Assembly: GCA_021731295.1 (NCBI GenBank)
Contig: JAKFXQ010000003.1
Location: forward strand, 1 to 35,408
Origin: Patescibacteria group bacterium
Lineage (GTDB): Bacteria > Patescibacteriota > Minisyncoccia > Phycocordibacterales > UBA2100
Direction: 5' to 3'
DNA: 35,408 nt
Position numbers and translations under genes: made by a program. The notes below the pieces were generated by a model. That model worked only from the letters and a program-made list of their open reading frames with translations, was not told the DNA's origin and did not search any database. Positions within the stretch are counted from its first letter, which is position 1, and each line of letters starts with the position of its first letter. Below, one piece after another: positions 1-35,408 of the stretch.

Positions 1-1
1 C

Positions 2-454
2 TACATCGCGCCGATGGTCTATCCATCTCACTACAACAAGGGATTCGCCGGCCTCTCGAATCCGAACAACGACCCGCACAAGGTCGTCTATGTCTCGATG
101 GCAGAAGCAGTGCGCCGCGCCATCGCAACCGAGACTCCAGTGCGCTCCATTGGAAGTGAGCCAGTCATGCGTGAAGAAATAGTCCCTGCATATCGTGACG
201 CAAATGGTGTCTTTGTCGCAACGAGCACGAAGCAGGTAGAAAGCGGACTCTATACGAAACCCGTGTTCGACAAGTTGAAGCTGCGTCCGTGGCTACAGGA
301 TTTCGACTACGGCAAAGATTATTTGCCGGCAGATATCGCGGCGCAGATAAAAGCGACGACAGATGCGGGGCTAACCTCATGGTATTTCTGGGACCCAGCA
401 AACAGATACAGCTCGTTGCGACAAGTGCTTGACAGGGTATCGGCCGAGGAATAG
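2..454 (+). CDS. DUF4015 putative glycoside-hydrolase-like protein (5' truncated by window edge)
   Basis: The reading frame is open from base 2 (Tyr-Ile-Ala-Pro-Met) to the TAG at 452-454, so only the C-terminal 150 residues are present and the ATG at 14 is internal. The text PMVYPSHYNKGF, then PNNDPHKVV, RPWLQDF, IAAQI and SWYFWDPAN matches the end of the DUF4015 family (PF13200), a TIM-barrel domain related to glycoside hydrolases. Members are usually exported or membrane-anchored and are common in Parcubacteria. The substrate is unknown. It lies just upstream of other envelope genes on the same strand and is separated from them by hairpins at 474-567. The family call is by recalled motif only. 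Confidence 0.8.
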   Translation, partial: YIAPMVYPSHYNKGFAGLSNPNNDPHKVVYVSMAEAVRRAIATETPVRSIGSEPVMREEIVPAYRDANGVFVATSTKQVESGLYTKPVFDKLKLRPWLQDFDYGKDYLPADIAAQIKATTDAGLTSWYFWDPANRYSSLRQVLDRVSAEE

Positions 455-473
455 CCTGCACTTAGAGACGATA

Positions 474-577
474 GGTTCTTCGGAACCACGGTGGCAGCCC
501 GGTGACCTTGTCACTCGCTCGCCCTTGCTCTTTGTTTTTCACCTTGCCGACCATTCATTTGGTCGGCATTGTTGTTA
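474..577 (+). terminator. Intergenic hairpins, the last followed by a T-rich tract
   Basis: The gap after the DUF4015 gene contains three hairpins. GGTTC-TTCG-GAACC (474-487) has a UUCG tetraloop. GTGAC-CTT-GTCAC lies at 502-514. GCCGACC/GGTCGGC (546-567) has an 8-nt loop and is followed by ATTGTTGTT. The last one looks like an intrinsic terminator that insulates the ATPase gene promoter at 606. The first two may be additional termination structure or part of a short RNA. Confidence 0.5.
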
Positions 578-605
578 GGCATACAGCAGGTATTTTCCGT
601 CGCGG

Positions 606-611
606 TATACT
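606..611 (+). promoter_or_regulatory. -10 element TATACT, 7 nt before the ATPase start codon
   Basis: TATACT is a 5/6 match to TATAAT. The ATG follows after 7 nt, so transcription starting at the usual distance would begin at or next to the start codon. No clear -35 or TGn extension is seen. Confidence 0.5.
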
Positions 612-618
612 ATGGACC

Positions 619-2502
619 ATGCTCCCTCCGTCGGATCAGAACGACGACGAACGTCGGATAACGTACTTTGCAGCGACGCACACCCGTGGCAAGCGCAATA
701 TTTTTGGTATTCGCGCAGTGGATCGTGGCAAGCACATGTATGTCATCGGGAAGACGGGTATGGGCAAGTCCACGCTTCTCGAAAATCTCGCCATCCAGGA
801 CATTCAGAACGGCGAAGGTATCTGTTTTATTGACCCACACGGTTCGACCGCAGAGAAACTCTTGGATTTCGTCCCGCACGATCGCATTAAAGACGTGCTT
901 TATTTCGCCCCATTTGATACGGATCATCCGATTGGGTTCAATGTGATGGAAGACGTTGGGTACGACAAACGCCATCTTGTGGTCTCGGGACTCATGGGAG
1001 CGTTCAAGCGCATTTGGGTAGACGCGTGGAGCGCGCGCATGGAATACATTCTGCAGAATACGCTCCTCGCACTGCTCGAATACCCCGGCTCCACACTCTT
1101 GGACGTGAATCGCATGCTCACGAACAAGATATTCCGCAAAGCGGTCATCGAGAAGATTACTGACCCGATTGTCCGCGAGTTCTGGACCGTTGAGTTCGCG
1201 ACGTATACGGACCGCTATACACAAGAAGCGACACCGGCCATTCAGAACAAGGTAGGTCAGTTCGTGGCAAATCCGCTCGTGCGCAACATTGTCGGGCAGG
1301 CGCGCTCGTCGTTTGATTTGCGCGCAATGATGGACGAACGAAAGATTTTCATCGTCAATCTCTCAAAGGGCAGAATGGGCGAGTCGAACGCCGCACTTCT
1401 CGGCTCCATGCTGACGGTGAAGATATATCTCGCCGCGATGTCTCGTGCCGATGAACCGGCGTCGCGCATGGCGAAATTACCGCGCGTGTACTTCTATGTC
1501 GACGAGTTCCAGTCGATGATGAACGAAGCATTTGCCGACATTCTCTCTGAATCGCGCAAATACAAACTCGCACTCACGCTCGCGAACCAGTACATCGAAC
1601 AAATGGAAGAGAATGTGCGCGACGCAGTTTTTGGCAACGTCGGCACTATGGCCGTCTTTCGCGTGGGTCCGTTTGACGCAGAGGTGCTGAAAACGGTGTT
1701 TGAACCAACATTCACTGCGGAAGATTTGGTCTTGCTTGGCGTGGGGCAAGTGTATCTGACTTTGATGATTGATGGCGTTGGCTCGGCGCCGTTTTCTGCG
1801 CAGACTATTCCACCTATCGAACCACCCTCTATTTCCTATAAAGATGACGTCATCACGAGTTCACGAAAATTATTTGGTCGTACGAAGGCCGATGTGGAGA
1901 CGCAAATTCGCGACCGTCAGCAAGAATTTGCAGCGCCGGTTGTCGAGAAGAAAGCAGATGGTCCACGCTCAGACCGGCCGTATGGGGACCGACCGTACAG
2001 TGGAAGTTCGGGCAGTAGCCGTCCTCCGGAACGTCGGGACCGTCCGCCGGAGCGACAGGAGCGAAACGACCGGCCGCGTGAACAGCGCGAGTATCGTGAA
2101 CCGCGCGAACCTCGTTCGGCACCACCATCGCCGCCACCTCGGCCACGTGAAGAGCGTCCACGCGAGCCGGAAGTACGCGCGGAACCAAGTCCGATTCTCG
2201 ATGCCTACGCGCAGGAAGCGCGCGAGGAGAAGAATGACCCGCGCCAAGCGCTGAAGGCTGCAATATCGAACGTCCAACCGCCGCGCGATCAGCGCTCGCC
2301 TATAGAGATTTTACGCGCTAAGCAGGCGGCCAAAGGCCAGGGAGGAAAGCCAGCGCCAGAGAGCGTGCAACGCGACGATCCAAAACCACCTCTACCACCG
2401 CGCGAAGAAACGGCGCGTCCGAACGAAGCTACGAAGGCGCCGCACAACGGCGAAGTTTCGCACGAAGACGTGCGTCGTGTCCTCTATGGGGAAGACCGGT
2501 AG
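619..2502 (+). CDS. T4SS coupling-protein-like (VirD4/TraD/DUF87) ATPase with disordered Arg/Pro/Glu tail
   Basis: The 627-residue protein has a Walker A GKTGMGKST at residues 44-52, an IDPHGS motif at about 71-76, and a Walker B with Asp295-Glu296 in the context YVDEFQ. This is the pattern of the VirD4/TraD/HerA-FtsK group of hexameric DNA translocases. Parcubacteria proteins of this type are commonly annotated as type IV secretion DNA-binding proteins. From about residue 435 to the end the protein is low-complexity, very rich in Arg, Pro, Glu and Asp, and likely disordered. No membrane segment is apparent at the N-terminus. The ATG at 619 is chosen because a -10 box lies 7 nt upstream and the ATPase domain begins soon after. 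An upstream GTG at 502 would put the promoter and terminator inside the gene. The partner and the transported DNA are unknown. Confidence 0.8.
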   Translation: MLPPSDQNDDERRITYFAATHTRGKRNIFGIRAVDRGKHMYVIGKTGMGKSTLLENLAIQDIQNGEGICFIDPHGSTAEKLLDFVPHDRIKDVLYFAPFDTDHPIGFNVMEDVGYDKRHLVVSGLMGAFKRIWVDAWSARMEYILQNTLLALLEYPGSTLLDVNRMLTNKIFRKAVIEKITDPIVREFWTVEFATYTDRYTQEATPAIQNKVGQFVANPLVRNIVGQARSSFDLRAMMDERKIFIVNLSKGRMGESNAALLGSMLTVKIYLAAMSRADEPASRMAKLPRVYFYVDEFQSMMNEAFADILSESRKYKLALTLANQYIEQMEENVRDAVFGNVGTMAVFRVGPFDAEVLKTVFEPTFTAEDLVLLGVGQVYLTLMIDGVGSAPFSAQTIPPIEPPSISYKDDVITSSRKLFGRTKADVETQIRDRQQEFAAPVVEKKADGPRSDRPYGDRPYSGSSGSSRPPERRDRPPERQERNDRPREQREYREPREPRSAPPSPPPRPREERPREPEVRAEPSPILDAYAQEAREEKNDPRQALKAAISNVQPPRDQRSPIEILRAKQAAKGQGGKPAPESVQRDDPKPPLPPREETARPNEATKAPHNGEVSHEDVRRVLYGEDR

Positions 2503-3910
2503 CGTTTCGGTCTTTCTCCTGCTCCTACTCTCCATCCCAATCCTCGCACGCGCGCAACTCGCGATTACGGAGGTCATGTTTGACGTGCCGGGCACGGATA
2601 CCGGTCGTGAGTGGATTGAAGTACAAAACGTCGGCGCAGAAACGCTCGTCTTGTCCGAGTGGAAGTTGTATGAGGCCGAGGTGAATCATGGACTGACGAC
2701 GGATGGTAGCGATGCGCTTGCCCCAGGAAGCTTTGCCATCATCGCCGATGATCCAGCGAAGTTCCGCGTTGATTGGCCCGCCTACAGCGGGCTCGTCATG
2801 AACTCCGCTTTTTCTTTGAATAACGCAGGAGAATCACTCGCACTTCGCTGTTGTGGAAAGGATGCAACGGATAGGGACACGGTTTCGTATACGGGAGACA
2901 GTGGCGCGGGCGATGGAAACTCACTACATCGAAATGGGTCATCGTGGACCCTTGGTGCGCCGACACCGGGGAGTGGTGCGATTGCAGCACCCATCGTGTC
3001 AGAAGAGCAACAAGAAACGCGCGAGGCCGAAAGTACGCCGAGTACGAGCGCCACGAAGTCGGGCGGGGCAATCTCACTCGAGGCAGGTACGGATAGAACG
3101 GTTCTCGCAAAAAGCTCCATACAATTGCATGCACGCGTCGTGGACACGAAAAAGCAGGTCGTCGAAACTGCGGGCGTGGTGTGGAATCTGGGTGACGCGC
3201 GCTCGGCGACAGGCGCTGCCATAACGCACACGTGGGGGTATCCGGGGAAATATCGGGTGAGTGTGCGCGCGACACACCGAGGTGAATTCGACGATGACGC
3301 ATTCGTTGTCGAGGTGGTCGCGCCAGAATTCGACTTCGTGCGATTCGACGACGGAAGCGTGGGGCTTCGTAATCGCTCGCATCGTGATGCCGACGTTTCG
3401 CGTTGGCGCATTCATGACGAGAGCAAGAACTTTGTCATTCCGGACGGAACCATTGTTCTGAAGGGAGTGCTCTTGCGTGTCGCACCAGAAACGATTGGCT
3501 TTATGACGACGCGCCCGTCCTTGCACTATCCCGATGGTTCGGTGTACGCGACGTCGGTTATGTATCGGGACGACGCACCTGAAATCATCGCGCAGGTCGT
3601 CGTCCCCGCACCGCCGCCACGAGAACCTGAACCAGAGCTCGAAGTCGCGCTGCCGGCACAAAAAACACCAGAACCGGAACACAACGAAGCGCGCATTGAA
3701 GAGGAGGAAGAAGTTATTCCTGATGAGCCACCGCCTGTTGAACCCGAGGCACAAGTTGCCGCCGCGGCAGTATTAGCAGCGGAGTGGCACTGGTGGCTCG
3801 GCGCGCTCGCGCTTTCGCTTGTGGGGGCCGTCGGGATGTACGCGGCACAGCGACGTGAGAAAGACCCGCTCGATGGGTGGAAAATTGAAGATGGTAGTGA
3901 GGTAGAATGA
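2486..3910 (+). CDS. Membrane-anchored surface protein: lamin-tail domain, PKD-like domain, second LTD-like region
   Basis: A signal peptide (Leu-rich core, cleavage likely after ARA around residue 23) is followed by a lamin-tail domain. Its hallmark ITEVMFDVPGTD...EWIEVQN spans roughly residues 26-150. A PKD-like domain (VVWNLGDA...YPGKYRVSV) lies at about 205-285. A weaker LTD-like stretch (about 285-370) carries the motif VGLRNRSHRDADVSRWRI. A Pro/Glu-rich spacer leads to one transmembrane helix at about residues 430-452 and a short charged tail. This is the layout of an exported, C-terminally anchored surface protein. LTDs in bacteria are often linked to envelope or secreted nucleases, but no nuclease domain is present. 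The start overlaps the ATPase gene by 17 nt; a GTG at 2477 is an alternative. Confidence 0.75.
   Translation: MGKTGSVSVFLLLLLSIPILARAQLAITEVMFDVPGTDTGREWIEVQNVGAETLVLSEWKLYEAEVNHGLTTDGSDALAPGSFAIIADDPAKFRVDWPAYSGLVMNSAFSLNNAGESLALRCCGKDATDRDTVSYTGDSGAGDGNSLHRNGSSWTLGAPTPGSGAIAAPIVSEEQQETREAESTPSTSATKSGGAISLEAGTDRTVLAKSSIQLHARVVDTKKQVVETAGVVWNLGDARSATGAAITHTWGYPGKYRVSVRATHRGEFDDDAFVVEVVAPEFDFVRFDDGSVGLRNRSHRDADVSRWRIHDESKNFVIPDGTIVLKGVLLRVAPETIGFMTTRPSLHYPDGSVYATSVMYRDDAPEIIAQVVVPAPPPREPEPELEVALPAQKTPEPEHNEARIEEEEEVIPDEPPPVEPEAQVAAAAVLAAEWHWWLGALALSLVGAVGMYAAQRREKDPLDGWKIEDGSEVE
3903..3908 (+). promoter_or_regulatory. -10 element TAGAAT, 6 nt before the lytic transglycosylase start
   Basis: TAGAAT lies in the last codons of the upstream gene, with exactly 6 nt to the ATG at 3915. 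That spacing predicts a leaderless transcript. No good -35 is visible at 16-18 bp. Confidence 0.5.
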
Positions 3911-3914
3911 CCGG

Positions 3915-5216
3915 ATGCGTGAAGGTATTCCTAACAACAATGAGGCGAAGAAAGAAAAACCGCGACAGTCGCCAATACTCGCGGCTGTTCTCGCCGCGAC
4001 ACTTAGTGGCGCCTTAAGTGATGCGGCGGAGGCGAAAGCGCCACGGACACAGAAGGAGCAGATAGCGAAGCCCGATGCGAAAGAGCTTGAGCAACAGGCG
4101 CGCGCTAAACGTGCGCCTGGAGTCCCCGATTTGCCCAAATCAGGCCTCCGTAGACTTCTTGTCGACGGCACCCCTGCACAAGTGGAGCATGCATTGTTCG
4201 ATAAGGATACGGTACTTACCACAGTTGCTGAAGCGTACGCGCAATATTCCTCGCCGTGGGGGAAGCGAGTCGTCGACGGGGCACTGAACAACATGGAGCA
4301 CTACTGGGTAGACCAAAAAGAGGAATTCGCTCGGCTCGGAATCCCCGAGTGGTGTCTCTATCTTTCAATAGTCGAGAGTGGTTATGACAATGATCGCGTT
4401 TCTGGTGCTCGTGCGACGGGTGTCTTTCAATTCACAAAAGATCAGGGCAAGACATCACGCCTTGTCCGAAAGGAGCGAGACCACGCCACGGGAAAGGTTC
4501 ATGAAGTAGATGAGCGGCGCAACATCGTTAAGAGCGGGGAGGCAGCAGCTGCGCTCTTGAAGCGATATTTCGATATTCACAAACGCAAAGCGGAGACGGA
4601 AACGGATGCGTGGCTCTTGGCGCTGTCTCAATACAATGGCAGCTTTTCGTACCAGTATTACCTACAGGTACCCGGGAAGACATCGTACATGGGCTTTGTG
4701 CAGTACATGGATGCACGCATGCGAGAGCGCGTAGGTCAATTCTCCTATGCAATGTTGCCCAGTGAGACCGTCGCGTCGGTGGCGCGCCGTTTCTATGTCA
4801 GCGAAGAGCGGCTCCGAGCGGCGAATCCCGACATTGGTGCCGAGACCTTGGTGATTCCTCCGGTTGATGCGACCGACCTCTGGTATGACGTGCGTGGTGG
4901 CGATTCACTCACCAAGATAGCGAAAAAACTCGGGACGACACCCACGGAGCTTTCAGAAGCGAACCCGGAGACTAAGAAACCAGGGTACGTCTTAAAGGCT
5001 GGCACATCATTGAAGGTACCGACTGACGCCAAGAACGTCGCAGAGTTTGTCTCGGCAATGAATGTTATGCGTATGCAGGGACTGGTCGAGAATGCCGAGT
5101 ATCCACTGAAAATTATGGGCCTCGCGCAGGTCTTACAAGTACGCGGAACACTTCGCGGCCCAGTACCGCAGTGGGACGGCACGCGCTTCGTTGAGCAAAC
5201 GCCCGATACCAAGTAA
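3915..5216 (+). CDS. Lytic transglycosylase (SLT fold) with LysM repeats
   Basis: The 433-residue protein has an N-terminal hydrophobic export signal (about residues 19-40), an SLT-type domain and LysM modules. The SLT catalytic glutamate is Glu154 in YLSIVESGYD, followed by the typical ATGVFQFT and ALSQYNGS blocks. A divergent LysM lies at about residues 278-317 and a clear one at about 322-370 (YDVRGGDSLTKIAKKLG). It would cleave the peptidoglycan glycan strand with formation of 1,6-anhydro-muramoyl ends while the LysM modules hold the wall. The organisation resembles MltD. It starts 4 nt after the previous stop and has its own -10 box. Its role in wall remodelling for surface machinery is inferred from position only. 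Confidence 0.88.
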   Translation: MREGIPNNNEAKKEKPRQSPILAAVLAATLSGALSDAAEAKAPRTQKEQIAKPDAKELEQQARAKRAPGVPDLPKSGLRRLLVDGTPAQVEHALFDKDTVLTTVAEAYAQYSSPWGKRVVDGALNNMEHYWVDQKEEFARLGIPEWCLYLSIVESGYDNDRVSGARATGVFQFTKDQGKTSRLVRKERDHATGKVHEVDERRNIVKSGEAAAALLKRYFDIHKRKAETETDAWLLALSQYNGSFSYQYYLQVPGKTSYMGFVQYMDARMRERVGQFSYAMLPSETVASVARRFYVSEERLRAANPDIGAETLVIPPVDATDLWYDVRGGDSLTKIAKKLGTTPTELSEANPETKKPGYVLKAGTSLKVPTDAKNVAEFVSAMNVMRMQGLVENAEYPLKIMGLAQVLQVRGTLRGPVPQWDGTRFVEQTPDTK

Positions 5217-5219
5217 GCT
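5191..5219 (+). promoter_or_regulatory. Promoter TTGAGC - 17 bp - TAAGCT, 6 nt before ATG 5226
   Basis: The -35 TTGAGC (5191-5196) and -10 TAAGCT (5214-5219) are separated by 17 bp. The start codon follows 6 nt later, so the mRNA would be leaderless. The same -35 hexamer recurs at 17808. Confidence 0.5.
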
Positions 5220-5225
5220 CCCCCC

Positions 5226-6680
5226 ATGGCCAAGACCATCCTCGTAACGGGCGGCGCTGGATTCGTTGGTTCACACCTGTGCCGACGCCTTTTGGAAGAG
5301 GGAAACCGTGTCATTTCGCTCGACAACTACTTTGCTGGTTCTCGCGGCAACGACGTTCCCGGGGTCGAGTGTCGAGACGGACACACGAAAGATATCGCGA
5401 CCTTCGTGCCGGAAAAGCCAGACATCATCTTCCATCTCGGCGAATACGCGCGCGTTGAACAGAGCGTGCTGGAGCCGGATGTTGTCCATGACCTAAACGT
5501 TGTTGGTACGGCGGCGGTCATCGAATACTGGCGTTCGCGCAACGCGGAAGGTTATGTATGCAAACTCATCTACGCAGGCTCTTCGACTAAATTTGGCGAT
5601 GGGGGAATGACGCCGCAGACATCGCCGTATGCTGCAACGAAAGCAGCGAATACTATCAAAGTGCGCGACATCGGAGAGCGTGAGCACTTGCCATACGCCG
5701 TCACGTATTTTTATAACGTTTATGGCCCGGGAGAGCGTGCAGGCATCTATGGCACGGTTATTGAATGGTTTAAGGAAATGCACGTGCGAGGCGAGCCGCT
5801 GACCGTGGTTTCTCCCGGAACGCAACAGCGCAACTTCACGCACGTGTTCGACATAGTGGACGCCCTCATGGTGGTCGGTGAAAAGGGAAAGGGGGATGAG
5901 TTTGGGATTGGTGCCGAGCGCGCGTACACCATGCTCGAAGTCGCGCACCTCTTCGGCGGCGAGGTGGTGATGTTGCCGTCGCGCCCGAGCAATCGTATGA
6001 CCTCGGCCTTGCATACAGAGAAGACACGCGCGCTGGGGTGGGAGCCAATGCGCGACTTGGCTTCGTATATTCGCGAATTTGTTGCGGCGCATCCACGTGG
6101 GGAGCAGCGAGAACAGCGGGTGCTCGTTCTTTCTACGAGCTTCTTCCCGACAGAAGGCCCTGCAGAGCGCGCGCTCCGCAAACTCGCTGAAGCACTGCCC
6201 GATGTACAGTTTGATGTCGTCGCAGGGAAGTTTACGGACGACGAGGTCACAGGATTACCGAAAAACATTACGCTTCACGCCGTCGGCATGGGACACTCGC
6301 TCGATAAGTTCCTGCTGCCAATACTCGGATTCCATGCTGCGTACGTATTGCATCGCGAACATCGTTATCTGTTTGCGTGGTCCTTGATGGCGAGTTATGC
6401 CGCGCTTGCTGGCGTCATGCTGAAATATGTTTCGTCGCTTCCACTCCTCATTACCTTTGCTGACCAGAACTTTGAGAAATATGGATTCATAAAACGCGTG
6501 TTTCTCGACCATGTGGTACGAGAGGCGACGCAAGTCTACGGCCTCGGCAATCAGGAAGCGCGCGCGGCACATGTGCGTCGCGGCAAACCACTGCGACAGA
6601 CGTTGGGAGAAGGGGACGCGTTTGCGAATCAGTTGCGCTACGCGTATGCGCAGACCGTTGAGGGAGAGCGCTCTCTGTAG
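5226..6680 (+). CDS. Fusion: NAD-dependent epimerase/dehydratase (extended SDR) plus GT-B N-terminal-like domain
   Basis: Residues 1 to about 292 form an extended SDR nucleotide-sugar epimerase/dehydratase. The NAD-binding TGGAGFVGSH is at 8-17, the Tyr135-x3-Lys139 catalytic pair sits in SPYAATK, and a YNVYGPGER motif is present. From about residue 299 a second domain begins with VLVLSTSFFPTEGPAERALRKL, the typical opening strand and helix of a GT4 glycosyltransferase. It runs to residue 484 and ends without the nucleotide-sugar-binding C-terminal Rossmann domain (no E-x7-E motif). The protein is therefore a complete SDR joined to half a GT-B enzyme. The stop is clean and the next gene is convergent, so no downstream fragment completes the transferase. 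The likely reaction is UDP- or GDP-sugar epimerisation; the exact sugar cannot be told. Confidence 0.8.
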   Translation: MAKTILVTGGAGFVGSHLCRRLLEEGNRVISLDNYFAGSRGNDVPGVECRDGHTKDIATFVPEKPDIIFHLGEYARVEQSVLEPDVVHDLNVVGTAAVIEYWRSRNAEGYVCKLIYAGSSTKFGDGGMTPQTSPYAATKAANTIKVRDIGEREHLPYAVTYFYNVYGPGERAGIYGTVIEWFKEMHVRGEPLTVVSPGTQQRNFTHVFDIVDALMVVGEKGKGDEFGIGAERAYTMLEVAHLFGGEVVMLPSRPSNRMTSALHTEKTRALGWEPMRDLASYIREFVAAHPRGEQREQRVLVLSTSFFPTEGPAERALRKLAEALPDVQFDVVAGKFTDDEVTGLPKNITLHAVGMGHSLDKFLLPILGFHAAYVLHREHRYLFAWSLMASYAALAGVMLKYVSSLPLLITFADQNFEKYGFIKRVFLDHVVREATQVYGLGNQEARAAHVRRGKPLRQTLGEGDAFANQLRYAYAQTVEGERSL

Positions 6681-6688
6681 ATACCAAA

Positions 6689-6722
6689 CCACCCCACAGT
6701 CTCTAGCGAGCCTGCGGGGCGG
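6689..6722 (-). terminator. Hairpin between convergent genes, possible shared terminator
   Basis: The arms CCACCCCACAG and CTGCGGGGCGG pair with two A-C mismatches around a 12-nt loop. On the minus strand the stem is followed by TTTGG, a weak T-tract serving the HAD gene. On the plus strand the T-tract is poor. Confidence 0.4.
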
Positions 6723-6737
6723 TGAGTGTGTCACGTA

Positions 6738-7355
6738 TCAGGACGTGATTTGGAAGAATTGCCTTCCGTACGCACGGGACATGTGTATTCCTAAATACAC
6801 TTCCGCACGAAGGCCATAGTGTCTCGCCGCGACGACGTGTGACAAGATGTCGTCGATGTAGAGCACCGAAGGTGCATCCAAGCCGAGTCTCTCGAGCGCA
6901 ATCGAGTAGATGCGCTCTTCGGGCTTCATGGAACCCTCGATATAGGAAAGCGTCATCGTCGCGCCGTACCGTCGCAATTCCTGCATGATAGGCACGTCCA
7001 TTGCGTACCGCCAGTGCACCTCGCTCGTGTTTGAGACAATCCCTATCGGGACGCCTCGTTCCATGAGCGACGTAACAAACGGGACAATGTTCCGATTCGG
7101 CGAGATGATATTGCCAACGATTCGCTCGATATCCGGCAGAGAGAGTCCGCGTACGCCAAGACGATCACGCACCGCGTGGAGGTACTCGTAGTGGCGCAGG
7201 CGCCCCGACTCCACCTCGGGTTCGAGCTCCGTCATGATCGCTCGGATCTCCTCGAGCGAGCGGGACGTATCGTACGAGAGACGTGTGTAGGCCTTCTCTT
7301 TATCAAAGAGGCCGAGCACATTTCCGAAATCAAAGAGCATACCTTTTACGCTCAT
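6738..7355 (-). CDS. HAD-superfamily hydrolase (subfamily IA-like)
   Basis: The 205-residue protein shows all four HAD motifs: DFGNVL near the N-terminus (nucleophile Asp), SNTSE (motif II), the Lys of GSMKPEER (motif III) and YIDDILSHV (motif IV). It is probably a phosphatase or haloacid-dehalogenase-like hydrolase acting on a small phosphorylated metabolite, perhaps a sugar phosphate given its neighbours. The start at 7355 is chosen because AAAGGAG lies 7 nt upstream; an in-frame ATG at 7361 sits too close to that site. Unlike most genes here it has a leader of about 27 nt with a strong Shine-Dalgarno and a near-consensus promoter. It is divergent from the GT4 gene at 7427. Confidence 0.82.
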   Translation of the reverse strand: MSVKGMLFDFGNVLGLFDKEKAYTRLSYDTSRSLEEIRAIMTELEPEVESGRLRHYEYLHAVRDRLGVRGLSLPDIERIVGNIISPNRNIVPFVTSLMERGVPIGIVSNTSEVHWRYAMDVPIMQELRRYGATMTLSYIEGSMKPEERIYSIALERLGLDAPSVLYIDDILSHVVAARHYGLRAEVYLGIHMSRAYGRQFFQITS

Positions 7356-7388
7356 GACCATTCTCCTTTGTGCGTCGTCGGTGCACGC

Positions 7389-7417
7389 ATATTGTGTTCG
7401 TAGGCGTGAAGTGTCAA
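7389..7417 (-). promoter_or_regulatory. Promoter TTGACA - 17 bp - CAATAT for the HAD gene
   Basis: On the minus strand a perfect -35 TTGACA (7417-7412) is 17 bp from CAATAT (7394-7389). Initiation would be near 7382, leaving a leader that carries AAAGGAG before the ATG at 7355. It overlaps the divergent promoter of the next gene. Confidence 0.6.
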
Positions 7418-7420
7418 CAT
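7392..7420 (+). promoter_or_regulatory. Promoter TTGTGT - 17 bp - CAACAT, 6 nt before ATG 7427
   Basis: TTGTGT (7392-7397) and CAACAT (7415-7420) are 17 bp apart and the ATG follows after 6 nt. The whole element lies over the divergent HAD promoter, so two polymerases could not occupy both at once. Confidence 0.4.
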
Positions 7421-7426
7421 GGGGCA

Positions 7427-8632
7427 ATGAAGAAAGTACTCATCTTTTCTCTCGCGTACTTTCCGAAGCACGTGGGGGGTGCCGAAGTCTCCATCAAGGA
7501 GATAACGGACCGCATCACGGATATCGAGTTCCACATGATAACGAACCGTTTTGACTCAACGCTCGCGAAGGAGGAGAAAGTCGGAAACGTCTTAGTGCAC
7601 CGAATCGGCATCGCGCGGCCTAATCCAACCATGGCGGAATTGCGGAAATGGCCACTGCATCTGAATAAGGCCCTGTATCAGTTCACAGCTGTCTGGCATG
7701 CGTGGCGACTGAACAGGACATACCAGTACGATGCGACGTGGGCGATGATGGCGCATTCGTGTGGCGTACCTGCAGGCCTCTTTAAGATGCTCTCGCCGCG
7801 CACCAAATACATCCTCAATCTCCAAGAAGGCGATCCACCGGAATATATCGAGAAAACAATGTGGCCGCTCTGGCCGCTGTTCAAGCGCGCGTTCACGTCA
7901 GCTGACATGGTGCAGTGCCTCTCCACATTTCTTGCGTCGTGGTCGCGACGGATGGGGTACATGGGCGAGACGGTCGTTGTCCCGAATGCTGTCTCCGCGA
8001 AACATTTTTCACAGACCTATCAGCCCGCTGTGCTCGATGAGATAAAAGACAAACTCGGCAAATCTATGGGCGATGTGTTTCTTATCACGACGTCGCGCTT
8101 GGTCAAAAAGAATGCAGTTGATGATGTCGTTCGCGCGCTTCCACTCCTCCCGCCGAATGTACACTTTGCTGTTGCGGGCACTGGACCGGACGAGGAGATA
8201 CTTAAAAAGTTGGTGCGGGACAATTCGCTTGAAGGGCGTGTGCATTTCCTCGGCCACTTAGGACACGACGAGATGCCTAAGTACCTACAGGCGTGTGACA
8301 TCTTTATCCGCCCTAGTCGGTCTGAAGGGTTTGGCGCTTCGTTTGCGGAGGCGATGGCGGCAGGTCTTCCGGTCATCGCAACACAAGAAGGCGGACTCTC
8401 CGATTTCCTTTTCGATGAAAAGCGTAATCCGGACAAGCCGATTACCGGTTGGGCCGTGGACAAGGACTCGCCCGAGCAGATTGCGGCGGCAGTGAAAGCC
8501 ATCATGACGAATCCGGAGAAGGTGCGCGCGGTCGTACGGACCGCTCGGGAGATGGTTAACGAGAAGTACGACTGGGACATTATCGCTCGGGACATGCGCA
8601 CTAAGGTGCTCGGAAAGGTGCTTGCCGAATAG
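7427..8632 (+). CDS. GT4-family glycosyltransferase
   Basis: The 401-residue protein has both GT-B halves. The N-terminal acceptor domain opens with VLIFSLAYFPKHVGGAE. The C-terminal donor domain has ITTSRLVKKNAVDDVVRAL, AGTGPDEE and the E-x7-E motif Glu300...Glu308 in EGFGASFAEAMAAGLPVIA. This is a retaining nucleotide-sugar transferase of family GT4 at the cytoplasmic membrane face, adding a sugar to a growing oligosaccharide. The donor and acceptor cannot be read from sequence. The start at 7427 gives the canonical N-terminus MKKVLIFS. It is followed by an independent RNA-like unit rather than another gene of the operon. Confidence 0.88.
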   Translation: MKKVLIFSLAYFPKHVGGAEVSIKEITDRITDIEFHMITNRFDSTLAKEEKVGNVLVHRIGIARPNPTMAELRKWPLHLNKALYQFTAVWHAWRLNRTYQYDATWAMMAHSCGVPAGLFKMLSPRTKYILNLQEGDPPEYIEKTMWPLWPLFKRAFTSADMVQCLSTFLASWSRRMGYMGETVVVPNAVSAKHFSQTYQPAVLDEIKDKLGKSMGDVFLITTSRLVKKNAVDDVVRALPLLPPNVHFAVAGTGPDEEILKKLVRDNSLEGRVHFLGHLGHDEMPKYLQACDIFIRPSRSEGFGASFAEAMAAGLPVIATQEGGLSDFLFDEKRNPDKPITGWAVDKDSPEQIAAAVKAIMTNPEKVRAVVRTAREMVNEKYDWDIIARDMRTKVLGKVLAE

Positions 8633-8650
8633 CCGTTCACGGGCTAGATT
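8622..8650 (+). promoter_or_regulatory. Promoter TTGCCG - 17 bp - TAGATT for the candidate RNA
   Basis: The -35 TTGCCG (8622-8627, in the end of the GT4 gene) is 17 bp from TAGATT (8645-8650). The predicted start near 8657 falls just before the first hairpin. Confidence 0.5.
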
Positions 8651-8656
8651 GGGGAT

Positions 8657-8866
8657 GTAGATGGCGGAGGTCGCCATCACAAGAAGCAAGGAAGTCCGGC
8701 GATGTCAGGAACTCGAAAGAAGTTCGCGAGCTTCACCATCGACCACAGGAGGGTCCGGCTCTTTTTTCCATATCCTCGGGCTAGGCCAAAGTAGGCCAAT
8801 TCCCGAGCCGCTCTCTCTGGAGAGCACATACATTCTCGAGGCGCCCCCAGGCGCCTCGAGTCTTTT
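8657..8866 (+). ncRNA. Candidate structured small RNA (about 210 nt), family unknown
   Basis: The 275-nt gap holds no convincing gene but has a promoter, a chain of hairpins and a strong terminator. The hairpins are GATGGCG/CGCCATC (8660-8678, 5-nt loop), CGATG/CATCG (8700-8741) enclosing GAAC/GTTC or CTCG/CGAG, CTCGGG/CCCGAG (8775-8807) enclosing a GGCC/GGCC pair, GCTCTC/GAGAGC (8810-8825), and the terminator stem (8835-8860). The first stem begins at the predicted 5' end, as in stable RNAs. The methyltransferase gene downstream has its own -10 after the terminator, which argues against a simple leader. I do not recognise the family. GGAAGTCCGG faintly recalls the RNase P core, but the rest does not fit. 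Confidence 0.5.
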
Positions 8867-8870
8867 GTGT
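8835..8870 (+). terminator. Strong intrinsic terminator
   Basis: CTCGAGGCGCC and GGCGCCTCGAG form a perfect 11-bp stem with a 4-nt loop (8835-8860), followed directly by TCTTTTGTGT. Confidence 0.85.
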
Positions 8871-8892
8871 CCGTGCCCCGCATGCGACGCTC

Positions 8893-8901
8893 TGGTACAC
8901 T
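8893..8901 (+). promoter_or_regulatory. Extended -10 TGG-TACACT, 6 nt before ATG 8908
   Basis: A TGn extension precedes TACACT (8896-8901), with 6 nt to the ATG. No TTG-type -35 is visible, as expected for an extended -10 promoter. A leaderless mRNA is predicted. Confidence 0.5.
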
Positions 8902-8907
8902 CCGCGC

Positions 8908-9600
8908 ATGGATTTTGCTGAAGCTGATGCGCGATTCGCGCCCGTGAAGCGCTCACTCGTTTTCAATCGTATTTGTGACGTGCTCGCACTTCGCGATAAA
9001 AAGGTACTGGACCTTGGCTGCGGCTACGGCGAGTACATGCAGTTGTTTGGGAAGGGAAGCGTTGGTATCACCACGACACCGCATGAAGTTGAATACGGAA
9101 AGGCGCGCGGCATAGACATACGCACCGGAAACGTTGAGCGCATAGACGAGCTTGGACTCCCACAAGACTTCGATGCCATTTGGGCGAACAACCTCTTTGA
9201 GCATCTGCTGTCTCCGCACGCATTTCTCCTCAAGCTCAAGACGGTAGCGAAGCCGGGCGCGCGTCTCATTCTTGGCGTGCCGGTCATCCCGCGCATCGCG
9301 TCGTTGATGCATGTCGGTAAATTCCGCGGCGCACTTGCGCACGCACACGTAAACTTCTTCACCCGCGAAAGTCTGCGGCTCACCGTCGAGCGCGCTGGTT
9401 GGAAGGTGGAAACGGTGCGTCCGTTTGTTGCACCTGCATCGTTAGACCATCCAGCCAGTTTCTTCATGCCGCATTTGTATGTCGTCGCAACGAACGATAC
9501 GTCGTTCCGTTACCATGAAAAGAAACTGAAAGAATGGGAGCACGACCCGCTGTACGCGCGACTCCTCGCCATTACAGGGCAGGTTTCAAAAGCGCAGTGA
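8908..9600 (+). CDS. Class I SAM-dependent methyltransferase
   Basis: The 230-residue protein has the SAM-binding motif I VLDLGCGYGEY at residues 33-43. An acidic motif follows, then FDAIWANNLFEHL and KPGARLILGVPV, typical of Methyltransf_11/23-like enzymes. It probably methylates a sugar, lipid or glycan intermediate of the surrounding polysaccharide pathway, because it lies between glycosyltransferase genes. The substrate is not determinable. It sits immediately after the terminator of the candidate RNA and is followed 37 nt later by a GT4 gene with its own promoter. Confidence 0.85.
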   Translation: MDFAEADARFAPVKRSLVFNRICDVLALRDKKVLDLGCGYGEYMQLFGKGSVGITTTPHEVEYGKARGIDIRTGNVERIDELGLPQDFDAIWANNLFEHLLSPHAFLLKLKTVAKPGARLILGVPVIPRIASLMHVGKFRGALAHAHVNFFTRESLRLTVERAGWKVETVRPFVAPASLDHPASFFMPHLYVVATNDTSFRYHEKKLKEWEHDPLYARLLAITGQVSKAQ

Positions 9601-9602
9601 TG

Positions 9603-9631
9603 TTGCGGCGACATCGCCTTCACGCTACGGT
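9603..9631 (+). promoter_or_regulatory. Promoter TTGCGG - 17 bp - TACGGT, 6 nt before ATG 9638
   Basis: TTGCGG (9603-9608) and TACGGT (9626-9631) are 17 bp apart, with 6 nt to the start codon. The same -35 occurs before the gene at 33037. Confidence 0.4.
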
Positions 9632-9637
9632 ACTCCT

Positions 9638-10774
9638 ATGCGCATTCTGATGACCACGGGTATTTTCGAACCAGAGAGCGGGGGCCCTGCAACGCTCACG
9701 CCAAAAATTGCAGAGCGACTTGTTGCAGATGGACATACCGTGACGGTCATCACCTATTCGGACAAACCCTCCTACGATTTTGACGCGAAGTATTCGTTCA
9801 ATCTGGTGCGCGTGGTACGTCGCGGCAGCCGCCTCCGGAACTATGCCGCGTTCCTGCGTGCGACTCTAAGACACATGCCTGGTGTCGATATTACCTACAG
9901 TCTCGACTGGCTTGCCGCGGGACTGCCCGTTGTCATTGCGGCCGCCGTCTACCGTGTTCCAGTCATGATTCGTGTCGGCGGCGACTATGTCTGGGAGCGC
10001 TATTTGGAAACAGGCGCAGAGCCGATGCCCGCAACTGATTTCTATGCGAAGAATCTGCACTCGCGGTTTCGTTTGATGTACACATTGATTCGGTTCGTGC
10101 TTCAGCGCGCGAATCACGTCGTGTTTAATTCCGACATTCAGCGAGAGATGTACTACACATACTACGGCCTCACTCCCGAGAGAACTGGTGTCATTTACAA
10201 TCCCGTCCCGAAATCAGGATGGGAAGGAATTGAGCGCGGGGAGCCGAACACGGAACTAGTGTTTGCTGGGCGCATCGTCGCGCAAAAGAATGTCGGAATG
10301 CTCGTGCGCGCATTTGCACAGGCGACACTGCCACCAGAGTATCGATTGCTCATCATAGGGGATGGGCCTGAGAAAAAGAATGTAGAACACTTGGCCGGAG
10401 AGCTTGGGCTTGGTGTTCGCGTCGAGTTCCTTTCGGGCATGCGCCAGAAGGAGCTGTACGAGCGAATTCGCAATTGCCGCGCGCTCATTCTCACCAGCTG
10501 GACCGACCAATCGCCGAATCAAGTGTTTGAGGCGATGCAGCTAAAGATTCCGATGATTGTTACGAAGGAGAATTATCTGGCGATTCGTGATGCGCTGCCG
10601 CTCTCTGTTGACCCGCGCTCTGCCGGTGATATTGCGCGTGCGTTGGAGCGCGTTGCCGATGACGCTGCGTATACTGAATTGGTAGAAAAGTGGGGGAAGC
10701 TCTCGTTCGATTACGACTGGGACCGTGAAATGAAAGAGCATTACGCTGCGTTTGAGATAGCACGCGCGCGTTGA
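9638..10774 (+). CDS. GT4-family glycosyltransferase
   Basis: The 378-residue GT-B protein opens with ILMTTGIFEPESGGPATLTPKIAERL, which holds the glycine-rich acceptor-domain loop. The donor domain has ELVFAGRIVAQKNVGMLVRAF and LLIIGDGPEKKN. At the usual E-x7-E position it reads TDQSPNQVFEAMQ, so the first Glu is not conserved while the second (in FEAM) is. This is uncommon but known among GT4 members and could affect donor geometry. It is likely a cytoplasmic or peripheral transferase adding a hexose to a lipid-linked glycan. Donor and acceptor are unknown. Confidence 0.85.
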   Translation: MRILMTTGIFEPESGGPATLTPKIAERLVADGHTVTVITYSDKPSYDFDAKYSFNLVRVVRRGSRLRNYAAFLRATLRHMPGVDITYSLDWLAAGLPVVIAAAVYRVPVMIRVGGDYVWERYLETGAEPMPATDFYAKNLHSRFRLMYTLIRFVLQRANHVVFNSDIQREMYYTYYGLTPERTGVIYNPVPKSGWEGIERGEPNTELVFAGRIVAQKNVGMLVRAFAQATLPPEYRLLIIGDGPEKKNVEHLAGELGLGVRVEFLSGMRQKELYERIRNCRALILTSWTDQSPNQVFEAMQLKIPMIVTKENYLAIRDALPLSVDPRSAGDIARALERVADDAAYTELVEKWGKLSFDYDWDREMKEHYAAFEIARAR

Positions 10775-10799
10775 TACACACCCCCGCTCGGGCTAGAAT
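10771..10799 (+). promoter_or_regulatory. Promoter TTGATA - 17 bp - TAGAAT, leader of about 40 nt
   Basis: A near-consensus pair: TTGATA (10771-10776, overlapping the previous stop) and TAGAAT (10794-10799). Transcription from about 10806 leaves roughly 40 nt before ATG 10847. That leader contains a small CCGC/GCGG hairpin and has no clear Shine-Dalgarno. Confidence 0.55.
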
Positions 10800-10846
10800 G
10801 CCCATACCCTGAAATCGCCCGTATTCCGCGGCTTTTAGCGGCATCT

Positions 10847-12805
10847 ATGCGCATACTCGTCTTTGGAACCGACTGGAACGTCTTCAACGCGGACAGTGCC
10901 GTGGCACGTCGTCAGCGCATGCAGGCCTCCACTGTGGATAGGCTCGACGTCTTCGTCCCGCATGGACCGCGCCAGAGCATGCAGCTTGCGGGGAATGCGA
11001 CGATGCACGGGTTTGGCCCGGGCAAGCTCTTCGGTGCCGCGCGTGCGTTTGTTGCCGCATTCTCGCTCGAGCGTCCTGATGTCATTTCCGCTCAGGACCC
11101 GTTTCTTATAGGCCTCTTGGCGTTCACTGTCGCGAGACTACGCGGCTGCCGCCTCCATATTCAGCTGCATACTGACGTCTTCGACCCAGCGTTTGCGGGG
11201 CACTCGACGGGGAACAGACTCCGTTCGTTCCTCGCGCGGCTCTTGTTGCCACGTGCAGATTCGGTGCGTGTGGTGTCGGAGCGCGTAAAGCGTTCGCTTG
11301 CGGCGCGAGGCATAACACACAATGTCGCCGTCTTGCCGGTGTTTGTTGAGACTGATGCACTGGATCACGCCGCACCGCTCGATCGTTCTCGTACGTACCC
11401 GCAATTCACCAAGTTGGTTCTGGTTGTCGCGCGTTTCGAGCCGGAAAAGAATGTGGCCGCCGCAATTCGCGCGTTCGCGGAAATAAAAAAGACGCACGAA
11501 GGTGCAGGACTCATATTGCTGGGCGATGGTTCCGAGCGACGCAGTCTCGAATCTCTGGTCGGGCAACTCGGGCTGCGCGACGCGGTCGTCTTTGCCGGAT
11601 TTCAGAATCCGTACGCGCACTACAAAGCGGCGGATCTTGTACTGGTTACATCCGACTTTGAAGGGTACGGCATGGTCGTCATCGAAGCGCTCTACGTCGG
11701 GTGCCCCGTGGTTTCGTTTGACGTCGGCATTTCGGCGGAAGCGGGTGCCATCATCGCGACACCGGAAACGCTCGCGCGAACGGCAATTGCCGTTCTCTCT
11801 GAAGGCAAGCGTGGCCGTCTGACACTTTCGCTCCCGTCTGAAATCGAGTACCGCGACATGTGGCGCGCGGAAATAGGAACAAGCATTGCGGAGACACGCG
11901 TGACGCCCGCTCGTGGTACGCGTGCAAAAATTGGGTACGTCGGCCAAGGATTCATCGGACGCAACTACGCCGACGATTTAGAGCGTCGTGGGTTTGAAGT
12001 CATTCGCTACGCGCTCGAAGAACCGTACGTGCACAACAAAGACCGCATCAAAGAGTGTGACATCGTGTTCGTCGCAGTGCCGACGCCGACGACGCCGAAC
12101 GGATTCGACTATTCAATCGTGAAGAGCGCGCTCGGGCTCATCGGCGAAGGGAAGACAGCAATCGTAAAATCCACGGTGCTCCCCGGCACAACGGTCGAAC
12201 TGCAGAAGGAATTTCCATCAATCCACGTATTCCACTCCCCAGAATTTCTGCGCGAGGCGACGGCGGCGTATGACGCCGCGCATCCGGACAGAACGATTAT
12301 CGGTATTCCTAACGACACGCCGGATAATCGTGCACGCGCTCGCGCGGTGATAGATGTCTTGCCACCTGCGCCGTTTGAAATGATTTGCACGTCGCTCGAA
12401 GCAGAGCTCATCAAGTACGCGGGCAATAACTGGCTGTTCATCAAAGTCGTCTACACGAATCTTTTGTATGACCTCGCACAGAAATTGGGCGCCGATTATG
12501 ACTCCGTGCGCGACGGCCTCGCCGCAGACCCCCGCATTGGCCGCTCGCACCTCGACCCGGTGCATCAAAGCGGGCATGGTGGCACACCCGGGCGCGGCGC
12601 GGGCGGGCACTGCTTCATCAAAGATTTCGAAGCGTTCCGCCGCATGTACGCATCTGAACTGCACGATGCACATGGCATGCGCGTGTTAGACGCGCTCGCG
12701 GCCAAGAACATCCAACTTCTCCATGACAGCGGCAAAGATTTAGAACTTCTCACAGGAGTCTACGGAGACCCGAAGGAAGCAATGAAACGACTTGGCGATA
12801 TATGA
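10847..12805 (+). CDS. Fusion: GT4 glycosyltransferase plus UDP-glucose/GDP-mannose dehydrogenase-like domain
   Basis: Residues 1 to about 350 form a GT4 enzyme (VLVVARFEPEKNVAAAIRAF, LLGDGSERRS, E-x7-E at Glu272/Glu280 in EGYGMVVIEALYVG). Residues about 361-652 form a UDP-sugar 6-dehydrogenase-like module. It has the Rossmann GYVGQGFIG at 363-371, FVAVPTPTTPNGFDY, VKSTVLPGTT, SPEFLREATA, Lys523 in AELIKYAGNN, and the catalytic-position Cys589 in GAGGHCFIKD. The family's usual C-terminal UDP-binding domain (PF03720) is missing: the dehydrogenase part is only about 290 residues. The core oxidation residues are kept, so activity as a uronate-forming enzyme is plausible but unproven. The stop overlaps the next ATG by 4 nt (ATGA), indicating translational coupling. 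Confidence 0.85.
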   Translation: MRILVFGTDWNVFNADSAVARRQRMQASTVDRLDVFVPHGPRQSMQLAGNATMHGFGPGKLFGAARAFVAAFSLERPDVISAQDPFLIGLLAFTVARLRGCRLHIQLHTDVFDPAFAGHSTGNRLRSFLARLLLPRADSVRVVSERVKRSLAARGITHNVAVLPVFVETDALDHAAPLDRSRTYPQFTKLVLVVARFEPEKNVAAAIRAFAEIKKTHEGAGLILLGDGSERRSLESLVGQLGLRDAVVFAGFQNPYAHYKAADLVLVTSDFEGYGMVVIEALYVGCPVVSFDVGISAEAGAIIATPETLARTAIAVLSEGKRGRLTLSLPSEIEYRDMWRAEIGTSIAETRVTPARGTRAKIGYVGQGFIGRNYADDLERRGFEVIRYALEEPYVHNKDRIKECDIVFVAVPTPTTPNGFDYSIVKSALGLIGEGKTAIVKSTVLPGTTVELQKEFPSIHVFHSPEFLREATAAYDAAHPDRTIIGIPNDTPDNRARARAVIDVLPPAPFEMICTSLEAELIKYAGNNWLFIKVVYTNLLYDLAQKLGADYDSVRDGLAADPRIGRSHLDPVHQSGHGGTPGRGAGGHCFIKDFEAFRRMYASELHDAHGMRVLDALAAKNIQLLHDSGKDLELLTGVYGDPKEAMKRLGDI

Positions 12806-13842
12806 AGCTCTTCATGACAGCACAGGCGGCAGACAGGGACGACCCGGCGTTAAGCGTCTATCTCGACTGGGTACGCGAATTGGCAGGACACTGCGAGTCC
12901 GTAGATTTGGTGTGCCTTAAAGTGGGGGAGTACGACTTGCCGGCGAACGTACGCGTGCATTCATTGGGGAAGGAGAGCGCGAAAGGAAATGCTCTCGTGA
13001 ATCGTTTGCGCTACACGTGGCGCTTCTACCGTTACGCGTTCGCGCATTCGCGCAAGGCGGATGCCGTCTTCGTCCACATGAATCAGGAGTACATCCTCCT
13101 CATGGGATTCTTCTGGAAACTGATGGGAAAGCCGGTATTCATGTGGCGCAATCACTATGCAGGCACCATTCTCACCGACATCGCTGCATCATTTTGCAAG
13201 AAAGTCTTCTACACCTCGCGCTATTCGTACACGGCTAAGTTTAAGCATTCGATGCAGATGCCGGTTGGTATTGATGTCGAACGCTTCACGCCAGGCGCCG
13301 TGCGCGAACACCTGTCCATTGTCTCGCTCGGGCGTGTCGCGCCGTCAAAGCGCGTGGACCTGCTTGTCTCCGCACTCCATGATTTGCATCGCGACGGCAT
13401 TGCCTTTGTGGCGCACGTCTATGGCGCCGCTTTGCCTGAAGATGCTGGGTACATGGAGAGTTTGCAGCAAGCGAAGAAGGAGTACGGACTCGACGAAGTT
13501 ACATTCCATGGCGGCGTCGCACATCGTGAGGTTGCGGGCATCATGCAGAAGGCCTCTATCTTCGTGAACGTGTCGCGTAGCGGCATGCTCGATAAGACGA
13601 TATTTGAAGCGGCCGCGTGCGGGTGTTTGGTACTAGCGCGTAGCGAGGACTACCACGCGTACGTGGATTCGCGCCTCCAGCTAACTGACGATACGGACGA
13701 AGAGTTGGCGCAGAAACTGCGCGCGCTCCTTTCGCTCAACGAGGACGATGCAGCGACCATTCGCAAAAGCTTGCGCGACATGGTCGTGCGCGAACACAGT
13801 TTGCAGTCTTTGATGAAGCGGCTCTATACAGAGTTTTCATGA
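12802..13842 (+). CDS. GT4-like glycosyltransferase
   Basis: The 346-residue protein has a GT-B donor domain with IVSLGRVAPSKRVDLLVSAL, VYGAALPE and VTFHGGVAHREVAGIMQKASIF. The region SGMLDKTIFEAAACGCLVLA replaces the classical E-x7-E: only the second Glu is clear. The N-terminal acceptor half is divergent, with hydrophobic stretches (YILLMGFFWKLMGKPVFMWR) that could contact the membrane. It begins inside the ATGA overlap with the preceding fusion and itself overlaps the next gene by 4 nt, so these three genes form a tightly coupled unit. The substrate is unknown. Confidence 0.8.
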   Translation: MKLFMTAQAADRDDPALSVYLDWVRELAGHCESVDLVCLKVGEYDLPANVRVHSLGKESAKGNALVNRLRYTWRFYRYAFAHSRKADAVFVHMNQEYILLMGFFWKLMGKPVFMWRNHYAGTILTDIAASFCKKVFYTSRYSYTAKFKHSMQMPVGIDVERFTPGAVREHLSIVSLGRVAPSKRVDLLVSALHDLHRDGIAFVAHVYGAALPEDAGYMESLQQAKKEYGLDEVTFHGGVAHREVAGIMQKASIFVNVSRSGMLDKTIFEAAACGCLVLARSEDYHAYVDSRLQLTDDTDEELAQKLRALLSLNEDDAATIRKSLRDMVVREHSLQSLMKRLYTEFS

Positions 13843-14951
13843 AGCGCGTGCTTGCGGTCTCGACGTTCGACTATCCTTCACGCTTCGCGCATGCCATTCA
13901 TGGGTTAGAGATGGCGCGCGCGTTCGCGCGCGCCCCGCTTCGCTTCACGTTCATCTGTAACACCGCAGTGAACCCGAGCGAACTTTCCGGCATTCGCTAC
14001 CGACGACTCTTTGGGCCGTTCGGTCGCATGGTGAAGAAGCTCTACTTGCGCCGCGTGCTGTTCATCCCCGCGATGATTCCACGCCTCCTTCTGCGCTGGC
14101 CGCATGTCGTCTATACGACAGAGCCTGGTCTCTACGCGCCGCTCGCGCTCCTGCGCCTCTTTTTCAGGTACCGACTTGTCGCCGAGTGTCATGGAACGCT
14201 CACGAAGCGGCAGGCGCGCGCTCTCGCGCGCGCCGACAAGCTCGTCTTCACCACCGAAGGCTTGCGCCAGCATTTCCTCGCAACCCAGCCGTGGGTGCGC
14301 GAACGCGCAGTTGTCGTCCAGAATGCGGCAGACGTCGCGCGCTTTGATGCAATCACCGCTGACATACCGACCCTGCGCGGGGAACTCGGGCTTCCGCCGA
14401 TTGCGTTTCTCATCGGCTACATCGGTCGCTTCGAGCCACTGGGTGCTGACAAAGGTTTGCACGTGATGATAGACGCGCTCCCGCAGTTTTCTCTCGATAC
14501 AAACCTGCTACTTGTTGGCGGGGCGAAGCAGGAGATAGCGACGTACGAAGCGTATGCGGACTCGAAAGGTGTCTTGGGCCGCGTGCATTTTGTGCCGCAC
14601 GTGGACCCGCGCGAAGTTCCGCGCTACGCGAAAGCATGCGACTGTCTCGTGTATATCCCGCCGTCGAACCAGTTTACGGAGATAGAAACGTCGCCTATGA
14701 AGCTTTTCGAGTACATGGCTGCCGAGCGCCCGATGATACTCTCGGGCACTGCGGCCATACGCGACATCGTCCGCGACGATGAAGCGGTATTCGTCGCACC
14801 TGACTCACTCGATGAGTTCGTCGCGGCCGTCACCATCCAGCGCAATAACATGGCGGAGATGCGCGAACGCGCCCGCCGCGCACACATCCGCGTAGCTTCC
14901 ATGACGTGGGATAAGAGGGCAGAGAAACTACTTGAACTGGTCGGGCACTGA
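13839..14951 (+). CDS. GT4-family glycosyltransferase
   Basis: The 370-residue GT-B enzyme has an N-terminal domain starting RVLAVSTFDYPSRFAHAIHGLEMARAF. The donor domain has LIGYIGRFEPLGADKGLHVMIDAL, LLVGGAKQEI and ETSPMKLFEYMAAERPMILS, the last carrying the conserved Glu of the GT4 signature. It is the third gene of the coupled run 10847-14951, linked by an ATGA overlap. Its 3' end overlaps the convergent gene on the minus strand by 24 nt (14928-14951). A CG-alternating 10-bp inverted repeat at 13913-13934 lies near the 5' end and simply encodes Ala/Arg codons. Confidence 0.85.
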   Translation: MKRVLAVSTFDYPSRFAHAIHGLEMARAFARAPLRFTFICNTAVNPSELSGIRYRRLFGPFGRMVKKLYLRRVLFIPAMIPRLLLRWPHVVYTTEPGLYAPLALLRLFFRYRLVAECHGTLTKRQARALARADKLVFTTEGLRQHFLATQPWVRERAVVVQNAADVARFDAITADIPTLRGELGLPPIAFLIGYIGRFEPLGADKGLHVMIDALPQFSLDTNLLLVGGAKQEIATYEAYADSKGVLGRVHFVPHVDPREVPRYAKACDCLVYIPPSNQFTEIETSPMKLFEYMAAERPMILSGTAAIRDIVRDDEAVFVAPDSLDEFVAAVTIQRNNMAEMRERARRAHIRVASMTWDKRAEKLLELVGH

Positions 14952-16331
14952 CTTGGGATAGATAAGTTCCTGCACAAACGTCTTGAGAGTCTGAAATTTG
15001 TCTACGTCTGCTCTTTTCTCAAATTGTTTCAAAAGACGACGTCCGACTTTCTTGTCGGACCAACGCCACGCGATATACCCCTCTGCAAAAAGTAGCTGTA
15101 ATTCCTTAGTTTCGTCGTATTGCTTGCTGAGGAATACACACACGGGGAGCACGTTCGTAGAGGTATCGTCTGGTATCGATAAGTATGCAGAGAGTGCGTC
15201 GGCGAATCGACCAGCGAGCAATGCGAAGTAGGCAGAATTGAATATATGCTCATGGATACCCTTTGGGGCGTTGCTGACAGATGATTCGTGATGCTTCGTC
15301 GCTTCTGTCCTCTTTCCAAGCGACTCGTAAATGTATGCGAGGTTGAGATGGGCAAAGTAGTCATTAGGCTTATACCTCAGTACGCTCGACCAGCAATCAA
15401 TGAGCTCGTCGTAGTCACCATCGGATGCATCCGTGGATAGAGTGGCCGCGTATTCTTTAGTGGCTGCAACAAAGATGTCTTCAGCAGTGAGTGATGCGCG
15501 ACCGAGGCCCTTTTTCCGTACTAGATCATGCTCTCCCTCATAGTACTCTAGGAACGATTTCGCGAACTGACGCGCTTGCTCCGTCTTCTGCAACGATAAA
15601 CTGGTCATCGCGAGTATCAGATACGCTGTGGGGGGAAGCTGCCTTTGAAAATCTGCTGTGTCTAAAATCATCTCCGAGAATAATCCACTGGATAGCACCT
15701 TACCTACGTGTCGTCCGAACAGTACTCGGGCATGTTCCCGATTTATTCCAGATGGGTGTCCGAATTCATATGAGAATTGTGTTGCGAATTTCACGCGATT
15801 CCCATGTCTTCGTGTTGCGTATCCCCAGACCACGAGCGTAGACCCCGTTAATCCGAGCGTGGTTTTTGCCTCTGCTGCACTGCGGTCAGGAAAGCGCACG
15901 TCGGGTGGCGCAACGATGATGGAGATGGCATTTCCCAGACCGTGTGAGTCGATTTGATTTCGAATGTCGTTTATAAGCGAATGGAGCTTCGGCTCGAATC
16001 TAGAATGATTGCTCACCCCTTCAAGATTAAAAGCGAAGAGAATGTTCACGCGCTGTGAGAATCGAATTTTCCATCCATATGTGCGTGCCCAGAGAAATAT
16101 GCATGTGTTGGTGAGTAGGGCCGCAGATGTCGGCCAAAAGTACATATGTACCAAGGTGTTCGGCAAGGGATAAACTGATACGGAGCCAAGTGTAGCTACA
16201 ACCGCGACCCAGCCAGCTCCAAAACCAACAAGAATGTATCCGCAACGGACAAAGAACGAGTGCCAGGTGCCCCATGGGCCTGTGTGCAACCATCGCTCAA
16301 GGTATTGAGATTCCATATTCAGCCACGGCAT
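14928..16331 (-). CDS. Membrane-anchored TPR-like protein, function unknown
   Basis: The protein is 467 residues from ATG 16331 (462 from the internal ATG at 16316). It has two hydrophobic segments near the N-terminus (about residues 25-53 and 60-83), then a soluble region. A single recognisable TPR-type repeat pair lies towards the C-terminus (YDELIDCWSSVLRYKPND...AHLNLAYIYESLGKRTEATKHHESSV). The middle part has no family I can name. TPRs suggest a scaffold for other proteins, perhaps for assembly at the membrane. Its sequence is visibly more AT-rich than the flanking genes, and it is isolated on the opposite strand. A TGT-GAATCT extended -10 lies 8 nt before ATG 16331, supporting that start. 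Confidence 0.65.
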   Translation of the reverse strand: MPWLNMESQYLERWLHTGPWGTWHSFFVRCGYILVGFGAGWVAVVATLGSVSVYPLPNTLVHMYFWPTSAALLTNTCIFLWARTYGWKIRFSQRVNILFAFNLEGVSNHSRFEPKLHSLINDIRNQIDSHGLGNAISIIVAPPDVRFPDRSAAEAKTTLGLTGSTLVVWGYATRRHGNRVKFATQFSYEFGHPSGINREHARVLFGRHVGKVLSSGLFSEMILDTADFQRQLPPTAYLILAMTSLSLQKTEQARQFAKSFLEYYEGEHDLVRKKGLGRASLTAEDIFVAATKEYAATLSTDASDGDYDELIDCWSSVLRYKPNDYFAHLNLAYIYESLGKRTEATKHHESSVSNAPKGIHEHIFNSAYFALLAGRFADALSAYLSIPDDTSTNVLPVCVFLSKQYDETKELQLLFAEGYIAWRWSDKKVGRRLLKQFEKRADVDKFQTLKTFVQELIYPKSVPDQFK

Positions 16332-16398
16332 TTCAACGCAGATTCACAAAGAGTGCAAGCGAGTTCACGGAGGGTGACGTCTCGGTACATCGTTTGTG

Positions 16399-16427
16399 TG
16401 TACAGACTGCTGAACACGTGGTTTGAT
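16399..16427 (+). promoter_or_regulatory. Weak promoter TGTACA - 17 bp - TTTGAT, 7 nt before ATG 16435
   Basis: Both hexamers match consensus at four of six positions with 17-bp spacing, and the ATG follows after 7 nt. It would drive the flippase gene. Confidence 0.3.
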
Positions 16428-16434
16428 ACCTCGG

Positions 16435-17811
16435 ATGGCCACCAAGACTGACCTCTTCACCCCCATGACCAAGGGACTGGTCGCCGCCTTCGGCGGCGAT
16501 ATGTTCCTGAAGGCGCTCGGCCTTGCCGCGACCTTCTTCACCCTGCAGGCGCTTTCCCCAATGCAGTACGGGTTCTGGCAGCTGATGCTTTCCGTCGCGG
16601 CTGGATTCAGCATTCTCACGTTCCCCGGCATTGCCAACATGCTGGTCGCCGAAGTCTCGCGCGAGTACGGGGCAGGGAGGAAGGCGCAAGGCAACGGTAT
16701 CGCGGTGCGCGCGGCGATGATTTTCATTTCGACGAGTGCCGTAGGCGCAATCGCGATGGCGATTTTCGCGCCGTTCATCAAACAGATTTCTGGAATTAAC
16801 CTCGTTGCGCTCACGCAGATTCTCGCGATATCGGTGCTGGCATACGGATTCAAGCAGGCCTACCAGCTGGCGATGCAGTCGCGCATGCTGTATTTCCATT
16901 CCCAAGCGCTGAAGATTGTGGACCGTCTCGCGTACTTCCTCGGCATCTTTTTCTTTCTGGTTGTGATGGGACGCGGCGTGGACGGTGTCGTCTATGCTTA
17001 CGTTATTTCAACTCTGACGTCAGTCGTCCTATTCGCGCCGTTCATGTTTGGTGTGTATCGAGAGATGTTCCAAAATCGTTCCAGCGAGGACTGGGGACTT
17101 TTTGTGCAGGCTGTCCGCGAACGCGGGGTCTGGGTCTTGGGATCTGACGGCGTCGGTGCGTTAACGGGTTCGATGTGGCCGTGGCTCGTCGGCTTCTTCC
17201 TCGGCATCGAAACGCTCGGTCTCATCTCTATCTCGGTCATGCTTATCGGGCAAGTGTCGTCGTTCGTGCCCATCGGATATGTGTTGCGTTCCGTCTTGCC
17301 GCGCACTGTCGGGTCGCCCGAGCGTCTACGTGAATGGCTGTATCGCAGCATGAAGTTTTCATTGTGGGCGTATGTGGTAACCGGCCTTGCCGCTTTTGCC
17401 GCCTGTGTCGTTCTGTTTCCACTCTGGTTTACTCAGCATGTCGCGGCTCTGCCTATCTTTGCCGCACTCCTTCTCTCACTCCCGATGCGCGGTATTTCTG
17501 CAGGCGCAACCGAATGGTTCTTCTCGACCGGAAATCAGAAGAGCTATTTCTTTGTCTCCGCAGTGCCGAAACTCATTCTTCTTGTACTCCTGCCCGTATT
17601 TCTGTGGGCCGGCGGCATTTTCGGTTATGTGCTGTGGAACGTTGTCACGGCTGATGCCATCCTCATTGCCCGCTTGCGTCGCATTCGGAAAGATTTGAGC
17701 ACGCCAATCTACGTGCGCCAGTTGTTCTCATTTGACCGCGTCGACGCTGACCTTATCGCTCGGCTACAGGCGCTGATTTCGACCAAAATTACAGCACGTT
17801 TCTCGCGTTGA
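16435..17811 (+). CDS. Oligosaccharide flippase (Wzx/MVF-like, MOP superfamily)
   Basis: The 458-residue protein is hydrophobic along nearly its whole length, with about 12 predicted membrane-spanning stretches by eye. It has the opening KGLVAAFGGDMFLKALGLAATFFTLQAL...QYGFWQL, typical of polysaccharide biosynthesis proteins of the MOP superfamily (RfbX/Wzx type). It would translocate an undecaprenyl-linked oligosaccharide across the cytoplasmic membrane. Position among glycosyltransferases and next to a carbamoyltransferase supports the role. ATG 16435 is preferred over an upstream TTG at 16423, which would lie within the proposed -10. The exact substrate is unknown. Confidence 0.85.
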   Translation: MATKTDLFTPMTKGLVAAFGGDMFLKALGLAATFFTLQALSPMQYGFWQLMLSVAAGFSILTFPGIANMLVAEVSREYGAGRKAQGNGIAVRAAMIFISTSAVGAIAMAIFAPFIKQISGINLVALTQILAISVLAYGFKQAYQLAMQSRMLYFHSQALKIVDRLAYFLGIFFFLVVMGRGVDGVVYAYVISTLTSVVLFAPFMFGVYREMFQNRSSEDWGLFVQAVRERGVWVLGSDGVGALTGSMWPWLVGFFLGIETLGLISISVMLIGQVSSFVPIGYVLRSVLPRTVGSPERLREWLYRSMKFSLWAYVVTGLAAFAACVVLFPLWFTQHVAALPIFAALLLSLPMRGISAGATEWFFSTGNQKSYFFVSAVPKLILLVLLPVFLWAGGIFGYVLWNVVTADAILIARLRRIRKDLSTPIYVRQLFSFDRVDADLIARLQALISTKITARFSR

Positions 17812-17836
17812 GCCTCGCGCCCCCACGGGGTATACT
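17808..17836 (+). promoter_or_regulatory. Promoter TTGAGC - 17 bp - TATACT, 8 nt before ATG 17845
   Basis: The clearest example of the set: TTGAGC (17808-17813, overlapping the previous stop), 17 bp, TATACT (17831-17836), then 8 nt to the ATG. An essentially leaderless mRNA is predicted. Confidence 0.65.
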
Positions 17837-17844
17837 CGGCACGC

Positions 17845-19521
17845 ATGGCAGTCATACTCGGTATAAATCAGGTGGCGGGGCTCCTCACAGGCCAACATGA
17901 TGCGGCGGCCGCTCTCATTAAGGACGGAAAGCTCATTGCGACCGTCGAAGAGGAGCGCCTGAACCGCCAGCGGCACTCGAAAGGGTATCCGCACCAAGCC
18001 ATCCAGTACTGTCTTAAAGAGGCGGGTCTCAAAGAAGCAGATATTGATATCATCGCCATCGGCTACAACCCGTACGCAGTCATCAACCGATTGTTCTTCT
18101 TCCTCTCCGCGTGGTCCATGTTCAACTACGCGCTCGCATTCTGGATTTACCGCTACGGCGTGCGCGACCTCTTGAAAAAGAGCGGCGCGAAAATTATGTA
18201 TGTGGATCATCATCTCGCGCACGCGGCGACCGCGTATCGCTGTGCGAATTTTGGCGACGCGAACGTCTTGACGATAGATGGTGCGGGCGAGACGGAATGT
18301 GCCGCGCTCTACGAAGGTAAAAACGGCACGTTGAAGCGCCTTGCCGACATCCCGATGGCGATGTGGTACGACGTGAAGCCGTGGCGCTCCATCGGCAAGT
18401 GCTACACGCGCATGACCGACTTCCTGTTATTGGGGGCGCATGGCGAAGGCAAGCTGATGGGACTTGCGTCATACGGCGAACCGCGCTTCGACATGTCGCA
18501 AATCATGGAGGTGAAGAGTTTTTCCGAGTGGACGATAGACCGTCGCAATATCTCAAATATCTACGGGCAGTACCGTCGCACTGACCCGAAGTCTGAAATC
18601 ACGCAGGACCATAAAGACCTTGCTGCGTCGCTGCAGGATGCACTGGAGAAGGCGGTCGTGAACCTAGGGCGTGATGCGTACGGCCGAACGGGTCTCAAGA
18701 AGTTCGCGCTCTCTGGTGGCGTTTCCCTAAACTGCAACGCGAACTCGCGCCTTCTCTCGCAGGATTTTTGCGAAGCCATTTTTGTACAGCCAGCATCCCA
18801 CGATGGCGGCATTGCGTTGGGAGCCGCGCTCGAAGCAATGCATCGTGTCGGTGACGGTGACTTTGTGTCTGATTTTAAGCATGCGTACTGGGGTCCTGGC
18901 TACACGGCAGATGAGATTGAGAAAGTGCTGAAGGAAGCGAAGGCGCCTTATCGCAAAGTTACTGACATAGCGGCAGAAACCGCGAAGCACGTCGCGTCGG
19001 GAAAGATTGTTGGCTGGTTCCAGGACCGCTCTGAACTCGGGCCGCGCGCACTGGGCAATCGCTCCATCATCACGAACTGCCAAATCAAGGGAATGAACGA
19101 CAAGGTGAACGTTGAGGTAAAGCATCGTGAGGTGTGGCGCCCGTTCGCACCATCAGTCACGAAAGAAGATGCGTCACGATATTTCGAGGGCATGGAGAAG
19201 TCGCCAGATTCGCCGTTCATGCTGCAGACATTTTATGTACGCCCCGAATATCGCGATGTCTTTCCGGCAATCACACACATTGATGGTTCGAGCCGTATCC
19301 AAACAGTTACGGCAAGCGAGAATCCGCGCTTCCACGCGTTGCTCACCGAGATGCAGAAACTGACAGGGCACCCGGTGGTCATGAACACATCGTTCAACGA
19401 TGCGGGCGAACCTATCGTGCAGTCGCCAAAAGATGCACTGCGTTGTTTCTACGCGACCGGATTCGACGTCCTCGCGATTGGAGATTTTATCGTCGAGAAG
19501 GCGCATGTCAGTACCAGCTAA
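17845..19521 (+). CDS. Carbamoyltransferase (NodU/CmcH/TobZ family)
   Basis: The 558-residue protein matches the NodU/TobZ family over its length. It has the N-terminal Kae1-like motif GQHDAAAALI, the metal-binding DHHLAHAA (His122, His123, His126), LTIDGAGETE, ALSGGVSLNCNAN and GPRALGNRSI. The C-terminal domain carries RPFAPSV and VVMNTSFNDAGEPIV. Family members first make carbamoyl-adenylate from carbamoyl phosphate and ATP, then transfer the carbamoyl group to a hydroxyl. Here the acceptor is presumably a sugar of the surface glycan, giving O-carbamoyl decoration. It follows the flippase and overlaps the next GT4 gene by 17 nt, implying co-transcription. The acceptor sugar cannot be identified. 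Confidence 0.92.
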   Translation: MAVILGINQVAGLLTGQHDAAAALIKDGKLIATVEEERLNRQRHSKGYPHQAIQYCLKEAGLKEADIDIIAIGYNPYAVINRLFFFLSAWSMFNYALAFWIYRYGVRDLLKKSGAKIMYVDHHLAHAATAYRCANFGDANVLTIDGAGETECAALYEGKNGTLKRLADIPMAMWYDVKPWRSIGKCYTRMTDFLLLGAHGEGKLMGLASYGEPRFDMSQIMEVKSFSEWTIDRRNISNIYGQYRRTDPKSEITQDHKDLAASLQDALEKAVVNLGRDAYGRTGLKKFALSGGVSLNCNANSRLLSQDFCEAIFVQPASHDGGIALGAALEAMHRVGDGDFVSDFKHAYWGPGYTADEIEKVLKEAKAPYRKVTDIAAETAKHVASGKIVGWFQDRSELGPRALGNRSIITNCQIKGMNDKVNVEVKHREVWRPFAPSVTKEDASRYFEGMEKSPDSPFMLQTFYVRPEYRDVFPAITHIDGSSRIQTVTASENPRFHALLTEMQKLTGHPVVMNTSFNDAGEPIVQSPKDALRCFYATGFDVLAIGDFIVEKAHVSTS

Positions 19522-20626
19522 GCCGCGCGTCTTCATCCTTTTTCACGGGCGGTTCCCGAGCGAGAAAGCTGCTTCGATATTCCTAGAGAATGAGGCACGT
19601 GCCTTTCGCGAACTGGGGCATGAGACTACGGTGATTGCGCCGTATCGATTTGGCAGGCTCGAAAAGGGGACGTACCCATTCAGAGTCGTATACGTTCCAA
19701 CCATTGACCTGGTGCCACTGCATATAGTGCAGTCGTTCGCGTTTCGTATTTCAATCGCGCTCTACAGCTGGAGTGCATTTGTGTATCTCGCGCTTAATGC
19801 GCGCAGGAAAGACATCATCATGTCCACCGAGGCTTTTCCCTTGCTCGTCGCTTCGTACGTGTTCCCGCGCACACTTTTTGAACTTCACGATTATCCGGAA
19901 AAGTCATTCGGCATGTTCCGCCGGCTATTCAGACGTGTGAAGCACGTCTTGGTCACGAACCAGTGGAAGCTCGATAAATTTCGTGCCGACTATCCCGCCC
20001 AAGCGCGTAAGGCATTCCTTGAGCCGAATGCGGTAGATGTGGACATGTTCCTCAACGCGCCGGATAGGGCCGCCTGTCGTGCCAAGCTCGGGCTTCCGGC
20101 AGGGGAGCGGCTTGTGGTCTATACGGGTCATTTGTACGCATGGAAGGGCGTCCAGACGCTCTGCGAGGCTGGGAAGGCGCTTGAGGCGCAGGTGTACGTC
20201 GTGGGCGGCACAGATGCCGATATTGCAGCGTATAAGGCGAAATACGGTATCGTGCCAAACCTGCATATCATCGGACGTCGGCCCCACGAGGAGATGCCGC
20301 TGTGGCAACGGGCGGCCGATGTCCTCGTCCTCCCGAACACGGCGAAAGAGGAGATTTCTGCCCACTACACTTCGCCCATGAAGCTGTTCGAATACCTCGC
20401 GAGCGGGACCCCAATCGTCGCGAGTGATATTCCATCGGTGCGAGCCATTGCGGACGAGACGATGGCGCATTTGGTGGCGCCGGATAATCCACAAGCGCTC
20501 GCTCTCGGCATCACGAACGCGCTCGCGTCTATGAAGCAGAATGACGCCGCGCTCACCTGGGTGCGCGAACATTCGTGGACCAAACGTGCGCTCCGTATAG
20601 TGGAGACGTGTTCTCGCGCCACCTAA
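19505..20626 (+). CDS. GT4-family glycosyltransferase
   Basis: The 373-residue GT-B enzyme starts with VFILFHGRFPSEKAASIFLENEARAF. Its donor domain has VVYTGHLYAWKGVQTLCEA, YVVGGTDADI and HYTSPMKLFEYLASGTPIVASDIPS. The latter contains the conserved Glu of the GT4 signature and resembles enzymes that use UDP-activated hexoses. ATG 19505 is selected because it gives the standard N-terminus. It lies inside the last codons of the carbamoyltransferase gene (17-nt overlap in another frame), so the two are likely translationally coupled. It is convergent with the FkbM gene at 20653. Confidence 0.85.
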   Translation: MSVPAKPRVFILFHGRFPSEKAASIFLENEARAFRELGHETTVIAPYRFGRLEKGTYPFRVVYVPTIDLVPLHIVQSFAFRISIALYSWSAFVYLALNARRKDIIMSTEAFPLLVASYVFPRTLFELHDYPEKSFGMFRRLFRRVKHVLVTNQWKLDKFRADYPAQARKAFLEPNAVDVDMFLNAPDRAACRAKLGLPAGERLVVYTGHLYAWKGVQTLCEAGKALEAQVYVVGGTDADIAAYKAKYGIVPNLHIIGRRPHEEMPLWQRAADVLVLPNTAKEEISAHYTSPMKLFEYLASGTPIVASDIPSVRAIADETMAHLVAPDNPQALALGITNALASMKQNDAALTWVREHSWTKRALRIVETCSRAT

Positions 20627-20637
20627 CTTCACCCATT

Positions 20638-20662
20638 TTCCGTAATGCGGAATTAGCTTTTG
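20638..20662 (+). terminator. Weak hairpin between convergent genes
   Basis: TTCCG/CGGAA form a 5-bp stem (20638-20652) with a 5-nt loop, followed by TTAGCTTTTG. It could be a modest terminator for the plus-strand unit; it overlaps the end of the FkbM gene. Confidence 0.3.
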
Positions 20663-21441
20663 CGAATGGCGACGATGTTGCAGAACATGTAAATGTTCGA
20701 ACTAAATTTCTTTGGATCGATACGCACCTGCCCGTGCGGGAGCAATCTAAACAGTTCGTATTCGGGGAGTAATGTGCTGATGTCATAGAGCGAGTAACCT
20801 CGAACCAGGTGCATGATGTTGAATTCAAACTGTATGTACTTAGGTCGAAAACGCGCGAGCGTCGCCTGGGCTCCGCTCAGCACTTCATATTCGAAACCTT
20901 CAGTATCTATCTTGATGAAATCGATGCGTGGGAGCGCCAAGTCTACAACAAGTTGGTCCAGGGTCGTTACGGGCACGGTCTCTGTCGCGGTCTTTCTCCC
21001 GTCATGAATCTTCATGTCGAGTGTTGCTGTGCCTGAGAGCGCTGCTTTCGAGTACAACTGCGCTTCGCCCGGTGTGTCAGACAGAGCGGTGCGCACACAC
21101 GTGACTCGCTCCTTGTACGCATGGACGTTTTTTTCTAGTCGTTCAAACGTAGCAGCAGACGGTTCAATTGCGATAATTTTTGTATCGGGCAGATGTTTCG
21201 CAATCATGGTTGAGTACAGTCCGACGTTTGCCCCTATATCAACGCACACGCGTATGTCCGCTCGTGCAAGATGACGTGAAATAAAGTGCTCTTCTCCCGT
21301 CAGACTATCGGTCCAACCGTTATCGTATCCCAGTCCATGGAGACTAAGCGTCAAAACAGCGCGATGCACCGGCTCGAGCAATCGCCAACCGAACAGCCAG
21401 CCATATACATTCATCGCAACCCAGCTCCAGTGTCTCAGCAT
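20653..21441 (-). CDS. FkbM-family SAM-dependent methyltransferase
   Basis: The 262-residue protein has the FkbM signature. SAM motif I is VCVDIGANVGLYS at residues 65-77. It is followed by IIAIEPSAATFERLEKN, the conserved FIKIDTEGFEYEVLSGA and a C-terminal IQFEFN...RGYSLYDI stretch. FkbM enzymes O-methylate sugars and natural products, so a methyl ether on the glycan is likely. A CATAAT -10 lies 6 nt before ATG 21441, suggesting separate leaderless expression, while a 7-bp hairpin at 21459-21486 separates it from the gene upstream. The substrate is unknown. Confidence 0.87.
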   Translation of the reverse strand: MLRHWSWVAMNVYGWLFGWRLLEPVHRAVLTLSLHGLGYDNGWTDSLTGEEHFISRHLARADIRVCVDIGANVGLYSTMIAKHLPDTKIIAIEPSAATFERLEKNVHAYKERVTCVRTALSDTPGEAQLYSKAALSGTATLDMKIHDGRKTATETVPVTTLDQLVVDLALPRIDFIKIDTEGFEYEVLSGAQATLARFRPKYIQFEFNIMHLVRGYSLYDISTLLPEYELFRLLPHGQVRIDPKKFSSNIYMFCNIVAIRKS

Positions 21442-21447
21442 CGACGC

Positions 21448-21453
21448 ATTATG
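21448..21453 (-). promoter_or_regulatory. -10 element CATAAT, 6 nt before the FkbM start
   Basis: CATAAT (21453-21448) is a 5/6 match to consensus, with 6 nt to ATG 21441. The -35 is not recognisable. A short inverted repeat AATCAGT/ACTGATT surrounds the upstream area. Confidence 0.45.
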
Positions 21454-21509
21454 AAGGAATCAGTGTCGTCTTGCATCATACTGATTGCTAACTAGCCACA
21501 TCTGACCAG

Positions 21510-23069
21510 CTACTTCTTCTCCTCGTGGTATTCCTCTTCCGTATTGATAGCCCAGAGGTTGGCCTTGTCTGACCTACCGGCCATGATGTTTTCGACGGCC
21601 GTCATGGCGGCGAGCATGGAGTGGTCTTGGTTATTGTAGCGATGCATACCATTGCGCCCAACAGGGAAGAGGTTTGGAATCGTATCGAGGTACGCACGGA
21701 CTTCATGGAAATTCTCGTACGAGCCGAAATAGCCCGGATATGCTTTTGGTTGCCGGATGACGGTGCCGTCTATCACCTCGATGTCTTGCAAGAGTCCGAT
21801 ACGGTCAAGCTCCTTTGCGCCGAGCGTGATGAGGTCCTGGTCCTTCATGCTCCACAGGTGATCGCCTTCGTTTACAAAGTACTCGAGACCAATCCAGCCA
21901 TGCTGTTGGTTCGCGACAAGCTTCGGGTGCCAGTTATGGAAAAGCTGGACTCGTCCTGCATGCACGCCTGGCTCGTGGATATACATCCACGTATCCGAAA
22001 GTCGTGCACCGTCCAGTTCGCGCGGCTTCTCTTTGAGGAGGACGCCGACGGTGAGGAAGTCGCGATACTGGAGCGCATCGGAGACGGCGCGCGCTCTATG
22101 CATGGGATCCGTGTCCAGAAGTTTAAGGAGCGCACGCACGTCGGTCGTCGAGAACACGTAGTCTGCGTGGATATTTTCAGCACCGTCCGGCCCCTCGACC
22201 ATCACGCTTTGCACACGCCCACCTTCCACACGAACCTTCGTTACGCGAGTCTTCATCCGAATCTCGCCCCCCATCTCTTTCACGCGCTTTGCGACAACTT
22301 CCCACATATGTCCGGGACCGTATGTCGGATACAGAAATTGTTCGATGAGCGAGGTTTCGACTGCCTTACCGGACAGTGGTCCAATGCGTGCGAGTTTCTT
22401 CGCGGCGTGCTGAACGGCTTTCATGATGGAGAGTCCCTTTACGCGCTGCGCACCCCATTCTGCGGACATTTGGTCGCAGGGGACGCCCCATACTTTCTCG
22501 GTGTATGACTTGAAGAATGTCTCGTAGAGTTCACGTCCAAACCGGTTCAGGAAGAAATCCTCCAAGGTCTTCTCGGGACGGATAGGGAAGAGAATGGCAT
22601 AGAAATAGGTCACGGCAATCTTGATGACTTTCCACGGACCTAGTTTCCAAAGTGTGTCGAGCGAGAGTTCTATCGGATATGCGAAAAACTTGCCGCCGTA
22701 AATGATGCGCGTTTTCCGCGGGCGCACGTGCATGACATCGTCGCCATGTTCTTTACCTGCGCGCTTAAGTCCTTCCGTGAGTGCGCGAGTCGAACGTTGA
22801 TACGTGATGTCCACGTTCGCTTCGTGAGGTAGTGCGACGGGGAGCATCTCGGCCCACCATTGCATCACACGATCCGACTTCGAAAAGAATCGGTGCCCCC
22901 CGATGTCTATGCGATTGCCTTTGTGGTTCACTGTGCGCGATATGCCGCCGACGTACTTTGCGTCTGCCTCGATAACAATGGGGCGTATGTCGGTCTTTGT
23001 GAGAAGTTCGTAGGCTGCGGTAAGTCCTGCAGGCCCGGCACCAATGATGAGAGCGGTCTTCTGTGCCAT
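21510..23069 (-). CDS. FAD-dependent amine-oxidase/protoporphyrinogen-oxidase-like oxidoreductase
   Basis: The 519-residue protein begins with a dinucleotide-binding motif [15 protein letters not shown] (residues 8-22) for FAD. It continues with YVGGISRTV and [19 protein letters not shown], then [25 protein letters not shown] and, near the C-terminus, [13 protein letters not shown]. This set is seen in FAD oxidoreductases of polysaccharide loci that are loosely called UDP-galactopyranose-mutase-like. Authentic UGM hallmark motifs are not evident, so the reaction is uncertain: perhaps redox or isomerisation of a lipid-linked sugar. It follows the GtrA-like gene after 1 nt, in one minus-strand operon. 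Confidence 0.8.
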
Positions 23070-23070
23070 A

Positions 23071-23514
23071 TCAGCGGAACAGCAGGTACTTGCGGGCGAA
23101 GAAATTCCACGTGAAGACGAAGATTACGCTCACGACTTTCGAATAGAGAATATACAGTCCAACACCGCCAGTCAGTGTCCAGAGTACTAGTTCGTTGATG
23201 CCGAGACCCACTATGCCGATGAGGGTAAAGAGTCCGAACTCCGTCCAGGCATTACCCACACGCCGCGCACTGAAGACCCAGTGTGTGGAGAGGAGATAGA
23301 TGATGAGAAGTCCGATGAGAAATGCGATGGCTCCTGCTGCGAGATATGGAACTCCCATGACCTCCGTAAGGATCGTGAGTGCGCCGATGTCGGCGAGGAG
23401 TGCGACTGCAGAGGCAAAGAAATAGCGAACAAATTCATGCAGTCCCTCTGCGCCCAAGACATGCATCGTCTTCGAAGATGCTTGTTCAGGAGATGTTGCT
23501 AAATCGTCACTCAT
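23071..23514 (-). CDS. GtrA-like membrane protein
   Basis: The 147-residue protein has four hydrophobic segments and the GtrA signature ([22 protein letters not shown]...[13 protein letters not shown]...[12 protein letters not shown]). GtrA-type proteins are thought to help flip or deliver polyprenyl-linked sugars for GT-C transferases. The gene overlaps the GT-C gene by 8 nt, which fits that partnership. ATG 23514 ([11 protein letters not shown]) is selected over an upstream start because TATGCT lies 8 nt before it and the N-terminal extension from the upstream start is unrelated, basic sequence. Confidence 0.85.
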
Positions 23515-24964
23515 GTAAGAGAAGCATAGCGTCTTTTTTCGGAGCGGCCAATTGCGGCATATTTTTTTTCCGACTTCGTGCTTTGAGCCACGCAAAGAGA
23601 GCATGTGCCGTGTATATGGCTGGAATCCAAATGAATGGCTCGGCGGGAACGCGGAAGCGCGGCTGGAACACCGGAGAGGTCAGGAATGCATTTGCGAGAA
23701 TGATGATGCAGGCAAAAATGAGGAAGAGGCGGGTTTGTCCGCGTGCGAAGAAGGGGGAGAGGAAGGCGAGGGCGAATATGCCGGCCCAGACCAGGCGTTC
23801 AAGAGTAACTATCCAATACCGCTGGAGGTTTGCGAGCACCCCCCTCCAATCACCCGCGAGTGCTTTTGATGTCAGGTTCTCTTGGACCTTGGGGAAGAGC
23901 GGGATGAACAGTGCGGGCGCCTCCGTCGAAACGACGACATGAGCAACATTGAGACTGCTACCCAGGAAGAATGGAATCATCTTGTATATGTGGAATGCTA
24001 AGTACCCAAATCCGTGTTCACGGAGGAAGCTGATTTGCTCGTTGGAAAGTTCATCGCTGTACGTGTAGCCACGGAGTGTGTAGAGGTTCGGATTCCCGAG
24101 ACGCGCGAGAATTGCATTGCGCTCGTCTTCTTCTACGGATTGATTTGCGAACGAGAGATACATTGGTACGTTGTAGTACACGAAGTTGTAGACGGGTAGC
24201 GAGGAAAGTGAGAAGTGGCCCGCAACGCGCTCGTTACGCGCCATCCACGGCGAGACCACGAGTACGAACGCGAGGATGGCAAGGGCCGTCGGGCGCCAAG
24301 AGTGTCGCAGACGTTCGCGAATACTTCCCGACGTGAGAAACAAGATGCCTGCGATAAGTGGCATGGTGCCGAGGATGCCGATGGGTCGAGTCAATGTCGC
24401 GACACCGGCCAGTACTCCGACGAAAAGTGCGTATCGCACGAGTCTCGTCTCAGCGTACTTCCACAGCATGCATGCGGCGACGATGTACAGCGAGGTGTAC
24501 ATGATGTCGCTCCCCATGCCGGAAACGGTCAATAGTATCGTGCCAGAGCTTATGCCGAATAGTGCGCCCGTAGCTAAGGCCCAACGTCGAGCGAGTCCTA
24601 TTGCGTGCGCGAGCCATGCTGTAGCTGCGGCAGTGATGCCATGGAAGATTGCATGTAAGATATAGGGCGCCCAAAACCATCCTCCGGAGAGAAGGAATGT
24701 TCCCGCCATGACAGCTGGATAGGCGATTGTCCTGAAGGTCTCTGGAGTGTCGTACAGATAGAAGAAACGTCCTGTCGCGACTAATTCATACCCAAGGGTG
24801 ACAAATTCACCCTGGTCTTGTGTGTCAACGATGTGTGCCATGCTGCCCCCGTGCTGTGACACCAGTACCGCGACACCGAGGAAAATGGCGCCGTGGAGAA
24901 TCGAAACGAGTGCACCAAGAACAACCAAATCCACCCGTACACTGAAAAATTTTCGTCGAGCCAT
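23507..24964 (-). CDS. GT-C family (ArnT/RgtA-like) membrane glycosyltransferase
   Basis: The 485-residue protein from ATG 24964 is a polytopic membrane protein with roughly ten hydrophobic segments. The first periplasmic loop contains acidic residues (DTQDQGEFVTLG) in the position of the catalytic Asp of ArnT/PMT-type enzymes. A TLTRPIGIL motif is followed by further helices and a soluble C-terminal part. Such enzymes transfer a sugar from a polyprenyl-phosphate carrier on the outer face of the membrane. The neighbouring GtrA-like gene supports this. The start at 24964 is 9 nt after a TATACT -10; an earlier in-frame start would add sequence lying in the promoter. Confidence 0.8.
   Translation of the reverse strand: MARRKFFSVRVDLVVLGALVSILHGAIFLGVAVLVSQHGGSMAHIVDTQDQGEFVTLGYELVATGRFFYLYDTPETFRTIAYPAVMAGTFLLSGGWFWAPYILHAIFHGITAAATAWLAHAIGLARRWALATGALFGISSGTILLTVSGMGSDIMYTSLYIVAACMLWKYAETRLVRYALFVGVLAGVATLTRPIGILGTMPLIAGILFLTSGSIRERLRHSWRPTALAILAFVLVVSPWMARNERVAGHFSLSSLPVYNFVYYNVPMYLSFANQSVEEDERNAILARLGNPNLYTLRGYTYSDELSNEQISFLREHGFGYLAFHIYKMIPFFLGSSLNVAHVVVSTEAPALFIPLFPKVQENLTSKALAGDWRGVLANLQRYWIVTLERLVWAGIFALAFLSPFFARGQTRLFLIFACIIILANAFLTSPVFQPRFRVPAEPFIWIPAIYTAHALFAWLKARSRKKNMPQLAAPKKDAMLLLHE
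23523..23551 (-). promoter_or_regulatory. Promoter TTGGCC - 17 bp - TATGCT before the GtrA-like gene
   Basis: On the minus strand TTGGCC (23551-23546) and TATGCT (23528-23523) are 17 bp apart and lie in the end of the GT-C gene, with 8 nt to ATG 23514. Confidence 0.4.
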
Positions 24965-24973
24965 GATGCGGGC

Positions 24974-25001
24974 AGTATACGTACTGCTCAACAATGTCCA
25001 A
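24974..25001 (-). promoter_or_regulatory. Promoter TTGGAC - 16 bp - TATACT before the GT-C gene
   Basis: TTGGAC (25001-24996) and TATACT (24979-24974) are 16 bp apart, with 9 nt to ATG 24964. GCAGTA/TACTGC form a short inverted repeat across the -10. Confidence 0.45.
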
Positions 25002-25034
25002 ATACGGCTCGCTAGTTGTGGCGAATTGGGCACG

Positions 25035-25772
25035 CTACTTCTTTCGACAGACGATTACCAAATTCTGCCCCTTCACGGGCTCCGTCATATTCCAGTATCT
25101 CGGATACCATTGCTTGCTTAGTCGTTCTCCGATGCGCGGTAAATGCCAATAACGATTTGCGGACAGCTTTTCAAGAATCCACAACATGATGGTGCGGTTT
25201 TCTTGACCTAAGCTTCTGACAATGCGGAAGTGTGTCCCGACGGCATCGTTGAGAGATTCTTCTGTAAAGTGCTGGAAATGTGCGGGAGACATTGGACGGT
25301 TTCTCGATGGTACAGAGATGACTAGTGTTCCCTCATCCCGCAAAACTCGTGCGAACTCCGCGACAGCCGACGCGACCTCTGTGGGAGGCAGGTGTTCAAT
25401 GACCTGGATGCTTGTGATTGCGTCCACGGATCTATCAGGCAACGGAATGGCGGTGATACTGCCGACAATGAAATCGGCATTCGGCACAATGAGCTTTGCG
25501 AAACCGATGGAGCGCTCCGAAAAGTCGAGACCAATGGTCTTTCGTGCCGTGCGTGCAATGCGATCCGTATACCATCCGTCCCCGCATCCTGCGTCAAGTA
25601 CGGTCTTCGTCGATATATCGCCAAGCTCGTTGAGCACTATTCGACTCAAGCCAAACTTTCCTCTCCAGAATCTCGCATGTCTCGGGTGCAACCAATTGTA
25701 CGGGAGGCTGTAGCGCGCCTCCATCACCGTACTAGGGTCGGCGTGCTGCTGCGTTTGTTTACTTGAGGCCAT
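25035..25772 (-). CDS. Class I SAM-dependent methyltransferase
   Basis: The 245-residue protein has SAM motif I VLDAGCGDGWYTDRIA, the acidic motif IGLDFSERSI, then DAITSIQVIEHLP and LRDEGTLVISVPSRNRP, a Methyltransf_11-type fold. A C-terminal stretch (LSANRYWHLPRIGERLSKQWYPRYW) is specific to this protein. ATG 25772 lies within the end of the preceding methyltransferase gene (14-nt overlap), and GGAAGGA is about 10 nt upstream. It is probably one of two tandem methyltransferases acting on the glycan or a lipid carrier. The substrate is unknown. Confidence 0.85.
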   Translation of the reverse strand: MASSKQTQQHADPSTVMEARYSLPYNWLHPRHARFWRGKFGLSRIVLNELGDISTKTVLDAGCGDGWYTDRIARTARKTIGLDFSERSIGFAKLIVPNADFIVGSITAIPLPDRSVDAITSIQVIEHLPPTEVASAVAEFARVLRDEGTLVISVPSRNRPMSPAHFQHFTEESLNDAVGTHFRIVRSLGQENRTIMLWILEKLSANRYWHLPRIGERLSKQWYPRYWNMTEPVKGQNLVIVCRKK

Positions 25773-26481
25773 AAAAACCAAATCCTTCCGTTACCTTGTG
25801 TGTCGCACGGTCCCTAAACATCCACCTAAGCAGTCGCATTTCGAGACGGCGCACGGCGCGAGCCATTTTGAGCAATAATCGCGCAGAGACGTGTCGACCT
25901 TTTGCCCTGAACATCTCATCGAATGTCTTTAACTCAATCGTATTGTACGCATCAGTTAGGCTTCCAAGCGGCGTGACATCTAGCTGGGAAAAACCGGCTT
26001 GCGAGAGGAATCTTGAAAGTTGAAAATTCGTATATCGATTGAAATCGTATGGCGCCTGATGCAGGGGCATAAGGAAGGGAATGGTTCCGACAATGATGCC
26101 TCCAGGACGGAGAATCCGATAGCACTCCGCAAATAAATGCTCGGTGTTTGGAATGTGTTCCACGGTGTTCGATAGGGTCACGATATCAGCCGAATTGGAT
26201 TCGAGCGGGAGGTCCTTGGTCAAGTCGGCTATGACGGTTACATGTGGGAATTCGACGAAGTCGACTCCGGTATATTGGAACGCCAGGAATAAATCCTCGA
26301 ACTGAAGAGCCCCAGCTCCGAGGTCGACTAAGGAAAGATTTCTGGAGAGAGGCCTAAGTTTATCCTTAAAGTAGTCATGATTTGCAGTGCGCCATGCAGA
26401 CCAATACCTAGAGGTCTGCGTGGAACTATGTGTCGCACTGCCGGCATGTGTGTCGTGCGCATGTGATGTGTCCTGTGGCAT
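25759..26481 (-). CDS. SAM-dependent methyltransferase
   Basis: The 240-residue protein has LVDLGAGALQFEDLF in place of the usual motif I (a degenerate glycine loop), an acidic VIADLTKDLPLESNSADIVTLSNTVEHI, and LRPGGIIVGTIPF. This is the Methyltransf_11 pattern. The N-terminus is rich in His/Ser/Thr (residues 4-22) and looks flexible. ATG 26481 is chosen because TAGAAT lies 8 nt upstream; a TTG at 26499 would start upstream of that box. It is the first gene of the minus-strand unit and diverges from the methyltransferase at 26573. The substrate is unknown. Confidence 0.8.
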   Translation of the reverse strand: MPQDTSHAHDTHAGSATHSSTQTSRYWSAWRTANHDYFKDKLRPLSRNLSLVDLGAGALQFEDLFLAFQYTGVDFVEFPHVTVIADLTKDLPLESNSADIVTLSNTVEHIPNTEHLFAECYRILRPGGIIVGTIPFLMPLHQAPYDFNRYTNFQLSRFLSQAGFSQLDVTPLGSLTDAYNTIELKTFDEMFRAKGRHVSARLLLKMARAVRRLEMRLLRWMFRDRATHKVTEGFGFYGLK

Positions 26482-26489
26482 GACTGTGG

Positions 26490-26517
26490 ATTCTATCAAG
26501 TCTCAGCAGACTTCCAA
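26490..26517 (-). promoter_or_regulatory. Promoter TTGGAA - 16 bp - TAGAAT, 8 nt before ATG 26481
   Basis: On the minus strand TTGGAA (26517-26512) and TAGAAT (26495-26490) are 16 bp apart. The ATG follows 8 nt later, fitting a leaderless start for the whole minus-strand run. Confidence 0.5.
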
Positions 26518-26557
26518 TGCTGCAAGTGCGCCCGCGATTCTCCAGTGGGCGACTTCA

Positions 26558-26566
26558 TGATACTGT
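26558..26566 (+). promoter_or_regulatory. Extended -10 TGA-TACTGT, 6 nt before ATG 26573
   Basis: TGA precedes TACTGT (26561-26566), with 6 nt to the start codon and no visible -35. GATACT at 26559 is an alternative reading of the same site. Confidence 0.35.
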
Positions 26567-26572
26567 TCCGGC

Positions 26573-27334
26573 ATGACAAATCCTGAGAAGCAAGGCGACG
26601 CCGTTAAAAACAGCGTACGCGAATTCTATAATTCTTATCCCGCATCTAATTTCGGCGTACTTCAGAAGTTAGAGCTCCCGAAGCTGATTCGGGGCAAGAA
26701 AGTACTTGATGCCGGGTGCGGTTCCGGTTTCTTCCTGTTCGATTACCTTTTCTTTGGGGCTGAAGTTACAGCCATAGACCAATCGGAAGTATCCATCAAT
26801 TTCATAAGAGAACAGGCGCAATTACTTGGATTCACTCCAACACTGATACGTGGCGATTTAGAGACCGTCTCGCTGCCCAACGATTCATTTGACGTTATCT
26901 TCTCCACGTACGTAATCCATCACACGCCGAACCCACAAGCGGTGCTTGAACAATTCCGACGCTGGTGCAAGAAGGACGGCTCCATACGACTTGTTATTTC
27001 GCACAAATACAATCCTGACGTTCTCATGCAACGGATACTGTCGCCGATACTATATGTCCTGCCCTGGTTCTCACTCCTGATTCCTGAGAACATCCGGAAA
27101 CGTACACACTGGGAAGATCGCTTCCACCATCCGTATTGGAAGCAAATGTCGAAGCGCGAGGCCGTGCGTCTCTGTGAGGCAGCAGGACTGGAGGTTCGCT
27201 CCGCAAAAGTCTATGGGTTTACGACGTTCCTTCTAGGATATTTCATTCCACCCATTCTCAATAAACTCCTTGATGCGATGTTCGGTCCATATTTAGGTCG
27301 TGCAATAAGAATTGAAGCGGTGCCGAAAAAGTAA
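26573..27334 (+). CDS. SAM-dependent methyltransferase (Methyltransf_11-like)
   Basis: The 253-residue protein has motif I VLDAGCGSGFFLFDY, the acidic VTAIDQSEVSINFIREQA, GDLETVSLPNDSFDVIFSTYVIHHTPN and CKKDGSIRLVIS. Two hydrophobic stretches near the C-terminus (ILSPILYVLPWFSLLIP and TTFLLGYFIPPILNKLL) suggest an association with lipid or membrane, as in methyltransferases acting on quinones or polyprenyl-linked intermediates. It is followed by the GT-B gene after only 3 nt. The sequence here is visibly less GC-rich than the 5-20 kb part of the window. Confidence 0.82.
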   Translation: MTNPEKQGDAVKNSVREFYNSYPASNFGVLQKLELPKLIRGKKVLDAGCGSGFFLFDYLFFGAEVTAIDQSEVSINFIREQAQLLGFTPTLIRGDLETVSLPNDSFDVIFSTYVIHHTPNPQAVLEQFRRWCKKDGSIRLVISHKYNPDVLMQRILSPILYVLPWFSLLIPENIRKRTHWEDRFHHPYWKQMSKREAVRLCEAAGLEVRSAKVYGFTTFLLGYFIPPILNKLLDAMFGPYLGRAIRIEAVPKK

Positions 27335-27337
27335 CAC

Positions 27338-28765
27338 ATGCTTCGCATGCAGAGGACGATATTCATCAGTATCTATGATGGTGACACGGAGAAAAATATC
27401 TTGCGCTCCGGCATCCTCCCGCGCCTCAAGCAGGCAGGGCATCGCATAGTGTTGCTGATACGCGGCAAGGCTCGACTTGAACACTACAAGACGAATTTTG
27501 CTGACGAAACTACTGTTGTGGAGCTATTGCCATATGCAACGACGTTTGCCGAGCATATTTGGTTCCATCTGAGTTGGAATTCTGTTCCTACGCACTCCGT
27601 GTATCTTCGTAGACGAATGCGGTTCGAGATGCACCGGCGATACATACGATATGCGTTGGAGTCTCTCGCTTGGTTCCTCGCCCGTTTCCGTCTCTGGCGC
27701 GCGTTTCTCCGACGTATCTATTTTGTCGTCCCTGACGACTACGGCGGATATCTGTTCGACACATATAAACCTGACCTGCTCTTCGCTCCAAATATGTTCT
27801 CTCCGGAAGATTTCCGACTCATGCGTAACGCAAAGAAGCGCGGAATCAGGACGCTCGCTACAGCGAAGAGTTGGGACGTACTTACGACGAAAGCTTTTAC
27901 GCGAGTGAAAGCAGACAGACTACTCGTGTTCAATGAATTCAATCGCCGGGAAGCGATTTCTCTCGGAGACTACAACGCTGAACAAGTGGTTATTACCGGG
28001 TTTCCGCAATTTGACGTGTATGTAAACGGGGGTGTAGGTGCTGAACGTTCCGCATTCTTTACCAAACTCGGTCTCGATCCAGAAAAGGCTCTCATTTTCT
28101 TCTCGATACCAGGTGATTGGAAAACGCCGCACACGAAAGATATTCTTGTAGAATTGAGCAAGCGAATAGACGATGGCAGATTTGTTCGCCCGATACAGAT
28201 ACTCGCTCAGATTCATCCAAAATATCCTTCGAACTGTGAGGGATTGTCGATTCCGCACGTCCACATTCGTCGCCCAGGCACCCTGCTTGCGACGCGGAGG
28301 GAGACATCAATCGACATGGGAATTGCTGGTTCCTACGCCTTTACCTTCACTGATAAGGATGTTGCAGAGTTATATGACGTGGTCCGACATAGTGAAATCT
28401 GCATCAACATTGAATCCACACTCACGCTTGATGCTGCGGCGGCCGGGAAGCCCTCAATTCTTATCGGATATGACGGCAATCAAAAGGTATCGTACTGGCG
28501 TTCTGTGGCACGACTGTACGAACGCGATCACTATCAAAATGTTGTACGCACTGGCGGGGCTCCGCTCGTTATGAGTCATGATGAACTCGAGAAGGAAATC
28601 AACGCCTTTCTTGCAGATCCAGCATATCTCCGACGCGAACGAGAAAATCTAGAGAGGGACCTGCTTTATCGCAGGGATGGTCGCTCTAGCGAGAGGGTCG
28701 CCACGGCGGTACTCGCCATGCTCGAGGAGTCCCTTGACCGAACGCATCCTATACGTGATGAATAA
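27338..28765 (+). CDS. GT-B-fold transferase, CDP-glycerol glycerophosphotransferase/NeuC-like region, function unclear
   Basis: The 475-residue protein (472 from ATG 27347) opens IFISIYDGDTEKNILRSGILPRLKQAGHRIVLL, an N-terminal Rossmann-like strand-helix. The C-terminal half has AQIHPKYPS and YDVVRHSEICINIESTLTLDAAAAGKPSILIGYDG. That resembles the donor-site signature (Ser-rich loop, then KP and a hydrophobic strand) of CDP-glycerol:polyglycerophosphate transferases, NeuC-type epimerases and surface-carbohydrate proteins. I cannot assign one family with confidence. It lies next to a CMP-nonulosonate synthetase-like gene, so a nonulosonate or glycerophosphate transferase is possible. There is no obvious signal peptide or transmembrane segment. 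Confidence 0.6.
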   Translation: MLRMQRTIFISIYDGDTEKNILRSGILPRLKQAGHRIVLLIRGKARLEHYKTNFADETTVVELLPYATTFAEHIWFHLSWNSVPTHSVYLRRRMRFEMHRRYIRYALESLAWFLARFRLWRAFLRRIYFVVPDDYGGYLFDTYKPDLLFAPNMFSPEDFRLMRNAKKRGIRTLATAKSWDVLTTKAFTRVKADRLLVFNEFNRREAISLGDYNAEQVVITGFPQFDVYVNGGVGAERSAFFTKLGLDPEKALIFFSIPGDWKTPHTKDILVELSKRIDDGRFVRPIQILAQIHPKYPSNCEGLSIPHVHIRRPGTLLATRRETSIDMGIAGSYAFTFTDKDVAELYDVVRHSEICINIESTLTLDAAAAGKPSILIGYDGNQKVSYWRSVARLYERDHYQNVVRTGGAPLVMSHDELEKEINAFLADPAYLRRERENLERDLLYRRDGRSSERVATAVLAMLEESLDRTHPIRDE

Positions 28766-28771
28766 GCTATG

Positions 28772-29521
28772 ATGCAGAGCGAGGAACAGGGCAAACGTCT
28801 CGAAATATTAGCGGTCGTCCCAGCCCGTGGCGGTTCTAAGGGAGTACCGCGCAAGAACATTCGCGCACTACTCGGCAAACCGCTCTTGTACTGGATTCAT
28901 GCGGCAGCAAAGGAGGCGAAACATGTAACGCGTGTGATTGTCGCGACTGACGACGAGGAAATTGCGACCATAGCTAAGAGTGTTGGCGCCGATGTTCCGT
29001 ATATACAGCCCCCTGAGGTGTCGCATGACCTAGCAACTGATGTCGAATATCTGACGTACGCACTTGAGACATTGGCGCGACAAGAGGGATACGAGCCCGA
29101 CATTATTCTGCGTTTACCTCCCACGTCACCACTATGCACAGCGGCGCATATCGACACGGGTATCGAGACATTGCTTGCGGACCCGGAACTTGATGCGGTT
29201 CGTCCGATTGTTGAGACGCCAAAGCATCCGTACAAATTTTGGAAAATACACGAGAACCAGAAACACCTTGAGCCGTTTTTGCCGAAATCATTCACTGGGT
29301 TCGATGAGCCTCATAATCTGCAGCGACAACGATTTCCTAAAGTTTATATGCATACAGGGGCGATGGATGTTATCCGACGTGCAACATTACTGGAGCAGAA
29401 ATCAACGTCAGGAAAGCGGCTGGGATTCTTCCACATGTCCCCAGAAGACAGCATCAACATAGACCATCCGCTTGATTTCGAGATTGCAGATATTCTCATG
29501 CGCAAACGCCTTGGTATGTAA
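28772..29521 (+). CDS. CMP-nonulosonate (acylneuraminate) cytidylyltransferase-like protein
   Basis: The 249-residue protein opens with AVVPARGGSKGVPRKNIRAL, the CTP-binding glycine-rich loop of the NeuA/PseF/LegF family. It continues with VIVATDDEEIATIAKSVGA, ILRLPPTSPLCTAAHIDTGI and a C-terminal INIDHPLDFEIADILM. The family activates sialic acid, pseudaminic acid or legionaminic acid as CMP-sugars for transfer. The presence of a NeuB-like gene at 30762 supports a nonulosonate pathway. ATG 28772 follows an alternative ATG at 28769; both are in frame and no Shine-Dalgarno decides between them. It ends just before a strong convergent terminator. Confidence 0.85.
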   Translation: MQSEEQGKRLEILAVVPARGGSKGVPRKNIRALLGKPLLYWIHAAAKEAKHVTRVIVATDDEEIATIAKSVGADVPYIQPPEVSHDLATDVEYLTYALETLARQEGYEPDIILRLPPTSPLCTAAHIDTGIETLLADPELDAVRPIVETPKHPYKFWKIHENQKHLEPFLPKSFTGFDEPHNLQRQRFPKVYMHTGAMDVIRRATLLEQKSTSGKRLGFFHMSPEDSINIDHPLDFEIADILMRKRLGM

Positions 29522-29555
29522 AAAGGTCCGCACCTCGTGAGTGCGGACCTTCTCT
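29519..29555. terminator. Bidirectional intrinsic terminator between convergent genes
   Basis: AAGGTCCGCAC/GTGCGGACCTT form a perfect 11-bp stem (29524-29552) with a 7-nt loop. On the minus strand it is followed by TTTTTAC, a good T-tract. On the plus strand the downstream CTCTGTT is weaker. It serves both the cytidylyltransferase and the orphan GT-B gene. Confidence 0.8.
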
Positions 29556-29580
29556 GTTCGTGTTGTGCACGCGCGTGCGT

Positions 29581-30654
29581 TCACGCGAGAATGATGTCAG
29601 CCATCCGTCTCGCTGCTTCGCCCTTCGTGAGGCGAGGATATACACGTTGTGCGGCGGCGCGCTTCTGGTCGACATGAGCACGAGGGACATCAAGGCCAAG
29701 CCGACTTTCGATGAGGTCGCGGAAATGCTGACCGAGCGTGATACTGGACCCAGACTCGAACGCGCCGCCACCATCGGCAAGAGGCGTATGTGCAGCAGAG
29801 ATTTCTTGGTGAAGCCACTGTTGCATAAACGCGCCCTGCGTATGGTCGACAACAGGGATACCGAGACATGCGGCACGTCGAGCGAGTGATGCAGGACCAC
29901 TGTGCATGAGCGCATCGCAACCTTCGACACCGAGCTCGCCGCCGACGAGATACTCCGTTCTGATGCCAGCAGCGTTGCCGAACTTCAGGAGCGGAGCGTA
30001 GATCCCGTCAACTGTCTCGTCGCGCGGATGACAAGCAAGCAAGAGCACTGGCACATACGCGTATGCCAGTACACTCGCCGCAGCATCGATTGCGTCGCGC
30101 GCGAGGGCGAGGTTGACGGCGGTGGTCTTCGTCATCGAGACGAGGATTGCGAAGTCGCTTTCCTTGAGACCGAGCGCAGCTCTCGCACTTGCCCTGTCGC
30201 CGGAACGATAGTCATCCTCCCAGAGCGGATTTCCGGTAGCGTGTGCGCCGCGAGGGAAGGATGTTCTAGCCCGCCGTGCCTCCGCTTCATTCACGACAAA
30301 CGCTTGCGCGTTGTCGCGGAACGCTCGGACTTGTTCCCGGTCCCATGCGCCGAATGTATCGGCGAAATAGAACAGGGGAGTGGCGTGTCGGTCGAGCGCG
30401 AGCGTCGCAGCATTCATCTCGAGCGCACAGTGCGGTTGAGATGAGATGCCGCATACGACAGCTCGACTTGCTCGAATGCTCCGGTCCATGACTTCTTGCC
30501 ACGAGTACGGACTTGGCGCATCGCGCTTACTGCCGTCCATGAGGATGGCGTGAACACGTTCACCGCGAGACTCGAGTTCGTCCTCGAGCGCGGCGAGAGC
30601 GCGTGACGGGGCGATGTCGTAGGCGACCAATGTTACGTCGCTTCGTCTGGCCAT
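29581..30654 (-). CDS. Uncharacterised GT-B-like protein (epimerase- or hydrolase-like fold)
   Basis: The 357-residue protein starts DVTLVAYDIAPSRALAALEDELESRG. It has HATGNPLWEDD (LpxB/WecB-like GNP turn), AILVSMTKTTAVNLALARDAI, LLLACHPRDE and ALMHSGPASLARRAACLGIPVVDHTQG. The last is the donor-loop pattern of GT-B enzymes such as LpxB, NeuC or PseG. The family-defining residues of hydrolysing UDP-GlcNAc 2-epimerases (NeuC) are not visible, so its function is open. Its position between NeuA- and NeuB-like genes makes a nonulosonate role attractive: a precursor step, or transfer of the CMP-sugar. ATG 30654 is preceded by AGAGGAG at 8 nt, so this gene has a true leader. Confidence 0.6.
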   Translation of the reverse strand: MARRSDVTLVAYDIAPSRALAALEDELESRGERVHAILMDGSKRDAPSPYSWQEVMDRSIRASRAVVCGISSQPHCALEMNAATLALDRHATPLFYFADTFGAWDREQVRAFRDNAQAFVVNEAEARRARTSFPRGAHATGNPLWEDDYRSGDRASARAALGLKESDFAILVSMTKTTAVNLALARDAIDAAASVLAYAYVPVLLLACHPRDETVDGIYAPLLKFGNAAGIRTEYLVGGELGVEGCDALMHSGPASLARRAACLGIPVVDHTQGAFMQQWLHQEISAAHTPLADGGGAFESGSSITLGQHFRDLIESRLGLDVPRAHVDQKRAAAQRVYPRLTKGEAARRMADIILA

Positions 30655-30694
30655 CGTGTTGACTCCTCTGTGAGTGTTGAGAACGGCCAAAGCG

Positions 30695-30722
30695 ATTATG
30701 ACACAAAAACATAGAATGTGAA
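30695..30722 (-). promoter_or_regulatory. Promoter TTCACA - 16 bp - CATAAT for the orphan GT-B gene
   Basis: TTCACA (30722-30717) and CATAAT (30700-30695) on the minus strand are each one mismatch from consensus, 16 bp apart. A leader of about 33 nt carries AGAGGAG before ATG 30654. Confidence 0.55.
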
Positions 30723-30723
30723 G

Positions 30724-30754
30724 TTGACCTTTGATTCAAAAATTGTGTCAATAT
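30724..30754 (+). promoter_or_regulatory. Possible promoter TTGACC ... CAATAT, 7 nt before ATG 30762
   Basis: TTGACC (30724-30729) is followed after a long 19-bp spacer by CAATAT (30749-30754), then 7 nt to the ATG. The core around the -10 is nearly the same as before the gene at 7427 (GTGTCAA-C/T-ATGGGG). Confidence 0.3.
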
Positions 30755-30761
30755 GGGGTAT

Positions 30762-32306
30762 ATGTCACCAACAAACAAGTTCGACTTTACCGACCTCTTT
30801 ACGCTCGAGATGGCAAACAATCATCAGGGCTCTGTAGATCATGGACTCAAGATAATCAGCGAGTGCGGCAAGGTCGTGAAAGAGCACGGAGTACGGGCTG
30901 CGATGAAGTTGCAGTTTCGCGACCTCGATACATTCATACATCCCGCAGATAAGAAGAAGTCGGACAACAAGCATGTCGCTCGATTCCAGTCGACAAAGCT
31001 CGCAAAGAAGGATTTCAAAATTCTTGTTGACGCGGTGCGCAAAGCGGGAATGGTGACCATGGCGACGCCGTTCGACGAAGCGTCTGTCGAACTCTTGAAG
31101 GAGCTGAACATCGATATTCTGAAAATCGCGTCCTGTTCAGCGAAGGATTGGCCGCTTCTTGAGAAAGCAGTCTCCGCAGGCAAGCCCATTATCGTGTCCG
31201 TCGGAGGCATGACAATCGACGAAACGGACCGCCTCGTGAGCTTCCTCGATCATCGCTACGCTCATTTCGCGCTGATGCACTGCGTTGCGATATATCCGAC
31301 ACCGAACGAGAAACTCAATCTTGGTTACATTGAAGTCCTACGCAAACGCTATCCCGGAGTAACTATCGGTTTCTCGACACACGAGGAGCCAGAGAATATG
31401 TCCGCTATTCAGGTCGCCTATGCGAAGGGCGCGCGCATCTTTGAGCGTCATGTGGGAGTAGCGACGAAGACGATTTCCCTGAATGCATACTCATCTACGC
31501 CAGAACAACTCTCACGTTGGATTTCAGCGTGGAAGGCTGCAAAGGCTGCAGACGGTGCAGGTGATCGCGAGATTGACCCAAGAGAGCTTGCGGATTTGAA
31601 CTCATTGAAGCGTGGTGTATTTGCAAAGAAACCTATCAAGAAGGGGGCCCAGATAAAGCGTTCTGATGTCTACTTTGCATTCCCATACCGTCCGGGCCAG
31701 CTCTCCAGTGGTGATTTCCGCGACGGTTTCGTCACGGCCGATCGTAGCTACAAGACTGATGAGCCAGTTGCCCACGAGACACGTGACTTCGCGCCGACAG
31801 TCCGCGACCTCGTCTATCATCCTATCCACGAGGTGAAGGCGATGCTGAATATGGCTGGTATCGCACTCCCGATGGACTTTGCTCTAGAGATTTCACACCA
31901 TTACGGGCTCGAGAACTTCCGCAAAGTCGGCGTCGTGATTATCGACTGCATCAATCGCGAATACTGCAAGAAGATTCTGGTACAGCTTCCGGGCCAGGAG
32001 CATCCATATCACCACCACCTACAGAAAGAAGAAGCATTCCACGTGCTTTGGGGTGTACTTGAAATAGACTTAGAAGGTCGTCGGATGACACTACGCGCTG
32101 GTGACATAGCGGTCGTGCCTCGCGGGGTGAAGCATCGATTCTGGTCTGAAAGCGGAGTCATCTTCGAAGAAGTATCGTCTACTCACTTCAACAATGACTC
32201 CTTCTATGAGGACCCAGGTATCAATCTCCTTCCAAGGGAAGCTCGCAAGACCAAGCTCGCCAACTGGGGCCGGCACCACTTTGACGCGGCAGGAAACACT
32301 CGGTAG
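30762..32306 (+). CDS. NeuB-like nonulosonate synthase fused to SAF and cupin domains
   Basis: The 514-residue protein has a NeuB TIM barrel (about residues 1-265) opening with LEMANNHQGS, then ATPFDEASVELL, LMHCVAIYPTPNEKLNLG and FSTHEEPE. The metal-ligand positions His207 and His230 are kept. The usual DH pair after the second His is replaced (SLNAYSSTPEQL). A SAF-type domain (about 290-350) has LKRGVFAKKPIKKGAQI. A cupin follows (about 375-500) with PYHHHLQKEEAF (His417-419) and VKHRFW (His458), a plausible metal site. NeuB enzymes condense phosphoenolpyruvate with a 6-carbon amino sugar. The fused cupin may be an isomerase or epimerase for that sugar (inference). ATG 30753 is an alternative start. 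Confidence 0.82.
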   Translation: MSPTNKFDFTDLFTLEMANNHQGSVDHGLKIISECGKVVKEHGVRAAMKLQFRDLDTFIHPADKKKSDNKHVARFQSTKLAKKDFKILVDAVRKAGMVTMATPFDEASVELLKELNIDILKIASCSAKDWPLLEKAVSAGKPIIVSVGGMTIDETDRLVSFLDHRYAHFALMHCVAIYPTPNEKLNLGYIEVLRKRYPGVTIGFSTHEEPENMSAIQVAYAKGARIFERHVGVATKTISLNAYSSTPEQLSRWISAWKAAKAADGAGDREIDPRELADLNSLKRGVFAKKPIKKGAQIKRSDVYFAFPYRPGQLSSGDFRDGFVTADRSYKTDEPVAHETRDFAPTVRDLVYHPIHEVKAMLNMAGIALPMDFALEISHHYGLENFRKVGVVIIDCINREYCKKILVQLPGQEHPYHHHLQKEEAFHVLWGVLEIDLEGRRMTLRAGDIAVVPRGVKHRFWSESGVIFEEVSSTHFNNDSFYEDPGINLLPREARKTKLANWGRHHFDAAGNTR

Positions 32307-32339
32307 AGTCCCTTCAGAGACTAACAGGGAGACATCGTC

Positions 32340-32984
32340 ATGAGCATCATCGTCTTTGACTTCGACGGGGTCATCGTCCCCGAATCCGAGGAGTTTAAGA
32401 AGCGCGCGTGGCGAGCACTGTTCTCAAACAGTGTCGAGTACGCGGCGTTCGAGTCGGCAGAAGCAGAGTTAGGTCGCGGTCGCGGAGGAGACCGATTTTC
32501 CATCCTCGAGCGAACATTTGAACTGCTTGGCATTGGTCCCGACCAACGCGCGGCGAAAGTGCAGCAGGCAGCGGCTAGATTCGATGAGCTGGTGCAGAAG
32601 ATGATTGCAGACGCCGGGCTGCCTGTAGAGGTTCGACACCTGTTGTCGGAGCTCGCGACTCGAGGCAATACGCTGTATCTGAATTCGGCGACACCTGCAG
32701 AGGCGCTCAAGCGGACTATAGAGGCGCTGGGAATCGGCAATGTTTTCGCCGCCGTGCTCGGTCGCCCGAACACGAAAGTCGAAAATTTTACGCTGATTGC
32801 GAAGAGAGAGTCAGCCGCGCCAGAAACAGTGGTGTTCGTCGGCGACAGTCCGTCCGATGCTGCTGCTGCAAACGAGTTTGGGTGCCAATTCATTGCATTC
32901 CTAAACGAGTGGAGCGACTGGAAACCCGAAGAAAGCGTGCGCGTCGCCAGGTCGCATTCCGAACTGTTGACGATGCTTTCTTGA
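32340..32984 (+). CDS. HAD-superfamily phosphatase (beta-phosphoglucomutase-like)
   Basis: The 214-residue protein has motif I DFDGVIVP (residues 7-14), motif II NSATPAE, a Lys/Asn motif III (GRPNTKVEN) and motif IV GDSPSDAAAA. A helical cap lies between motifs I and II. It is a phosphatase or phosphomutase. In this setting a nonulosonate-9-phosphate or sugar phosphatase is likely. AGGGAGA lies 8 nt before ATG 32340, so translation relies on Shine-Dalgarno within the operon, in contrast to the leaderless starts around it. It follows the NeuB fusion after 33 nt and ends before a terminator. Confidence 0.85.
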   Translation: MSIIVFDFDGVIVPESEEFKKRAWRALFSNSVEYAAFESAEAELGRGRGGDRFSILERTFELLGIGPDQRAAKVQQAAARFDELVQKMIADAGLPVEVRHLLSELATRGNTLYLNSATPAEALKRTIEALGIGNVFAAVLGRPNTKVENFTLIAKRESAAPETVVFVGDSPSDAAAANEFGCQFIAFLNEWSDWKPEESVRVARSHSELLTMLS

Positions 32985-32989
32985 TTACT

Positions 32990-33024
32990 CGAGGGTCGGC
33001 CTTTGCGGCTGGCCCTCTAACATT
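32990..33024 (+). terminator. Intrinsic-terminator-like hairpin after the HAD gene
   Basis: The arms GAGGGTCGGCC and GGCTGGCCCTC pair over 11 positions, including two G-U pairs, with a 5-nt loop, followed by TAACATTT. The next promoter (-35 TTGCGG at 33003) lies within the loop region, so terminator and promoter overlap. Confidence 0.6.
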
Positions 33025-33030
33025 TACAAT
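33003..33030 (+). promoter_or_regulatory. Promoter TTGCGG - 16 bp - TACAAT, 6 nt before ATG 33037
   Basis: TTGCGG (33003-33008) and TACAAT (33025-33030, a 5/6 match) are 16 bp apart; the ATG follows after 6 nt. Confidence 0.55.
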
Positions 33031-33036
33031 CCGCGC

Positions 33037-34071
33037 ATGAAAATAAAGATTTACGGAGCAGGTTCAATAGGAAATCATCTGACGCAGGCGGCACGTCGTA
33101 TGGGATGGCATGTGACTGTCGTTGATACGGACCCCAAGGCACTCGAGAGAATGAAGAACGACATCTATCCCACGCGCTACGGGAAGTGGGATGATTCCAT
33201 AGAACTTTGTATCGCGGGGACGGAGAAACGAGGCGGATTCGACATCATTATGATTGGTACGCCACCGCACGTGCGAACTGCAGTTGCCCTCGAAGCGTTA
33301 AAAGAAAAGCCGAAAGCAATAATCCTCGAAAAGCCCGTCTCCTTTCCTTTTGACCCAAAGTTAAAGACACTAGTATCGCGGCTGAAGTCATCACGGACTC
33401 TCGCATTTGTTGGCTATGACCACGCGGTCGCAAAGTCTATCGAGCGCGTTGCAGACATTCTGAAGTCGGGAGTAATTGGCGATGCCCTCACGCTCGATGT
33501 GGAGTTTCGTGAACATTGGGAGGGCATCTTTAAAGCACATCCGTGGCTCTCGGGACCGCAGGATAGTTATCTCGGCTACTGGAAGCGTGGCGGCGGCGCC
33601 TCCGGCGAGCATTCGCATGCGCTTCATCTTGCCCTCTATCTCTCGCGCGTCGCCAAAATAGGTGCATGGAAAGATGTACGTGCGAAATTCCAACACGTGA
33701 AAAAAGGGAAACTCGATTACGATGCCATTGCATCATTCGCCTTCGATACTGACAAAAGCAAGACGGGTCGCGTCATTCAAGATGTGGTTACCAAGCCGAC
33801 TCGCAAATGGGCGCGTATACAGGGCTCGAATGGATTCGTTGAATGGGTGTGCAACGGACATCCGTCCGGCGACGTAGTTCGATATGCAGGGGCAGACAGC
33901 GTTATCGCGGAAGAGATTATCGAGAAGAAACGCCCAGACGACTTTCACGCGGAGATGTTGCATCTGGACGCCGTCTTAAAAAAGAAGATTAAACCTGCGG
34001 CCTCGCCACTCGCATTTGCTTCAGGTGTTGAGGTCCTGCGTATTTTGGAGCGTGCACGCAAGGCGCGCTAG
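33037..34071 (+). CDS. Gfo/Idh/MocA-family oxidoreductase
   Basis: The 344-residue protein opens with KIYGAGSIGNHLTQAARRMG, a dinucleotide-binding loop. It has DIIMIGTPPHVRTAVALEAL and the family signature ILEKPVSFPF (Glu-Lys-Pro), then a C-terminal beta domain with conserved His residues (GGGASGEHSHALHL). These NAD(P)-dependent enzymes oxidise or reduce sugar hydroxyls, often at C3 of UDP-GlcNAc or its derivatives. In a nonulosonate cluster such enzymes act in precursor modification, but the substrate is not readable. It has its own promoter and is followed 28 nt later by a GT47-like gene. Confidence 0.83.
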   Translation: MKIKIYGAGSIGNHLTQAARRMGWHVTVVDTDPKALERMKNDIYPTRYGKWDDSIELCIAGTEKRGGFDIIMIGTPPHVRTAVALEALKEKPKAIILEKPVSFPFDPKLKTLVSRLKSSRTLAFVGYDHAVAKSIERVADILKSGVIGDALTLDVEFREHWEGIFKAHPWLSGPQDSYLGYWKRGGGASGEHSHALHLALYLSRVAKIGAWKDVRAKFQHVKKGKLDYDAIASFAFDTDKSKTGRVIQDVVTKPTRKWARIQGSNGFVEWVCNGHPSGDVVRYAGADSVIAEEIIEKKRPDDFHAEMLHLDAVLKKKIKPAASPLAFASGVEVLRILERARKAR

Positions 34072-34084
34072 CGCGACGCTGAAA

Positions 34085-34093
34085 TGGTATTCT
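34085..34093 (+). promoter_or_regulatory. Extended -10 TGG-TATTCT, 6 nt before ATG 34100
   Basis: TGG directly precedes TATTCT (34088-34093), with 6 nt to the ATG. No TTG-type -35 is present. It supports 34100 as the start over an upstream in-frame start at 34016. Confidence 0.5.
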
Positions 34094-34099
34094 GCGGCG

Positions 34100-35176
34100 A
34101 TGGTGAAGCTCTACGTTGCCAAGCCTTTCGGCACGCGTCCCGTGTTGAGACTCTTAGATCCGGAACAGCACGTCGCGGGCAAAGCCCGCGACGTGCTCTA
34201 CAAGGCCCTGCCAAAAGACTTTGCCACTCCCTCGATTGAGAAGGTGTCTGATATCACGCAAAGCGATTTCGTCATCCTTCCGCAAAACCTGCGCACGATG
34301 ACGCCTGCTTGGCAGGCATACTTTGACGAGGTGCGTCGCGAAGCTGAAGCAGCGGGGAAGCAGGTGATTGTGTGTATCGGTCGGGACGATTCGCACAAGA
34401 CACACGTAGACGGAGCAATAGTATTTAAAGGTTCGGATTATCGACATACGCGCCACGAGAACGAGATTATTTTGTCTCCGTTCGTCGAGGATTTAGGGGA
34501 GGGAAGAGAGTTGGCGCCACGCACAAAAGGCGCGAAGCCGAAAGTCTCGTTCTGCGGCTATGCCGGATTTCCAAGTGTAGTGACACGCGGCAAGTACGTC
34601 GTGAAGAATGCAGTACTCGATGTCGCGGCGTTCGTGATGCGGAACCCTCGCCTCACGGTCTATAAACGCGGCATCTATTTCCGGCGCAAGGCGATACGCT
34701 CGCTTCAGAATGACCCACGCATCGAGACGGCGTTCACGCTGCGCGATTCATACGGCGGGAACAGCGGCACACTCGCGATGTCTCCGGAAGAGTCTCGGCG
34801 CGAGTACATCACCTCCATCCTCGAGAGCGACCTGGTACTTGCTCCGAAAGGCGACGCGAACTTTTCGTCGCGTTTCTTTGAGACACTGTCGCTGGGCCGC
34901 ATTCCAATCCTCATAGACACCGACATGGAACTGCCGCTCGAGAAGGAGATTAATTACGATGCATGCATTCTCCGCGTCCCGCATACCGATGCGCCACGCC
35001 TTGGAGACATCATCGTGGAGTTTTGGGAACGCACGAGTCCGGAAGCGTTTGTGGCCATGCAGAAAGAGGCCAGACGGGTCTATCGCGAGTACTTACGCTA
35101 CGACGCGTATTGGAACCGAGCGCTCCCGCTCCTCAAAGAGAAGGGTATTAGCGCCTTACAGGGGCCTTCGTGCTAG
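34100..35176 (+). CDS. Exostosin-like (GT47-type) glycosyltransferase
   Basis: The 358-residue protein has the exostosin-type C-terminal signature LVLAPKGDANFSSRFFETLSLGRIPILIDTDMELP. An N-terminal half follows the GT-B pattern (SDFVILPQNLRTM, VIVCIGRDDSH, VSFCGYAG). GT47 enzymes are inverting transferases using UDP-sugars such as UDP-GlcA, -Gal or -Xyl. ATG 34100 is chosen because the extended -10 sits 6 nt upstream and the alternative at 34016 lies within the previous gene. A perfect 14-bp hairpin (34167-34197) lies in the first 35 codons. No transmembrane segment is visible. Confidence 0.82.
   Translation: MVKLYVAKPFGTRPVLRLLDPEQHVAGKARDVLYKALPKDFATPSIEKVSDITQSDFVILPQNLRTMTPAWQAYFDEVRREAEAAGKQVIVCIGRDDSHKTHVDGAIVFKGSDYRHTRHENEIILSPFVEDLGEGRELAPRTKGAKPKVSFCGYAGFPSVVTRGKYVVKNAVLDVAAFVMRNPRLTVYKRGIYFRRKAIRSLQNDPRIETAFTLRDSYGGNSGTLAMSPEESRREYITSILESDLVLAPKGDANFSSRFFETLSLGRIPILIDTDMELPLEKEINYDACILRVPHTDAPRLGDIIVEFWERTSPEAFVAMQKEARRVYREYLRYDAYWNRALPLLKEKGISALQGPSC
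34167..34197 (+). repeat. Perfect 14-bp inverted repeat inside the GT47-like gene
   Basis: AGCACGTCGCGGGC is followed by AAA and then GCCCGCGACGTGCT, with no mismatch. It spans codons 23-33 of the gene and would make an extremely stable RNA hairpin 67 nt after the start codon. Confidence 0.9.
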
Positions 35177-35179
35177 AAT
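35171..35179 (+). promoter_or_regulatory. Extended -10 TGC-TAGAAT, 7 nt before ATG 35187
   Basis: TGC precedes TAGAAT (35174-35179, a 5/6 match), partly over the end of the GT47 gene, with 7 nt to the ATG. Another leaderless arrangement. Confidence 0.5.
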
Positions 35180-35186
35180 GGCGCCC

Positions 35187-35408
35187 ATGTTCGAGAAGAC
35201 ACTGCGTGCGCTCGCCCTCTCCGGAATCTTCGCCCTACCGTTCATCGTCTTCATTATCTCCTCCAGCTACTTCTTTCCGTTCATAACGGGGAAGAATTTT
35301 ACCTTCCGCATACTCATTGACCTTATATTTGGCCTTTGGGTCGCGCTCGCGCTCGTAAATCCAGACTATCGTCCGCGCCGCACGTGGCTGTTTTACGCGA
35401 CATCCGCA
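35187..35408 (+). CDS. O-antigen ligase/polymerase-like membrane protein (3' truncated by window edge)
   Basis: The first 74 residues are present, and the frame is open to the window end. Two hydrophobic segments (ALALSGIFALPFIVFIIS and ILIDLIFGLWVALALV), the motif FPFITGKNFTFRI, then YRPRRTWLFYATS match the N-terminus of O-antigen ligase-family (WaaL/Wzy) proteins of Parcubacteria as I recall them. Such proteins join or polymerise lipid-linked glycans at the outer face of the cytoplasmic membrane, the final step expected for this locus. The family call depends on the N-terminus only. Confidence 0.7.
   Translation, partial: MFEKTLRALALSGIFALPFIVFIISSSYFFPFITGKNFTFRILIDLIFGLWVALALVNPDYRPRRTWLFYATSA

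Follow-up and report, generated by a model that had tools for sequence, protein, structure and literature searches.

The window analyzed here, a 35,408-nucleotide stretch of DNA from a Patescibacteria group bacterium, encodes a 517-residue protein in which a NeuB-type synthase barrel, an SAF domain, and a cupin are joined in one polypeptide. The ingredients of this fusion are ordinary, their combination is unusual, and it is widespread. We consider it probable (roughly 0.6) that the cupin isomerizes a ketose phosphate and that the product would then be condensed with phosphoenolpyruvate (PEP) by the barrel, dephosphorylated by a neighboring HAD protein, and activated with CMP, in a route of the Kdn/Kdo type with a built-in isomerase.

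A synthase barrel, an SAF domain, and a cupin in one open frame

The fusion lies on the forward strand in an open frame from 30753 to 32306, with a first ATG at 30753 and a second one at 30762, the start used in the first-pass annotation. The three-domain architecture claimed in that annotation was confirmed. Pfam recognized the NeuB domain (PF03102; residues 44 to 270, 2.8e-44, 151.8 bits against a cutoff of 22.1) and a Cupin_2 domain (residues 413 to 467, 2.1e-12), with a weaker match to Lyx_isomer (PF07385; 2.6e-5, 24.0 bits, above the cutoff of 20.8). An AlphaFold2 model built on 45 homologues had a mean pLDDT of 92.6 and a pTM of 0.84. As delimited by alignment and by VIA-align comparison with 3g8r and with the NeuB of Neisseria meningitidis (NmNeuB; 1xuu), the PEP-condensing TIM barrel spans approximately residues 14 to 275 (30792 to 31577, forward strand). 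It is followed on the same strand by the SAF, or antifreeze-like, domain at about residues 285 to 346 (31605 to 31790), supported by the model and by alignment with 1xuu and the R314 mutants 4ipi and 4ipj, and by a D-lyxose-isomerase-type cupin at about residues 350 to 512 (31800 to 32288), assigned from phmmer, Foldseek, conservation, and the site residues of the Thermofilum isomerase TsLI. The model aligned with 3g8r over 334 residues (Z score of 38.6, rmsd of 1.5 Å) and with 1xuu across barrel and SAF (Z score of 31.7). Profile and fold both place the fusion in the NeuB superfamily. Full-length homologues with 52 to 65% identity are present in other genomes, indicating that the architecture is not a chance feature.

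The fusions form a clade spread across many phyla

A FastTree phylogeny of barrel plus SAF, which compared NeuB, PseI, and other synthases and included no labeled LegI or SpsE, gathered 89 nonredundant NeuB-SAF-cupin fusions and 3g8r in one clade with no outsider (support of 0.93, stem of 1.1). The altered barrel motif is a signature of this clade, which lies outside the NeuB, PseI, and other synthases compared. The same separation was seen in profile scores, with 103 fusions at 470 to 815 bits and everything else at 303 or below. Placement inside a characterized NeuB clade where the fusion is already known, an outcome the first-pass annotation had allowed for, was not what we observed; the clade is uncharacterized, and the barrel of one member is in the PDB. 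This member, 3g8r, a structural genomics entry from Chromobacterium violaceum named "spore coat polysaccharide biosynthesis protein E," is the nearest solved structure (6.2e-84 to 1.6e-83). It shares with the fusion the clade (support of 0.93 and 0.997), the EMANNH and S-T-H-E signatures, and 42% identity over barrel and SAF, but its solved 350-residue chain lacks a cupin. The SpsE structure 1vli was a weaker match to the fusion than 3g8r (1.2e-20 versus 6.2e-84).

Scanning 84,980 species genomes yielded 183 stretches encoding relatives in genome contigs, and the idea that the fusion is unique to the window genome was rejected. The best 80 of these 183, nearly all of them full-length fusions, came from Patescibacteria, Alpha-, Gamma-, and Deltaproteobacteria, Bacteroidota, Verrucomicrobia, Myxococcota, Acidobacteria, Chloroflexi, Gemmatimonadales, and Lachnospiraceae. 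The fusion was found in 5 of 198 Bacteroidia genomes, in 5 of 287 genomes of the window's own phylum, and in two genomes (G000 and G027) of the sample from its own genus, a sparse distribution that suggests horizontal spread. Searches of plasmids and phages gave no full-length match to the fusion, and cargo of either kind was set aside. Four contigs of the viral collection (L112 to L115) encode relatives of the fusion.

The barrel keeps its metal and PEP residues and replaces Arg314, which places the N-acetyl group in NmNeuB

The barrel retains K52, Q54, T105, K124, S127, Y181, S208, H210, E231, and H233, and the PEP and metal residues of NmNeuB kept in the fusion are K53, Q55, T110, K129, S132, Y186, S213, H215, and H236. 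All of the latter except T110 are among the residues shared with both NeuB (1xuu) and the PseI of Campylobacter jejuni (8h2c), which also have the barrel and SAF fold. The two metal-position histidines that had been described as conserved are indeed present, H210 and H233 aligning with H215 and H236 of NmNeuB. The reported replacement of a DH pair holds in essence; the Asp is changed (GxSDHT to GFSTHE), but the His is retained and is the metal ligand itself.

Unlike NeuB and PseI, the fusion carries an extra cupin and has replaced E134, D214, T216, and R314, with D247 replaced or shifted. Relative to NmNeuB, E134 is S129, D214 is T209, T216 is E211, and H57 is R56 in the window protein. Across the fusions, the position of E134 is Ser in 88 of 88, that of T216 is Glu in 89 of 89, and that of D214 is Thr, Gly, or Ala. 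The position of D247 is not Asp in the window protein, being N244 (HMMER) or L243 (MAFFT) in an alignment uncertain by one residue. The Arg314 position is F310 in the window protein and holds Met in 67, Phe in 13, and Ile in 9 of the 89 fusions. According to Joseph et al., as relayed in PMC6795526, Arg314 of NmNeuB touches ManNAc and positions the N-acetyl group of this sugar, and the R314A variant is inactive.

In every fusion in which NmNeuB position 57 was aligned (88 of 88), this position, which lies four residues beyond the catalytic Lys (K-x-Q-x-R), is an Arg. Among 59 non-cupin synthases scored, 15 had only Arg57, 39 only Arg314, 5 neither, and none both. The equivalent loop of DAHP and KDO8P synthases (KPRTS and KANRSS) carries an Arg that binds the sugar phosphate. 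For its part, the human enzyme NANS accepts a phosphosugar and is not known to have an Arg at position 57, so that R57 would not be required for such use. The simplest reading of this split is that Arg57-type synthases would take phosphosugars and Arg314-type synthases free N-acetyl sugars.

The Arg57 set includes Bacteroidia synthases adjoining a KdsC-type phosphatase and a CTP-transferase; beside one of them, the phosphatase (L219) is 65% identical to 3e81. We take 3e81 to be BT1713, the Kdn-9-P phosphatase of Bacteroides thetaiotaomicron. Kdn-9-phosphate synthase condenses PEP with the phosphosugar Man-6-P, and its pathway has been described in B. thetaiotaomicron (PMC6200933). Synthases of the BT1714 type (B. 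thetaiotaomicron, with a homologue in Prymnesium parvum) resemble the fusion in having phosphatase and CMP-transferase partners, and the BT1714-like group, assigned by the neighboring phosphatase and not by the BT1714 sequence, likewise lacks Arg314 and has Arg at position 57. This group differs from the fusion in having no cupin, SDHT in place of S[TG]HE, Thr for Gln55, and a KdsC-type phosphatase, and it scores low against the profile of the fusion clade. Its residue pattern (T55, D134, D214, S314) is not that of the fusion, R57 and the loss of R314 being the only common points. As this group has SDHT, the S[TG]HE motif was rejected as a marker of phosphosugar enzymes, Arg57 fitting better. 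A BT1714-type assignment was also rejected for the KdsC-adjacent SGHE synthases, whose phosphatase is only 40% identical to 3e81, compared with 65% for the SDHT group.

When ten reference loci were scanned, several scored above the NCBIfam cutoffs for NeuB or PseI. The fusion scored 144.3 bits against 399.65 for NeuB/NnaB (TIGR03569) and 128.4 bits against 340.25 for PseI (TIGR03586). Plain NeuB or PseI identity was rejected given these scores, the residues lost, and the position in the tree. By the sequence tests applied, the fusion is not of the NeuB, PseI, or BT1714 type.

Other arrangements of the barrel were also seen. In L008:1387-3687, L011:1-2298, and L016:1375-3666, NeuB-SAF is fused to the end of a UDP-galactopyranose-mutase/flavin amine oxidase-like domain, giving a protein of about 765 residues, with SDHS or SDHT and Gly for Arg314 (for L016, inferred from length and motif). 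In L211:2811-4238, from a Bacteroidia genome, a KdsC-type phosphatase is fused ahead of a NeuB barrel without SAF (475 residues).

The cupin resembles D-lyxose isomerases over its full length

The cupin alone matched the D-lyxose isomerase YdaE of Bacillus subtilis (2y0o) with a phmmer value of 4.2e-8, including parts beyond the core motif, and Foldseek aligned the two over 166 columns of the 171-residue chain (rmsd of 1.8 Å, TMt of 0.71). The best fold matches were the D-lyxose isomerases of B. subtilis, Thermofilum, and E. coli. TsLI binds its sugar through K62, H75, H77, K86, E88, H143, E156, and D163, together with Mn (PMC8378251). By spacing and alignment, the counterparts of the first seven are K407 (conserved in 87 of the 89 fusions), H420 (79), H422 (88), K425 (88), E427 (87), H461 (88), and E473 (88). 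Thus, seven of the eight sugar-contacting residues are conserved, and D482 is the likely counterpart of D163, although the alignment there needs a gap. The HHH...H site noted in the first-pass annotation corresponds to H420-H421-H422 and H461; by comparison with the lyxose isomerases, the metal ligands are predicted to be H420, H422, E427, and H461. Judged from its residues, the pattern is that of a working aldose-ketose isomerase. The proposal that the cupin isomerizes the substrate before condensation is thereby supported, through full-domain homology to D-lyxose isomerases and conserved putative catalytic residues.

A non-catalytic cupin, with a structural, sugar-sensing, or regulatory role and the barrel alone setting the substrate, appears quite improbable to us. 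Many cupins do bind small molecules without catalysis, and H420 is Gln in 9 of the 89 fusions; nevertheless, the four metal ligands, K407, K425, and E473 are kept in 79 to 88 of the 89, which goes beyond what a scaffold would need.

YdaE, TsLI, and EcLI (2y0o, 7nzo-q, and 3kmh) share with the fusion cupin the fold and the metal and catalytic residues. They are stand-alone enzymes acting on free sugars, whereas the fusion cupin is joined to a synthase and is proposed to act on a phosphorylated sugar. To our knowledge, known D-lyxose isomerases work on free sugars and not on phosphates. R498 and K499 do not vary across the 45 aligned sequences and could hold the phosphate of the substrate.

A different isomerase fold was found at the same position. 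In six Arg57-type synthases from Patescibacteria and Bacteroidia (L006:652-2550, L007:1390-3327, L014:622-2550, L015:1285-3186, L029:517-2484, and L143:1456-3348; 630 to 655 residues, with SGHE or SGHD), the SAF domain is followed by a C-terminal xylose-isomerase-like TIM barrel (PF01261), identified by Pfam in five and placed by length, motif, and tree in L015. This recurrence favors a role for the C-terminal domain in preparing the aldose. A HAD neighbor was present in one of seven xylose-isomerase-like fusion loci, suggesting that these fusions, mostly without such a neighbor, may differ in their use of phosphate.

The gene neighborhood encodes a candidate phosphatase and a probable CMP-activating enzyme

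In the window, the fusion is preceded on the same strand by a NeuA/PseF-type, CMP-activating cytidylyltransferase (28769 to 29521; CTP_transf_3, 4.9e-22), whose best PDB matches are NeuA proteins, with one minus-strand gene in between. It is followed, also on the forward strand, by a C1-cap-type HAD phosphatase with DFDGV and GDSPSD motifs (32340 to 32984; Hydrolase, 3.2e-15; HAD_2, 1.1e-11) and then by a Gfo/Idh/MocA-type oxidoreductase recognized by Pfam (33037 to 34071). Ahead of the cytidylyltransferase lies a forward-strand CDP-glycerol-transferase/BFO_1060-like glycosyltransferase (27338 to 28765; PF04464, 3.6e-6; NF046086, 8.5e-14, below cutoff), possibly the transferase of the final product. 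The intervening minus-strand gene (29581 to 30690, 369 residues) has a weak TIR match below cutoff, and no homologue of it was found in related loci. Elsewhere in the window, inspection by eye showed an apparent glycosyltransferase and UDP-glucose dehydrogenase fusion (10847 to 12805) and an apparent NAD-epimerase and glycosyltransferase fusion (5226 to 6680).

In 53 related loci flanked on each side by 4 kb or more, a cytidylyltransferase was found within 8 kb in 48, a Gfo/Idh gene in 31 (always on the same strand), and a related glycosyltransferase in 28. A HAD gene was present in 39 and not seen in 14. The HAD count of 39/53 contrasts with a single same-strand HAD in about 22 control SDH-type loci (Fisher P = 2e-8), a comparison biased toward finding HAD in fusion loci because the HAD search models were built from them. 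The S-T-H-E subclade has a stand-alone C1-type HAD (13 of 23, never fused), whereas the S-G-H-E group has a small HAD domain fused to the C terminus of the cytidylyltransferase (21 of 25, never stand-alone). These two forms are unrelated and split with the tree; we argue that two independent phosphatase solutions mean that a phosphate must be removed. Bacterial routes starting from unphosphorylated sugars need no phosphatase step (PMC6200933). The protein encoded at 32340 to 32984 is proposed to be the phosphatase of a ulosonate phosphate.

These observations bear on the unusual amino sugar suggested by the first-pass annotation as substrate. A nitrogen-containing nonulosonate route, in which the cupin isomerizes such a sugar and the barrel condenses the product, would accord with the NeuA/PseF-like partner and the NeuB superfamily fold, and the substrates of cupin sugar isomerases are incompletely mapped. 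Against it, 89 of 89 fusions lack the Arg that deals with the N-acetyl group, and the conserved nearby HAD phosphatase, together with the Arg57-type loop, points to a phosphosugar. Moreover, lyxose isomerases act on neutral sugars, and neither an aminotransferase, an N-acetyltransferase, nor a UDP-GlcNAc 2-epimerase is prominent among the commonest close neighbors, of which some families were annotated. We regard an amino sugar as very unlikely.

A five-carbon substrate, with the cupin making D-lyxose-5-P (or D-arabinose-5-P) and the barrel a Kdo-like 3-deoxy-octulosonate, is unlikely but more credible. The order isomerase, synthase, HAD, and CMP-transferase mirrors the KdsD-KdsA-KdsC-KdsB series, and the cupin's nearest relatives are D-lyxose isomerases, of which TsLI strongly prefers lyxose over mannose (PMC8378251). 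Nevertheless, the cytidylyltransferase is far closer to NeuA/PseF (2e-26) than to KdsB (about 1e-7), and the barrel falls on the NeuB side of the superfamily and not with KDO8PS (38.6 and 31.7 versus a Z score of about 24).

Some neighborhoods hold further genes. In L032:12149-13427 and L076:8763-9951, a gene pair adjoining the fusion appears by eye DeoC-type aldolase-like and nucleoside deoxyribosyltransferase-like; the L032 copies, the ones scanned, gave no Pfam match. In L092, L099, L104, L108, and similar loci of the Wenzhouxiangella group, the fusion often stands beside PLP-dependent aminotransferase/acyltransferase-like and acyl-AMP-ligase-like genes, a hint that the sugar may ultimately be attached to a lipid there.

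A proposed route from a ketose phosphate to a CMP-activated acid

In the favored ketose phosphate route, the Mn-type cupin would convert a ketose phosphate to an aldose phosphate of lyxo/manno configuration, most likely Fru-6-P to Man-6-P. The barrel, with a divalent metal on H210 and H233 and with R56 holding the phosphate, would condense this aldose phosphate with PEP to a ulosonate phosphate, which would be Kdn-9-P if the aldose is Man-6-P. The neighboring HAD phosphatase would then remove the phosphate, the NeuA-like enzyme would make the CMP-sugar, the Gfo/Idh enzyme may modify the sugar by redox tailoring before transfer, and the glycosyltransferase would use the product in a surface polysaccharide. 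Man-6-P and Kdn-9-P are the leading candidates because lyxose isomerases give the lyxo/manno configuration. Profiles for phosphomannose isomerase (PMI) type I, PMI type II, and bifunctional PGI/PMI had no match in the window's genome (95% complete), which is in line with, and no proof of, a requirement for a dedicated Man-6-P supply. From the presence of the Gfo/Idh gene, the final sugar would seem to be something other than plain Kdn.

The first-pass annotation had raised the possibility of an undescribed nonulosonate route, which this may be. The chemistry resembles the known Kdn and Kdo routes, but a literature search for which most subscription papers were outside reach turned up no account of NeuB fused to a cupin or to a lyxose isomerase. 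More speculatively, and with less likelihood than the general scheme, an undescribed route may span phyla, in which one polypeptide would take a ketose phosphate of central metabolism to a ulosonate phosphate free of nitrogen; cells that lack PMI, such as that of the window genome (roughly 1 Mb), would thereby make a Kdn-like acid, and a dedicated Gfo/Idh enzyme would convert it into a sugar so far undescribed in bacteria. We think this broader picture somewhat doubtful.

Implications for annotation and for the family

Proteins of the fusion clade are likely to carry the plain annotation of sialic acid synthase or N-acetylneuraminate synthase. If our reading is right, such annotation misstates both the substrate (a sugar phosphate with no N-acetyl group) and the product across many phyla, in species that include candidate-phyla bacteria, gut Lachnospiraceae, and Akkermansia-like genomes. 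With the Arg57/Arg314 split, phosphosugar synthases could be told from N-acetyl-sugar synthases by a simple sequence test. Since the isomerase is fused to the synthase, the question of the substrate is directly testable on a single purified protein.
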